Below, in pieces: positions 1 through 64,000 of a stretch of 64,000 nucleotides of DNA. Origin of the DNA: Pseudonocardia sp. HH130630-07 (GTDB taxonomy: Bacteria; Actinomycetota; Actinomycetes; Mycobacteriales; Pseudonocardiaceae); assembly GCF_001698125.1 (NCBI RefSeq), contig NZ_CP013854.1:3162001-3226000 (forward strand), in the 5' to 3' direction. The notes under the pieces are model-generated. The model was not told the DNA's origin. It searched no databases and worked only from the letters and a program-made list of their open reading frames with translations. How positions within the stretch are numbered: position 1 is the stretch's first letter; every line of letters starts with the position of its first letter. The position numbers and the translations under genes were made by a program.

Positions 1-746
1 GGCACCTCGTGCCCGGCGGCGATCTCGTCCAGCCCGGCCAGCACCGCGCGGCCGCGCGAGTCCAGGTAGGCCGCCGCCCCCTCGGCGCGCGGGCCGTCGG
101 GCACCGGGGAGTCCGGCCGGTACTTGCCGGTCAGGAAGCCTCTGGCCAGCCCGTAGTACGGGTACAGCGCCAGCCCCTCCGAGACCGCGAGCGGCGCGAG
201 TGCGGCCTCGACGTCGTCGCGCTCCATGAGGTTGTAGTGCGGCTGGATCGCGGTGAACGCGGTGAGCCCGTCGCGCGCGGAGATCTCCAGCGCCGAGCGG
301 AGCCGGTCGACGCCGAGGTTCGAGGCCCCGGTCTCGCGGACCAGGCCCTCCCGGACCAGCGCGTCGAGGGCGTCGAGGGTCTCCTCCTGCGCGGTGTCCG
401 GGTCGTCGCGGTGGATGTAGTAGAGGTCGATCCGGTCGGTGCCCAGGCGGCGCAGCGAGTCCCGGGCCGCGGCCGCGACGTTCGCCGCCCCGAGCCCGGG
501 GCGCTCCGGCCAGGAGCCGACCTTCGTGGCGAGGTGCAGCCGGTCCCGGTTGCCGCGGGCGGCCATCCACTCGCCGAGGATCGTCTCCGACTCGCCGCCG
601 AAGTTGCCGGGGGCGCGCCACGTGTAGGAGTCGGCGGTGTCGATCCGGGTCCCGCCGGCGGCGACGAACGCGTCGAGGACGGCGAAGGACGACTCCCGGT
701 CCGCGGTCCAGCCGAACACGTTCGCCCCGAGTACCAGGTCAGTCAC
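1..746 (-). CDS. Aldo/keto reductase (3' end outside window)
   Basis: The visible 248 codons begin at a GTG (744-746) and run off the left edge of the window. The product is an NAD(P)H-dependent aldo/keto reductase of the AKR superfamily, a soluble TIM-barrel enzyme that reduces aldehydes or ketones. Sequence support is the N-terminal LVLGANVFGW strand, the RIDTADSY motif carrying the catalytic Asp and Tyr, the lysine in LATKVGSW, and IDLYYIHRDD, where the family has its catalytic His. GASNLGVDRL and YYGLARGFLTGKY match later barrel strands. The substrate cannot be told from sequence. It is divergent from the next gene with about 110 bases between them. Confidence 0.85.
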   Translation of the reverse strand, partial: MTDLVLGANVFGWTADRESSFAVLDAFVAAGGTRIDTADSYTWRAPGNFGGESETILGEWMAARGNRDRLHLATKVGSWPERPGLGAANVAAAARDSLRRLGTDRIDLYYIHRDDPDTAQEETLDALDALVREGLVRETGASNLGVDRLRSALEISARDGLTAFTAIQPHYNLMERDDVEAALAPLAVSEGLALYPYYGLARGFLTGKYRPDSPVPDGPRAEGAAAYLDSRGRAVLAGLDEIAAGHEV

Positions 747-858
747 CCCCGGGACGCTACCGGCCCGCCCGGCGCACCCACGTCCGGCGCGGGGCGGCGG
801 GTGACCCGCCGGGCTCCGCGAGGATTGCCGCACCGCGTCCGCGGGTAGGCCGGACGCG

Positions 859-1230
859 ATGCTCCCCGTCACCCCCGGACGTCCGGCCCTGCCGTGCGCG
901 ATCCTGCTGTGGGACGCCGCCGAGGTGGCCGACCCGCCCGCCGAGCCGTGCTGCCTGCGCACGACCGCCGAGGGGGACCGGATGGTGGTCTACCGGACGG
1001 GGCCCGGCGGCGGGGTCGTGGCACTGGCGGACGCGCTCGCCGGCGCCCGTGCCCGCCCCGCCGGCGGCTGGTGGGCGCCGGTCGTCGTGCACCCGATCGC
1101 GAACCCGGTGCCGCGGCCGGAGCTGCTCGCCGACCCGGTGCTGGCCCCGGTCTTCCGGCACCTGCGGGGGCGCCGCCGGATCCCGGTCGCGGCCGCCGAG
1201 CGGATCATCGAGCTCGCCGGGCCCCGGTAA
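859..1230 (+). CDS. Small EVE/PUA-like protein
   Basis: This 123-residue soluble protein is not firmly recognised. It opens with CAILLWDAAEV, then a short strand-rich stretch, then WWAPVVVHPIANPVPRPEL, a charged segment and a terminal helix VAAAERIIEL. The order 'aromatic strand - V.V.P - P.P..L..DP - L - basic - P.....I' resembles the second half of EVE-domain (PUA-like) proteins, which bind modified nucleotides in DNA or RNA. The family match is by eye and the N-terminal half is weak. ATG at 859 is the only good start. It is transcribed toward groES but is separated from it by the CIRCE operator, so it is probably a separate unit. Confidence 0.5.
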   Translation: MLPVTPGRPALPCAILLWDAAEVADPPAEPCCLRTTAEGDRMVVYRTGPGGGVVALADALAGARARPAGGWWAPVVVHPIANPVPRPELLADPVLAPVFRHLRGRRRIPVAAAERIIELAGPR

Positions 1231-1262
1231 CCACCGGAAGCGGTTGAGCCCCCGCCGTGCTT

Positions 1263-1289
1263 CTGGCACTCTCGTGAGTAGAGTGCCAA
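1263..1289 (+). promoter_or_regulatory. CIRCE operator for HrcA
   Basis: The inverted repeat CTGGCACTC - 9 bases - GAGTGCCAA lies 127 bases upstream of the groES start. It matches the CIRCE consensus TTAGCACTC-N9-GAGTGCTAA with only outer-base differences. In actinobacteria CIRCE is bound by the repressor HrcA, which releases it on heat shock. A weak -35-like TTGAGC sits at 1244-1249. The site therefore predicts heat-induced, HrcA-repressed expression of groES-groEL1. Confidence 0.9.
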
Positions 1290-1415
1290 TGCGCGCGACG
1301 CACGCCACCCGTCCCGGCACCCGCGACGGCGGGACGGAGGGCGTCACCCGCGCGCTGCTGACACCGGACAAGAACCGTGATACCGGATTCACCCCAGGAA
1401 GGGGAGATCATCGTC

Positions 1416-1706
1416 GTGGCGAACATCAAGCCGCTCGAGGACAAGATCGTCGTCCAGGCCAGCGAGGCGGAGACCACCACCGCCTCCGGCATCGTGATCC
1501 CGGACACCGCCAAGGAGAAGCCCCAGGAGGGCAAGGTCCTGGCCGTGGGCCCGGGTCGCGTCGACGACAACGGGAACCGCGTCCCGCTCGACGTCGCGGT
1601 CGGCGACGTCGTCATCTACTCGAAGTACGGCGGCACCGAGGTCAAGTACAACGGCGAGGAGTACCTGATCCTCTCCGCCCGCGACGTGCTGGCCGTCGTC
1701 AACTGA
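1416..1706 (+). CDS. groES: Co-chaperonin GroES
   Basis: GroES is the 10-kDa heptameric lid that caps GroEL and helps fold proteins in the cytoplasm with ATP. The product is 96 residues, the normal length. It starts [11 protein letters not shown] and contains [18 protein letters not shown] (the mobile loop region) and [16 protein letters not shown]. An upstream in-frame ATG at 1377 exists, but GTG at 1416 is chosen because a strong ribosome site (GGAAGGGGAG, 1397-1406) lies 9 bases before it and because it gives the family N-terminus. groEL1 follows after 105 bases that hold a strong hairpin. Regulation is by the CIRCE element upstream. Confidence 0.97.
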
Positions 1707-1724
1707 CGTTCGAGCACCTCGTGA

Positions 1725-3434
<1,710 letters not shown>

Positions 3435-3450
3435 GTTCCGACCCGCACGA

Positions 3451-3489
3451 CGAACGGCGGGCGGCCCCACTGGGGCCGCCCGCCGTTCG
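3451..3489. terminator. Strong terminator between groEL1 and whiB
   Basis: An 18-bp perfect stem (3451-3468 with 3472-3489) has a three-base loop. It lies 17 bases after the groEL1 stop and 48 bases after the stop of the convergent whiB gene, so it can serve both. There is no long T-run, as is common in high-GC actinomycetes. Confidence 0.85.
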
Positions 3490-3536
3490 TGTGTCGCAGG
3501 GGTGCGGTGTCGCGCCGAGGTCCCCGCCGGGAAGGG

Positions 3537-3875
3537 TCAGACGATGTCGAGCTTCTCCACCGGCAGCACCGGCGCGTCGCCGGAGACCTTCAGGGTGCGG
3601 CGCGGGCCGCGGATGATCGTGTCGCGTTCGGACTCGGACAGACCGCCCCAGATCCCGTACGGCTCGTGCACGGCGAGCGCGTGCTCGCGGCACTGCCGCA
3701 CGACCGGGCAGTCGTTGCACACCTGCTTGGCGCGGGCCTCACGGCGGACCCTGGCCGGGCCGCGCTCTCCCTCGGGGTGGAAGAAGAAGGCGCTGTCCAT
3801 GCCGCGGCAGGCGCCCTCCATCTGCCAGTCGTAGATGTCGGAGACCGGGCCGGGAAGCCGCCGGATGTCCGCCAT
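3537..3875 (-). CDS. whiB3: WhiB-family iron-sulfur regulator (WhiB3/WhiD type)
   Basis: WhiB proteins carry a [4Fe-4S] cluster, sense redox or NO, and control transcription by binding the principal sigma factor. The 112-residue product has the four cluster cysteines (one in EGACRGMD and three in CNDCPVVRQC), the turn YGIWGGLSESERD, and a basic tail GPRRTLK. The N-terminal LPGPVSDIYDWQ plus FFHPEGERGPARVRRE places it in the WhiB3/WhiD subgroup. An upstream start at 3968 is possible, but ATG at 3875 has an AGGAGA ribosome site and gives the family N-terminus. The neighbourhood (groEL1 on one side, Rv3415c-like gene on the other) matches M. tuberculosis whiB3. Confidence 0.95.
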   Translation of the reverse strand: MADIRRLPGPVSDIYDWQMEGACRGMDSAFFFHPEGERGPARVRREARAKQVCNDCPVVRQCREHALAVHEPYGIWGGLSESERDTIIRGPRRTLKVSGDAPVLPVEKLDIV

Positions 3876-3962
3876 GTTCGTCTCCTGCCGTCGACCTCGG
3901 GCTTGACTCCGACCAGATTCCCGGGCTTCGGCGTGCGCAAACCTGATTCGAGGTGAACGATC

Positions 3963-4943
3963 GTGCACGTCCGGAAACCGGATCCGGTACCTGGCTCGTC
4001 ACCCCGGGTGATCGAGCTGCTCAGTGGTGCCGCGACGACCGCGGCCGCGTTCCGGGCCGCCCGTTCCCCCGATGCGCCGACGCGCTGGGCCGCCGCGGTC
4101 GCGCTCGGCGGCACCGGGCACTACGCGGCGGCCGCCGCGGTGCTGGACCGGCTGCGCCGGGACCCCGGCGTCGGCCCGGCCGTGCGGGCGCACGCCGGCG
4201 TCACCCGCGCATCGCACCTGCGCCAGCTCGGCGGGCACCGGCTCGCCGAGCCGCTCGACGCGGCGGCCCTGGCCCTGGCCCGGCCGGTCGCCGGGGACCG
4301 CGGGCAGCCGTGGGGGACCGGGGCGACGGCGGCCGTCGGGGACGCGCTGACCGGGCTCGCGGCGGACGCCGTCGGCCGGGCCGACGCCCGCACCGCCGCG
4401 GCCCTGCTGGCCCGGGCCGAGCCGTGGTGCGGTCCCGCCGGGACCCGGTGCCGGATCCGGTACGACTGGGTCGCCGCGGAGACCGCGCTGGTCGCCGGGG
4501 ACCCGGCCGGGGCGCTCGCCGCGGCGGACGCGGCCGTGGCCGGCGCCGTCGCGCTCGGGTCGGCGCGGCACCTGCTCAAGAGCGGGCTGGTGCGCGCGGT
4601 GTCCGCCGGGGTCGCCGGGGCCGACCCCGGCACCGTGCTCGCGGAGCTGGACGCCGTCGCGCTCGCCGCGCTCGGGTCCGCACTCCCGCTGCACCGGCCG
4701 GCGCTGCTCGCGGCGGCCGATCTGGCGCGCCGCCACGGATGGAGCAGACCGGTACCCCCTGGCGCCCGAGTGCGACACGCCGGATCGTCACGGTTCGATA
4801 CGCGCAGTCGCCGAACGGATGCGGAGGGTCGCCGACATGCAGGATTGCACACGGTGAGCGTCCTCTATACGCGAAGTGACGGCATCGGCCGGGACCTGCT
4901 GCGGGACTCGCGCCCGCAGACACGTCCGGACGATGTACCGTGA
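3963..4943 (+). CDS. Conserved TPR-like protein (Rv3415c-type)
   Basis: This 326-residue alanine-rich protein is predicted all-helical. Repeated helix pairs such as RWAAAVALGGTGHYAAAAAV and AETALVAGDPAGALAAADAA look like degenerate tetratricopeptide repeats, a protein-binding fold. It has no signal peptide or membrane segment. Position between whiB3 and the sigD region matches the uncharacterised Rv3415c of M. tuberculosis. The last 65 residues (from about 4740) lose the high third-position GC of the rest and look non-repetitive. They may be a non-conserved tail or an eroded end. GTG at 3963 is used; a downstream GTG at about 4008 is possible. It is divergent from whiB. No biochemical function is known to me. 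Confidence 0.65.
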   Translation: MHVRKPDPVPGSSPRVIELLSGAATTAAAFRAARSPDAPTRWAAAVALGGTGHYAAAAAVLDRLRRDPGVGPAVRAHAGVTRASHLRQLGGHRLAEPLDAAALALARPVAGDRGQPWGTGATAAVGDALTGLAADAVGRADARTAAALLARAEPWCGPAGTRCRIRYDWVAAETALVAGDPAGALAAADAAVAGAVALGSARHLLKSGLVRAVSAGVAGADPGTVLAELDAVALAALGSALPLHRPALLAAADLARRHGWSRPVPPGARVRHAGSSRFDTRSRRTDAEGRRHAGLHTVSVLYTRSDGIGRDLLRDSRPQTRPDDVP

Positions 4944-5045
4944 CCACTACTCCATTCGGCGACTCTTCACCCACATGACGCTGAGCAGGTGGGCCAAAGT
5001 TCCGAACGGAGGGCACAAAATCGCCCCGACCGTGTCAAGGTGAGA

Positions 5046-5080
5046 GGGTCACCCGCCGATTCGGAGGGTGAATATCACCC
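5046..5080 (+). promoter_or_regulatory. Cluster of TCACCC/GGGTGA half-sites upstream of the bldM-like gene
   Basis: Three half-sites lie 30-65 bases before the start of the BldM-like regulator: TCACCC at 5049-5054, GGGTGA at 5066-5071 and TCACCC at 5075-5080. The last two form a palindrome with a 3-base spacer, and the first is also inside GGGTCACCC (5046-5054). Streptomyces BldM homodimers bind TCACcCgnncGGGTGA, so the half-site is right but the spacing differs. This suggests autoregulation. Confidence 0.45.
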
Positions 5081-5110
5081 GGCTGCAGGAAGCTGCAGGA
5101 AGGAATCGTC

Positions 5111-5707
5111 GTGACGACGGTACTCATCTGCGACGATCGTCGCAGCGTCCGCGAGGGTCTGACCCGAGTCATGTCCGCGGTCCCCGGGGTCCAGCGCATC
5201 GACTGCGTCGCCCACGGGGACGAGCTGCTCGCTCGCTACGCCCGCCAGTCCGTCGACGTGGTCCTGGTCGGGACCCAGCGTGCGGTGCCGACCGGAGTCG
5301 AGGCGACCCGTCGCCTGGTCGCGGCGCATCCGCAGGCGAACGTCATCGTCTTCGGTGCCCCGGACGACGCCGGCAGCATCGCCGCCGCCATCGCCGGCGG
5401 GGCACGTGGCTACCTGCGCTGGGACGCCTCGCGTCCCGAGCTGGTGGCCGCGCTCGCGCACACCCTGGCCAGCACCTCGGTGCCGACCCCGCGGGTGCCG
5501 ACCGACCCCGGTGTCCAGCTCACCGAGCGGGAGCTCCAGGTCCTGCGCGGGATGAGCCAGGGCAAGAGCAACGGCCAGATCGGGCGCGAGCTCTACCTGT
5601 CCGAGGACACCGTCAAGACCCACGCCCGGCGGTTGTTCCGCAAGCTGGGCGTCCGGGACCGGGCGCAGGCCGTCGCCCACGGTTTCCGGCGCGGCCTGGT
5701 CTCCTGA
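5111..5707 (+). CDS. BldM-like LuxR-family regulator with pseudo-receiver domain
   Basis: The 198-residue product has an N-terminal receiver-like domain (residues 1-115) and a C-terminal LuxR/GerE DNA-binding helix-turn-helix (about 135-195: LTERELQVLRGMSQGKSNGQIGRELYLSEDTVKTHARRLF). It is soluble and binds DNA. The receiver lacks the normal phosphorylation residues. The strand that should end in Asp reads DVVLVGTQ, and the usual Lys in GYLLK is replaced (RGYLRWD). It therefore probably works without phosphotransfer. Its position just before the sigD-type sigma gene and guaB mirrors bldM in Streptomyces. GTG at 5111 follows AGGAAGGA. The half-site cluster upstream hints at self-control. Confidence 0.8.
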   Translation: MTTVLICDDRRSVREGLTRVMSAVPGVQRIDCVAHGDELLARYARQSVDVVLVGTQRAVPTGVEATRRLVAAHPQANVIVFGAPDDAGSIAAAIAGGARGYLRWDASRPELVAALAHTLASTSVPTPRVPTDPGVQLTERELQVLRGMSQGKSNGQIGRELYLSEDTVKTHARRLFRKLGVRDRAQAVAHGFRRGLVS

Positions 5708-6377
5708 GGCCACCTGCCGCGGGTCGTGCACCGCACGGTGCGCGGCGGTAGATCGCCCACCCGGTCCCGGCGTCGCGCCGGGTGACTCCCCGGGCCGGAC
5801 CGTCCCCCGCGGTCCCGGCCCCGGCGGTGCCCGGTACCGGTGCCGCCCGTCCGGAAGCGGTCGCGGACGCCCGCGGGCGTCCCCCACTCGGGTACGGCAC
5901 CAACGGGCGGCCCCGTTGCCCCGATCCCCTTCGTGGCGCCGAACGGTTGCCCGGGAACCGGGAACAACGCCCTCCTGTCACTCCTGTCACTCCCGTCCCT
6001 CCTGTCTCGACGGCCCCGATCGTCACTGAGGCCCCTCGGAACCCTTCGCGTCACCGGCGCCGAAGCGGACGAGACCCGCGCCGGGCGGTCGACGATCGGT
6101 CGCCCACCAGCGACGATCTTCGCCGGCGCCGGACGGTGCGCTCTCGGGGCGCCTCGGCGACCGTCGGCCGACCGTGGTCGTCTGGTGACCGCGCGTACCC
6201 GACACGCCGGCAACCCGACACCCCGCACGATCGTCGGACTCGGCATGGAGCAACTCCCGCGGGCACGTGCCGCTCGGATACGGTGGACGCGCTGTGCCTC
6301 CACCTGCCGCGACGTGGGTTGCCTCCACGATCGGATGACACTGACGGAGCCTCGTAACGCCTGGGCGGTTCCCCACG
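5708..6377. other. Long non-coding region before sigD
   Basis: About 670 bases separate the BldM-like gene from sigD. Overlapping reading frames are all short or arginine/proline-rich and show no family signal. The region contains a four-copy 9-bp direct repeat (5972-6007), listed separately. No clear ribosome site precedes the sigD ATG at 6378, so its promoter and leader are uncertain. The length suggests complex control of the sigma factor or an unseen small RNA. Confidence 0.5.
5972..6007 (+). repeat. Four tandem 9-bp direct repeats
   Basis: CTCCTGTCA occurs at 5972-5980 and 5981-5989, followed by CTCCCGTCC (5990-5998) and CTCCTGTCT (5999-6007). The copies are in exact 9-base register in the sigD upstream region. 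They may be a set of regulator half-sites or simple slippage; nothing else in the sequence decides between these. Confidence 0.8.
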
Positions 6378-6953
6378 ATGAGTGAATCAAGAGACGTACC
6401 CGACGAGTGGATCCAAGCCGCGATGGCCGGCGACCGATCCGCGGTCGAGCGCGTTCTCACCGTGGTCCGGCCCCTCGTCGTGCGCTACTGCCGCGCCCGG
6501 CTGGGGACCGACAGGGGATCCGTCTCGGCGGACGACGTCGCCCAGGAGGTGTGTGTGGCCGTACTCACGGCGTTGCCCGGTTACCGGGTACAGGGCCGCC
6601 CGTTCCTGGCGTTCGTCTACGGGATCGCGTCGCACAAGGTGATCGACGCGCACCGGGCGGCGTCCCGCAACCGGTCCGAGCCCGTCGCCGACGTGCCGGA
6701 CCGGATCGAGGTGTCCGAGGGCCCCGAGGCCCGGGCGCTGCAGGTCGAGCTGTCCGAGGAGATGTCCAGGCTGCTGGAGGTCCTCCCGGAGAAACATCGG
6801 GAGATCATCGTGTTGCAGGTGGTCGTGGGGCTGTCGGCGGAGGAGACCGCGGCGGCCGTCGGCTCCACTCCGGGCGCCGTCCGGGTGGCACAGCACCGGG
6901 CGCTCACCCGGCTGCGGAAAATCATGAGTGAGGAGGTGGTCCGGGATGCGTGA
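6378..6953 (+). CDS. sigD: ECF RNA polymerase sigma factor SigD
   Basis: This 191-residue ECF-type sigma factor directs RNA polymerase to a stress or stationary-phase regulon. Region 2 is visible at residues 25-95 (SADDVAQEVCVAVL, then FLAFVYGIASHKVIDAHRA). Region 4 is at 135-185 (LPEKHREIIVLQVVVGLSAEETA, then GSTPGAVRVAQHRALTRLRK). Its stop overlaps the start of rsdA by 8 bases. That coupling, plus flanking by guaB and whiB3 as in M. tuberculosis Rv3414c, identifies SigD. The related Streptomyces gene at this locus drives the principal sigma gene hrdB, from memory and less sure. ATG at 6378 lacks a good ribosome site. Confidence 0.9.
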   Translation: MSESRDVPDEWIQAAMAGDRSAVERVLTVVRPLVVRYCRARLGTDRGSVSADDVAQEVCVAVLTALPGYRVQGRPFLAFVYGIASHKVIDAHRAASRNRSEPVADVPDRIEVSEGPEARALQVELSEEMSRLLEVLPEKHREIIVLQVVVGLSAEETAAAVGSTPGAVRVAQHRALTRLRKIMSEEVVRDA

Positions 6954-8130
6954 CCAGGGTCCGTACGGTCCGGGCTTCCCCCCACCGTCCGGCGACGGCC
7001 GCGACCCCGGCCGGGCGCCGGTGTCGCGCGGCCCGTTCGGCGTGCCCCGGCCCCCCGGCGGCCCCGAGCGTCCGCCGGTGCGCAACGGGCACACGTCGCC
7101 GTCGGCGGTCGGTCGTCCGTTCGAGCCGGCCCCGGCCGACGACGACGGCCCGGTCGACCTGGTCGAGCTGCAGGCCGACGACGAGCTGATCAACGCGCTC
7201 TCGTCCGGCCTCGGCGTGTCCGGGCCCGGCAACCGCGGTTACGACGTCGACGACCGTCTGGTGGCGCTGCTCTCGTCCTGGAAGGACGACGTCGAGCGGC
7301 AGCCGGTGCCCGACCTCGTCGACACCGACGACGCCGTCGCGATGCTGCAGCCCGCACGGCCGGTGCGGAAGGTGTCGTTCCTGCGCCCGCTGCTGGCCGC
7401 GGCCGCGGTCGCGGCGTGTGCGCTGGCCGTCGTCTCGATCAGCGCCTACGAGGCGCAGCCGGGCGACAGCCTGTGGAGCGTCAGCCGCGTGCTCTACAGC
7501 GAGCGTGCCGAGCAGGTGCAGGCCGCGGCGGACCTGCGCGAGGGCATCGAGCGGGTCAACGCGAAGCTCGCCACCGGTGACACCGCGGGCGCCCGGCTGG
7601 ACCTGGTCGCGCTGGAGCCGCTGCTGCGCCAGACCGATCCGCAGCAGCGCGACGACTTCGAGCAGCAGAACCGGTTCCTGACCAAGAAGGTCGACGAGAC
7701 CCCGCCGGGCACGCCGATCGATCCCCGGTCGCCGCTGCGCGACGGCACCCCGGCCCCGCCGCCCCCGGTGACCTCCGAGGGCCGTCCGGACGAGGGGCGC
7801 ACCGAGCCGCGTCCCAGCCCGGCGGAGTCGGGTACCTCGACCTCCGGTGGCGAGTCCTCCAGCGGGACCACGAGGCCCGAGGGCACGTCCCCGAGCCGCA
7901 ACGACCCGCGGATGCTGTCCGATCCCGGGGCCGGCGAGGGTTCCGAGGACCCGAGGACGGGCACCACCCGCCCGACCGAGACCTCGCCGACCACCGAGGG
8001 GTCCCCGGACCCGAGCACCACCCCGGCCACCCCGGCCACGCCGACGGCGTCCGGTGAGGGCGGCGCCGACGAGTCGGCCGGGCCGACGTCGTCGACCACG
8101 TCCGGCGCGGTCTCCAGCACGACGAACTGA
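6946..8130 (+). CDS. rsdA: Anti-sigma-D factor RsdA
   Basis: RsdA is a single-pass membrane protein that holds SigD inactive until it is degraded. The 394-residue product has a Pro/Gly-rich N-terminus. The conserved sigma-binding stretch DLVELQADDELINALSSG lies at residues 71-88, with the flanking VDDRLVALLSSWKDDVE. One transmembrane helix is at about 148-167, followed by PGDSLWSVSRVLYSERA. A long external tail is rich in Pro, Ser, Thr and Gly. ATG at 6946 is preferred over GTG at 6928 because AGGAGGTGG (6931-6939) precedes it. It is co-transcribed with sigD and translationally coupled. The tail is unusually long and low-complexity, typical of a cell-wall-spanning linker. Confidence 0.9.
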   Translation: MRDQGPYGPGFPPPSGDGRDPGRAPVSRGPFGVPRPPGGPERPPVRNGHTSPSAVGRPFEPAPADDDGPVDLVELQADDELINALSSGLGVSGPGNRGYDVDDRLVALLSSWKDDVERQPVPDLVDTDDAVAMLQPARPVRKVSFLRPLLAAAAVAACALAVVSISAYEAQPGDSLWSVSRVLYSERAEQVQAAADLREGIERVNAKLATGDTAGARLDLVALEPLLRQTDPQQRDDFEQQNRFLTKKVDETPPGTPIDPRSPLRDGTPAPPPPVTSEGRPDEGRTEPRPSPAESGTSTSGGESSSGTTRPEGTSPSRNDPRMLSDPGAGEGSEDPRTGTTRPTETSPTTEGSPDPSTTPATPATPTASGEGGADESAGPTSSTTSGAVSSTTN

Positions 8131-8135
8131 CGCAG

Positions 8136-8181
8136 CACGGCGAAGGCCCCGGAGGACACGTCCCCCGGGGCCTTCGCCGTG
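8136..8181. terminator. Bidirectional terminator after rsdA
   Basis: A 17-bp perfect stem pairs 8136-8152 with 8165-8181 around a 12-base loop. It lies 5 bases after rsdA and 28 bases from the stop of the convergent DUF5319 gene, so it probably ends both transcripts. Confidence 0.85.
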
Positions 8182-8209
8182 TTCCTCGTCGTGGTCTGAG
8201 CCGTGCGGG

Positions 8210-8626
8210 TCAGTGCCCGCCGTCGGCCAGCGTCGCGTCGGCGAAACCGCGGCAGTACTCCCAGGTGACGTAGTGCGCCGGGTCCGGGTCGTAGGCCGGC
8301 TCGTGCGGGCGCATCCGGCCCTCGTCGAGCAGCTGCTGCAGGCTGGCGCGCAACAGGTTCCACTCGTGGAAGTGCTGCTCGCCGCAGTCCGTGCAGTCGA
8401 CGACGATGCCGCGGACGCCACGGCCGGACAGCAGCGCCTGGTAGACGGCGAGATCCGCGAGATCGGCCAGGATCTCGCCACGGTCGGTCTCGGTCAGTGG
8501 GGGAGCGTCGGGGTCACCGGAGTCCGCCCAGCCGTCGTGCCGGTGCTCGTCGAGCGCCTCCAGCGAGCGCGCGGGGTCATCCGGGTCTCCGGCGAACGGG
8601 TCCGGTGGCAGCGCCTCTGGTGACAC
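8210..8626 (-). CDS. DUF5319 protein (Rv3412-type)
   Basis: This 138-residue acidic cytoplasmic protein is of unknown function and is conserved in actinobacteria. It has PPDPFAGDPDDPARSLEALD near the start, a central helix ILADLADLAVYQALL, and then GIVVDCTDCGEQHFHEWNLL. That CxxC...HxH could bind a metal. Conserved HEPAYDPDPAHYVTWEYCRGFADA lies near the end. The place between rsdA and guaB on the opposite strand equals M. tuberculosis Rv3412. GTG at 8626 is used; GTG at 8635 is an equally possible start three codons earlier. It is divergent from guaB. Confidence 0.85.
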   Translation of the reverse strand: MSPEALPPDPFAGDPDDPARSLEALDEHRHDGWADSGDPDAPPLTETDRGEILADLADLAVYQALLSGRGVRGIVVDCTDCGEQHFHEWNLLRASLQQLLDEGRMRPHEPAYDPDPAHYVTWEYCRGFADATLADGGH

Positions 8627-8692
8627 GGCGTACACGGTACCCGGGCGGGGGGTCGGGCCCCGGCCCACCCCGCGGCGGTGGACGTAGGATGA

Positions 8693-10261
<1,569 letters not shown>

Positions 10262-10262
10262 C

Positions 10263-10281
10263 CGGTACCAGTTCGGTACCA
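10263..10281 (+). promoter_or_regulatory. Direct-repeat operator of the toxin-antitoxin pair
   Basis: CGGTACCA occurs at 10263-10270 and again at 10274-10281. The 11-base period puts both on the same DNA face, the usual layout for ribbon-helix-helix repressors. It sits directly after the guaB stop and 7 bases before the antitoxin ATG, so it fits autorepression of the pair. Confidence 0.6.
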
Positions 10282-10288
10282 TCGCGGC

Positions 10289-10495
10289 ATGGCGATGAAC
10301 GTGCGCTTCTCGGACGACGAGACCGAGCAGCTCCGTGACCGGGCCCGGATCGAGGGTCGCTCGATGGGCGAGGTCACGCGGGCCGCGGTCCGGGAGTACC
10401 TGGAGCGGCGCGGTCATCACGACCGCGTGGCCGACGTACTGGCGGAGCTGGCCCCACGTCGCGGTGACCTGCTCCGCCGGCTGGGCGAGGCGTGA
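10289..10495 (+). CDS. Ribbon-helix-helix antitoxin
   Basis: This 68-residue protein begins AMNVRFSDDETEQLRDRARIEG, a classic Arc/CopG-type ribbon (MNVRFS) plus helix. GRSMGEVTRAAVREYLERRG gives the second helix. The C-terminal 25 residues would wrap and neutralise the toxin. It dimerises, binds its own operator, and is paired with the Doc-type toxin that overlaps its end by 4 bases. The pairing is unusual, since Doc toxins are typically found with Phd-type antitoxins. Confidence 0.85.
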   Translation: MAMNVRFSDDETEQLRDRARIEGRSMGEVTRAAVREYLERRGHHDRVADVLAELAPRRGDLLRRLGEA

Positions 10496-10881
10496 CCGAG
10501 TACCTCACGCTCGACTCCCTCCTCCAAGTCGCTGAGGCCGCGATCGACGGCGACGTCCAGGTCCGTGACTACGGGCTCCTGGAGTCTGCTGTCGCCCGGC
10601 CGCGGGCCACGGTGTTCGGTGCCGACGCGTACCCGACCCTCGCGGAGAAGGCCGCCGCGCTCCTGGAGTCCCTGGTGCGCAACCACGCGCTGGTCGACGG
10701 GAACAAGCGGCTCGGCTGGCTGGCGACGGAGACCTTCCTCGCGCTCAACGGGGTGCGCGTGGACGCGGACGACGACCCGATCTTCGACCTGGTCGTCGGG
10801 GTGGCCGAGGGGCGGTTTCCTGGGGTACCGGAGCTGGCAGCCGCCCTCACCGGACTTCTCGGCCCGCCGGTGGCCCGGTAG
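10492..10881 (+). CDS. doc: Doc/Fic-type toxin
   Basis: Doc-type Fic-fold kinases phosphorylate elongation factor Tu and stop translation. The 129-residue product carries HALVDGNKRLGW, matching the HxFx(D/N)GNKR active site with His, Asp, Asn, Lys and Arg all present but Phe replaced by Val. RDYGLLESAVARP and YPTLAEKAAALLESLVRNH match the family lead-in. Translation starts at GTG 10492, overlapping the antitoxin stop (GTGA), so the two are coupled. It sits between guaB and guaB3 and is absent from the equivalent M. tuberculosis order, so it is probably acquired. Confidence 0.88.
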   Translation: MTEYLTLDSLLQVAEAAIDGDVQVRDYGLLESAVARPRATVFGADAYPTLAEKAAALLESLVRNHALVDGNKRLGWLATETFLALNGVRVDADDDPIFDLVVGVAEGRFPGVPELAAALTGLLGPPVAR

Positions 10882-10965
10882 CGCCCGGCCTGCCGTCGGG
10901 TGCCCGATCCCGCCCGTTCCGGCGCCCACATCCCGGGTCCGAACAGCGCTGCCGGACCCACCGCC

Positions 10966-10979
10966 TAGGCTGTGCGGCG
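10966..10979 (+). promoter_or_regulatory. Leaderless promoter of guaB3
   Basis: TAGGCT at 10966-10971 is a good actinobacterial -10 hexamer. The start GTG begins 8 bases after its end, where transcription should begin, and there is no ribosome site. This indicates a leaderless mRNA. Confidence 0.65.
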
Positions 10980-12103
10980 TGCGTGACCTCGTGGAGATCG
11001 GGATGGGCCGGGAGGCCCGTCGTGCGTACGACCTCGACCAGATCGAGATCGTGCCGTCGCGGCGGACCCGCAGCTCGAAGGCGGTGTCGACGGCGTGGCA
11101 GATGGACGCCTACCGGTTCGACATCCCGCTGGTGACCCACCCGACCGACGCGGTGGTCTCGCCGTCGTCGGCGGCGCGGGTGGCCGAGCTGGGCGGCCTG
11201 GCGGTGCTGAACGCCGAGGGCCTGTGGGCCCGGCACGGTGACGCCGACGGCGCGCTGGCCCGGGTGGTCGAGGCCGCCACCGGCGACGAGCCGGACTCCG
11301 CGGTGGCCGTGCTGCAGGAGCTGCACCAGGCCCCGATCCGCGAGGACCTGATCGTCGAGGCGCTGCGCCCGCTGCGCGAGTCCGGGCACACCGTCGCCGC
11401 GCGGGTCAGCCCGCAGCGCGCCCGTGAGCTCACTCCGGCGCTGCTGGCCGCCGGTGTGGAGGTGCTCGTGGTGCAGGGGACGATCGTCTCCGCCGAGCAC
11501 GTCTCCGACGACGAGCCGCTCAACCTCAAGGACTTCATCGCCGACCTGGACGTCCCGGTCGTCGCCGGTGGTGTCGGGGACTACCGCACGGCGCTGCACC
11601 TGATGCGGACCGGCGCGGCCGGCGTCATCGTCGGGTACGGCCAGTCCACCTCGACGACGACCGACGAGGTCCTCGGCGTCGGCGTGCCGATGGCCACGGC
11701 GATCGTCGACTCCGCCGCGGCCCGCCGGGACTACCTCGACGAGACCGGTGGCCGGTACGTGCACGTGATCGCCGACGGCGGCATCGGCACGTCCGGCGAC
11801 ATCGCCAGGGCGGTGGCCTGCGGCGCCGACGCGGTGATGCTGGGCGAGCAGCTCGCCGAGGCCACCGAGTCGCCGGCCGGCGGGCTCTACTGGACGTCCT
11901 CGGCGGCGCACCCGTCGCTGCCGCGGTCGGAGATCACCGGTCTCGCCCGGTCCGGGCGGTCCCTGGAGCAGGTGCTCTTCGGCCCGACGGACAGCCCGTA
12001 CGGCACGACCAACCTGTTCGGCGCGCTGCGCCGGGCGATGGCCAAGACCGGGTACTCCGACCTGAAGGAGTTCCAGCGGGTCGGGCTGAACCTGCGGGTC
12101 TAG
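10979..12103 (+). CDS. guaB3: GuaB3 family IMP dehydrogenase-related protein
   Basis: GuaB3 is a conserved actinobacterial paralogue of IMP dehydrogenase without CBS domains. The 374-residue barrel starts MGREARRAYDLDQIEIVPSR, a family signature. It contains DVPVVAGGVGDYRTALHLMRTGAAGVIVG and IADGGIGTSGDIARAVACGADAVMLG, which form the phosphate-binding site. The Cys-loop region of true GuaB is absent or altered (YGQSTSTTT), so its reaction is uncertain; links to GMP metabolism are suspected. The start GTG at 10979 follows the -10 box by 7 bases. The gene overlaps the convergent FBP-domain gene by 4 bases. The extra upstream ORF is a frame artefact over the toxin gene. Confidence 0.93.
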   Translation: MRDLVEIGMGREARRAYDLDQIEIVPSRRTRSSKAVSTAWQMDAYRFDIPLVTHPTDAVVSPSSAARVAELGGLAVLNAEGLWARHGDADGALARVVEAATGDEPDSAVAVLQELHQAPIREDLIVEALRPLRESGHTVAARVSPQRARELTPALLAAGVEVLVVQGTIVSAEHVSDDEPLNLKDFIADLDVPVVAGGVGDYRTALHLMRTGAAGVIVGYGQSTSTTTDEVLGVGVPMATAIVDSAAARRDYLDETGGRYVHVIADGGIGTSGDIARAVACGADAVMLGEQLAEATESPAGGLYWTSSAAHPSLPRSEITGLARSGRSLEQVLFGPTDSPYGTTNLFGALRRAMAKTGYSDLKEFQRVGLNLRV

Positions 12104-12609
12104 GTGACCGGGACCTCGCCGAGCACGGCCGCGACGAACTCGGTCGCGCGCTCGCGCAGGCCGGCCCGGCGTTCGTCGACCGTCGTGCCGGGGGTCGGCT
12201 TGAGCGCCGCGGTCGCCTTCTCCACCCGGACGTGCTCGGCGCAGGCGAGGTCGGCGCAGATGTAGGTGCCGACGGTGTCGCCCTGACGCCCCTTGGCGCC
12301 GCGCCGGGCCGCCGCGAACAGGGCCACCCCGCCGACCGTGTGCGTCGTCCGGCAGAGCGCGCACATCGCCGCCGCGCGGGCCGCGCCCGACGTGGCCCGG
12401 AGCGCGACGCCGGTGACACCCCCCGGCGCCGGCACGAGCAGGACACCGCGGTCGGGGGCCTTCGGGTCCCGCCAGCCGTACACGTCGGCCAGGTGGTCGA
12501 GGTCCAGGTCACGGACCCACGGGGGCAGGATCATCCGGGTCGCCTCGCCCTTGGAGCAGTTGCTCATGGCGCGGCGGATCCGGGTCTCGGACGGACTGGT
12601 CACGTCCAC
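12100..12609 (-). CDS. FBP-domain zinc-binding protein
   Basis: The product is 169 residues from GTG 12609; GTG 12603 is an alternative. It contains the actinobacterial FBP domain, a treble-clef zinc fold found in elongation-factor-G-binding proteins: CALCRTTHTVGGVALF, then GTYICADLACAEHVR, giving Cys-x2-Cys and two further Cys. N-terminal NCSKGEATRMILPPWV and the C-terminal helix RATEFVAAVLGEV match the family. It may bind EF-G at the ribosome, known for relatives and inferred here. It is convergent with guaB3 (4-base overlap) and divergent from the next gene. Confidence 0.8.
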   Translation of the reverse strand: MDVTSPSETRIRRAMSNCSKGEATRMILPPWVRDLDLDHLADVYGWRDPKAPDRGVLLVPAPGGVTGVALRATSGAARAAAMCALCRTTHTVGGVALFAAARRGAKGRQGDTVGTYICADLACAEHVRVEKATAALKPTPGTTVDERRAGLRERATEFVAAVLGEVPVT

Positions 12610-12711
12610 CGACGGTAGGCGCGTCGCCGGTACGGGGTCCATCCGGTTTCGGGTGCGGGCCCCCGCGGGCATGATGACGGCTGTCGCACCGAGGCCGAGG
12701 AGGACCGCCGG

Positions 12712-13146
12712 ATGAGCCGACCCACAGCCGGGGCCGCCATGGGTGGCGGGCGCGCGTTCGTCGACGCCACCGGGGCCCCGGTGCCGTTGCGCGGCCCCGT
12801 CCGGCGGGTGGTCGCCGCCGATCCGGGCGTCGGCGCGTTGCTCGTCGAGCTGGGGGCCGACGTCGTGGGGTGCGCGGGCGAGCTCGACGGCGTCGACCCG
12901 GTGGGCGAGGCCCGGGCCCCGGACCCGCAGGCGGTCGCCGCACTGCGGCCGGACGCGATCGTCACCGGCAGCGTCGCCGGGCGGCACGACCTGGCCGAGC
13001 CCGCCGTGCTGGGCCGGTTGCGGGACATCGCCCCGGTGGTGGCGGTGGACCTGCGACGACGCGCCGCGAGCGCAGCCGACCTACGCGCCTTGCTCGGCAC
13101 CGTCCAGCCACCCCCACACCGCTCCCCAGGCCGCCACGAGCCCTGA
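12712..13146 (+). pseudogene. Truncated periplasmic-binding-protein-like remnant
   Basis: The 144 residues match only the N-terminal lobe of a TroA/BtuF-type substrate-binding protein: GPVRRVVAADPGVGALLVELGADVVGCAGE, then PQAVAALRPDAIVTGSVAGRHDLAE and DIAPVVAVDL. Full proteins have about 280-320 residues and a signal peptide. Here there is no signal peptide, no second lobe, and no continuation in other frames. It may be a decayed gene, or a short stand-alone domain still expressed. No transporter genes are adjacent. Confidence 0.5.
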
Positions 13147-13298
13147 CCCACCCGGGGAGGACGCTCACCGATTGCGTGACCGCGCACGCGATCGGGTGCG
13201 CGCCCGCACGTCCGGCGAGCGTGCAGGGGCAGCGCCGGGCGAAGGAGGAGCGGGAGGGGATCGACGGAGCGCGGGCGTCGTGCGGCGGGTTCAGTAGG

Positions 13299-13309
13299 GT
13301 ACGCCGTAC
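13299..13309 (+). promoter_or_regulatory. Palindromic operator upstream of tetR
   Basis: GTACGCCGTAC (13299-13309) is a perfect palindrome around a 3-base centre, 24 bases before the TetR start. It overlaps the -10-like TAGGGT (13295-13300). Sites of the GTAC-N3-GTAC type are common autoregulatory operators of this TetR subgroup. Confidence 0.6.
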
Positions 13310-13333
13310 GAAGAGGAAGTGTGAGGGTGGCCG

Positions 13334-14086
13334 GTGACCGAACAGCAGGAGTGGGGCACGCCCGCCGGGCAGGCCATGGTCGAGCTGCTCTGGAACCCGC
13401 CGCCGCCCCCGCGCCGCGGGCCGCGGCAGAAGCTGACCCTCGACCGGGTCGTCGCGGCGGGCATGACCGTGGCCGCCCGGTCGCTCGACGAGCTGTCGAT
13501 GCGCAAGGTCGCGCAGGAACTCGGTGTCGGGGCGATGAGCCTCTACACCTACGTTCCCGGCCGGGACGAGCTGTTCGAGCTCATGATCGACCGGGCCTGG
13601 GGGGTGCGGGAACTGCCCGACCGCGCCCTCGGCTGGCGCGCGCAGGCGGAGTTCCACGCCCACGAGGCGTGGCGGATGTACCGCGAGCACCCCTGGATGA
13701 TCAGCTCGAACCTGTGGCGGATGCCGCTGGGGCCACGGGTCCTCGACGTGCAGGAGGACCTCTACCGGGTGGTCTCGCTGACCGGCCTCGGGGCGCGGAC
13801 CGTCGTCCACTCGGCCGGCCTGATCGAGTCCTACGTCTTCGGCGCCGCCCGCGGCGTGATCACCGACACCAGCCTGTCGGCCCGTACCGGGGAGAGTCAG
13901 GACGACTACTACGCGGCGCGGGCGGGATTCTGGGGGAGGTTCTTCACCGACGAGCGGTTCCCGACCATGCGGACGCTGTGGGACGCCGGCGGGTTCGAGG
14001 AGGACAATCCGGCGGGTGACTGGGAGTTCGGCCTGGGGCTGGTGCTGGACGGCATCGGGCGCCTGGCCGACGCGGACCGGGGCTGA
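13334..14086 (+). CDS. TetR-family transcriptional regulator
   Basis: The 250-residue product has an N-terminal TetR helix-turn-helix (about residues 35-85: LDRVVAAGMTVAARSLDELSMRKVAQELGVGAMSLYTYVPGRDEL). A C-terminal ligand domain of the TetR_C type follows, with EAWRMYREHPWM and DGIGRLADA. It should act as a drug- or metabolite-responsive repressor. The first 30 residues are rich in proline and arginine and precede the DNA-binding domain, as often seen in Pseudonocardiaceae. GTG 13334 has a weak GTGAGGGTGG ribosome site. No adjacent transporter or enzyme target is present; the operator upstream suggests autorepression. Confidence 0.88.
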   Translation: MTEQQEWGTPAGQAMVELLWNPPPPPRRGPRQKLTLDRVVAAGMTVAARSLDELSMRKVAQELGVGAMSLYTYVPGRDELFELMIDRAWGVRELPDRALGWRAQAEFHAHEAWRMYREHPWMISSNLWRMPLGPRVLDVQEDLYRVVSLTGLGARTVVHSAGLIESYVFGAARGVITDTSLSARTGESQDDYYAARAGFWGRFFTDERFPTMRTLWDAGGFEEDNPAGDWEFGLGLVLDGIGRLADADRG

Positions 14087-14232
14087 GCCCGGCGACGCAG
14101 CGTCGTCGTGTGATGCCGGCCCTCGCCGCGAATGCCGGGTGCTCCCCCCGGGGCGGCCCCGGCGACCAGCCCTTCCGACGTAACCGACACGGCCTCGGCG
14201 GTACGGCCCCCGGGTGACCTCCGTCGCGTCGT

Positions 14233-14247
14233 TACCCTGGTCGCGTG
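14233..14247 (+). promoter_or_regulatory. Leaderless promoter of guaA
   Basis: TACCCT (14233-14238) is followed by six bases and then the GTG start at 14245, so transcription probably begins at or beside the start codon. No Shine-Dalgarno sequence is present. Confidence 0.6.
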
Positions 14248-15795
14248 CAGACCCCGACCGTCCTCGTCGTCGACTACGGCGCCCAGTACGCGCAGCTCAT
14301 CGCCCGCCGGGTGCGCGAGGCGGACGTGTACTCCGAGATCGTCCCGTCCTCCACCCCGGTGGCCGAGATCGTCGCCCGCGAGCCCGCCGCCGTGATCCTC
14401 TCCGGCGGCCCGGCCAGCGTCTACGCCGACGGCGCCCCCGCGATCGACCCCGCGCTGTTCGACGCCGGGGTCCCGGTGTTCGGGATGTGCTACGGCTTCC
14501 AGGCGATGGCCCGCGCGCTCGGCGGCGAGGTCGCGCACGACGGCACCCGTGAGTACGGCCGCACCGAGATCGCGCTGTCGGACACCCCCGGCACGCTGCA
14601 CGACGGGCTGCCCCGCACGCACCCGGTGTGGATGAGCCACGGCGACTCGGTGACCGCCGCACCCGAGGGCTTCACGGTGACGGCGTCGTCGGACCGGGTC
14701 GCGGTCGCCGCGTTCGAGAACCGCGAGCGCCGCCTCGCCGGGGTCCAGTACCACCCGGAGGTCGGGCACTCCCCGCACGGCCAGGAGGTGCTTCGCCGGT
14801 TCCTGCACGACGTCGCCGGCATCCGGCCGTCCTGGACGACGGCCTCGATCATCGACGACACCGTCGCGGCGATCCGGGCCCAGGTGGGCGACGGCCGGGC
14901 GATCTGCGGGCTGTCCGGCGGGGTCGACTCCGCCGTCGCGGCCGCTCTCGTCCAGCGCGCCATCGGGGACCGGCTGACCTGCGTGTTCGTCGACCACGGC
15001 CTGATGCGCTCCGGGGAACGCGAGCAGGTCGAGAAGGACTTCGTCGCCGCGACCGGTGCGACACTGCACGTCGCCGAGGCCGCCGACCGGTTCCTCGACG
15101 CGCTGGCCGGGGTCACCGACCCCGAGCAGAAGCGCAAGATCATCGGCCGGGAGTTCATCCGCGTCTTCGAGACGGCCACGGCCGAGGTGGTCGCCGACCA
15201 CCACGTCGGTTTCCTGGTGCAGGGCACCCTCTACCCCGACGTCGTCGAGTCCGGCGGTGGCGACGGCACCGCGGTGATCAAGAGCCACCACAACGTCGGC
15301 GGGCTGCCCGACGACATCGAGTTCGACCTGGTCGAGCCGCTGCGCGCGCTGTTCAAGGACGAGGTCCGGATGGTCGGTGCCGAGCTGGGGCTGCCCGAGG
15401 TCATCGTCGCGCGCCAGCCGTTCCCCGGCCCGGGCCTGGGCATCCGGATCATCGGCGAGGTCACCCGGGACCGGCTGGAGACGCTGCGCGCCGCCGACGC
15501 CGTCGCCCGCGAGGAGCTGACCGCGGCCGGGCTCGACCACGAGATCTGGCAGTGCCCGGTGGTGCTGCTCGCCGACGTCCGCAGCGTCGGGGTCCAGGGC
15601 GACGGCCGCACCTACGGCCACCCGATCGTCCTGCGCCCGGTGTCCAGCGAGGACGCCATGACCGCGGACTGGACCCGGCTGCCCTACGACGTCGTCGAGC
15701 GGATCTCGACCCGGATCACCAACGAGGTGTCCGAGGTCAACCGGGTCGTCATCGACGTGACGAGCAAGCCGCCGGGCACCATCGAGTGGGAGTGA
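14245..15795 (+). CDS. guaA: GMP synthase (glutamine-hydrolysing)
   Basis: GuaA aminates XMP to GMP using glutamine and ATP. The 516-residue product has an N-terminal class-I amidotransferase: catalytic Cys in [10 protein letters not shown] and His/Glu in YHPEVGHS. It then has the PP-loop ATP pyrophosphatase motif [13 protein letters not shown] at about residue 225 and a C-terminal dimerisation domain ending KPPGTIEWE, the invariant family end. It completes the guanine pathway begun by guaB upstream. In M. tuberculosis guaA is next to imuA'; here they are 20 kb apart. A 14-bp hairpin ends the transcript. Confidence 0.97.
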
Positions 15796-15811
15796 CCCGC
15801 ACACGGTGAAC

Positions 15812-15842
15812 GGGGCGGGACCGGTCGAACCGGTCCCGCCCC
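15812..15842. terminator. Terminator after guaA
   Basis: A perfect 14-bp stem, GGGGCGGGACCGGT (15812-15825) with its complement (15829-15842), has a three-base loop and lies 16 bases after the guaA stop. It has no U-tract. Confidence 0.85.
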
Positions 15843-15943
15843 GGCCTGCCCGGGCCTGCGGTTCCCGACCCCCGTCGGAGCCGCGGCCACTCGGGCGGCG
15901 CGGTCGTCGGCGATGCTCCCCAGCCCGCCGACGACCGTGATGT

Positions 15944-16186
15944 CTAGTAGTCGTCGGAAGTGCCCCGGGAGTTACGCAGACTCGCCACGAGAAACACGAT
16001 TCCCACCACGACCGCCACCCCGGCGAGCAGCCAGCGCAGGTCGACGTACTCCCACGGGCCCACGCCGGTCAGCCCGGCGACGGCGATGACCAGGGCGATC
16101 AGCCCGGCGACGAGGGCCAGCGGGTCCGGGCGGCGGCGCGCCGTCCCGGTCCCGATCCCGCTGTCGTTCTCAGTCGTCCTGGCCAC
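15944..16186 (-). CDS. Small two-helix membrane protein
   Basis: This 80-residue protein is not assigned to a named family. A polar N-terminus is followed by two hydrophobic helices: LALVAGLIALVIAVAGLTGV at about 23-42 and LLAGVAVVVGIVFLVASL at about 53-70. The tail is short and hydrophilic. It starts 17 bases inside the end of the PspC gene, so it is translated from the same mRNA and is likely part of that envelope-stress unit. Confidence 0.75.
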   Translation of the reverse strand: MARTTENDSGIGTGTARRRPDPLALVAGLIALVIAVAGLTGVGPWEYVDLRWLLAGVAVVVGIVFLVASLRNSRGTSDDY

Positions 16187-17453
16187 GCAGCACCTCCACG
16201 GCTCCGATCTCGGCCCGCAGGTCGAGTTCCAGTACCCGGCCGCTCCGGCCGTCCGGCCCCGGGTCGTCGACCCGCAGGTCGGTGTCCTCCCCGGTCCGGG
16301 ACTGCCCGTCGACGGTCACGTCGCCGATCCCGGTCGACCCGCGGACGAGGAGATCGGCGCCCTCCGGGACGCGCACGGTGACGGAGCCGACGCCCACCTC
16401 GACCCGGGTGCGCACCGGGCCGTCGGCGCCCGCGGCCGGGGTCAGGTCGACCCGGCTCAGGTCCAGGTCGATCGTGCCGGTGCCCCGCCGGTACTCCGGG
16501 GCGATCTGGGCGACGGTCATGGGGCTCTCGACGCTCGGGCCGATCCCGCCGCGCAGTGCCCAGCCGTCCGGGCCGAGCGCGCCGTTCAGCAGTGACGTCA
16601 GCCCGGTCAGCAGCGCCAGGATCAGCGCGAACGGGATCAGCCAGCGCCCGGCCCTGCGGAAGGCCCCGACGACGAGCCCGACGCCGACGACGGCGAGTGC
16701 CGCCGCGGGCACCGCGGAGGCCGGGAGCAGCCCCGGGGCGGTCAGCGCGAGCACCCCGACCATCCCGGCGACGACGAGCGCCACGGCCAGCGTCACCGGC
16801 GTGAGCTTGGACCGCGGTTCCGGTGGCGGCACCGGTGCCGGGCCGGGCTCGGGCAGGTCCCAGGCGAACGGCGCGACGCCGAGCGGGTCCCAGTCCGGCG
16901 GCCGGCGGCCCGGGTCCGGAGCCGGTACGGGCCCGCCCGCCGGCGGGTCGGCGGCCGTCCACGGGACGGCCGGGGCCACGGGCGTGGGGACGGCGGCCGC
17001 GGCCCGCAGGCCGGGCAGCGAGCCCCGGGTCAGGTGCAGCGCCAGCAGCAGCCCGAGGGTGACGGCGGTCGCCGCGATCGAGGCGAACGAGAAGACCAGC
17101 GGGATCGCCAGCAGCCCGGCGATGACCAGCAGCACGAGCGACAGCGCCGAGCTGGAGACCGCACCGGGCCCGCGCCGCCCCGGCGTGCCGCCCGGTGCTC
17201 CGGCGTCCGGCAGCACCGCGCAGCCGGCGAGATAGAGCGGGATCCCGGGCCCGGAGACGGCCGCGACCACGAAGCCGACCCGGACCAGGGTCGGGTCCAC
17301 GTCGTAGCGCCGGGCGATCGCCGCGCCCACACCGGCCAGTTTCCGGTCGTCCCGCGGGCGCACCGGCCGGGAGTCCCACATGTCCCGCAGGGTGTCGGTG
17401 CCCTGGGTCCCCACTCGCCGTGCCCCCGGGGCGCGAGCCTGCGTTCCGTCCAT
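16170..17453 (-). CDS. PspC-domain membrane protein with LiaF-like C-terminal domain
   Basis: The 427-residue product has a PspC domain at residues 28-75 (DDRKLAGVGAAIARRYDVDPTLVRVGFVV). Several transmembrane helices and proline-rich linkers follow. A C-terminal beta-solenoid 'toastrack' segment from about residue 320 has GTIDLDLSRVDL, VEVGVGSVTVRVPEGADLLVRGSTGIGDV and EIGAVEVLRG. This architecture (PspC plus LiaF/YvqF-like domain) is typical of membrane stress sensors that modulate a partner histidine kinase. ATG at 17453 is used. It is divergent from the PspC-kinase gene with 109 bases between, so both can be controlled from one region. Confidence 0.85.
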   Translation of the reverse strand: MDGTQARAPGARRVGTQGTDTLRDMWDSRPVRPRDDRKLAGVGAAIARRYDVDPTLVRVGFVVAAVSGPGIPLYLAGCAVLPDAGAPGGTPGRRGPGAVSSSALSLVLLVIAGLLAIPLVFSFASIAATAVTLGLLLALHLTRGSLPGLRAAAAVPTPVAPAVPWTAADPPAGGPVPAPDPGRRPPDWDPLGVAPFAWDLPEPGPAPVPPPEPRSKLTPVTLAVALVVAGMVGVLALTAPGLLPASAVPAAALAVVGVGLVVGAFRRAGRWLIPFALILALLTGLTSLLNGALGPDGWALRGGIGPSVESPMTVAQIAPEYRRGTGTIDLDLSRVDLTPAAGADGPVRTRVEVGVGSVTVRVPEGADLLVRGSTGIGDVTVDGQSRTGEDTDLRVDDPGPDGRSGRVLELDLRAEIGAVEVLRGQDD

Positions 17454-17562
17454 GGGGACCACCCTGCCCGGCTCCGGTGCCCCGCGGTCTCGGGGACAAC
17501 CCCGAGCCGACCCCGGAACTCCGCCGGAGGGAATCGTCGGTGTCCCGTGTGACGATGGAGTC

Positions 17563-18918
17563 GTGAACAGCCCGAACCCGTCCGTGCACGGCGGTCCCGT
17601 GGAGCCGCCGGGGCCGCAGCCGGAGGCCGGTGCGCCCGGCCCGGCGGCCGCCACAGCCGGAGTGCGCACCGCCGTCCGGGGCCGTGCCCCGCTGGTCCGG
17701 CGCCGGACCGGGCGGATGCTCGGCGGCGTGGCGGGCGGGGTCGCCGACCACCTGGGTGCCGACGTCCGGTGGGTGCGGGCGGCGTTCGTCGTCCTGATGT
17801 TCCTGAGCTGGGCGGCGGCGCTCGGCTACGCGCTGCTCTGGGTGTTCCTCCGGCAGGAGGATCCGTCGGTCCAGCGCACCGTGAGCCGCTCCGAGCAGCT
17901 GCAGGCGGCGGGTGTGCTCACCCTGGGGCTGGGCCTGTCGCTGGTGGCGGCGACGTCCGGGTCGTCGGTGCTCGGCTGGATCGCCGGTCCGCTCGGGCTG
18001 GCGACGGTCGGTGCGGCCGTCGTCTGGCGGGAGGCCGACGAGGCGCAGCGGCGCCGCTGGGCGCAGGACGCCAGGACCCGGGTGGTCGGGGGCCGGGCGG
18101 CCCTGCTGCGGACGCTGCTGGGCGTGGCGCTGGTCCTGACCGGCGTGGCGGTCTACCTGTTCGGGAACCTCGACATCGGGCAGGTCCGGTTCGGGGTGCT
18201 GGCGGTGCTGGCCACGCTGCTCGGTGTCGCGGTGCTCACGGTGCCCTGGTGGATCCGGCTGGTCCGCGACCTGGGCGAGGAGCGACGGGCACGGGCGGTC
18301 GAGGCGGAGCGGGTCGAGATCGCCGCGCACCTGCACGACTCGGTGCTGCAGACGCTGGCCCTGATCCAGCGCCAGGCCGGGGACTCGCGTGAGGTGCAGC
18401 GGCTGGCCCGCGGGCAGGAGCGCGAGCTGCGCTCCTGGCTGTACGGGCCCGGTGGCCGGGCCCGGGGCGGTCCCGGGAGCGTCGCCCCGGAGGCGGAGAC
18501 GACGCTGTCCGCGGCGATCACCCGGGTGGCCGGCGAGGTGGAGGACACCTACGCGATCGGCGTCGATCCGGTGCTCGTCGGTGACGCGGAGCTCGACGGC
18601 GACCTGCGAGCGCTCGTGCTGGCGACGCGGGAGGCGATGGTGAACGCGGCGAAGCACTCGGGGACGGCCGAGGTGGACGTCTACGTGGAGGTCGAACCGG
18701 CCGGTGCGGACGGCGAGCCCGGGGCCGCCGAGGTGTTCGTCCGGGACCGCGGGAAGGGCTTCGACCCGGACGCGGTGGACGGCGACCGGCACGGTCTGGC
18801 GGACTCGGTGCACGCCCGGATGCGGCGGCACGGCGGTACGGTCCGGTTCCGCACGGGTGCGGGCGAGGGTACGGAGGTGCGGCTGTCGATGCCGCTGGCA
18901 GGAGAGGGGACCTCATGA
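17563..18918 (+). CDS. PspC-domain sensor histidine kinase (HisKA_3 type)
   Basis: The 451-residue membrane kinase has an N-terminal PspC domain (residues 45-95: TGRMLGGVAGGVADHLGADVRWVRAAFVVLMF). About four further helices follow. The dimerisation/phosphoacceptor box is EIAAHLHDSVLQTLALIQ, with the phospho-His in LHDS. The HATPase domain has REAMVNAAKHSG, VRDRGKGFDPD and GTEVRLSMPL. It phosphorylates the regulator that overlaps its end. GTG at 17563 follows GACGAT by six bases with no ribosome site, suggesting a leaderless start. The PspC domain probably senses envelope stress together with the divergent LiaF-like protein (inference). Confidence 0.92.
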   Translation: MNSPNPSVHGGPVEPPGPQPEAGAPGPAAATAGVRTAVRGRAPLVRRRTGRMLGGVAGGVADHLGADVRWVRAAFVVLMFLSWAAALGYALLWVFLRQEDPSVQRTVSRSEQLQAAGVLTLGLGLSLVAATSGSSVLGWIAGPLGLATVGAAVVWREADEAQRRRWAQDARTRVVGGRAALLRTLLGVALVLTGVAVYLFGNLDIGQVRFGVLAVLATLLGVAVLTVPWWIRLVRDLGEERRARAVEAERVEIAAHLHDSVLQTLALIQRQAGDSREVQRLARGQERELRSWLYGPGGRARGGPGSVAPEAETTLSAAITRVAGEVEDTYAIGVDPVLVGDAELDGDLRALVLATREAMVNAAKHSGTAEVDVYVEVEPAGADGEPGAAEVFVRDRGKGFDPDAVDGDRHGLADSVHARMRRHGGTVRFRTGAGEGTEVRLSMPLAGEGTS

Positions 18919-19595
18919 GCTCCGCGGAGCCCGGATCGACGATCCGGGTCTACCTGGTCGACGACCACGCGCTGTTCCGGTCGGGGGTGCGTGCCGAGCT
19001 GGATCGTGGCGACGGGGGCACACCGCAGATCGAGGTGATCGGTGAGGCCGGCTCGGTCGACGAGGCCGTCGCCGGGGTCGCGCACCTGGCCCCCGACGTC
19101 GTGCTGCTCGACGTGCACCTGCCCGGTGGCGGCGGTGCCGAGATCCTGCGGCGCACCCGGGCGGCGGGGACCGAGTCGGTCTTCCTGGCCCTGTCGGTGT
19201 CGGACGCGGCGGAGGACGTCATCAGCGTCATCCGGTCCGGGGCGCGCGGCTACGTCACGAAGACGATCTCCGGGCGGGACCTGGCGGACGCGGTGCGCCG
19301 GGTCAAGGTCGGTGACGCCGTGTTCTCCCCGCGCCTGGCGGGGTTCGTGCTGGACGCATTCTCCGACCGTCCCGGGGCCGCGCCGCCGGTGGACCCGGAG
19401 GTGGACCAGCTGACCAAGCGGGAGCGGGACGTCCTGCGGCTGCTGGCCCGCGGGTACGCCTACAAGGAGATCGCCGGGGAGCTGTTCATCTCGGTGAAGA
19501 CCGTGGAGACCCACGTGTCGAGCGTGCTCCGGAAGACCCAGACGTCGAACCGGCACGAACTGTCCCGCTGGGCTTCCGACAGGAGGCTCGTGTAG
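18915..19595 (+). CDS. LuxR/NarL-family response regulator
   Basis: The 226-residue product pairs a receiver domain with a LuxR helix-turn-helix. In the receiver, acidic DD lies in VYLVDDHALFR, the phospho-Asp in VVLLDVHLPGG and the Lys in RGYVTKTISG. The DNA-binding domain is LTKRERDVLRLLARGYAYKEIAGELFISVKTVETHVSSVLRK. All phosphorylation residues are present, unlike the BldM-like protein at 5.1 kb. ATG at 18915 overlaps the kinase stop by four bases, so they are coupled. Its last five codons lie inside the first copy of a 60-bp tandem repeat; see the repeat entry. Confidence 0.94.
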   Translation: MSSAEPGSTIRVYLVDDHALFRSGVRAELDRGDGGTPQIEVIGEAGSVDEAVAGVAHLAPDVVLLDVHLPGGGGAEILRRTRAAGTESVFLALSVSDAAEDVISVIRSGARGYVTKTISGRDLADAVRRVKVGDAVFSPRLAGFVLDAFSDRPGAAPPVDPEVDQLTKRERDVLRLLARGYAYKEIAGELFISVKTVETHVSSVLRKTQTSNRHELSRWASDRRLV

Positions 19596-19743
19596 GTCGC
19601 GCAGCGACCGGAGCGGGCCGGAAGGAGCATCGGCACTGCCAGGAGGCTCGTGTGGGTCGCGCAGCGACCGGAGCGGGCCGGAAGGAGCATCGGCACTGCC
19701 AGGAGGCTCGTGTGGGTCGCGCAGCGACCGGAGCGGGCCGGAA
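19581..19743 (+). repeat. 60-bp tandem repeat at the end of the response-regulator gene
   Basis: Two full copies (19581-19640, 19641-19700) and a third of 43 bases have an exact 60-base period and almost no differences. Each contains AGGAGGCTCGTGT and the hairpin GGTCGC-GCA-GCGACC (19595-19609, 19655-19669, 19715-19729). Copy 1 holds the regulator's stop (TAG at 19593-19595); copies 2 and 3 have TGG there. Since 60 is divisible by 3, the repeats stay open in the regulator's frame. Confidence 0.95.
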
Positions 19744-19748
19744 CCGCG

Positions 19749-19780
19749 ACGGCGCCGGACCCGTTCGGGTCCGGCGCCGT
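19749..19780. terminator. Terminator between convergent genes
   Basis: A 15-bp perfect stem (19749-19763 with 19766-19780) around TT lies just after the tandem repeat and 16 bases from the stop of the convergent gene. Confidence 0.85.
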
Positions 19781-19796
19781 GCTCGTCGGTCGTGGC

Positions 19797-21230
19797 TCAG
19801 CCGCCCAGCAGCGAGCCGGCTCCCTCGGTGACTCCGCCGAGCAGGCCACCGACCGGCTCGGTGACCGCCGACGCGGTCTCGCCGACGGGCTCGGTCACGG
19901 TGCCCAGCACCTCGCCGACCGGCTTCGTGACCTGCTGCAGCGGCTGGGTCTCGTCGGACCCGGACCCGGAGTCGGACGCCGAGTCGGAGCTGCTCCGGGA
20001 CGAGCGCGACCCGTCGTCGGAGTCCTTCTTCTTCGCCGAGGTGTCGAGCAGCCCGGTCACCGGCTCCGCGGCCTTCAGCAGCGGCCCGGTCAGCGGCTCG
20101 GTCGCACCGAGCACGGGCTCGGTCACCGGCGACAGCGCGCCGAGCACCGGCGTGGTGACGGGTTCGAGGGTGTCGGTCAGCGGGCGGGTCACCGGCTTCA
20201 CGGCGTCGGTGACGGGTGCGACGGCGCCGGTGACCGGCTCCAGCGCCCCGCCGAGAGTCTCCCCGACCGGCGCGGCGACCCGGGCGACGGGCGCGACCAC
20301 ACCGTCGCCGACGCTGCTCACCAGCGGGCGGACCGGCTCGGTCACGTCCTGCAGCGGCCCGGTGCGGCGGCTCTCGCCGCCGGAGCGGCCGGGCGAGGTG
20401 ACGGGCTCGAGCAGGTTCCCGGCCGGCTCCCGGTCCGGGTCGTTCAGCGCCTGCACGGGCGGCAGGCCGCCCAGGGGCGATCCGGTGGCCGTCGAGCCGC
20501 GGGGCGTGTCGGTGGTCTCCCGCGGCGCGGCGGCGGCCGCCGTCGTCGTGCGCTGGGCCGGGATGGCGCTCGCGGCGTCGGCGCCCGTCCCGGTGGAGAC
20601 CTCGCGCAGCGTGCTGCCGGCGGCGGACTCCTGCCCGAACGCGACGTCCATCCAGTCGTTCGCCCCGGGGGCGGTGGCGGGCACCTCGGGCAGCGGCGAG
20701 CTGAGCGCCACGGTGGCCGGGAGGTACTGCGCGGGCAGCGTCTCGGGGGCCGTGCTGCCGCCGGCCGGGAGCGCCACGCCGGGGAACAGCCCGTCGGCGG
20801 CGGCCTGGGCGTCGGAGTCGTGGGTCGCGGCCCCGTTGTAGAGCGCCGCGCCGAGCACCGACCCGGCGGCGACGAGCGCACCGGCGACCGCGCCGGCCCG
20901 GCGGCGCCCGCCGGCCGGCCGGGCGACCCAGACCGGGGCCTCCTCGGCGCCGGTGTCGCGGGGCTGTGGGAGCTCGATGTCCGGCCAGCCACCGGGCGTG
21001 CCCGCCGCGGCGACGTCGGCCCGGACGGTCGCGCCGGCGGCCGGGCCGCCCTCACGGCGGAGCAGGTCGCCCACGGACAGGACGGGACCGGTCATCGGCT
21101 CGGCTGCGTGGCGGGAGTCGCGTGCGCGGCCCGAGTGACGGGCCAGCAGCTCGGCGACGCTCACGACCTCACGGGGCCCGGTGGCGCCGGTGGCGCCGGG
21201 GAGCGGGGCTCCGGCAGGGGTGTCGTTCAC
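19797..21230 (-). CDS. Membrane protein with Val-Thr-Pro repeats
   Basis: The 477-residue product is not assigned to a named family. The N-terminal 105 residues are cytoplasmic and include the paired phrases VVSVAELLARH and VLSVGDLLRREGG, short helical motifs often seen in actinobacterial membrane anchors. One transmembrane helix at about 110-135 (AGAVAGALVAAGSVLGAAL) follows a basic cluster. The outer part ends in about 150 residues of repeats built on PVT-x2-V/L (EPVTGAVAPVTDAVKPVT and similar), interrupted by a Ser/Asp-rich linker. Such repeats suggest a wall-spanning or surface stalk. The GTG start at 21230 follows AAGGAGG. Confidence 0.7.
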   Translation of the reverse strand: MNDTPAGAPLPGATGATGPREVVSVAELLARHSGRARDSRHAAEPMTGPVLSVGDLLRREGGPAAGATVRADVAAAGTPGGWPDIELPQPRDTGAEEAPVWVARPAGGRRRAGAVAGALVAAGSVLGAALYNGAATHDSDAQAAADGLFPGVALPAGGSTAPETLPAQYLPATVALSSPLPEVPATAPGANDWMDVAFGQESAAGSTLREVSTGTGADAASAIPAQRTTTAAAAAPRETTDTPRGSTATGSPLGGLPPVQALNDPDREPAGNLLEPVTSPGRSGGESRRTGPLQDVTEPVRPLVSSVGDGVVAPVARVAAPVGETLGGALEPVTGAVAPVTDAVKPVTRPLTDTLEPVTTPVLGALSPVTEPVLGATEPLTGPLLKAAEPVTGLLDTSAKKKDSDDGSRSSRSSSDSASDSGSGSDETQPLQQVTKPVGEVLGTVTEPVGETASAVTEPVGGLLGGVTEGAGSLLGG

Positions 21231-21555
21231 GGCCGCACGTCCTCCTTCGGGTGTCGTCTCGACCCGGGAAGGTCTACCGGAACCTCCGCGCATTCCCAAG
21301 CGGTCACTGTCCGCTCGTCGTGGGTAACCCGATCAGGTGATTCCCGTTCATCGGTCGTATCCGACCGCTCGTCCGGCTCGTTGGTCCGGGAAGCAACCGG
21401 TGTGTGCCGACGACGTGGCGGAAAGGCCAGGTCGCTTCCCGTGATCATGCGCGCTGGGTCACAGTTCTGACGGTGACGGCGAATCGCCGAACGGTTGACC
21501 CGTCCGTGCGCCGTCGCGGAGAGCGACGGGTGGCGCGGCCGCGCCACCGCCCGGC
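21231..21555. other. Intergenic region between two minus-strand genes
   Basis: The 325 bases presumably hold the promoter of the Val-Thr-Pro repeat protein. On the minus strand there is an inverted repeat GGTCG-GATA-CGACC near 21355-21368 and an AAGGAGG ribosome site close to the start. No credible gene is visible. Confidence 0.5.
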
Positions 21556-21933
21556 TCAGCGGCCGCCGAGCCGGCCCCGGCCGAGCCGCAACAGCATCAT
21601 CGCGAGCTGGTGGCCCTCCGGGCCGAGATCGTCGAACCGGTCGAGCACGGTCATCTCGCGGCTGTAGACGATCCGCGGGCCACCCGCGGCCATCCGGGCG
21701 GCACCGATCCGCTTCGACACCTCGGTGCGCCGCAGGATGGCGTCCAGGATCTCGGTGTCCAGCCGGTCGATCTCCGAGCGGAGCCGGTCGATCTCGGCCT
21801 CGGCGCCGGCCGCCGGGCCGTCCGCGGCGGGCGCCGGTCCCGTGGTGCCCCCGGAGCCTCCGGTGCCGGGCGGCACCGGTTCCGTGGTGTGCGTCCCCTC
21901 GCGGGCGTCCGTGCCGGGTTCGGTCGCGGTCAT
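21556..21933 (-). CDS. Chorismate mutase, AroQ type
   Basis: This enzyme converts chorismate to prephenate for phenylalanine and tyrosine. The 125-residue product has a disordered Pro/Gly/Thr-rich N-terminus of about 45 residues. The helical AroQ domain follows: EIDRLRSEIDRLDTEILDAILRRTEVSKRIGAARM, with the usual Arg, Lys and Arg positions. It then reads RIVYSREMTVLDRFDDLG and ends LLRLGRGRLGGR, as in Rv0948c of M. tuberculosis. Such intracellular mutases are usually weak alone and are activated by DAHP synthase. The gene is divergent from pcrA as in M. tuberculosis. ATG 21933 has a GAGGAGA ribosome site. Confidence 0.9.
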   Translation of the reverse strand: MTATEPGTDAREGTHTTEPVPPGTGGSGGTTGPAPAADGPAAGAEAEIDRLRSEIDRLDTEILDAILRRTEVSKRIGAARMAAGGPRIVYSREMTVLDRFDDLGPEGHQLAMMLLRLGRGRLGGR

Positions 21934-21987
21934 GATCTCCTCGTCTCGATCGAGCGCCGGGTCGTCCGTGGGCCGAGGACACGCGAA

Positions 21988-22015
21988 CGCCCCGGGTCCT
22001 CTGGACTCCGGGGCG
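21988..22015. other. Hairpin in the chorismate mutase / pcrA divergent region
   Basis: CGCCCCGG (21988-21995) pairs with CCGGGGCG (22008-22015), and inside it GTCC with GGAC around TCT, leaving one bulged T. It lies 54 bases upstream of the chorismate mutase start and so within its likely leader. It could be an attenuator or a terminator for an unseen short transcript. Confidence 0.55.
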
Positions 22016-22187
22016 GCTGGGTTCCGTACTCAGACGGGCTGCGCAGCGGGTGCCGGAGGCCGGTACCCGTAGCGAAATCGCCTGTCCGTGTGCACGCAGT
22101 CGAGTGTAGACGACACGGTGTCCCGCGTCGTCGTCGTTCACCGCGGCCGCAGGAATGTCAGCCCCTCGGCGTACCGTGCTCGTCACA

Positions 22188-24641
22188 ATGAGTGCGCTGT
22201 TCGAACTTCCAGGTACGAGCTCGACGACCGAGCCGAAGACGTCGCGCGGGCGTCAGCTGCTGGAGGGGCTCAACGACCGGCAACGCGAGGCCGTGACCCA
22301 CGCCGGCTCCCCGCTGCTCATCGTCGCGGGTGCCGGCTCGGGCAAGACCAGGGTGCTCACCCACCGCATCGGCTGGCTGCTCGCCGAGCGCGGCGTGCAC
22401 CCCGGCGAGATCATGTCGATCACCTTCACGAACAAGGCCGCGGCCGAGATGAAGGAGCGGGTGGACGGGCTGGTCGGGCGCCGCTCCGGCCCGATGTGGG
22501 TCTCCACGTTCCACTCCATGTGCGTGCGGATCCTGCGCCGCGAGGCCAAGCACCTGGGCGTGCGCAGCGCCTTCTCGGTGTACGACGCGGACGACTCGCG
22601 CCGGCTGGTCGGCATCGTCGGGCGGGACCTGGAGCTCGACCCCAAGAAGTTCGCCCCGCGGGCACTCGCGGCGCAGATCTCGAACCTGAAGAACGAGCTG
22701 CTCTCGCCGGACGACGCGGCCGAGCGGGCCGGCACCGACCACGAGCGGCGCATCGCCGAGGTCTACGGGATCTACCAGTCCCGGCTGCGCCAGGCGAACG
22801 CGTTCGACTTCGACGACCTGATCATGGAGACGGTCTCGCTGCTGGACCGGATGCCCGCGGTGGCCGAGTACTATCGGCGACGGTTCCGGCACGTGCTGGT
22901 CGACGAGTACCAGGACACCAACCACGCCCAGTACGAACTGGTCCGCCAGCTGGTGCTGCCGGCGACCGAGAAGGCCCGCCCGGCCGAGCTGTGCGTGGTC
23001 GGCGACTCCGACCAGTCGATCTACGCGTTCCGCGGCGCGAACATCCGCAACATCATCGAGTTCGAGCAGGACTTCCCGGACGCACGGACCATCCTGCTGG
23101 AGCAGAACTACCGCTCCAGCCAGACGATCCTGTCCGCGGCGAACGCGGTGATCGCCCGGAACCCGGAGCGCCGGGACAAGCGCCTGTGGTCCGACGCGGG
23201 GGACGGCGAGCGGGTGGTCGGCTACGTCGCCGACAACGAGCACGACGAGGCGTCGTTCGTCGCCCGCGAGATCGACCGGCTGGTCGACACCGGCGAGTAC
23301 CGCAACAGCGACATCGCGGTCTTCTACCGCACGAACAACCAGTCCCGGGTCTTCGAGGACGTGTTCCTGCGGGTCGGGATGCCCTACAAGGTGGTCGGCG
23401 GCGTCCGGTTCTACGAGCGCCGCGAGATCCGGGACGCGCTGGCCTACCTGCGGGTGCTGTCGAACCCGGAGGACACGGTCAGCCTGCGGCGCATCCTCAA
23501 CGTGCCCAAGCGCGGGATCGGGGACCGGGCCGAGTCCGTCGTGGCGGAGTACGCGGAGCGGGAGCGCACGTCGTTCGCCCGCGCCCTGCGCACCGCAGCC
23601 GAGGAACCGGCGAGGCTGCCGGCACTGGCCACGCGCTCGCAGAAGAACATCGCCGGGTTCGTCCGGATGCTCGACGAGCTCGGTGAGCTGGTCGAGCGCG
23701 GCGACGACACCGCGGAGATCCTGGAGGCGGTCTACGGCCGCACCGGGTACGTGGAGGAGCTGCAGGCCTCCGAGGACCCGCAGGACGGGACCCGGATGGA
23801 CAACCTGGCGGAGCTCGTCACGGTCGCCCGTGAGTTCGCCGGGGACGCCGCGGTGGCCGACCTGGCGGTCGGCGGCGATCCGGACGCCGGAGGTGCGATC
23901 GGCTCCGGCCCCGGTCCCGACGCCGCGGGCCCGGACGCCACCGACGGTCCCGGCAACGACGACGACACCGACGCCGGGGCGCCGGAGCCCGGCTCGCTCG
24001 CCGCGTTCCTGGAGCGGGTCGCGCTCGTCGCCGACGCCGACTCGATCCCGGACGACGAGTCCGGTGTGGTCACGCTGATGACCCTGCACACGGCGAAGGG
24101 CCTCGAGTTCCCGGTCGTGTTCCTCACCGGCTGGGAGGACGGGGTCTTCCCGCACCTGCGGACCCTGGGGGACCCGAAGGAGCTGGCCGAGGAGCGCCGG
24201 CTGGCCTACGTCGGCATCACCCGGGCCGAGCAGCGGCTCTACCTGTCCCGGGCGATCGTGCGCTCGGCGTTCGGGCAGCCCAGCACGAACCCGGCGTCCC
24301 GGTTCCTCGACGAGGTGCCGCCCGAGCTCACCGACTGGCGGCGCACCGAGGAGCAGCTGGTGGCCGAGCGGCCGTCGGCGCCGGTGGGCCGGTTCGGCTT
24401 CGGCCGGTCGGGCGGCCGTGGCTCCGGTGACCGCGGGGACTGGAAGGTGCCCGAGCGCAGCCTCAACAACACCTCGCTGCAGCTCGACGTCGGTGACCGG
24501 GTCAACCACGACAAGTACGGCCTCGGCACGGTCGTCGCCTCGGACGGTGTCGGGCCGCGGGCGACCGTGACCATCGACTTCGGGTCCGGCGGGACGGTGC
24601 GGCTGATGCTCATCGGCGGCGTCCCGATGCAGAAGCTGTAG
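22188..24641 (+). CDS. pcrA: ATP-dependent DNA helicase PcrA/UvrD1
   Basis: This superfamily-1 3'-5' helicase works in nucleotide excision repair and replication restart. The 817-residue product has the Q motif (LLEGLNDRQREAV), Walker A AGAGSGKT (residues 47-54), TFTNKAAAEMKER, Walker B VDEYQDTN, GDSDQSIYAFRGA, the helicase motif LEQNYRSSQTI, and TLHTAKGLEFPVVFL near residue 640. An acidic Gly/Asp insertion at about 570-605 and a C-terminal RVNHDKYGLGTVV Tudor-like RNA-polymerase-binding domain follow. ATG 22188 gives an N-terminus like the mycobacterial protein; ATG 22155 is an alternative. Order matches Rv0948c-Rv0949. Confidence 0.95.
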   Translation: MSALFELPGTSSTTEPKTSRGRQLLEGLNDRQREAVTHAGSPLLIVAGAGSGKTRVLTHRIGWLLAERGVHPGEIMSITFTNKAAAEMKERVDGLVGRRSGPMWVSTFHSMCVRILRREAKHLGVRSAFSVYDADDSRRLVGIVGRDLELDPKKFAPRALAAQISNLKNELLSPDDAAERAGTDHERRIAEVYGIYQSRLRQANAFDFDDLIMETVSLLDRMPAVAEYYRRRFRHVLVDEYQDTNHAQYELVRQLVLPATEKARPAELCVVGDSDQSIYAFRGANIRNIIEFEQDFPDARTILLEQNYRSSQTILSAANAVIARNPERRDKRLWSDAGDGERVVGYVADNEHDEASFVAREIDRLVDTGEYRNSDIAVFYRTNNQSRVFEDVFLRVGMPYKVVGGVRFYERREIRDALAYLRVLSNPEDTVSLRRILNVPKRGIGDRAESVVAEYAERERTSFARALRTAAEEPARLPALATRSQKNIAGFVRMLDELGELVERGDDTAEILEAVYGRTGYVEELQASEDPQDGTRMDNLAELVTVAREFAGDAAVADLAVGGDPDAGGAIGSGPGPDAAGPDATDGPGNDDDTDAGAPEPGSLAAFLERVALVADADSIPDDESGVVTLMTLHTAKGLEFPVVFLTGWEDGVFPHLRTLGDPKELAEERRLAYVGITRAEQRLYLSRAIVRSAFGQPSTNPASRFLDEVPPELTDWRRTEEQLVAERPSAPVGRFGFGRSGGRGSGDRGDWKVPERSLNNTSLQLDVGDRVNHDKYGLGTVVASDGVGPRATVTIDFGSGGTVRLMLIGGVPMQKL

Positions 24642-24766
24642 GGCTCCGCCCGGGGCACGTGACCGCGTGCCGGCCCGTCCGGCCGTGTTCTGGCTCGCAC
24701 CGGTTTGCGTGTGCCGTGGCGGCACGGTTTCTCATGGGTCCAACGACCTGAGAGGAGACCGTTCGC

Positions 24767-26011
24767 ATGTCCACCGCGACCGATCCGTCCGGCGGCGCCG
24801 CCGTCCTGTCCGCCCCGACCCCGGTGTCCCGGCGCGCGCTGGCGCCGGATCTGGCCCGGGGGCTGATGCTGCTGTTCATCGCACTGGCGCACGTGCCCTG
24901 GTTCCTCTACACCTCCGAGGTCGGTGCCACCCTGCTCCACCCGGCGGAGGGTGGCCTCGCCGACCGGATCGCCCAGTTCATCACGATCGCCGGTGTCGAC
25001 GCCCGGGCGTACCCGCTGTTCGCGCTGCTGTTCGCCTACGGGATCGGGCAGATGTACAGCAGGCAGGTCGCCGGGGGCACCTCGGTCCAGGGGGCGCGGC
25101 GGCTGCTGCGGACCCGCAACTGGTGGATGCTGCTGTTCGGCCTGGTGCACGCCGCGCTGCTGTGGCAGGGCGACATCCTGGGCACCTACGGCCTGATGGG
25201 GCTGATCATGGTCCCGCTGTTCCTGAACCGCAGTGACCGCGTCCTGAAGGTCTGGATCGGCGTGCTGCTCGGTCTGGGCGCCCTGGTCGCGGCCGGTATG
25301 ACGGCGCTGTCGGTGCTGTTGTCGGCCCCGGGGGGCATCCCGGCCTCCGCGCGGCTGCCGATCGCCGAGAGCAGCTACCTCGCGTCGATCCCGCTGCGCC
25401 TGGTCCAGTGGCTGCCGACGCTCGTGACGCCGTTCGTCATGTTCGTGCTGCCCGCGGCGTTCCTGGTCGGCCTGCTGGCCTCGCGGCACCGGATCCTGGA
25501 GGAGCCGGCCCGGCACCTGCCGCTGCTGCGGCGGGCCGCGGTCGCCGGGCTGGCCGTCGGCTGGGGTGCGGGGGCGGTGCAGGCGCTCGTGCACGTCGGG
25601 GTGCTGGACGTCGGCACGGTCGATCTCTCGCAGGTCCACGCCTACACGGGCTTCTTCGCCGGCATCGGCTACGCGGCGCTGTTCGCCCTGATCGCGCACC
25701 GGATCACCACCCGGGGGACGACGCCGCTGCCGGCCCGGGCGCTGGTCGCCCTGGGACGGCGCTCGATGAGCGGTTACATCGCCCAGTCGGTGATCTGGGC
25801 GGGTGTGCTGGCCGCCTCGGGTATCGGGCTCGGCGCGCACCTCACGAGCGCCTCGGCGATGCTCGTCGGTGTCGCGGCGTGGATGGTGACGGTCGTGGTG
25901 GCGTACGCCATGGACCGGGCGGGGGTGCGGGGGCCGGCCGAGACCGCGCTGCGCTCACTCACCTACCGCTCGATGCGCCGGACCGCGGCACGGGCGGAGA
26001 CCTCGGCGTGA
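24767..26011 (+). CDS. DUF418 (YeiB-family) membrane protein
   Basis: This 414-residue multi-helix membrane protein of the DUF418/YeiB type is of unknown function. It has the family opening RALAPDLARGLMLLFIALAHVPWFLY and about ten transmembrane helices. GARRLLRTRNWWMLLFGLVHAALLWQGDIL, which contains the conserved His and GDIL, is present, as are the late family motifs GRRSMSGYIAQSVIW and MDRAGVRGPAETALRSLTYRSM. The ATG start follows GAGAGGAGA. It is not present at this site in M. tuberculosis. Confidence 0.88.
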   Translation: MSTATDPSGGAAVLSAPTPVSRRALAPDLARGLMLLFIALAHVPWFLYTSEVGATLLHPAEGGLADRIAQFITIAGVDARAYPLFALLFAYGIGQMYSRQVAGGTSVQGARRLLRTRNWWMLLFGLVHAALLWQGDILGTYGLMGLIMVPLFLNRSDRVLKVWIGVLLGLGALVAAGMTALSVLLSAPGGIPASARLPIAESSYLASIPLRLVQWLPTLVTPFVMFVLPAAFLVGLLASRHRILEEPARHLPLLRRAAVAGLAVGWGAGAVQALVHVGVLDVGTVDLSQVHAYTGFFAGIGYAALFALIAHRITTRGTTPLPARALVALGRRSMSGYIAQSVIWAGVLAASGIGLGAHLTSASAMLVGVAAWMVTVVVAYAMDRAGVRGPAETALRSLTYRSMRRTAARAETSA

Positions 26012-26057
26012 CCGTCGCCCGGGGGCCGGTGGACACCACCGCCGGCTCCCGGCGGCG

Positions 26058-26720
26058 TCAGTCGTCGTCGCCGTCTCCGCTGTTGCCGCGGTCCTCACGG
26101 TCGCTCCCCATCGGCGTCGCCGCCGACTCCGCGGGGGTCAGCACCTCGACCGAGGTGAACAGCCCGGAGGCATCGACGGCGACCGTCCCCGGCCCGGGGG
26201 CGGCGCAGGCCGTCGGGCACTCGGTGGACCCGAACAGGGTGAGCCCGCTCAGCTCGGCCCGGGTCCCGTCCGGGACGACGACGCGCACCGAGCCGAACAG
26301 CGACCGCGTCTCGACCCGGTCCTGGCCGGGACCGACACCGACCGTCCGGGAGCTGAACACCGCGGCACCGTCCTGCGCGGTCAGCAGCTCGGAACCGCCC
26401 CAGACCGCGGCGGCCACGAGGGCGACGGCGCCGAGCACGCTCCCGACCGACCGTGCGGCCGTGGCCGCGAGATCGGCGGCCCGGGACCGCGGTGCGGGCT
26501 CCGCGGCCACCGGCCGGGTGAGGTCACCGCCCGCGGGGAGGTCGCGGGTCAGGGGCGCGAGGTCCGCGCGGGTACGCGCCGCCCAGACCAGGGCGGAGCG
26601 CTCCTCGTACTCCTCGAGGGAGAGCCTGCCCTCGCCGTGGGCACGCTGCAGGACGTCGTCGACCGCCCGGCGATCGGCGTCCCCCACCCGGATTTCGGAC
26701 CCGTCCGTCACACGGGCCAT
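26058..26720 (-). CDS. DUF1707 membrane protein
   Basis: The 220-residue product begins with a DUF1707 domain (RVGDADRRAVDDVLQRAHGEGRLSLEEYEERSALVWAARTRADLAPLTRDLP), a short helical module common in actinobacterial membrane proteins. One transmembrane helix lies at about 95-112. The outer part has short beta repeats VETRSLFGSVRVVVPDGTRAELSGLTLFGS and VAVDASGLFTSVEVLTP, resembling the LiaF/toastrack type. It may report on envelope state. It sits directly downstream of the M23 peptidase stop (13-base gap), so the two probably share a transcript. Confidence 0.8.
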   Translation of the reverse strand: MARVTDGSEIRVGDADRRAVDDVLQRAHGEGRLSLEEYEERSALVWAARTRADLAPLTRDLPAGGDLTRPVAAEPAPRSRAADLAATAARSVGSVLGAVALVAAAVWGGSELLTAQDGAAVFSSRTVGVGPGQDRVETRSLFGSVRVVVPDGTRAELSGLTLFGSTECPTACAAPGPGTVAVDASGLFTSVEVLTPAESAATPMGSDREDRGNSGDGDDD

Positions 26721-26733
26721 TCTGCCGGTCCGG

Positions 26734-28113
26734 TCAGGCGTCGCGCCCGCCGGTGGCGTTCCCGACGTCCAGGCCCCGCTCGGTCAGCCAGGGCAGCGGG
26801 TTCGTCTTGCTGCCGTCGGACTGCCAGATCTCCAGGTGCAGGTGCGGGCCGGTGGACTGGCCGCGGTTGCCGACCTCGGCGATCTCGTCGCCGGCGCGGA
26901 CCTCCTGGCCCGCCTCGACCAGCGAACGGTTGATGTGGCCGTAGACCGACTTCGTCCCGTCCGCGTGCTTCAGCACGACCCACATCCCGAAGCCGCTGGC
27001 CGGCCCGGCCTTCTCCACCACGCCGTCGGTCAGGGCGAAGATCGGGGTACCGATCGGTGCGGCGAGGTCGATGCCGTAGTGCTGCACACCCCAGCGCGCG
27101 CCGAAGCCGGAGGTGAACCGGCCCGCGGTCGGCATGACGAGTGCGTCGCCGTCGTAGAGCACGGCTTCGGGGGCCCCGTGCGACATCGCGCCGGAGATCG
27201 CCTGCTCGACCTTCGCGGCCTGCTCGCCCATCCGGGCGGCCTTGGTGAGGCTGGCGACGTCGACCTCGGTCGTCTCGTCGAGGTTCGGCAGCGACGCGGC
27301 CTGGGGCGCGAGCTGCTCACCCCCGATCGCCGAGGTCACGGCCGGCGCGGTGGTGTCGGCCGGCCGCGGGTCGGCGGAGACCGGGAGCATCGCCGAGGCG
27401 GACAGCCGCGAGTAGGAGTCCTCGACAGCATCGTCGCCGCTGAGGACGGGGATGCCGAGCGCGCCGGCCATCGTCTGGCCGGCCGCGACGAGCGCGCCCC
27501 CGGCCGCGGCGGCCACCGTCACGCGGGTGCGGTGGCCGGTGGCGGGGGTGCGGGGGAGCCGGTGCGCACCGGGCGCCGGCGGATCCGCGGGGGGCAGCGG
27601 GGCCGCCACGATCTCGGGGACCGGATCCGGAGTGCGGCGCGCGGGTGCCGTCCGCGGTGCGGCGGGACGGGCCCGGCCGGCCGGCGGTGCGGCCGTCGTA
27701 CGACCCGGGCGGTGCTCGGCGGGTCCGGTGCGCGCGGGACGGGACGGGCGGGCGTCGCGCTGAGGTCCGGCCTGCTGCGGCCGGGGGACGGCCCGGTGAC
27801 CGGTCACGGGCTGTGCACGGTCGCCGTCGCGGGGCCCGCTGACGGGGCGGCGGGCGGTGGCGTCGTGCTGTGGGCGGGCCTCGGGCGCACGGCGGTCACG
27901 GGACGCGGCCGGCCGGGTACGCGCCGGCTGCCCGGAGGCAGCGGGCGGCGGCACCGGCCGACGCCGGTCGACGCCGGCGGGAACGCGGGTACGCGGTACC
28001 GACGACGGAGGCGCCGGGTACCGGTGGACGCCCGCGGTGTCCGGCACGTCGGGGGTCGTGCCGGGGCGGGACTCCGGTCGGACGGCGCCGCTGGGGGAGC
28101 GGTGGCGCGCCAA
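26734..28113 (-). CDS. M23-family peptidoglycan endopeptidase
   Basis: M23 (LytM) metallopeptidases cut peptide cross-links in the cell wall. The 459-residue product has a long Arg/Pro-rich cytoplasmic N-terminus, one transmembrane segment at about residue 205-225 (VTVAAAAGGALVAAGQTMAGALG), a helical stalk, and a C-terminal M23 domain. In that domain H345YGID349 and the GPHLHLEIW motif near residue 425 supply the zinc ligands and catalytic His. Order matches Rv0950c. The start is uncertain. TTG at 28113 with GAAGGGCAGG upstream is preferred, because upstream codons lack conservation and run through the promoter region of sucC. Confidence 0.82.
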   Translation of the reverse strand: MARHRSPSGAVRPESRPGTTPDVPDTAGVHRYPAPPSSVPRTRVPAGVDRRRPVPPPAASGQPARTRPAASRDRRAPEARPQHDATARRPVSGPRDGDRAQPVTGHRAVPRPQQAGPQRDARPSRPARTGPAEHRPGRTTAAPPAGRARPAAPRTAPARRTPDPVPEIVAAPLPPADPPAPGAHRLPRTPATGHRTRVTVAAAAGGALVAAGQTMAGALGIPVLSGDDAVEDSYSRLSASAMLPVSADPRPADTTAPAVTSAIGGEQLAPQAASLPNLDETTEVDVASLTKAARMGEQAAKVEQAISGAMSHGAPEAVLYDGDALVMPTAGRFTSGFGARWGVQHYGIDLAAPIGTPIFALTDGVVEKAGPASGFGMWVVLKHADGTKSVYGHINRSLVEAGQEVRAGDEIAEVGNRGQSTGPHLHLEIWQSDGSKTNPLPWLTERGLDVGNATGGRDA

Positions 28114-28299
28114 GACCTGCCCTTCTGGGTGTTCAGGTCGCCCGGACCGTCCCGCGGTGGTCGTCGGAGTGGGGCTCCGCGGGGATGGCGCCGTTCGGGG
28201 GTGGCGCCGACCACCGTGATCGGTCCGTGACGTGGACGGCTCGACGGTAACGCGGGAGTCGCGACGCGGCAACGGCGGGTCGTCGCCCGGTTCCGGACG

Positions 28300-28315
28300 G
28301 TCGATGATCATCGAC
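28300..28315. promoter_or_regulatory. Perfect 16-bp palindrome
   Basis: GTCGATGATCATCGAC is self-complementary over all 16 bases and lies about 190 bases upstream of the M23 start. The core ATGATCAT recurs at 46.39 kb. It is likely a dimeric regulator site; the regulator is unknown. Confidence 0.55.
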
Positions 28316-28468
28316 GACCGGTACGCCGCGGACGTCGGCCGGGCCGTCCGCACGGTTATCCCGCTCACAGTGGGGCGCGGGAGACGTGCGGGACGGTGCG
28401 TCCCCGCTGCCCTCCCGGTGGCGCCCGTCACTCGGACGGCCCATCTGAATCGAACACTGTGGCGACAG

Positions 28469-28484
28469 GGTGACTGCTGTCACC
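28469..28484. promoter_or_regulatory. CRP/GlxR-like palindrome upstream of sucCD
   Basis: GGTGACTGCTGTCACC is a perfect 6-4-6 palindrome and contains GTGA-N6-TCAC, the core of actinobacterial CRP/GlxR sites (TGTGA-N6-TCACA). It lies 33 bases before the TAGGCT -10 box, overlapping the -35 side, so it could repress or activate sucCD. Confidence 0.45.
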
Positions 28485-28643
28485 GGCCCAGGTCAGGACC
28501 GGTGGGACCGGTCTGGCTAGGCTCCCCGACGCAGCACGACGGACGTCCGCGACCGCTGCCGCCTCCGGTGTGCGGGGCGCGTCCGGGAGCAAGCACCGGG
28601 ACGCGCCGGTCGCGGTGAGAGCGAAGTGGAGCGGGAGAGCCGA

Positions 28644-29819
28644 GTGGACCTGTACGAGTACCAGGCGAAGGACCTCTTCGCCGCGCACGGAGTCCCGGTC
28701 CTTCCGGGGAAGACCGTGGACAACGCCGCCGCTGCGGCGGCCGCGGCGGACGAGCTGGGCACCGCAGTCGTGGTCAAGGCCCAGGTCAAGACCGGGGGCC
28801 GGGGCAAGGCCGGTGGCGTGAAGCTGGCCGAGAACGCGGCCGAGGCGCAGGAGAAGGCCGGGGCGATCCTCGGCCTGGACATCAAGGGCCACACGGTGCA
28901 CCAGGTTCTGGTGACCGAGGCCAGCGACATCGCCGAGGAGTACTACTTCTCGTTCCTGCTGGACCGGTCCAACCGGACGTTCCTGGCCATGTGCTCGGCC
29001 GAGGGCGGCATGGAGATCGAGGAGCTGGCCGTCGAGCGCCCGGAGGCGCTGGCCCGGATCCCGATCGACCCGATCGCCGGGGTCGACAAGGCGAAGGCCG
29101 ACGAGATCGTCGCCGCGGGGAAGATCCCGGCCGCCGTCGCCGACGAGGCCGCGACCGTGATCGTGAAGCTGTGGGAGACCTTCGTCGCCGAGGACGCGAC
29201 CCTGGTCGAGGTCAACCCGCTGGTCCGGGACCCGCAGGACAAGGTGATCGCCCTCGACGGCAAGGTCACCCTGGACGAGAACGCCGGGTTCCGGCACCCC
29301 GACCACGAGCAGCTGGTCGACGAGCGCACCGAGAACCCGCTCGAGGCGAAGGCCAAGGCCAAGGGCCTGAACTACGTCAAGCTCGACGGCGGCCAGGTCG
29401 GCATCATCGGCAACGGCGCGGGTCTGGTCATGTCGACCCTCGACGTCGTCGCGTACGCCGGTGAGGCGCACGGTGGCGTGAAGCCGGCCAACTTCCTCGA
29501 CATCGGCGGCGGCGCCTCGGCGCAGGTCATGGCCGACGGCCTGGACGTCATCCTGGGCGACGACGAGGTCAAGAGCGTCTTCGTCAACGTCTTCGGTGGC
29601 ATCACCGCGTGCGACGCGGTCGCGAACGGCATCGTCGAGGCGCTGAAGATCCTCGGCGACGACGCGACCAAGCCGCTGGTCGTCCGGCTGGACGGCAACA
29701 ACGTGGTCGAGGGACGCCAGATCCTCGCCGACGCGAACCACCCGCTGGTCACGGTGGTCGCCACGATGGACGACGCGGCCGCGAAGGCCGCGGAGCTTGC
29801 GAACGCCGCGGGAGCCTGA
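28644..29819 (+). CDS. sucC: Succinyl-CoA synthetase beta subunit
   Basis: SucC with SucD interconverts succinyl-CoA and succinate while making ATP or GTP, a TCA-cycle step. The 391-residue product starts [19 protein letters not shown] and has an ATP-grasp domain: [21 protein letters not shown], then [20 protein letters not shown]. The C-terminal half holds [32 protein letters not shown] and [14 protein letters not shown] 28644 is chosen over GTG 28626 because it gives the family N-terminus, with GGGAGAG just upstream. sucD follows after five bases. Confidence 0.96.
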
Positions 29820-29824
29820 GAGAA

Positions 29825-30709
29825 ATGTCGATCTTCCTCAACGAGAACAGCAAGGTCATCGTCCAGGGCATCACCGGCGGTGAGGGCACCAAGCACGCCA
29901 CCAAGATGATCGCCGCCGGCACCAACGTCGTGGGCGGTGTCAACGCCCGCAAGGCCGGCACCACGCACTCGGTCGGCGGCAAGGACGTCACCGTGTACGG
30001 CACGGTGGAGGAGGCGATGAAGGAGACCGGCGCCGACGTGTCGGTCGTCTTCGTGCCGCCGAAGTTCGCCAAGGACGCCGTGATCGAGGCCATCGACGCC
30101 GAGATCCCGCTGGCGGTCGTCATCACCGAGGGCATCCCGGTGCACGACTCGGCCTACTTCTGGGCGCACGCCGTCGCGAAGGGCAACAAGACCCGGATCA
30201 TCGGGCCGAACTGCCCCGGCGTCATCTCCCCCGGGAAGTCGAACGCGGGCATCATCCCGGCCGACATCGCCGGCGCCGGCAGGATCGGCCTGGTGTCGAA
30301 GTCCGGCACGCTGACCTACCAGATGATGTACGAGCTGCGTGAGTTCGGCTTCTCCACCGCCATCGGCATCGGCGGCGACCCGGTCATCGGCACCACCCAC
30401 ATCGACGCCCTCGAGGCGTTCGAGGCGGACCCGGAGACCGAGGCCATCGTGATGATCGGTGAGATCGGTGGCGACGCCGAGGAGCGCGCCGCGGACTTCA
30501 TCAAGGCCAACGTCACCAAGCCGGTCGTCGGCTACGTCGCGGGCTTCACCGCGCCGGAGGGCAAGACGATGGGCCACGCCGGCGCGATCGTGTCCGGCTC
30601 GGCCGGCACCGCGCAGGCGAAGAAGGAGGCCCTGGAGGCGGCGGGGGTCAAGGTCGGCAAGACGCCGTCCGAGACCGCCGCGCTGATGAAGGGGATCCTC
30701 TCCGCCTGA
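29825..30709 (+). CDS. sucD: Succinyl-CoA synthetase alpha subunit
   Basis: SucD binds CoA and carries the phosphorylated histidine. The 294-residue product has the Rossmann CoA site [19 protein letters not shown], then [19 protein letters not shown], and the ligase motif with the active His at about residue 251 ([13 protein letters not shown]). ATG at 29825 lies five bases after the sucC stop, giving a tight operon. A long hairpin follows. Confidence 0.97.
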
Positions 30710-30723
30710 GCCGGACGAGCACC

Positions 30724-30762
30724 ACGACGCGCGGGTCCCGGGTTCCGGGGCCCGCGCGTCGT
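30724..30762 (+). terminator. Terminator after sucCD
   Basis: ACGACGCGCGGG (30724-30735) pairs with CCCGCGCGTCGT (30751-30762). Inner TCCCGG/CCGGGG pairs with one wobble around GTT. It starts 14 bases after the sucD stop. Confidence 0.85.
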
Positions 30763-30861
30763 CGTGTGCGGGGCCGCCGGGCGTCACCCGGCCGTGTCAG
30801 GGGCATCGGCTAGCGTGCGACGCAGGATCCCCTGCCGTCGAGGCCCGCTGGAGTAGTCGTC

Positions 30862-32325
30862 ATGCCGAGCAACCAGCCGTCCGTCCCCGGTGCCGCCCGG
30901 GAGGACGCGCCACCCTCCGCGGGCCCGGTGCGGCTCGCCGTGCTGGGTGGGGCCGTCGCGGCGCTGGTCGCACTGGTCGTCGCCCTCTTCGGGCTGTCGG
31001 CCGCCGCCGGCTACGCGCTCGCACTCGTCGTCGCGGGCGGGATCGCCGGTGGCCTGTCACTGCTCCCGGGGACCGGCCGGGTGCTGGTCGGCGGGATCGT
31101 GCTCGCCGGCACGGGGGTGCTGACCCTGCTGTTCCTGTTCACCGGGAGTGACAGCCCGATCGCGGCCGGGGCGGTGGGCTGGGTCACCCTGGCCCTGGGC
31201 CTGCTGTCGGTGACGGCCCTGCTCTACGGGCAGTTGCTGCTGTCCGGCGTGCTGTCCGCACCGGCGCCGCGGCCCGCCCGGCCCTCGCACGTCGGCGACG
31301 CGCAGTGGGCCACCCCGGGCGCGCCGCAGCAGCCTCCCGCCGCCGGGTACGGCGGGCCCGCCGCCGGCGTGAACGCCGGCCAGTACCCGGTGCAGCCGGG
31401 CCAGCAGTACGGCCAGCCGGTCCAGGCCGGGCAGTACGCGCCGCCCGCCCAGCCCGGTCAGTACGCGCAGCCGGGCCAGCAGTTCGCCCAGCAGCCGGAT
31501 CAGTACGCGCCGTCCTACGCCCAGCCCGGCCAGCCGTACGGGCAGCCGCCGGCCGCCGGGGTGTCCGGGGGCGCGTTCTCCGGGGTCGCCTACGGCGACC
31601 GCATCGCCCCCGCCACCCACTCCGCACCGACGGTGCAGACGGCGCTGCCCGCACAGCAGGCACCGCAGGCACAACAGCACCAGCAGGCACCGCAGTACGA
31701 GGGGCAGCCCGGAGCCGCCGGCCAGCAGCCGGGAACCTACGGCGCCGCGGCACAGCCGGGATCCGCCGCGCCCCCGCAGGCGGGCGCCCCGCAGGCCGGA
31801 TCGCTGCAGGCCGGAGCTCCGCAGGTGGGGAGCTCGCAGGCCGCGGATCCGCAGGCCGCGAGTCCGCAGGCCGCGACCCCACAGACCGCGACCCCGCAGA
31901 CCGCAGCCGGGACCCAGCAGCCCGATGGTGGGGCGCCGCAGGTGGATCCGGTCCCGCAGGCGGGGGCCGGGCAGCAGGTTCCGGACGTCCCGGGAGCGCA
32001 GCAGATCGGGTACCCGCCCGCCGGGGCTCCCGCGGCGGGGCAGGCGCCGTACACCGGAGCCGTTCCCGAGGCCCGGTCGGTGGAGCAGACCGACCGGTCC
32101 GCGGCCCGCCGGCCGGACGGCGCGCAGCCGCCCGGCACCGGCCCGGCGGACCAGCCCGGCCGGCAGGCGGCTCCGGCGTGGTGGCAGGCCGCGCCGCAGG
32201 ACGCCCCGCAGCAGGCGCCGGGCCGGGCTCCGGAGACCGGCGTGGCGGGGGAGCCGGGTACCGCCGAGGGGGACCAGCAGAACCGCGGCGACCGTGCGGG
32301 CGGCGGCCCCGGCACCTCGGCCTGA
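30862..32325 (+). CDS. DUF5336 membrane protein with long Pro/Gln-rich tail (Rv0954-type)
   Basis: The 487-residue product has four transmembrane helices within residues 25-130 ([75 protein letters not shown]). A 350-residue tail of PGQxYxQP/QAGxPQ-type repeats follows. The N-terminal region and the position between sucD and perM match the mycobacterial Rv0954 (34-kDa antigen-like, DUF5336) family. That family is linked to the cell-division and growth-pole region in mycobacteria (from memory). The tail is far longer than in mycobacteria and is low-complexity. ATG 30862. Confidence 0.8.
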
Positions 32326-32421
32326 TCCGCCCCCGGATCCGCGGGGCCGGTCCCGTGGTGGGGCGGCCCACCCCCGGCGTGCCTGCGGCCCCGGACGTCC
32401 GGCCGCTGGGACCCTGGCCGG

Positions 32422-33879
32422 GTGAGTACCTCGTCCCGGCCGACCCGTGGCCGATCCGCCGTCCGGTCCCGGCCGTCCGGGAGTGACGGGGCGCGCCGCG
32501 GCGAGCGGCCCGATCGGGCCCGGGGTGGGCGGAATCCCGCCGCGGCCCGCCGGGCCGGTCCCCGGACGCGCCGTCCCGGCACCGGGCTGGACCGGTTGCG
32601 CATCCTGCTCGTGGCGACCATGGGCTCGGTCCTGACCGGATACACCCTGCTCGTGCCGGTCGCGGCCGTGCTCGCCGGGACCGGGGGCGTCCCCGTGACG
32701 CCGGACGGTGCGCTCGCCACCGCGGTGCCCATGTGGCTGGCCGCCCACCAGATCCCGATCGCCCTCGACGGCCGTCCGCTCGGCGTGCTGCCCATGGTGC
32801 CGACCCTGATCGCCGTCGGGACGGTCGCCGGGTTCTCCGGCTGGGCCGTGCGCAGTCTCGGCGGACGGGTCCGGCACGACGCGGGCGCGGTCGTCGCCTC
32901 CCAGGCCGGGGCGGCGGCCGCGGTCGCGGTGCTGGCCGGTGCGCTGCTGCCGAAGTCGATGGCGGTGACGGCCCCGTGGGCGTCGCTGGTCGGGGCCGGG
33001 CTGGTGGCCGGGGCCGCCGCCGGGATCGGGGTCGTGCACGCCTGCGGGCCGCCGGCCGCGTGGCGGCGGCTGCTCGCGGGCTGGCCGGGCGCGGCACTCG
33101 CCGGGGCCCGGGTGGGCGCGACCGGCCTGCTGCTCGTCGGCGCGCTGGTCCTGACCGGGGCGCTGGCCCTTGCCGCGACCGAGGTCGGTGACACGGCCGC
33201 CCGGCTCGGGCCCGGTGTCGGTGCCGGGCTCGGGGTGCTCGTCCTCGCCGTCGGTTACCTGCCGAACGCGCTGGTGGGTGCGGTGTCCTGGGCGCTCGGC
33301 GCCGGGGTCGGGATCGGGGTGGCGACCTCCGGTCCGCTGCTCGCCGAACCGGGTCCGCTCCCGCCGTTCCCGCTGACCGTGGTGCTCCCGGTCACCACGG
33401 TCCCGGCCGCCGCGCCGCTGGTGCTGCTGCTCCCGGTCGCGGTCGGGGTGCTGACCGGGTACGCGAGCCGGCGGGCGCTCGCCGGGGACGTGCCACCGGT
33501 CGAACGCCTGGCCGCGCCGGTGACGGCGGTCGTCGTCGTCGCGGCCGGGGCCGCCCTGCTCGCGACGGCGGCCGGCGGGCCACTGGCCGACGGGCCGTAC
33601 GACCCGGTGTCGTTCCGTCCGGGCTCGGTGTTCCTGGCGGTCCTCCTGCTGGTCGGGGTGCCCGCCGTGCTGGCCTGCGCCGGCCCGGAACTGGCCCGGC
33701 ACGTGCCGGTGGGTGGCCCGGACCGCCGCCCGTCCACCCGTCCGGCCGGCGGCCGTGGCCGTCGCGACCGGTCGGACAGCGTGCGGGACCTCGTCGAGAA
33801 CCGCCGTCGCTCCGGGGCCGCGGGCCCGGCCGACGACCGGGCCGGCGATCGAGCGGACGAGGACGGGCCGGGCGGCTGA
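32422..33879 (+). CDS. perM: PerM-like integral membrane protein (DUF6350)
   Basis: This 485-residue protein has a basic cytoplasmic N-terminus of about 55 residues, then about ten transmembrane helices (from [29 protein letters not shown] onward), and a polar C-terminus. Conserved family phrases are [26 protein letters not shown] and [24 protein letters not shown]. Position before purN identifies it with Rv0955/PerM of M. tuberculosis, which supports cell division and survival in low magnesium. GTG 32422 follows GACCCT by six bases with no ribosome site, suggesting a leaderless start. Confidence 0.85.
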
Positions 33880-33954
33880 GGTCCGGCCCCGGTGCCGGCG
33901 CGTCTACGCTGGTCGCCGGTCGCGACGGCGGCCGGGACACCGATCGGGAGGAGC

Positions 33955-34572
33955 ATGGTGCAGGCGCGGGATCTGCCCGGGGCGTACCGGGTCGTGGTGC
34001 TGGTCTCCGGGGCCGGGACCCTGCTGCAGGCGCTGCTCGACGCACCGGACCCCGGCTACCGGGTGGTCGCCGTCGGTGCCGACCGGCCGGGGGCCACCGG
34101 ACTGGACCGGGCGCAGGACGCGGGCCTGCCGACGTTCGTCGAGCGGCTGGCCGACCACCCCGACCGGCAGAGCTGGAACGACGCGCTCGCCGAGGCCGTC
34201 CTCGGGCACCGGCCGGACGTCGTGATCGGGGCCGGCTTCATGAAGCTGGTCGCACAGACCTTCCTGGACGCGCTCGGATGCCCGATGCTGAACACGCACC
34301 CGGCCCTGCTGCCGGCGTTCCCCGGAGCGCACGCCGTGCGCGACGCGCTGGCCGCCGGCGTCACCACGACCGGCGCGACCGTGCACGAGGTCGACGCGGG
34401 ACTGGACACCGGGCCGGTGCTCGCGCAGGTGGAGGTGCCGGTGCTGCCCTCCGACGACGAGGACGTCCTGCACGAGCGGATCAAGACCGAGGAACGACGA
34501 CTGCTGGTCGAGACGGTGCGGAGCCTCGCGGCGTCGCGCAGCGGCCGGGACAACCACGAGGTGAGTCAGTGA
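33955..34572 (+). CDS. purN: Phosphoribosylglycinamide formyltransferase
   Basis: PurN transfers a formyl group from 10-formyl-tetrahydrofolate to GAR in purine synthesis. The 205-residue product has [17 protein letters not shown] at the N-terminus. The catalytic block is [37 protein letters not shown], with family Asn, His and substrate loop. [24 protein letters not shown], which includes the active-site Asp, follows. ATG 33955 has GGGAGGAG upstream. It overlaps purH by four bases. Confidence 0.96.
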
Positions 34573-36128
34573 GTGAGCGCAGGCCGGTCCGCCGGGCCCT
34601 GATCAGCGTCTACGACAAGGCCGGGCTACTGGACCTGGCGACCGGGCTGCACGCGGCCGGGGTGCAGATCGTCTCGACCGGGTCGACGGCCCGGCGGATC
34701 GCCGACGCGGGCGTCCCGGTGACCCCGGTCGAGGAGGTCACCGGGTTCCCGGAGTGCCTCGACGGCCGGGTCAAGACCCTGCACCCCCGGGTGCACGCCG
34801 GGCTGCTCGCCGACAGCCGGTCCGCCGAGCACGTCGCGCAGCTGGAGCAGCTGAACATCGCGCCGTTCGACCTGCTGGTGTCGAACCTCTACCCGTTCGC
34901 GGAGACCGTCGCGTCCGGGGCGGCCCGTGACGAGGTCGTCGAGCAGATCGACATCGGCGGCCCGGCGATGGTGCGGGCGTCGGCGAAGAACCACGAGAGC
35001 ATGACGGTGGTCGTCGACCCCGCGCGCTACGGCTGGGTCCTGGAGCAGGTCGCCGCGGGTGGTTTCGTCGTCGCCGACCGGCGCCGCCTGGCCGCCGAGG
35101 CGTTCCGGCACACCGCGGCGTACGACACGGCCGTCGCGACCTGGATGGGCGAGCAGTTCGCCGGTACCGACGAGGAGACGCCGGAGTGGCTCGGCGCCAC
35201 CTGGGTCCGGGAGCGCCCGCTGCGCTACGGCGAGAACCCGCACCAGGCCGCGGCGCTGTACACCGGTGGCGGCACCCCGGGCGGGCTCGCCGGGGCCGAG
35301 CAGCTGCACGGCAAGGAGATGTCCTACAATAACTACGTCGACGCGGACGCCGCCTGGCGCGCCGCGCACGACCACGGTGACGCCCCGACGGTCGCGGTGA
35401 TCAAGCACGCGAACCCGTGCGGGATCGCGGTCGGCGCCGACGTCGCCCAGGCGCACCGCAAGGCGCACGCCACCGACCCGGTGTCCGCCTACGGCGGTGT
35501 GATCGCGGTCAACGGCGAGGTGACGACGACCCTGGCCGAGCAGGTCGCGGAGATCTTCACCGAGGTGCTGGTCGCGCCGTCCTACGCCGACGGTGCGCTG
35601 GAGATCCTGCAGCGCAAGAAGAACGTCCGGCTGCTGCGGATCCCGGGCGAGTTCGTCCGGGGCGGGACCGAGCTGCGGCCCATCTCCGGCGGGCTGCTCG
35701 CCCAGCAGCGGGACCTGGTCGACGCCGCCGGTGACGACCCGGCCGCCTGGAAGCTCGTCACCGGCGATCCCGCCTCCCCGGAGGTCCTCGCCGATCTCGC
35801 CTTCGCCTGGCGGGCCTGCCGCGCGGTGAAGTCCAACGCGATCCTGCTGGCGCACGACGGTGCGGCCGTGGGCGTCGGGATGGGCCAGGTCAACCGGGTC
35901 GACGCCGCCCGGCTCGCGGTGGAGCGGGCCGGTGACCGGGTGCGCGGCGCGGTCGCGGCCTCGGACGCGTTCTTCCCGTTCCCGGACGGCCTGGAGGTGC
36001 TGCTCGCGGCCGGGATCGCGGCGGTCGTGCAGCCGGGTGGTTCGGTGCGCGACGAGCTCGTCGTCGCGGCCTGTGCGGAGGCCGGCGTCCCGATGTACCT
36101 GACGGGGACCCGGCACTTCGCCCACTGA
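34569..36128 (+). CDS. purH: Bifunctional AICAR formyltransferase / IMP cyclohydrolase
   Basis: PurH performs the last two steps to IMP, feeding guaB earlier in this window. The 519-residue product has an N-terminal cyclohydrolase domain ([34 protein letters not shown]). The C-terminal transformylase has [34 protein letters not shown] with the catalytic Lys-His, and [14 protein letters not shown] 34569 overlaps the purN stop (GTGA), so the pair is translationally coupled. Confidence 0.97.
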
Positions 36129-36326
36129 GCCCGCCCCTCCCGGACGGCCCGGCCCGCTGCGTGCGGTCCGGGCCGTCCTGCGTCCCGGGCCGTCCTGCGC
36201 TCGGTCCGTCCGCTGCGGCTCGTCCCGCGACGGACCGGAACTGTCGGGGTGCCGTGCGACGGTGCTCCGTGCCGGTCCACCGAGGGATCCCCCGTCCGGG
36301 GGCTGCATCGAGGCCGGCGTCGGGCC

Positions 36327-36348
36327 TATGATTCGAACGTCAGTTCGA
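36327..36348 (+). promoter_or_regulatory. SOS promoter: -10 box plus perfect LexA box
   Basis: TATGAT (36327-36332) is immediately followed by TCGAAC-GTCA-GTTCGA (36333-36348), the exact mycobacterial/actinobacterial LexA consensus. LexA bound here would cover the transcription start near 36339. The imuA' start is 23 bases further on. Confidence 0.9.
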
Positions 36349-36370
36349 TCCACGTCGCCTTCCCCGCGGC

Positions 36371-37581
36371 GTGCCGGGCAGGTTCCGGCCGGTCGTGGAC
36401 CGGTCGCGGTGCGAGGGGGAGGTCGGTGTGGGCAGGGCTGTGTCGCGCGGTGCCGGGTCGGGTTCCGGGGTGAGCGGTGCCGATGCGGGCGGTGCGGCGG
36501 CGTGCGGTGCCGGGGTCACCGTCGTCGGGGGAGCGGCGGCGGTGGGCCGGGTGACCGGGGGTGTGCCGGACCGGGTGGATCGGGGTGGGGACCCGGATCC
36601 ACCCGGCTCCGGTGCGGACCCGCTGGACCGATCGTCGGAGCCGGTGGGTCCGGTGATCGGGGCCGGGCTGCGGCCGGTGGCGGCGGACGGGGAGCCCGCC
36701 GCAACGGACCGGTCCGGAACCGGTGGTCGGGGCGGGTTCGCCGGGCCCCGTGATCCCGTGTGCGGTCGGGAGTCGCAGCACGGGTCGCGGGGCCCGGTCG
36801 GCGGGCCGGTGTCGGACCGGCTGGCGGTCGCCCGGCAGGCACTGCACCGGGTGCAGACCCGGACCGACGGGGATCGGGCCCGTCCGGTTCCCCGCACCGG
36901 GAACGCCGGATCGGGTCCGGAGCCGGAGGCCGCGGCGGCGGGCCTGCTCCCCGTCCCCGGTCCGCTGGCCGGGTTGCTCCCGGCCGGCGGGCTGCGCCGC
37001 GGGTCCACGGTCGCGGTGGGCGCCGGTGCCGGTGCCGGTTCGCTGCTGTTCGCCCTGCTCGCCGCGGCATCGGCCGAGGGGGCCTGGGCGGGGGTGGTGG
37101 GTCGTCCCGGTCTGGGGGCCGCGGCAGCCGCCGAGGCCGGGGTGCGGCTGGACCGCCTGGCGCTGGTCCCGGATCCGGGGGCGGACCCGGTCGGGGTCAC
37201 CGCGGCCCTGCTCGACGGGCTGGACCTGGTGGCGGTCGCCGGTCCGGAGCGGGCCGGCCTGCGGGCCGGGGACCGGCAACGGCTGGCGGCGCGGGCCCGG
37301 CAGCGGGGAGCGGTGTTGCTGGCACTGGGGCCGTGGCCCGGTGCGGACCTGCGGCTGAGCTGCGCCCGCCCGCAGTGGGGCGGGGTCGGCCGGGGTACCG
37401 GGCGGTTGCGGTCGCGGCGGCTCGAGGTCCGGTCCTCCGGGCGCGGGATCGGACCGGCGGGCCGGGTGGCGGAGGTACTGCTCCCGGGGCCGGGCGGAGC
37501 GGTCGCGGTCGCCCCGGCCGTCCCGGAGCCGGTGACCGGTGCGCCGGTGCCGGGTGACCGGGTCGTCGTACGGGCTGCGGG

Positions 37582-37585
<4 letters not shown>
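36371..37585 (+). CDS. imuA': Mutasome protein ImuA'
   Basis: ImuA' is a RecA-like accessory protein of the SOS mutasome, which lets DnaE2 copy damaged DNA. The 404-residue frame has a conserved C-terminal two-thirds beginning near RLAVARQALHRVQTRT (about residue 148). PVPGPLAGLLPAGGLRRGSTVAV, GAWAGVVGRPGLGAAAAAEAG and LVPDPGADPVGVTAALLDGLDLV follow. Mycobacterial ImuA' lacks the Gly/Pro-rich N-terminal 145 residues seen here. GTG 36371 is the first start after the LexA promoter; a GTG near 36811 would give the usual length but a 470-base leader. It overlaps imuB by four bases. Confidence 0.85.
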
Positions 37586-39513
<1,928 letters not shown>

Positions 39514-39544
39514 ACCGGCCACCCGCCCGGCGGCCCCGCCACGG

Positions 39545-41056
39545 TCAGCGGGTGGGCACTCCGGTCAGGTCCACCGCGAACCGCCCGACCGACGCACCCA
39601 TCGCGGTGACGTTGCGGTCCAGCGCGGTCCGGTCGAGGTTGGTGAGCCGGTCGCACGCCGTGTGGTAGCACGGGTCGTAGGACTGGCCCGCCGTGCCGCC
39701 CCACTTCTGGGCCTGCTCCGGGGTCTTCTTCTCCTCCGCCCCGGTGAACAGGCCGCCCGCCGGGATGCCCGCCTCGATGAACGGCCCGTAGTCCGAGCGG
39801 CCGTCGAACGCCGTGCCCTCCGGGCCCTGCACGCCGGCGGCGACCAGGGACTCGGTCAGTACCCGCTCCACGGTCTCCGACCCGGGCGGGCCCGGCTCGC
39901 CACCGAGGTCGTCGGAGTCGTCCCCGTCGTAGACGAGGTAGGCGGAGTTCGGGGAGGCGACCATGTCGAAGTTCAGGTAGAGCGCGACCTTCGCCCGATC
40001 CGGTTCCGCGAGGGCCTCCATGTACCGGGTCGCGCCGACCAGGCCGATCTCCTCGGCCCCCCACCAGGCGAACCGCACCTTCTGGCCGGCGGGCGGGGCC
40101 GAGCCCAGCTTCTGTGCGACCTCGAGCAGCGCCGCGCTGCCGCTGCCGTTGTCGTTGATCCCGGCGCCCTCCGGCACACCGTCGAGGTGCGCCCCGGCCA
40201 TCACCACCCGGTTCGGGTCGCCGGTGCTCGTCTCGGCGATGACGTTGCGCGAGGTCTGCTGCTGGATCGTCGTGTCCAGCAGCAGCGTGGCCTGCTGCCC
40301 GTCGCGCAGGGCCGCACCCGCCGTCTTCTGCACCCCCGCGGTCGGGATCACGTCCGTGGTCTCGCCGAGGGTGGCCGACAGCGCCGCGTCCTCGGTGTTC
40401 GTGACGATCACGGCGACCGCCCCGGCGGCCCCGGCGAGCTGGGACTTCTGCCCGAACGGGCAGGTCCCGCGCTCGACGACGGCGATCGCCCCCGCCGGCA
40501 TCCCGGTGTAGTCCGCGGCCTCGCACCCGGAGCCGGTGTCCTGCGGTGCCTTCGGCCGGATCGACAGCGGTGCGGTCAGGCCGCCCGGCGGCGTGGCCGG
40601 GGAGAAGCTCAGGACCTCGGTGGGCACCGGCGCGTCCGCCACCGTGAGCCGGGCGTCGCCCGCGGTGAAGGTGCGGACGTCGAACGACGGCGTCTGCACC
40701 TCGTACCCGGCCTCGCGCAGCTTCCCGGAGACGTAGTCGATGCTCGCGTCGTAACCCGGGGTGGCGATCGCCCGGTTGCCGTCGTTCGCGTCGGCGATCC
40801 GTTCCAGCTCCTGCAGGTGCGCGAACGCGCCGTCACCGCTCACCGCCCCGGCGAGCCGGTCCGGCAGCCCCGGATCGGCCTGCCCGGCGGACGCGGCATC
40901 CTCGGTCTCCATCGTCGCGGTCCCCGGCCCGGCCGGGGAGCACGCGGCCAGCGCGACGACCGCCACCCCCGCTCCGAGCACCCGGGCCAGCCGGGTCCCG
41001 GTGCCGGGCCACCAGCCCCGTCGGCCGCCCGTCGTTCCCGTCATCGCCCTGCTCAT
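39545..41056 (-). CDS. M28 aminopeptidase lipoprotein with PA domain
   Basis: This secreted zinc aminopeptidase is of the Streptomyces SGAP / mycobacterial LpqL type. The 503-residue product has a lipoprotein signal (VLGAGVAVVALAAC, lipobox LAAC). A PA domain is at about 130-250 (GAIAVVERGTCPFGQKSQLAGAAGAVAVIV). The M28 catalytic domain follows, with zinc ligands in AGAHLDGV and GINDNGSGS, the catalytic pair in GAEEIGLVGA, Asp in NFDM and His in CYHTACD. ATG 41056 is used; ATG 41044 is an alternative. It lies between the two SOS-regulated genes but on the opposite strand, and is probably unrelated to them. Confidence 0.93.
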   Translation of the reverse strand: MSRAMTGTTGGRRGWWPGTGTRLARVLGAGVAVVALAACSPAGPGTATMETEDAASAGQADPGLPDRLAGAVSGDGAFAHLQELERIADANDGNRAIATPGYDASIDYVSGKLREAGYEVQTPSFDVRTFTAGDARLTVADAPVPTEVLSFSPATPPGGLTAPLSIRPKAPQDTGSGCEAADYTGMPAGAIAVVERGTCPFGQKSQLAGAAGAVAVIVTNTEDAALSATLGETTDVIPTAGVQKTAGAALRDGQQATLLLDTTIQQQTSRNVIAETSTGDPNRVVMAGAHLDGVPEGAGINDNGSGSAALLEVAQKLGSAPPAGQKVRFAWWGAEEIGLVGATRYMEALAEPDRAKVALYLNFDMVASPNSAYLVYDGDDSDDLGGEPGPPGSETVERVLTESLVAAGVQGPEGTAFDGRSDYGPFIEAGIPAGGLFTGAEEKKTPEQAQKWGGTAGQSYDPCYHTACDRLTNLDRTALDRNVTAMGASVGRFAVDLTGVPTR

Positions 41057-41586
41057 GGGGCCACCCCCGCCGTCCCGCCCGCCCCCGGGCCTCGTCCGCA
41101 CCGGTCGACCGGTGCTCGTCCGGTGCGTGACCGGAGCTGGCCCGGACCGCACGACGCCGGGCCACCATCCGTCACCGGACGTGGGCCCGCCGTGAGAACG
41201 TCGATCACGGTACCGGCATCCGGGGCCCGCCCACGGGCCGAACGGGAAAGATCCACGGCCGGTTCACGGTCTCGTCTCAGCACTTCCACAGACTCCGGTG
41301 GTGAACTCGTCGTTGTCGGTGGGTTCCCGCGAGCGGGCGCCGCCGGCATCCCGACCAGGGCACCCCGGGTGGCCCTGCGGCCCGGCGCTGGGGAGTGGCC
41401 GGTGCCGTGGAGGAACCCGGTACCGCCGTGCGGGGCCGACCGGCGCTGGGGAGCAGCCGGCCGGCCCTCGCACGGCACGCCCGTCCCGTGGCCGCCGGTC
41501 GTACGGCCGTGCCCGGTCCACAGGCCCGGTCCACAGGCCCGGCGCCGGGACTGTTCTTCGAACTGACGTTCGAGTACGTTCGACAC
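41057..41586. other. Intergenic region upstream of dnaE2
   Basis: The 530 bases contain no credible gene. Features are a duplicated GGCGCTGGGGAG phrase (near 41382 and 41443) and, at the right end, the LexA box of dnaE2. The M28 promoter must lie on the left on the minus strand. Confidence 0.5.
41558..41573 (+). promoter_or_regulatory. LexA box of dnaE2
   Basis: TCGAAC-TGAC-GTTCGA is a perfect LexA site 13 bases before the dnaE2 GTG. A further GTTCGA half-site lies at 41578-41583. It places dnaE2 in the SOS regulon with imuA'-imuB. Confidence 0.9.
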
Positions 41587-44500
41587 GTGGGCTGGGAGAA
41601 TCCGGACGTTCCGTGGGCCGAACTGGAGAGTGCGCTCTCCGGCCGGCCGCCGCGTGACGGATCCGGCCTGCACGGTGGCCCGGCCGGCGACGGGGGAGAC
41701 GGGGGCGACGCCCCGGCGTGGTCGGCGCACCGCGGCCCGTACGAACCGCCGCGCGACCTGCGCCCCGCCGCGGGGACGGTGCCCTACGCCGAGCTCCACT
41801 GTCACTCGCACTTCAGCTTCCTCGACGGGGCCAGCGCCCCCGAGGAGCTCGTGGAGCGGGCCGCGGAGCTGGGTCTGGAGGCGATCGCGCTCACCGACCA
41901 CGACGGGATGTACGGCGTGGTCCGGTTCGCCGAGGCCGCCGCGGCGCTGGGGATCCGCACGGTCTTCGGGGCCGAGCTGAGCCTCGGGCTGACCGCCCCG
42001 CAGAACGGCGTCGCCGACCCGGTGGGCGAGCACCTGCTGCTGCTGGCCAGGGGGCCGGCGGGGTACCGCGCACTGTGCCGCACGATCTCCACCGCACAGC
42101 TGCGCGGCGGGGAGAAGGGGCGCCCGGTCTACGACCTCGACGAGGTCGTCGCCGACACCGCGGGCTCGGTCGTCGTGCTCACCGGCTGCCGCAAGGGCGC
42201 CGTGCGCCGGGCGCTGGACCGAGACGGGCCGGCGGCCGCCGCGGCCGCGCTGGGGCTCCTGGTCGAGCGGTTCGGGCGCGAGCACGTGCGGGTCGAGCTG
42301 ACCGCGCACGGCGATCCGCGTGACGCCGAGCGGGACGAGGCGCTGGCCGCGCTGGCCGCCGGAGCCGGCGTCGCGACCGTCGCCACCACCGCGGCGCACT
42401 ACGCCACCCCGGAGCGGGCGCCCCTGGCCGCCACCGTCGCCGCCGTGCGGGCCCGGCGCAGCCTGGACGAGATCGATCCCTGGCTCCCCGCGGCCGGCAC
42501 CGCCCACCTGCGGTCGGGCCGGGAGATGACGGCCCGGTTCGAGCAGCGGCACCCGGGAGCGGTCGCCCGGGCTGCGGAACTGGGCCGGGAGCTGGCCTTC
42601 GAGCTGCACCTGGTGGCGCCGGAACTGCCGCCGTTCGACGTCCCGGAGGGAGAGACCGAGGCGTCCTGGCTGCGGGTGCTGACCGAGCGGGGCCGGATGC
42701 AGCGGTACGGCAGCCGGGCCGAGCACCCGGTCGCGGCCCGGATGATCGAGCACGAGCTGGCGATCATCGAGGAGAAGAACTTCCCCGGCTACTTCCTGAT
42801 CGTCCACGACATCGTCGACTTCTGCCGCCGGTCGGACATCCTCTGCCAGGGCCGGGGATCCGCCGCCAACTCCGCCGTCTGCTACGCGCTCGGCATCACC
42901 GCGGTCGACGCCGTCCGGCACGGCCTGCTGTTCGAGCGGTTCCTCTCGCCGGACCGCGACGGCTATCCCGACATCGACATCGACATCGAGTCCGGCCGCC
43001 GGGAGGAGGCGATCCAGTACGTCTACCGCCGCTACGGCCGGCTGTACGCCGCGCAGGTCGCGAACGTCATCACCTACCGGCCGCGCTCGGCGGTCCGCGA
43101 CACCGCCCGCGCGCTCGGGTTCTCGCCCGGCCAGCAGGACGCGTGGAGCACGCGGATCGAGCGCTGGCACGGGCTGGAGACACCCGGCGCCGACGTGGAC
43201 CGGGAACCGCGGATGCCCCCGCTGCTGCTCGACCTCGCCGGGCAGCTCGTGGGGGGCCCCGGCACCTCGGCATCCACTCCGGTGGCATGGTCATCTGCGA
43301 CCGCCCGGTGTCCGAGGTCGTCCCGGTGGAGTGGGCCCGGATGGCGGACCGGACGGTCGTCCAGTGGGACAAGGAGGACTGCGCCGCGGCCGGCCTGGTC
43401 AAGTTCGACCTGCTCGGACTGGGGATGCTGACCGCGCTGCACCTGATGGTCGACCTGGTCGAGGCGAGCGAGGGCACCCGGGTCGAGCTGCACCGGATCG
43501 GCGAGTCCGATCCGGAGGTCTACGCGATGCTCTGCCGGGCCGACTCGGTCGGGGTCTTCCAGGTCGAGTCCCGGGCCCAGATGGCGACGCTGCCGCGGCT
43601 GCGCCCCCGCGAGTTCTACGACCTGGTCGTCGAGGTCGCGCTGATCCGGCCCGGGCCGATCCAGGGCGGTTCGGTGCACCCCTACATCCGGCGCCGCAAC
43701 GGGATCGACGCGTGGGAGCACGACCACGAGCTGCTGCGGCCCGCGCTGCACAAGACGCTGGGCATCCCGCTGTTCCAGGAGCAGATGATGCAGATCGCGG
43801 TCGACGTCGCGGGGTTCTCGGCGGCCGAGGCCGACGAGCTGCGCCGCGCGATGGGCGCCAAGCGCTCCACCGAGAAGATGGAGCGGCTGCGCGGCCGGTT
43901 CTTCGCCGGCATGGCGGAGAAGGGGATCACCGGCGAGCTCGCCTCGACGATCTTCACGAAGATGCTCGCCTTCGCGAACTTCGGCTTCCCGGAGAGCCAC
44001 TCGATCAGCTTCGCCGCGCTGGTCTACTACTCGGCCTGGTTCAAGCTCTACCATCCCGCGGCGTTCTGCGCGGCGTTGCTCAACGCGCAGCCGATGGGGT
44101 TCTACTCGTCGCAGTCGCTGGTCGCCGACGCGCGCCGGCACGGGGTGCTGGTCCGCGGCCCGGACGTCAACGAGGGCCGGGCGGACGCGACCCTGGAGGC
44201 GGACGGCGACAGCACCGGTGGCCGGGCGGTCCGGCTCGGGCTCTCGGACGTACGGACGATCGGGGCCGACCTCGCCGGGACGATCGACGCGGAGCGCGCC
44301 GCCGCCGGGCCCTTCACCGATCTCGCCGATCTCGCCCGCCGGGTCCGGCTGACCGGGCCGCAGGCCGAGGCGCTCGCGACCGCGGGTGCGTTCGGCTGCT
44401 TCGGCGTGGCGCGCCGGGAGGCGTTGTGGGCGGCGGGCGTCGTCGCGGGGGTGCGGCCCGAGCACCTGCCGGGTACCGCGGTCGGCCTGACCGCGCCGGC

Positions 44501-44945
44501 GCTGCCGGGGATGACCGAGGCCGAGCTGACCGTCTCCGACGTCTGGGCCACCGGCGTCTCACCGGACAGCCACCCGGTGCAGCACCTGCGCCGCGAGCTC
44601 GACGGCCTGGGTGCGGTCCGGATCGACCGGCTCGACGCGGTCGGGGCGGCCGCCGGCCCGGACGCGCCGCCGCGGGTGCTGGTGGGCGGCCTGGTCACCC
44701 ACCGGCAGCGGCCCGCGACGGCGGGCGGGGTGACCTTCGTGAACCTGGAGGACGAGTCCGGGATGCTCAACGTGACCTGCTCGGAGGGGCTGTGGGCCCG
44801 GTACCGCCCGGTGGCGGCGGGCAGCGCGGCGCTGCTGGTGCGCGGCCGGCTGGAGCGCAGCCCGGAGGGGGTCCTCAACCTGCTGGCGGACCGGTTGCAG
44901 CGGATGCCGCTCGCCGTGGCCGTGCGGTCCCGTGACTTCCGCTGA
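41587..44945 (+). pseudogene. dnaE2: Error-prone DNA polymerase DnaE2, interrupted by a -1 frameshift
   Basis: DnaE2 is the SOS-induced C-family polymerase that does mutagenic bypass with ImuA' and ImuB. GTG 41587 (VGWENPDVPWAELE) gives the family N-terminus. The first frame carries the PHP domain (YAELHCHSHFSFLDGAS; IALTDHDGMYG) and the palm with catalytic PDIDIDIE near residue 461, then goes wrong at codon 557. The second frame, to 44945, carries GIHSGGMVICDRPVSEVVP, KFDLLGLGMLTALH and the C-terminal OB domain. The frames join at G6C (43251-43257): one more G, or a -1 slip, restores VGGPRHLGIH. It may be a sequencing error, a real deletion or programmed slippage. Confidence 0.9.
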
Positions 44946-45015
44946 CACCGTGCTGACGACCGCAGCCGCCGCCGTCGGGTGCGGTGGCCCGGATCCGCCT
45001 GCGAGGATGCTCGGT

Positions 45016-45870
45016 GTGAGCGCAACGGTCATGGACGGCAAGGCCACTCTGGCGGAGATCCTCGACGATCTGCAGACCCGGGTCGAGAAGCTGACGGCGG
45101 CGGGGCGGACTCCCGGGCTGGGGACGATCCTGGTCGGCGACGACCCGGGCTCGCACGCCTACGTCCGCGGCAAGCACCGCGACTGTGCCAAGGTCGGGAT
45201 CACGTCGCTGCAGCGTGAGCTGCCGGCCGACGCGAGTCAGGCCCAGGTCCTCGGGGCGATCGACGAGCTGAACGCCGACCCGGCGTGCACCGGGTTCATC
45301 GTCCAGCTGCCGCTGCCGTCCGGCCTGGACTCCGGCGCGGCGCTGGAGCGCGTGGACCCCGCGAAGGACGCTGACGGCCTGCACCCGGTGAACCTCGGCC
45401 GGCTGGTGCTCGGCGAGCCGGGGCCGCTGCCGTGCACGCCGCGGGGGATCGTCGCGCTGTGCCGGCGGTTCGGCGTCGAGCTGGACGGGGCGCGGGTCGT
45501 CGTGGTGGGCCGCGGGGTCACCGTCGGGCGCCCGCTGGGGCTGCTGCTGACCCGGCGCAGCGAGAACGCGACCGTCACCCTGTGCCACACCGGCACCAAG
45601 GACCTGACCGCGCACCTGCGGGAGGCCGACGTCGTGGTCGCGGCGGCCGGCCGGGCCGGACTCGTCACGGCCGAGCAGATCCGGCCGGGGGCCGCGGTGC
45701 TCGACGTGGGGGTCACCCGCACCGACGTCGGCCTCGTCGGCGACGTCTCCCCGGAGGTCGCCGAGGTCGCGGGGATGCTGGCCCCGATGCCGGGCGGGGT
45801 CGGCCCGATGACCCGCGGCATGCTGCTGACCAACGTCGTCGAGGCGGCCGAGCGGGCCGGGACCCGATAG
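45016..45870 (+). CDS. folD: Methylene-tetrahydrofolate dehydrogenase/cyclohydrolase FolD
   Basis: FolD makes 10-formyl-tetrahydrofolate, the cofactor used by PurN and PurH in this window. The 284-residue product has [14 protein letters not shown] (catalytic Lys variant region). [12 protein letters not shown] and [11 protein letters not shown] follow, then the NADP site [17 protein letters not shown] and the end [19 protein letters not shown]. An ATG-less extension upstream to 44932 is open. GTG 45016 is chosen because it gives family length and lies seven bases behind GAGGAT (leaderless pattern, same as the ybaK gene). Confidence 0.95.
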
Positions 45871-45882
45871 GCGGGAGGGCCG

Positions 45883-46191
45883 ATGGCGACCACCCGCAGC
45901 GGGTTCGGACTGCGCGCCCGGCTGCGTGCGCACTGGCCGTTGCTCACCGTCTTCGCGATCGCCCTGGTGGCGTTGCAGCGGGTGGCCACCGAGCACTGGC
46001 GGGAGGGCTCGGCGACGTTCGCCGTCGCGGTGCTCGTCGCCGCCGGGCTGCGGGTCGCGCTGCCGCCGGACCGGGTCGGGCTGCTCGCCGTCCGGGGGCG
46101 CTACGTCGACGCGATCGTCTACGGCGCGCTGGGCCTGGCCGTGCTGCTGCTGGCCCTGACGATCACCCGGGGCTCGCTGACGGTCAGCTGA
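45883..46191 (+). CDS. DUF3017 membrane protein
   Basis: This 102-residue protein has three hydrophobic helices: WPLLTVFAIALVALQRVA, TFAVAVLVAAGLRVALP and AIVYGALGLAVLLLALTI. LPPDRVGLLAVRGRYVDAIVY between them is the DUF3017 signature. Its function is unknown. It follows folD by 12 bases in many actinobacteria and is likely co-transcribed. ATG 45883. Confidence 0.88.
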   Translation: MATTRSGFGLRARLRAHWPLLTVFAIALVALQRVATEHWREGSATFAVAVLVAAGLRVALPPDRVGLLAVRGRYVDAIVYGALGLAVLLLALTITRGSLTVS

Positions 46192-46652
46192 CCGCGCGGC
46201 TCCGGGCGCCGCCGGTCGTCCCCGGACTCGCCGGGCGGCGGGTCGGTGGGCGGCGCGGGCCGGCGGGCCGTTTGCTGCCCGGCCGGCCGGGGCCGGTGCT
46301 GGTGGCCAGCGGCCGGTACGGCGGGCGCGCCGGAGGGGCCGGAGGGGCCGGAGGGACGACCCCGTAGGGAGCGGCTGTCGACTGTTCGATAATGATCATC
46401 GCTAGCGCTATTTTACGCGGTGCCGCGCACACTGGGTGACCGGGTGTGCCTCCGGACGTGACCATGATCGTCCATCGGGCCGCCGATGATCACCCGAAGA
46501 TCGTAACGGTGATCATCCGAGTGGCCGCCGGGTACCGATGGGGTGGCCGGGTGACCGCATCGGCCGCGAGACCGGACACGCACGGCGGACCATCCCCGGA
46601 CGCGAGGCGGCCCGCCCCTGCGGACAGGAACGGGCCGCCGGTCGAACGAGGG
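46192..46652. other. Convergent intergenic region with TGATCA palindromes
   Basis: The 461 bases between DUF3017 and icd contain no supportable gene. An AT-richer patch (about 46380-46420) holds ATGATCAT, GCTAGC and TAGCGCTA palindromes. GATGATCACC (46485-46494) forms a 10-bp inverted repeat with GGTGATCATC (46508-46517). The icd terminator hairpin is at the right end. Confidence 0.55.
46606..46639. terminator. Terminator of icd
   Basis: GGCGGCCCG (46606-46614) pairs with CGGGCCGCC (46631-46639) around a 16-base loop, 13 bases past the icd stop on the minus strand. It can also stop folD-DUF3017 transcripts. Confidence 0.75.
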
Positions 46653-48917
<2,265 letters not shown>

Positions 48918-49193
48918 CGGGTGTCCGGCCTGCCTCGGTGTCGTCGGGGGTGCTGGTGCGTACGGCGGCCCTGCACGCTCCGGCACCCGCCCGGCGGCCC
49001 GGGCGTGGCCCGGTGCGGCGGCCCGCTTCCTCGACGGACACGCTATCCCCCCACCGCCCCCGGACGCCCGCAGGAGTAACCGGTCCGACACCCCCGGCCG
49101 GTGGATCTGCGTGGGGTCCCCGAGCGGCTACCGTGCGTACGGAACCCCGTACCGACACCGACGACATCGACGACACCGACGAGGAGCGTGGGC

Positions 49194-49526
49194 GTGCCCA
49201 AGCTGAAGATCCCGGCCCTCGGGCGGCGCTCGCTGTTCAGCGGCTGGCCGCTGGTCGGGGTGATCGCGATCGGGCTGACCCTGGTCGCCCTGCTCTACGG
49301 CAGCGCCACCGACGAGTTCGGCGGCGGCTGCTCGGTCACGGTGCAGGCGTCGGAGGTGACCGTGCGCGCCACACCCAGTGCGTCCGGGCAGCCGCTGGAG
49401 ACCCTCCTCCAGGGCGAGGAGGTCTCGGCCGAGGCGATCGTGGACACCGGGTTCCGCAAGCTGGCCGGCGGCGACCGCTGGGTGCCGTCGAGCGCGGTCG
49501 CCGCGACCGCGGGCAGCGTGTGCTGA
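49194..49526 (+). CDS. Membrane-anchored SH3-like small protein
   Basis: This 110-residue protein is not assigned to a named family. After a basic start it has one transmembrane helix ([19 protein letters not shown], about residues 18-36). A short outer domain [57 protein letters not shown] follows. It resembles bacterial SH3 domains, which bind cell-wall peptides; Trp at the end of the motif fits. GTG 49194 follows GAGGAG by seven bases. Confidence 0.75.
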
Positions 49527-49568
49527 GGCGGTTGCGCCGCGTGACGATCGGTGCGGGAGAGTAGGCGC

Positions 49569-50393
49569 GTGCCCCTCCCCGCCGCTGTCGCCACCGCGAA
49601 CGTCAACGGGATCCGGGCGGCCACCGGCAAGGGACTGCTCGACTGGCTCGCCGGTACCGACGCCGAGGTCGTCTGCCTGCAGGAGGTCCGGGCCCGTCCG
49701 GAGGAGCTGCCGGCCGCGTTCACCGACGCGCTGGCCGCCGGGGGCTGGCACCTGCGTCTCGCCCCGAGCGAGACGGCGAAGGGCCGTAACGGCGTCGCCG
49801 TGCTCAGCCGTGCCGAGCCGGAGGCGGTCCGGATCGGCTTCGGCGACCCGGTGACCGACCTGGACGGCCGCTACCTCGAGGTGGACCTGCCCGGCGATCT
49901 GACGGTCGGGTCGCTCTACCTGCCGAAGGGCGTCGCGGGCACCGAGCGGCAGGACGCCAAGGACGCGTTCCTCAAGACCTTCGGCGACCACCTGCACACC
50001 GCGTCCGGCCGGTGCGCCGCCGGCGGGCGGGAGATGGTCGTCGCCGGGGATTGGAACATCGCGCCGACCGAGCGGGACCTGCGCAACTGGCGCAACAACC
50101 AGCGCAACTCCGGCTTCCTGCCGCACGAGCGCGAGTGGTTCGCCGGGCTGCTGCGGACCGGCTGGTCCGACGTCGTCCGCGACCTGCACCCCGGCGCCGA
50201 CGGCCCGTACTCCTGGTGGACCTACCGGGGGCGGGCGTTCGACAACGACGTGGGATGGCGGATCGACCACGTGCTGCTGACCCCGGGCCTCGCAGCGGCC
50301 GCGCGTTCCGCCGGTGTCGACCGGGCGGTGACGCACGACGCCCGATGGTCCGACCACGCGCCGGTGGTGGTCCGGCTGGCGGCGGCCGGATGA
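49569..50393 (+). CDS. xthA: Exodeoxyribonuclease III
   Basis: XthA cuts DNA at abasic sites in base-excision repair. The 274-residue product has TANVNGIRAATGKGLLDWL (metal-site Asn) and VVCLQEVRARPEELP with the catalytic Glu. Later motifs are GDWNIAPTERDLRNW, GPYSWWTYRGRAFDNDVGWRIDHVLLT and TKDARWSDHAP-like THDARWSDHAPVVV with the terminal Asp-His. GTG 49569 sits six bases behind GAGAGT and lacks a ribosome site. It overlaps the next gene by four bases. Confidence 0.95.
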   Translation: MPLPAAVATANVNGIRAATGKGLLDWLAGTDAEVVCLQEVRARPEELPAAFTDALAAGGWHLRLAPSETAKGRNGVAVLSRAEPEAVRIGFGDPVTDLDGRYLEVDLPGDLTVGSLYLPKGVAGTERQDAKDAFLKTFGDHLHTASGRCAAGGREMVVAGDWNIAPTERDLRNWRNNQRNSGFLPHEREWFAGLLRTGWSDVVRDLHPGADGPYSWWTYRGRAFDNDVGWRIDHVLLTPGLAAAARSAGVDRAVTHDARWSDHAPVVVRLAAAG

Positions 50394-51217
50394 TCGCGAG
50401 CAGGGTCGTCGGTGGTCGTTACCTGCTGCTCGACGAGCTGGACCGGCGCGGGTTCGGGCCGTCGGTGCGGGCCGAGGACCGGATCACCGGCCGGACGGTC
50501 GCGGTCACCGAGATCGCGCTGCCCGCCGACGGGACCGCGCGGGAGCGGCTGCTCGCCGAGGTCCGCACGGCCGGGCGGTTGCGGCACCCGGGCCTCGTCG
50601 GCGTCCTGGACCTGGTCACCGACCGGGCCGCGGACGGCGGGATGCGGGAGTACCTGGTCACCGAGCACCCGGAGGCGCACCCGCTGGGCGGCGGCGACCC
50701 CGCCACCGGGGACCCGGCACCGCGCCGGGTCGCGACGATCGGGCGGGACGTCCTGGCCGCGCTGCGGGCCGTGCACGCCGCCGGGAGCACCCACGCGGGG
50801 CTGGACCCGGACTGCGTGCTGCTCACCCCGGACGGCCGAGCACTGGTCACCGACGTGGGGCTGGCCCGCGCGATCGGCCCGCGGCCCGCGGCTCCCGGCG
50901 GCGACGCGCAAGCCTTCACCGCCCCGGAGCGGACCGACACCCCGGCCGCGGACCTGTGGAGCCTCGGCGCGGTGCTGCACCACGCCGCGGGCCGCCGGGT
51001 CGCGCCGGGGAGCGCGCTGGCGCAGGCCATCTCCGGGCTGACCGCGGCCGACCCGGCCCAGCGGCTCGACGCCCGCGGTGCCGACGCCCTGCTGGACCGG
51101 GCCGCGCGGCCCCGCGCGGTCGGCGGCGACCTCGGCCGCAACCGCTGGATCCTGCTGGTCGTGGCCGCGCTGCTCGCGCTCGCGGTCGTCGGGATGATCC
51201 TCTGGGCGGTGCTCTAG
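50390..51217 (+). CDS. Membrane-anchored pseudokinase (Ser/Thr kinase fold)
   Basis: The 275-residue product has a protein-kinase-like domain and one C-terminal transmembrane helix (NRWILLVVAALLALAVVGMILW, about 251-272) that ends almost at the stop. Kinase landmarks are present but degenerate. The VAIK lysine is Thr40 (TVAVTEI). The HRDxKPxNxLL loop reads HAGLDPDCVLL, so the catalytic Asp and the Mg-binding Asn are lost. DFG reads DVG (residues 155-157). FTAPERTDTPAADLWSLGAVL matches the activation-loop end. It is therefore probably inactive and acts as a scaffold or ligand sensor. ATG 50390 overlaps the xthA stop (ATGA), so it is co-translated with a DNA-repair nuclease. Confidence 0.82.
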   Translation: MIASRVVGGRYLLLDELDRRGFGPSVRAEDRITGRTVAVTEIALPADGTARERLLAEVRTAGRLRHPGLVGVLDLVTDRAADGGMREYLVTEHPEAHPLGGGDPATGDPAPRRVATIGRDVLAALRAVHAAGSTHAGLDPDCVLLTPDGRALVTDVGLARAIGPRPAAPGGDAQAFTAPERTDTPAADLWSLGAVLHHAAGRRVAPGSALAQAISGLTAADPAQRLDARGADALLDRAARPRAVGGDLGRNRWILLVVAALLALAVVGMILWAVL

Positions 51218-51303
51218 AGACCCCAAGATCGTCGGGCCTGTGCAAGGAACGGTGGTTCCGGCCCGACACGCCGGGCTCGGGTCCGGTGGGATGGGCACTG
51301 TGA

Positions 51304-52392
51304 GTGATGACATCGGACCTTGTGGGTTCAGCCAAGGATGAGACGGGTTCAGGGCGTCAGCTCTCGCCCGAGCAGGCCGCCGCGGCGGCGATGGTGGCCG
51401 ACGCGCGAGCACGCGGCCTGGAGCTGACCGGCCCGGATGGGCTGTTGAAGCTGTTCACCAAGAACGTTCTGGAGACTGCGCTCGGGGAGGAGATGACCGA
51501 GCACCTCGGGCATGCAAAGAACCGGGCCGACCCGGACCGGGAATCGACGAACAACCGGAACGGTCACCGGTCGAAGACGGTGATCTCCGATGCTGTCGGG
51601 GAGGTCGAGATCGAGGTGCCGAGAGACCGCGACTCGACGTTCGAACCCCAGATCGTTCGGAAACGGCAACGGCGGTTGGGGGATGTCGATGAGATCGTGT
51701 TGTCGCTGTACGCGAAGGGTTTGACGACCGGGGAGATCTCGGCGCATTTCTCGGAGATCTACGGGGCGTCGGTGTCGAAGGAGACCGTCTCACGGATCAC
51801 CGACTCGGTGATCGCCGAGATGCAGGAATGGGTGTCGCGGCCACTCGATGCGGTGTACGTCGCGGTCTTCGTGGACGCGATCATGGTGAAGGTCCGCGAC
51901 GGGCAGGTCGCCAACCGGCCCGTCTACGCGGCGATCGGGGTCACCGTCGACGGCCGCAAGGACGTGCTGGGCCTGTGGGCCGGCTCCGGTGGTGAGGGCG
52001 CGAAGTTCTGGCTGGGGGTGCTGACCGACCTGCGTAACCGCGGCATGCGGGACGTGTTCTTCCTGGTCTGCGACGGGTTGAAAGGCCTGCCCGAGGTGGT
52101 GGAGAACGTGTGGCCACAGACCATCGTGCAGACATGCATCGTGCACTTGATCAGGAACTCGTTCCGGTTGACGTCGCGGCGTGACACCGATGCGATCAAG
52201 CGAGGGATTCGGGCGATCTACACGGCCCCCACCGCCGACGCCGCTCTCGCTGCTCTCGATGACCTCGACGAGAAATGGGGTCGCACTTATCCGGCGATGA
52301 TCCGGTTGTGGCGCAACGCCTGGACCGAGTTCGTTCCGTTCCTCGACTACGATGCCGAGATCCGTGCCGTGTTGTGTTCGACGAACGCGATC
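51304..52392 (+). pseudogene. IS256 transposase, 5' part (interrupted)
   Basis: The 363 codons before the break encode an IS256-type DDE transposase with QIVRKRQRRLGDVDEIVLSLYAKGLTTGEI and the first catalytic Asp in VAVFVDAIMVKVRDG. The second is in FLVCDGLKGLPEVV, with HLIRNSFR after it. The gene stops matching at CSTNAI, directly before the catalytic Glu codon, where the IS110 element begins. Reading on into IS110 adds 44 unrelated residues to a stop at 52524. GTG 51304 or ATG 51307 is the start. The transposase cannot be functional as is. Confidence 0.92.
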
Positions 52393-52411
52393 TGGGTGTT
52401 TAGATCAAGGA

Positions 52412-52600
52412 GTCGGTCAGGGCGTTGCTTCCCCGGCCGATGCTCGAGGCGGCCAGCCCTGACTCTGAACGCTATTGACGCCGTGAGGCTGTCTTCGATT
52501 CGAAGTGTCGGGCTGGCCGCGTGAGCGCAGGCCCGCGGTGCCTGGCTTGAAGAGAGCCTGCCTGACTCAACCCAGATCTGCCGACACCGCGGGCCTGCGC
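52412..52600 (+). ncRNA. Predicted IS110 bridge RNA
   Basis: The left end folds into two stem-loops. Target loop: outer stem GGCCAGCCC(T)GAC (52451-52463) with GTCGGGCTGGCC (52507-52518), inner hairpin GACGCC-GTGA-GGC(T)GTC (52477-52493). Between them are GAACGCTAT (52467-52475), nearly the left target GAACGCGAT, and GATTCGA (52497-52503), complement of right target TCGAATC. Donor loop: 16-bp stem (52525-52540 with 52585-52600) enclosing AAGAGAGC (52550-52557), identical to the element's right end, and ACCCAGA (52570-52576), complement of TCTGGGT at its left end. The RNA start near 52412 is inferred from the junction promoter. Confidence 0.85.
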
Positions 52601-52631
52601 TGTCCACGATAGGCCACGCAGACGGGAACAA

Positions 52632-53747
52632 GTGTTGACGCACGAACACGGTGTCGCGGGGATCGATCCTCACAAGAATACGGCTACCATCGCAGTCCTC
52701 GATCATCGAGGCGGCGTGGTCGACAACAAGTCCTTCTCCATCACCAAGGGCGGTATCGATGAGCTGCTGACGTTCCTGCTCGGTGTCGAGCTGACGATCG
52801 ACCGGATCGGCATCGAAGGATCGGGATTTCTCGGCCAGCCGCTGGTCCTCGCGCTCGCGGCCGCGGGTTACGACGTGCGCGAAGTCCAAGCCAACCGCAC
52901 CGCGGAGCGGCGTAAGCGTCGTCGTCGGGCCAAGACCGACGCCGAGGACGCGGAGGCCATCGCCCGAGAGGCCCTCAGCGACCCCGAGCTGCCTCCGGCC
53001 GGGAAGCACACCGCGCCCAGCCCGACATGGCAGACGCTCACGGTGATCCGCGACTGGCGTGAATCTCTTGTCCTGCAGCGTGTTCGGCTGCTCACCGAGT
53101 CCGAAGCAGTACTCGTCACGCTCCCCGTCGCCATCCGCGCCACGTTGCCCTCGACCAGCCGCGTTCTCCCGCAGCTCCAGTCCCTGGTCGACGGCGTCGC
53201 GAACCCCGATCTGCTCAGCCCAGCCGAGCGGCTCAAGCTCGACCGGCTCGCGGCCAGCCTGAACGACATCATCACCCTGACGGCGCGGATCAAGGAACTC
53301 GACCGACAGATTCCCGCCCTCCTCAGCGACCTTGGCTGCACCCTCACAGAGGTCCGCGGTGTCGGCGTGGTCACAGCCATGGATCTTCTGGTCGAGATCG
53401 GCGATCCGTGCCGGTTCACGACCGAGGCCCAGTTTGCACGCTGGTGCGGAATCGCGCCCGTCGCCCTCTCGTCGGGTGAAGGTCACGGGCCGGCCCGTCG
53501 GCACCGACTCGACCTCGGCGGCAATCGAGCTGTCAACTCTGTTCTGCACATCGTGCACGTCACGCAAGTCCGATGCCACCCGCCGGCGAAAGAGTACATG
53601 GCGAAACGGGTCACCGACAACAAGACAAAACGTGAGGCTCGGCGAAGCCACAAGCGGCAGCTCGCGAACATCATCATCAGACACATGTGGACCGACGCAA
53701 GACGCTCCACGGCGACCACACCGACCAGCTCCGCAGCTGCTGCTTGA
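52632..53747 (+). CDS. IS110-family DEDD transposase/recombinase
   Basis: The 371-residue recombinase uses a RuvC-like DEDD site plus a catalytic serine and is guided by a bridge RNA. The RuvC-like domain shows Asp in AGIDPHKNTATIAVLD, Glu in RIGIEGSGFLGQPL and the pair in RRRRAKTDAEDAEAIAREAL. A coiled-coil follows. The C-terminal Tnp domain has VRGVGVVTAMDLLVEIGDPCRF and WCGIAPVALSSGEG, which holds the expected nucleophilic Ser, then RRHRLDLGGNRAVNSVLH. GTG 52632 or TTG 52635 is the start. The gene is intact and ends 12 bases from the element's right end. Confidence 0.93.
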   Translation: MLTHEHGVAGIDPHKNTATIAVLDHRGGVVDNKSFSITKGGIDELLTFLLGVELTIDRIGIEGSGFLGQPLVLALAAAGYDVREVQANRTAERRKRRRRAKTDAEDAEAIAREALSDPELPPAGKHTAPSPTWQTLTVIRDWRESLVLQRVRLLTESEAVLVTLPVAIRATLPSTSRVLPQLQSLVDGVANPDLLSPAERLKLDRLAASLNDIITLTARIKELDRQIPALLSDLGCTLTEVRGVGVVTAMDLLVEIGDPCRFTTEAQFARWCGIAPVALSSGEGHGPARRHRLDLGGNRAVNSVLHIVHVTQVRCHPPAKEYMAKRVTDNKTKREARRSHKRQLANIIIRHMWTDARRSTATTPTSSAAAA

Positions 53748-53759
53748 CAAGAGAGCTTC

Positions 53760-53969
53760 GAATCACTCAACGCCCGCTACCGCCGAGCGGTACGGGCGCG
53801 AGGGCATTTCCCCAGCGAGGCGGCCGCGTTGAAATGCCTGTATCTTGTGACCCGCAGCCTCGACCCGACCGGGCGAGGCCGCGCACGGTGGACGATCCGC
53901 TGGAAGCCGGTGATCAACGCCTTCGCGATCACGTTCGGTGACCGCTGGCCGTCCGCCGAGCACTACTGA
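53760..53969 (+). pseudogene. IS256 transposase, 3' part (interrupted)
   Basis: The remaining 69 codons begin with the catalytic Glu: ESLNARYRRAVRARGHFPSEAAALKCLYLV, ending ITFGDRWPSAEHY. They are in frame with the 5' part once the IS110 element is removed, which restores the standard STNAIESLN motif. The stop is at 53967-53969. Confidence 0.92.
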
Positions 53970-53996
53970 CCAACAACGCCGGAACCACCGTTCCTG

Positions 53997-54202
53997 TTAC
54001 AGACCCTGATGTCCAGGCAGGTTGGTCAGGCGACTGATCGGCGGTAGGCCGTTGGTTGCGCTGTGGGGCCGGTGGTGATTGTAGAAGTGCAGCCAGCCGG
54101 GGAGCGCGTCTCGCCGAGCCGTTTCGCAGGGGTGGAAGCGGGCGTATGCCCACCCGTCGGCGAGGGTGCGGTGGAAACGTTCGATCTTGCCGTTGGTCTG
54201 AG
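53997..54202 (-). pseudogene. IS481 transposase, 3' part (interrupted)
   Basis: On the minus strand QTNGKIERFHRTLADGWAYARFHPCETARRDALPGWLHFYNHHRPHSATNG is the C-terminal end of an IS481 DDE transposase, including the catalytic Glu in NGKIERFH. The frame reads through the element end at 54007 and takes its TAA (53997-53999) from the abutting IS256 terminal repeat. Confidence 0.88.
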
Positions 54203-55123
54203 AGCGTGTTTGAGAAGGGTCGGCGTGTCTGCGCTGGATGCGTCCGGGTGTGGTCCATCGTGGAGGAGTGGCTCGGCGTAGGCGGCGGTACCCCTCGGAC
54301 ACCAGCGATGAGCAGTGGGCGTTGATCGAGCCGCTGCTGCCAGCGGCGGGGGCGGGAGGCCGGCCGGAGAAGCACGCGCGCCGTGATGTGGTGGATGCGA
54401 TCCTCTACGTCGTGCGCGCCGGGTGCGCGTGGCGGGCTCTACCAGTGGATTTCCCGCCGTGGCAGACGGTGTACTGGTACTTCAACCGGTGGGAGCAGCA
54501 GAGGGTCACCGAGCAGATCCTCCCGATCGTGCGCCGTCAGCTACGCGCTGATGAGGGCCGCGACCCCGAACCCAGCGCGGGGATCATCGACTCGCAGTCG
54601 GTGAGGGGCGCTGACACGGTCGGGCGGGACACCCGCGGCTATGACGCCGGGAAGAAGGTCAACGGTCGGAAGCGGTTCATCGTGACCGACACCCTCGGCC
54701 TGCTGCTGACCACGATGGTGTGCTCGGCGTCGGTGCAGGACCGCGATGGCGCCAAGTCGATCCTGCTCGACCTCTACCTGCGCACGAGGGTGCGGTTCGT
54801 CTACGCCGACGCCGGGTTCGCCGGGCGCCTGCTGGACTGGGCGACCACGATCCTGCACACCAGCGTCGAGATCGTGCGCAAACCGCCTGAGCAGCGCGGA
54901 TTCGCCGTCCTCCCGCGGCGGTGGGTGGTCGAGCGGACCCTGGCCTGGGTCACCGCACACCGCCGCCTGGCCCGCGACTACGAACGCCACCCCGCAGTGT
55001 CCGAGGCCATGATCCGCTGGGCGGCGATCAACACCATCACCCGCCGCATCGCCCGTGGCGAACCCGCCCGACGCCAGCAGAAGTACGTAGTCACACCCTC
55101 AACATGATCTTCTCAAACACTCT
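54203..55123 (+). mobile_element. IS5-family element inserted in IS481
   Basis: Inverted ends AGCGTGTTTGAGAAG (from 54203) and AGAGTGTTTGAGAAG (inward from 55123) differ at one base. CTGAG flanks both sides (54198-54202, 55124-55128) as the target duplication. Removing element plus one CTGAG rejoins the IS481 frame as RPQTNGKIE. Confidence 0.92.
54238..55107 (+). CDS. IS5-family transposase
   Basis: The 289-residue DDE transposase is intact. Its N-terminal domain is RYPSDTSDEQWALIEPLLPAAG, then GRPEKHARRDVVDAILYVVRAGCAWRALPVDFPPWQTVYWYF. The catalytic core has Asp in GIIDSQSVRG, then GYDAGKKVNGRKRFIVTDTLGLLL, Asp in VRFVYADAGFAGRL, and Glu in RRWVVERTLAWVTAHRRLARDYER. Starts at ATG 54238 or GTG 54268 are both possible. 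It is a single open frame, unlike the IS5-type element at 57.6 kb. Confidence 0.92.
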   Translation: MRPGVVHRGGVARRRRRYPSDTSDEQWALIEPLLPAAGAGGRPEKHARRDVVDAILYVVRAGCAWRALPVDFPPWQTVYWYFNRWEQQRVTEQILPIVRRQLRADEGRDPEPSAGIIDSQSVRGADTVGRDTRGYDAGKKVNGRKRFIVTDTLGLLLTTMVCSASVQDRDGAKSILLDLYLRTRVRFVYADAGFAGRLLDWATTILHTSVEIVRKPPEQRGFAVLPRRWVVERTLAWVTAHRRLARDYERHPAVSEAMIRWAAINTITRRIARGEPARRQQKYVVTPST

Positions 55124-55124
55124 C

Positions 55125-55918
55125 TGAGGCCGGTAGGGCCGGGTTCGCTTGTGGGTGATGCCCAGTTCGCTGCAGGTGTCACGCCAGGCGTGTGAGCGGT
55201 AGCAGCTGCCGTTGTCGGACAGGACCCGTTCGACGGTCACGCCGCGGGCGTTCAACCAGTCCACGGCCCGGCGTAGCACACCGGTGGCGGTGTCGGCTTT
55301 CTCGTCGCTGTGGATCTCGGCGTAGGCGACGCGGGAGTGGTCGTCGATGACGGTGTGGACGAACGCTCTGCCGGTGCGCGGCTTGTAGTCGGTTCCCCTG
55401 GGCAGCCCGGGAGTGGACCGCTTGTTCAGGGCGCCTTGTCGGCGTCCGACGAAGCGGTGTCCGCCTCCGTCGGGGATGTTGCCGAACTTGGTGACGTCGA
55501 CGTGGATCAACGAGCCGGGGTGTGGGTGTTCGTAGCGGCGTAGGGGCTCGCCGGTGACCCGGTCGATGTGGGAGAGCCGGTTGATCCGGCAGCGGCGCAG
55601 GACCGCGTGCACGGTCGAGGCGGCGAGAGCGAGTCGGCCGCCGATCTGTACTGGTCCGAGTCGGTGGTGCCACCGCAGTCGCACGATCTGCTTCACCAGC
55701 CTCGGCGGGGTCTTGGCCGGCATCGACCGTGGTCGGGAGCTGCGGTCGACCATCCCGGGCGGGCCCTCGGCGCGGTAGCGGTCAGCCCACTTTCGGGCGG
55801 TGCGAGGGGCGACCATGAACATTCTGGCCGCGGTGGAGCAGGTCCAGTCCTGGTCGGCGATCAGACGGGCCAGCCGTAGCCGGGCACGCGGAGTCAGCGC
55901 AGCGTTAGCGTGGGTCAC
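55125..55918 (-). pseudogene. IS481 transposase, 5' part (interrupted)
   Basis: From GTG 55918 the 264 codons give the IS481 helix-turn-helix (LTPRARLRLARLIADQDWTCSTAARMFMVAPRTARKWADRY). The rve core follows, with Asp in LIHVDVTKFGNIPDGGGHRF and FVHTVIDDHSRVAYAEIHSDEK, and ERVLSDNGSCYRS. The match ends at RTRPYRPQ, where the IS5 element begins. The catalytic Glu is on the other side of the insert, so the protein is dead. Confidence 0.9.
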
Positions 55919-56043
55919 AAGGGCCTCCGGTTGGTGAAGCGGTTCCTAGACAGCTCCACTTCACAACCGGGGGTCCTCGCCTGTCTCAGCGACAGGCCGT
56001 CATCAGCTCAACCTGGAACAACGTCCATGGACATCACACCTGA

Positions 56044-57552
56044 TATGGAGGTCACTTCTGTCAAGTGGGCAGGGGTGATCGGCCCCTCGATATCTGGTAT
56101 CGGGGCTGCTCAGGGCGGTTGTGGGCCCGACGGGGCCGGGTGGGTGGAGGCGTGTCGGCTCGACGCGCGGTCAGACTGATATACGCGGGTTGGTCACCGC
56201 ATGACCGGGTGTTCGTCGGGAGCGTTCCGCGAGTCTAGGGGCGAGCGTCGCCTCGTCCCGAGCTGATCGGGGCTGAGCTGCTCATAGCTGTATCGCGGGT
56301 CGCTCCTCGCGCTGCCTGCATCCTCTCCCGACTCCCGCCGGGGTCTGTGGCGGCCGAGCCAGAGGCTCAGCCGGTTCTCGCTGCGGCCGTTTCCTCGAGG
56401 GTGGCCAGGCTCCAGCACCAGCCGGCGAGCTCGCGGGCGACCGCGACGACAGCCACGGTCGGTCGCTTGTTGCGGTGGTCCAAGCGGGTCCAGCGCTGGT
56501 GCAGGCGCCGGTTCCCGGCGTCGGCGCGGTCGCGGACCACGGCGGGTTGCCCATCGGCGCGTCGGGCCCGTTCCCGGCTCGGGCGCAGCGGGCGGCGGTG
56601 GTGCCAGGCCGCTTCGACCAGCAGCCGCCGGGCATGCGAGTTACCGGTCTTGGTGATCCCGCCCTGGACCCGCCGCGACCCGGAGGAGAACTCCGAGGGC
56701 ACCAGCCCGAGGTAGGAGCCGATGGTGGCGCCGGTGAACCGGTGCCAGTCGGCGACCTCGACGCACAGCCCGGTCGCGGTCAGCGTCGAGACGCCCCGCA
56801 GACACGACAGCCGCCCGACCGGCCCGGCCAACACCGGGTCGCTGGCGGCCATCTCGACGATCGCAGCGTCGAGCCGAGCCCGGCGGGCATGGACGGTGAA
56901 CACCGCATCCAGGGCCTCGTCGAAGGCGAGCTGGACACCGCGCCGGTCGAAGTGGTGACTGCGCAGCCAGACCTCGTGCGCGGCGGTCCAGGCGGTGTTG
57001 TCCCAGACCAGGCCCTGGCGCAGCAGCAGCTTGGAGAGACGGTGGCGGGCCCGCATCAGGTCGCTGCGGCAGTCCTCGCGAGCCCGGACCAGGTCCCGGG
57101 CGGCTTCTTCGGCCTCGGTCGGGACCCGCACCCCGGGGACCTCACCGATCCGCAGCAACCGCGCCAGCCGCTCCGCGTCGCGCCGGTCGGTCTTGACCTT
57201 GTCCCCGGACGGTCGCTCGATCTTCGACGGCGCCACGACCTCGCAGGCCACACCCGCGGCCCGCAGCGCCCGCGCCAGCCCGAATCCGGTCGGGCCGGCC
57301 TCGTAGCAGGCCATCACCGGACCGGGCTGCGCACGCACCCACTCCACGATCTGCTCAGTCCGCGCCCCGATCCGCTGCGTCCGGATCTCAGCTGCACTCT
57401 CCTCGATCGCGCAACCGATCACTGATCGCGCATGGACGTCCAACCCGACCCACGTACCCTCGCCCGACACCGGCGCCTCCCCGTAAATGCGGCACCGTCA
57501 CCCAACGACGGCGACCCGCGCCAACTTACGAGCGGAGGCGCCGGCCTCCATA
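56044..57552 (-). mobile_element. IS110-family element of the IS1111 subgroup
   Basis: Short inverted repeats TATGGAGG (56044-56051) and CCTCCATA (57545-57552) bound about 1.5 kb containing one transposase gene on the minus strand. The 320 bases after the gene (56044-56366) are non-coding and hairpin-rich (for example GCCCCTCGATA...TATCGGGGC at 56083-56105). In IS1111 elements the bridge RNA is encoded on that side. The outer bases (seven on the left, four on the right) touch the IS481 end and the next IS5-type target duplication. Confidence 0.75.
56367..57470 (-). CDS. IS1111-type IS110 transposase
   Basis: The 367-residue DEDD recombinase is intact. Acidic residues lie in TWVGLDVHARSVIGCAI, VMACYEAGPTGFGLARAL and GDKVKTDRRDAERLARLLRIGE. 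The C-terminal domain has LSCLRGVSTLTATGLCVEVADWHRF, and LGLVPSEFSSGSRRVQGGITKTGNSHARRLLVEAAWH with the expected Ser. GTG 57470 is the start. It is only distantly like the IS110 transposase at 52.6 kb, so the two elements are independent arrivals. Confidence 0.92.
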   Translation of the reverse strand: MSGEGTWVGLDVHARSVIGCAIEESAAEIRTQRIGARTEQIVEWVRAQPGPVMACYEAGPTGFGLARALRAAGVACEVVAPSKIERPSGDKVKTDRRDAERLARLLRIGEVPGVRVPTEAEEAARDLVRAREDCRSDLMRARHRLSKLLLRQGLVWDNTAWTAAHEVWLRSHHFDRRGVQLAFDEALDAVFTVHARRARLDAAIVEMAASDPVLAGPVGRLSCLRGVSTLTATGLCVEVADWHRFTGATIGSYLGLVPSEFSSGSRRVQGGITKTGNSHARRLLVEAAWHHRRPLRPSRERARRADGQPAVVRDRADAGNRRLHQRWTRLDHRNKRPTVAVVAVARELAGWCWSLATLEETAAARTG

Positions 57553-57560
57553 CGGTCTAG

Positions 57561-58500
57561 GGCGTGTCTCCCAGATAGGCGGAGCGGGGTGCGCGATGCT
57601 TGATCGGTGCCGCGTACCGCTGTCCTGACTGATGTCCAGTGGGCCCGTCTGGCGCCGCTGTTGCCCTCTTCCGAGGGTCGTCGCGGGTGCCCGTTCCGCG
57701 ATGACCGCCGGGTGCTCGAGGGGATCATCTACCGGTATCGGTGCGGGCTTCCCTGGCGCGACGTCCCAGCCGAGTTCGGGCCGTGGCAGACGTTGTGGAA
57801 GCGGCACCGCCGCTACAGCGGCGACGGCACCTGGGACCACATCCTGGCTGCTCTTCTGGTCGAGGCCGACGCCGCCGAGGTGCTCGGGTGGGCGGTCAGC
57901 GTGGACTCCACGATCATCCGTGCCCACCAGCACGCCGCGACCCTCAAGCGCGACATAGGGGGCCGGATCGAACTACACGAATCTGCTCGCCGAACCAGCA
58001 GATCACGCGCTGGGACGGTCCCGCGGAGGGCTGTCGACGAAGATCCACCAGCTCGTTGACGGGCACGGCCGCCCGCTGGTGGTCCTCCTCGGCCCCGGCC
58101 AGGGCGGCGACTCGCCAATGTTTCCGCACCTGATGGCGCGCCTGAGCATCGCCCGACCGGGCCCGGGACGACCCCGGACCCGGCCTGAACGCGTGCGCGC
58201 GGACAAGGCCTACTCCTCACGCGCGATCCGCCGGCACCTGCGCGAGCGCCGGATCATCGCTGTCATTCCGGAGCCCTCTGACCAGCAGGGACACCGCAAA
58301 CGACGGGGCTCACGCGGCGGCCGACCGCCCGCATTCGATCCGGTCGACTACCGAAACCGCAACGTCGTCGAGTGCGGGTTCTGCCACGTCAAGCAGTGGC
58401 GCGGGCTGGCCACCCGTTACGACAAGCTCGCCCTGACCTTCCGCGGCGGCGCCGTCCTGAAGGCGATCGTCACCTGGCTCCGCGCATTGGGAGACACACC
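57561..58500 (+). mobile_element. IS5-type (IS427-like) element
   Basis: Inverted ends GGCGTGTCTCCCA (57561) and GGTGTGTCTCCCA (inward from 58500) and a CTAG target duplication (57557-57560, 58501-58504) define a complete 940-bp element. It inserted between the IS1111 element and the promoter of the ybaK-type gene. Confidence 0.92.
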
Positions 58501-58504
58501 CTAG
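57607..58504 (+). CDS. IS5-type transposase in two frames (OrfA 57607-58059, OrfB to 58504)
   Basis: OrfA has the N-terminal domain TDVQWARLAPLLPSSEGRRGCPFRDDRRVLEGIIYRYRCGLPWRDVP and the first catalytic Asp in GWAVSVDSTIIRAHQHAA. OrfB, one frame ahead, has LLAEPADHALGRSRGGLSTKIHQLVDGHGRPLVVLLGPGQ, Asp in VRADKAYSSRAIR and Glu in NVVECGFCHVKQWRGLATRYDKL. OrfB opens after a TAG at 57956, so the shift must lie at or after the G5 run at 57958-57962 and be +1. Two-frame transposases are common in this group, so it may be programmed. The OrfB stop TAG (58502-58504) comes from the CTAG target duplication. Confidence 0.85.
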
Positions 58505-58548
58505 GACCGGTGCGGAGAGCGCCGGCACGCACCGCGAGGATGGAGGGC

Positions 58549-59049
58549 GTGAACGCACCCGAGCACCCCGCCGACCACCCCAGGGTCGCCGCCGTCAAGG
58601 AGGCGCTGCGCCGGGCCGGAGCCGACCCGGCCTCGATCGCCGGGCTGGTCCTGCTCCCGGACGCGGTGACCACCGCGGCCGCCGCCGCGGCGGCGCTGGA
58701 GGTCGAGGTCGGCCAGATCGCGAACTCGCTGGTGTTCGACGCGGACGGCGAGCCGCTGCTGGTGCTGACGTCGGGCCGGCACCGGGTGGACACCGCACGG
58801 GTGGCCGGCCTCCTGGGCGTCACCCGGGTCGGCCGGGCCGACAAGGAGTTCGTGCGGGCGGCGACCGGACAGGTCATCGGCGGGGTCGCCCCGGTCGGGC
58901 ACCCGGCGCCGGTGCGCACCCTGGTCGACGTCGCCCTCGGTGACTACGAGCGGGTGTGGGCGGCCGGTGGCGTCGCCCGTTCGGTCTTCCCGACGACGTT
59001 CGCCGAGCTGGTCGCGGTCACCGGCGGGACGGCCGCCGAGGTCGGGTAG
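58549..59049 (+). CDS. YbaK/EbsC-family aminoacyl-tRNA deacylase
   Basis: This 166-residue protein of the YbaK/ProX editing family should hydrolyse mischarged tRNAs (for example Cys- or Ala-tRNA-Pro) in the cytoplasm. It shows VEVGQIANSLVFDADGEPLLVLTSGRHRVDTARVA with conserved Lys replaced in part, then ATGQVIGGVAPVGHPAPVRTLVDVAL and AAGGVARSVFPTTFAELV, matching the family core G-x-G...P.GH. GTG 58549 is chosen. It lies seven bases behind GAGGAT, the same arrangement as folD; ATG 58540 is an alternative. Its promoter starts just right of the IS cluster and is intact. Confidence 0.9.
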   Translation: MNAPEHPADHPRVAAVKEALRRAGADPASIAGLVLLPDAVTTAAAAAAALEVEVGQIANSLVFDADGEPLLVLTSGRHRVDTARVAGLLGVTRVGRADKEFVRAATGQVIGGVAPVGHPAPVRTLVDVALGDYERVWAAGGVARSVFPTTFAELVAVTGGTAAEVG

Positions 59050-59136
59050 CGGCCCGGGTATTCCCGCCCGCGCGGTGATGCTCCGCCCGGATCGGACACC
59101 TCGCCCCGGTGGGCCCGGAAACCTAGTGTGGCTGTC

Positions 59137-61806
59137 ATGGCCGACATTCCCGCTGCCCCCGATCCGGCCGGGACCGTACCGACCGATCCCGGCACCGCCA
59201 GCACCCCGCCCGCGCCCCCGGAACCGGCCCCGTCGGAGTCGGCCCCGTCGGAGTCGGCCCCGTCGGAGTCGGCACTGCGCCGGGCGCTGCGGCGGGTCCG
59301 TGACGGGGCGACCCTGGACGTCACCGAGGCCGCCGTCCTGCTCGCCGCCCGCGGGGAGCACCTCGACGAGCTGCTGACCCACGCCGGCCGGGTCCGGGAC
59401 GCCGGTCTGGTCGAGGAGGGCCGTCCGGGCGTCGTCACCTACTCCCGCAACGTGTTCATCCCGCTGACCCGGCTGTGCCGGGACCGGTGCCACTACTGCA
59501 CGTTCGCCACCGTCCCGCACCGGCTCGAGTCGATGTTCCTGGAGCGCGACGAGGTCGTCGAGATCGCCCGGCAGGGTGCGGCACAGGGCTGCAAGGAGGC
59601 CCTGTTCACGCTCGGGGACCGGCCCGAGGACCGCTGGCCGCAGGCCCGCGAGTGGCTGGAGGCCCGGGGCTACGACTCGACGCTGGACTACGTCCGGGCG
59701 TGCGCGATCGCGGTGCTGGAGGAGACCGGGCTGCTGCCGCACCTGAACCCGGGCGTCCTGTCCTGGGCGGAGATCACCCGGCTCAAGCCGGTCGCAGCCA
59801 GCATGGGGATGATGCTGGAGACCACCTCGGAGCGGCTGTTCGCCAAGGGCGGCCCGCACTTCGGCAGCCCGGACAAGGAGCCCGCGGTCCGGCTCCGCGT
59901 GCTCGCCGACGCCGGCCGGGTCGGCGTCCCGTTCACCACCGGGATCCTGATCGGGATCGGGGAGAACCGCACCGAGCGGGCCGAGTCGCTGTTCGCGATC
60001 CGGTCCGCGGCGCGGGCGCACGGGCACGTGCAGGAGGTCATCGTCCAGAACTTCCGGGCCAAGCCCGACACCGCGATGGCGAACGATCCGGACGCCGATC
60101 TCGGCGACCTGGCCGCCACCATCGCCGTCGCCCGGATCGTGCTGGGCCCGAAGGTCCGGCTGCAGGCCCCGCCGAACCTCGTCGGCGACGAGCAGGCGCT
60201 GATGCTGCGCGCCGGGATCGACGACTGGGGCGGGGTGTCCCCGGTGACCGTCGACCACGTGTCCCCGGAGATGCCGTGGCCCGCGGTCGACGAGCTGGCC
60301 CGGGTGACCGCGGCCGAGGGGTTCGAGCTGCGCGAGCGGCTCACCGCGTACCCGAAGTTCGTGCGGGCCGGGTCGCCGTGGATCGACACCCGGCTGCACG
60401 GCCACGTCGCCGCGCTCGCGACGCCGGACGGGCTCGCCGCCCCGGACGCCGTCGTCGAGGGCCGATCGTGGCAGGAACCGGACGGCGGCTTCGCGTCCAC
60501 CGGCCGGACCGACCTGCACACCGCCGTCGACACCGAGGGCCGGACCGAGGACCGGCGCAGCGACTTCGGCTCGGTCTACGGCGACTGGTACGAGGTCGCC
60601 GCCGAGCTGGCGTCCCAGCGCTCACGGGCCCCGGAGCGGCTCGACGGCGACGTGCGCGCGGGCCTGGACCTGGCCGCGTCCGACCCGGCCGCGCTGCTGG
60701 ACCCGGCGAACGAGGCCGCGGCGATGGCCGTCCTGACCGGGGAGGGGCCCGCGCTGCGGGAGCTGACCCGGCTCGCCGACGACGTCCGCAGGCAGGTCAA
60801 CGGCGATGACGTCACCTACGTCGTCAACCGGAACATCAACTTCTCCAACGTCTGCTACGTCGGCTGCCGGTTCTGCGCGTTCGCCCAGCGTGAGCGGGAC
60901 GCCGACGCGTTCCGGCTCTCCCTGGACGAGGTCGCGCAGCGGGCCGCGGAGGCCGCCCGGGACGGCGCGACCGAGGTCTGCGTGCAGGGCGGCATCGACC
61001 CGCAGCTGCCGGTGACGTTCTACGCCGACCTGGTGCGTGCGGTGACCGCGGCGGTGCCGGGGATGCACGTGCACGCGTTCTCGCCGATGGAGATCGTCTC
61101 GGCGTCGGCGAAGGCCGGGGTGTCGATCCGGGAGTGGCTGACCGAGCTGAAGGCGGCCGGCCTCGGCTCGATCCCGGGCACCGCCGCGGAGATCCTCGAC
61201 GACGAGGTCCGCTGGGTGCTGACCAAGGGCAAGCTGCCGGCGTCGCAGTGGATCGAGGTCGTCTCGACCGCGCACGAGCTGGGCATCGCGAGCTCGTCGA
61301 CGATGATGTACGGCCACGTCGACGAGCCCCGGCACTGGCTCGGGCACCTGCGCACGCTGGCCTCGGTGCAGGACCGGACCGGTGGATTCACCGAGTTCGT
61401 CCCGCTGCCGTTCGTGCACCACAACGCGCCGATCTACCTCGCCGGGATCGCCCGGCCGGGGCCGACGGAGCGGGACAACCGGGCGGTGCACGCGTTCGCC
61501 CGGCTGGCCCTGCACGGGCGGATCGACCACGTCCAGGTGTCCTGGGTCAAGCTGGGGGACGAGCTCGCCGGGCAGGTCCTCGCCGGTGGTGCCGACGACA
61601 TGGGCGGCACGCTCATGGAGGAGACCATCAGCCGGATGGCCGGGTCGGAGAACGGCTCGGAGCGCTCGGTCGAGGAGCTGACCGCGATCGCGCACGCCGC
61701 CGGGCGCCCGGTCCGGCAGCGCACGACGACCTACCGGGGCGAGCCGTCGGTGCTCACCCCGGCCCGGCCGTCGGGGCCCCGGATGCTGCCGCTCGCCCCG
61801 GCCTGA
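59137..61806 (+). CDS. fbiC: F0 synthase FbiC (fused CofG-CofH)
   Basis: FbiC makes the deazaflavin F0, precursor of coenzyme F420, from tyrosine and a flavin precursor. The 889-residue fusion has two radical-SAM domains. The CofG half has CRDRCHYC (Cys114, 118, 121) and the CofH half has CYVGCRFC (Cys573, 577, 580), each binding [4Fe-4S] and SAM. Other motifs are [40 protein letters not shown] and [17 protein letters not shown] 59137 lies seven bases behind TAGTGT without a ribosome site (leaderless). The N-terminal 50 residues are disordered and contain a triple APSES repeat. Confidence 0.97.
59226..59270 (+). repeat. 15-bp tandem repeat at the fbiC 5' end
   Basis: GGCCCCGTCGGAGTC is present three times without change (59226-59270), coding for APSES units in the disordered N-terminus of FbiC. 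The unit length keeps the frame. Confidence 0.95.
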
Positions 61807-61899
61807 CCGCGCCGGCCCCCGCTCACCGCGGTGCGGACCGTGGGCGGGGGCCCGCGCGGAGGAGGCCGGCGGGGGCGTGATGTCCGTACCGTGGTCGGC

Positions 61900-62103
61900 A
61901 TGGGCGTACTCGGAGAGATGTTCCCGCGGAAGCGGATCCACGAGGACTCGGACGCCGCACAGGGCGGGGAGCAGTGGCGGCTGGGGCCGATCGACCTGGA
62001 CAAGGGCGTCGTGACGGTGGAGCCCGCCGGTGCACCGGACCCGGCGCCCGAGGATCCCGCGGCCGCCGACTCCCCGCCGGACGGAGACCGGACGCGGCCC
62101 TGA
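61900..62103 (+). CDS. DUF6191 small protein
   Basis: This 67-residue protein starts MGVLGEMFPRKRIHEDSD and continues GGEQWRLGPIDLDKGVVTVE, the conserved part of small actinobacterial DUF6191 proteins. The C-terminal 25 residues are Pro/Asp-rich. No membrane segment or known activity is evident. ATG 61900 follows TACCGT (61887-61892) by seven bases, again leaderless in form. Confidence 0.7.
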   Translation: MGVLGEMFPRKRIHEDSDAAQGGEQWRLGPIDLDKGVVTVEPAGAPDPAPEDPAAADSPPDGDRTRP

Positions 62104-62288
62104 GCCACACGGCCGGCGGGATGGTGGCGACGTCCCCCTCTGCGCCGCCTCCCGTCCTGCCGGCCGTGGCCGGGCGGACCCCACCCCCCGGGTGCCGGTC
62201 CGCACCTCTGCCGATGACCACCCGCCGCGGCGGGCCCGGCCTGGTGCGCGCTCCCCGCGGCGCACCCGGCTTCGATCGACAGAGTCAG

Positions 62289-62309
62289 GACCAGGCTACG
62301 ATCATGGTC
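62289..62309 (+). promoter_or_regulatory. Promoter and inverted repeat of the HxlR gene
   Basis: GACCA (62289-62293) and TGGTC (62305-62309) flank the -10-like TACGAT (62297-62302), 25 bases before the GTG start. The layout would let a dimeric regulator block its own promoter. Confidence 0.45.
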
Positions 62310-62334
62310 GGAACAGGTCAAGGGAGGCGAGCAG

Positions 62335-64000
<1,666 letters not shown>

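What the first reader, a model, noticed from the sequence alone, without database searches (positions are those of the whole stretch)
52393..52631. A bridge RNA whose four guides can be read off this copy's own ends and target
The IS110 left end folds into two loops with all four expected guides. Left-target guide GAACGCTAT matches the flank GAACGCGAT (8 of 9). Right-target guide GATTCGA complements TCGAATC after the insert. Left-donor guide AAGAGAGC is identical to the element's right end. Right-donor guide ACCCAGA complements TCTGGGT at the left end. Each guide sits in an internal loop closed by long stems (12 and 16 bp), and an inner hairpin separates the target guides. The strand rule (left guides same sense, right guides complementary) agrees with the IS621 model. 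Bridge RNAs are known for IS110; this one appears to be a new example in a high-GC actinomycete.
Basis: partly seen in the sequence, partly recalled or inferred. Interest (0 to 1): 0.9.

Follow-up and report, generated by a model that had tools for sequence, protein, structure and literature searches.

The report
RNA-guided jumping gene targeting rival transposons
A small bacterial jumping gene carries an RNA whose guide sequences match the places where it sits, and most of those places are the active-site code of a rival family of jumping genes, which it interrupts.

Summary
Confirmed and extended. Window 52393-53757 is an IS110-group element whose left end encodes a bridge RNA. Unoccupied copies of the interrupted gene fix the shared core as TC, not IS621's CT; with that core both 'handshake' dinucleotides also match.

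The genome holds 14 copies at four target genes: ten in one IS256 (Mutator) type, two in a second, one in a third Mutator transposase, one elsewhere. At the Mutator sites the insertion falls directly before the catalytic-glutamate codon. Eight of ten readable relatives sit in the same motif; two with changed left guides have targets that fit them. Genome-wide, the guide-encoded 14-mer survives uninterrupted only at three IS256 copies.

Four of seven unoccupied type-1 IS256 copies carry small indels exactly at this site and none elsewhere, suggesting cutting or imprecise excision with end joining (unproven).

Bridge RNAs are known, and an IS110 aimed at a rival's catalytic codons is published (ISEc21 on IS3). 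So this is a new member of a known kind with an unusually readable target record.

The parts
52391..52392 (+). left copy of the TC core
   Evidence: shared by empty target and both element ends
52393..53757 (+). IS110 element without cores
   Evidence: comparison with unoccupied IS256 copies
52400..52405 (+). possible -10 (TTAGAT) 17 nt after the right-end TTGACA in the circular form; weak match
   Evidence: read by eye; the linear scan found none
52412..52605 (+). probable extent of the bridge RNA (ends inferred)
   Evidence: fold and covariation; no expression data
52413..52440 (+). 5' stem-loop
   Evidence: coordinates
52449..52520 (+). target-binding loop
   Evidence: coordinates
52467..52476 (+). 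left target guide GAACGCTATT
   Evidence: 7 of 8 non-core positions match the left flank
52477..52493 (+). inner hairpin between the target guides
   Evidence: coordinates
52497..52503 (+). right target guide GATTCGA; 52504-52505 AG is the handshake dinucleotide for the donor
   Evidence: handshake rule from PMC11208158 passages, applied by eye
52524..52601 (+). donor-binding loop
   Evidence: coordinates
52550..52557 (+). left donor guide AAGAGAGC
   Evidence: identical to right end at 53749
52570..52576 (+). right donor guide ACCCAGA; 52577-52578 TC is the handshake dinucleotide for the target
   Evidence: complements core plus left end
52632..53747 (+). IS110 recombinase gene, 371 aa
   Evidence: PF01548 and PF02371 over cut-off; IS621 8wt6 E 6.5e-10
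53744..53749 (+). TTGACA in the right end, candidate -35 of the circle-junction promoter
   Evidence: present in the seven right ends shown
53758..53759 (+). right copy of the TC core
51234..52392 (+). 5' part of the interrupted type-1 IS256 element, transposase frame from 51304
   Evidence: PF00872 E 1.5e-111; left end GGGCCTGTGCAA read by eye
53758..54006 (+). 3' part of the interrupted IS256 element, starting with core and the catalytic Glu codon GAA

Best explanation
This is the bridge RNA of an IS110-group element. After excision as a circle the RNA is probably made from a promoter formed across the joined ends. Its donor loop pairs with the joined ends (AAGAGAGCT-TC-TGGGT), its target loop pairs with a site of the form GAACGCnA-TC-GAATC, and the recombinase exchanges strands at the shared TC. 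The target guides read the Asn-Ala-Ile / Ile-Glu-Ser codons around the catalytic glutamate of IS256/Mutator transposases, so the element lands in and breaks copies of a rival transposon family. Shown by sequence: anatomy, covarying stems, guide-target matches at four own target genes and in most relatives, insertion point. Inferred: transcription, pairing, strand exchange, circle.
For: Fold z -4.52. Seven left ends: 18 of 49 pairs change on both sides somewhere against 8.7 in shuffles, 0 of 500 as high; slid controls 2 to 5. Four own target genes match 12, 10, 10 and 9 of 13 non-core positions. Genome-wide the 14-mer AACGCNATCGAATC is uninterrupted only at 3 IS256 copies. Two relatives with changed left guides fit their own targets 8 of 8 with wobble, where the window's guide fits 7 (L097) and 6 (L128) of 8. 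Both IS110 domains.
Against: No expression or recombination data. Guides are nearly invariant in the clade, so guide-target covariation rests on two elements. L066 fits poorly (6 of 13, P 0.076). LTG has a fixed mismatch at Ala third base in the window's target. Position 9 of the core is C, where IS621 prefers T. No Rfam family over its gathering score and no promoter in the linear left end.
Confidence: 0.92

Rival explanations
1. The recombinase protein alone picks the site; the left-end structure is a regulatory RNA or DNA hairpin and the guide matches are coincidence or descent.
For: Guides are almost unchanged among relatives, so most of the agreement could be inherited together with the target preference; L066 does not fit.
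Against: Four matches in the strand pattern of IS621, both handshake pairs, covarying stems, and the changed left guides of L128 and L097 that fit their own targets better than the window's guide does.
Confidence: 0.04
2. The ten insertions in type-1 IS256 are not separate guided events: one interrupted IS256 spread, helped in trans by intact copies.
For: Same point in every copy; nine IS110 copies vary at one position; occupied copies share some haplotypes (L016 with L084, L085 with L086).
Against: Six haplotypes among the 8 fully aligned occupied copies; separate insertions into type-2 IS256, a third Mutator gene and L018. Gene conversion could also mix haplotypes, so the number of events is open.
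Confidence: 0.25
3. The indels at unoccupied type-1 IS256 sites are ordinary slippage or old polymorphism, unrelated to the recombinase.
For: The 4-nt and 5-nt deletions lie between 3-nt repeats (CGA, ATC); two of four scarred copies share one deletion; the CTT copy (L038) is also the most diverged, with a cluster of substitutions about 35 nt upstream. The type-2 control copies are identical to each other over 1266 nt, so they may simply be younger.
Against: No other indel in 1341 aligned columns of 16 copies. Type-2 sites 0 of 8 against type-1 4 of 7, Fisher p 0.026, or 0.055 with the shared deletion counted once. CTT is what the element's right end reads next to the core. Ku is encoded.
Confidence: 0.35

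Closest known systems
IS621 and its bridge RNA (PMC11208160, PMC11208158; passages read)
   Same: Recombinase domains, long left end with 5' hairpin, target loop and donor loop, strand rule of the guides, handshake dinucleotides, candidate promoter across the joined ends
   Different: TC core instead of CT; RTG pairs 5 bases beyond the core; target is coding DNA of IS256 transposases, not REP sequences
ISEc21 (IS110 family; PMC11187229, passage)
   Same: IS110-family element with upstream non-coding RNA that targets catalytic codons of a rival insertion sequence's transposase
   Different: ISEc21 hits codons around the second D of IS3-family transposases; this one hits the E of IS256/Mutator transposases. 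Sequences of the two elements were not compared
IS4321/IS5075 (title seen in a reference list only)
   Same: Target another mobile element (terminal repeats of Tn21-family transposons)
   Different: IS1111 group with subterminal repeats; target is a terminal repeat, not a catalytic codon

Membership tests
IS110 group | DEDD RuvC-like domain plus C-terminal Transposase_20 domain | tested here: met
   PF01548 65.2 bits (cut-off 29), PF02371 62.8 bits (cut-off 21.3); D, E, D, D and the Ser-Gly align with IS621
IS110 group | Long non-coding left end upstream of the gene, short right end | tested here: met
   239 nt before the gene, 10 nt after its stop before the right core
IS110 group | Insertion at a short core shared by target and element, with sequence-specific target | tested here: met
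   TC core and four guide-matching target genes
IS621-type bridge RNA | 5' hairpin, target loop and donor loop with covarying stems | tested here: met
IS621-type bridge RNA | Four guides with left same-sense, right complementary | tested here: met
IS621-type bridge RNA | CT core with nearly invariant T at position 9 | tested here: not met
   core is TC; this is a preference of IS621 and close orthologues, not a family requirement
IS621-type bridge RNA | RNA expressed and bound by the recombinase | not testable with these tools
   no expression or binding data
IS110 group | Circular intermediate | not testable with these tools
   needs PCR or sequencing of the host

The most novel reading that the evidence does not exclude
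The bridge recombinase leaves broken DNA at its targets or at sites it left, repaired by end joining, so that even IS256 copies without the insert are sterilised: of 17 known type-1 IS256 copies here, 10 are occupied and 4 scarred. In addition the guides are tuned to codons: U stands opposite third codon positions (Ile, Glu, Ala), so that G.U wobble accepts synonymous codons and the rival can hardly escape without losing its catalytic residue.
Probability: 0.3. Interest if true: 0.75.

Novelty: new member of a known kind. Interest (0 to 1): 0.5.

Why it matters
One genome holds one nearly unchanged guide RNA together with its used, unused and damaged targets, a natural specificity record. With ISEc21 on IS3 it makes two cases of an IS110 aimed at the catalytic codons of another transposon family, which may be a general strategy. 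The indels bear on whether IS110 excision is always scarless: one paper says so (PMC11208160), another did not detect the rejoined target for the IS1111 relative ISEc11 (PMC11187229).

Tried and rejected
Core as CT or AT/TT: rejected, because only TC is shared by the empty target and both element ends, and only TC makes both handshake pairs match (by eye). Rfam 52300-53900: two matches, both far below gathering scores. Promoter and terminator scan of the linear left end: none. Plasmid DNA search: no match; plasmid protein search at 1e-40: 1 record. Viral contigs: none. Close relatives were absent from the other 61 genomes of the genus and from the 389 others of the family search, where only 5 candidates per genome were scored and one genome had 38% relatives. 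In 394 genomes of the class, 44 matched at 1e-30, the best outside this genome at 38% identity; these distant ones were not studied. A donor-guide pattern with up to 1 mismatch hit 7 of 392 genomes (8 places) and 1 of 22; of these nine places only L128 had a readable element, and the reversed control pattern also hit, so single-mismatch hits are mostly chance. A protein search of 392 genomes gave 2. Looking for scars in relatives: unoccupied IS256 copies were few and one was masked. L072, L075, L076 and L077 gave no readable ends or are distant, and are left out of target counts. In one search L070 had no readable right side and L066 did not fit. In one search one occupied copy (L021/L093) was dropped and L009 aligned only over its 3' part. 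One search scored 40 of 82 candidates, so more unoccupied or scarred IS256 copies may exist; the count of three intact sites also rests. L018's left flank was tested in one open frame only and had no Pfam match.

Full report
What is there. The frame 52632-53747 is an IS110 recombinase: PF01548 and PF02371 are over cut-off and IS621 (8wt6) is the best solved relative, E 6.5e-10. It sits inside a Mutator/IS256 transposase gene (PF00872, E 1.5e-111).

Borders and core. Unoccupied copies of the same IS256 read GAACGCGA-TC-GAATCACTC; occupied junctions read GAACGCGA-TC-TGGGTG and AAGAGAGCT-TC-GAATC. Only TC is common, so the core is TC and the element is 52393-53757. IS621 uses CT with T at position 9 almost invariant (PMC11208158, passages). 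With TC as positions 8-9, RTG plus handshake (GATTCGA+AG) pairs TC-GAATC of the target and positions 6-7 (CT) of the donor; RDG plus handshake (ACCCAGA+TC) pairs TC-TGGGT of the donor and positions 6-7 (GA) of the target. This is the handshake rule of PMC11208158 met in both loops of the window's copy; I applied it by eye. Some relatives differ at these dinucleotides (for example L067 and L066).

RNA structure. The fold of 52400-52610 has z = -4.52. Seven left ends (window, L071, L066, L097, L067, L069, L128) share a 5' hairpin, a target loop with an inner hairpin and a donor loop. Of 49 pairs, 18 change on both sides somewhere (shuffles 8.7, 0 of 500 as high); sliding the partner gives 2 to 5. 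The structure came from the same alignment, which favours it over the slid versions. The guides hardly change while the stems do.

Chance. In 20000 shuffles of the left end the four single matches arose 3334, 253, 143 and 256 times, and two or more together 108 times.

Target record in this genome. There are 14 copies: 10 in IS256 type 1, two in IS256 type 2 (L020 and the partial copy L083), one in a third Mutator transposase (L019) and one elsewhere (L018). Nine uninterrupted copies differ at 0 or 1 of 1369 positions. Guide matches over 13 non-core positions are 12 (type 1), 10 (L018), 10 (L020) and 9 (L019); of 8105 TC sites in the window none reaches 10 and about 2 reach 9. In the whole genome AACGCNATCGAATC is present uninterrupted and exact at three places only, the three intact type-1 IS256 copies; 12 places have one mismatch, eight of them type-2 IS256.

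The target is a catalytic codon. The interrupted proteins end TNAI, TNTI or TTIPI and continue after the insert with ES. The type-1 protein aligns with the ISCth4 transposase (6xg8) up to chain position 350. By my count chain numbers run 3 above the paper's (D175 is chain 178, D241 chain 244), so the next residue is E348. The paper names D175, D241 and E348 as the active site (PMC7780238, passages). The insertion thus falls directly before the catalytic Glu codon.

Relatives. Ten have at least one readable end: L066, L067, L068, L069, L070, L071, L097, L128, L073 (L074 has the same right flank) and L138. Eight of the ten lie in the same motif; L066 and L067 do not. Two of the eight (L073, L138) were judged from the right flank only and one (L070) from the left only; L069 has a Gln codon after the insert. 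Pfam was run on four interrupted Mutator genes (window, L019, L020, L128), all PF00872; the other relatives were judged by translation. L128 and L097 have changed left guides that fit their own targets 8 of 8 with wobble counted (7 and 8 without); the window's guide fits those targets 6 and 7 of 8. However, L097's guide would also fit the window's own target better (8 of 8) than the window's guide does (7), so the fit is not exclusive. L066 fits poorly (6 of 13). Mobilicoccus caccae carries the element with the same guides at two different genes that share CAACGCCATCG around the insertion point (L067, L068).

Codon reading (inference). The left guide reads AAC GCU AUU (Asn-Ala-Ile); in L128 it reads AAU CCG AUU (Asn-Pro-Ile). 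The right guide has U opposite the third base of the Glu codon. Among ten IS256-type target genes with a readable right flank, 7 have GAG, 2 GAA and 1 CAG, yet GATTCGAA is in all eight relatives' loci checked, and U can pair A or G. For Ala the guide's U does not fit the commonest codon GCG. Wobble acceptance is not tested here.

Scars. Seven unoccupied type-1 IS256 copies were found: three intact, one with 5 nt missing, two with the same 4 nt missing, one with CTT in place of AT. In 16 aligned copies and 1341 columns there is no other indel. All three kinds shift the reading frame. Eight unoccupied type-2 copies have the site intact, but they are identical over 1266 nt and so may be too young to have collected scars. 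Fisher p = 0.026, or 0.055 if the shared deletion counts once. The CTT copy has further substitutions about 35 nt upstream. The genome encodes Ku. I read this as recombinase cutting or imprecise excision repaired by end joining; slippage at 3-nt repeats remains possible.

Age (inference). The IS256 type-1 copies vary by substitution at 17 columns (plus the 6 target-site columns) of 1341, the nine IS110 copies at one of 1369. The IS110 probably spread after its targets had diversified; occupied copies show six haplotypes among eight fully aligned.

Literature. Bridge RNAs and their covariation with target and donor are established (PMC11208160, passages). Targeting a rival's catalytic codons is described for ISEc21, which inserts at codons for and around the second D of certain IS3-family transposases (PMC11187229, passage). 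I found no paper on an IS110 aimed at IS256 in searches, which cover open-licence PMC papers only; ISfinder and supplementary files were not searched. PMC11208160 says IS110 elements excise scarlessly; PMC11187229 did not detect the rejoined target for ISEc11. All papers were seen as listings or passages, none in full.

Verdict. The element is an IS110 in kind, unusual in its TC core, its target choice and the clear record of used, unused and damaged targets in one genome.

Noticed in passing
window 56367-57470 (-): A second IS110-family recombinase frame, 367 aa, with PF01548 and PF02371; its ends and guide RNA were not looked for.
   Followed up: no
window 54238-55107 (+) and 55091-55918 (-): An IS4/5-type transposase and an IS481-type transposase next to the element: the region is a cluster of insertion sequences.
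   Followed up: partly
L084 6591-9389 and L083 3632-4682: A type-2 IS256 appears to sit inside IS110 copies near element position 319-323, while IS110 copies sit in type-2 IS256: mutual nesting of the two families.
   Followed up: partly
L142, L146, L147 (genome G1020): Unoccupied IS256 copies read AACGCTATCGAGTC, whose Ala codon GCT matches the window's left guide exactly; the genome holds a partial relative (L138) in another Mutator gene.
   Followed up: no
L097 2743-2744: This relative has TT at the left core and TC at the right, so its two cores differ.
   Followed up: no
L066 2069-3437: A relative whose target fits the guides poorly and whose right end reads CATC instead of CTTC; unexplained.
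   Followed up: no
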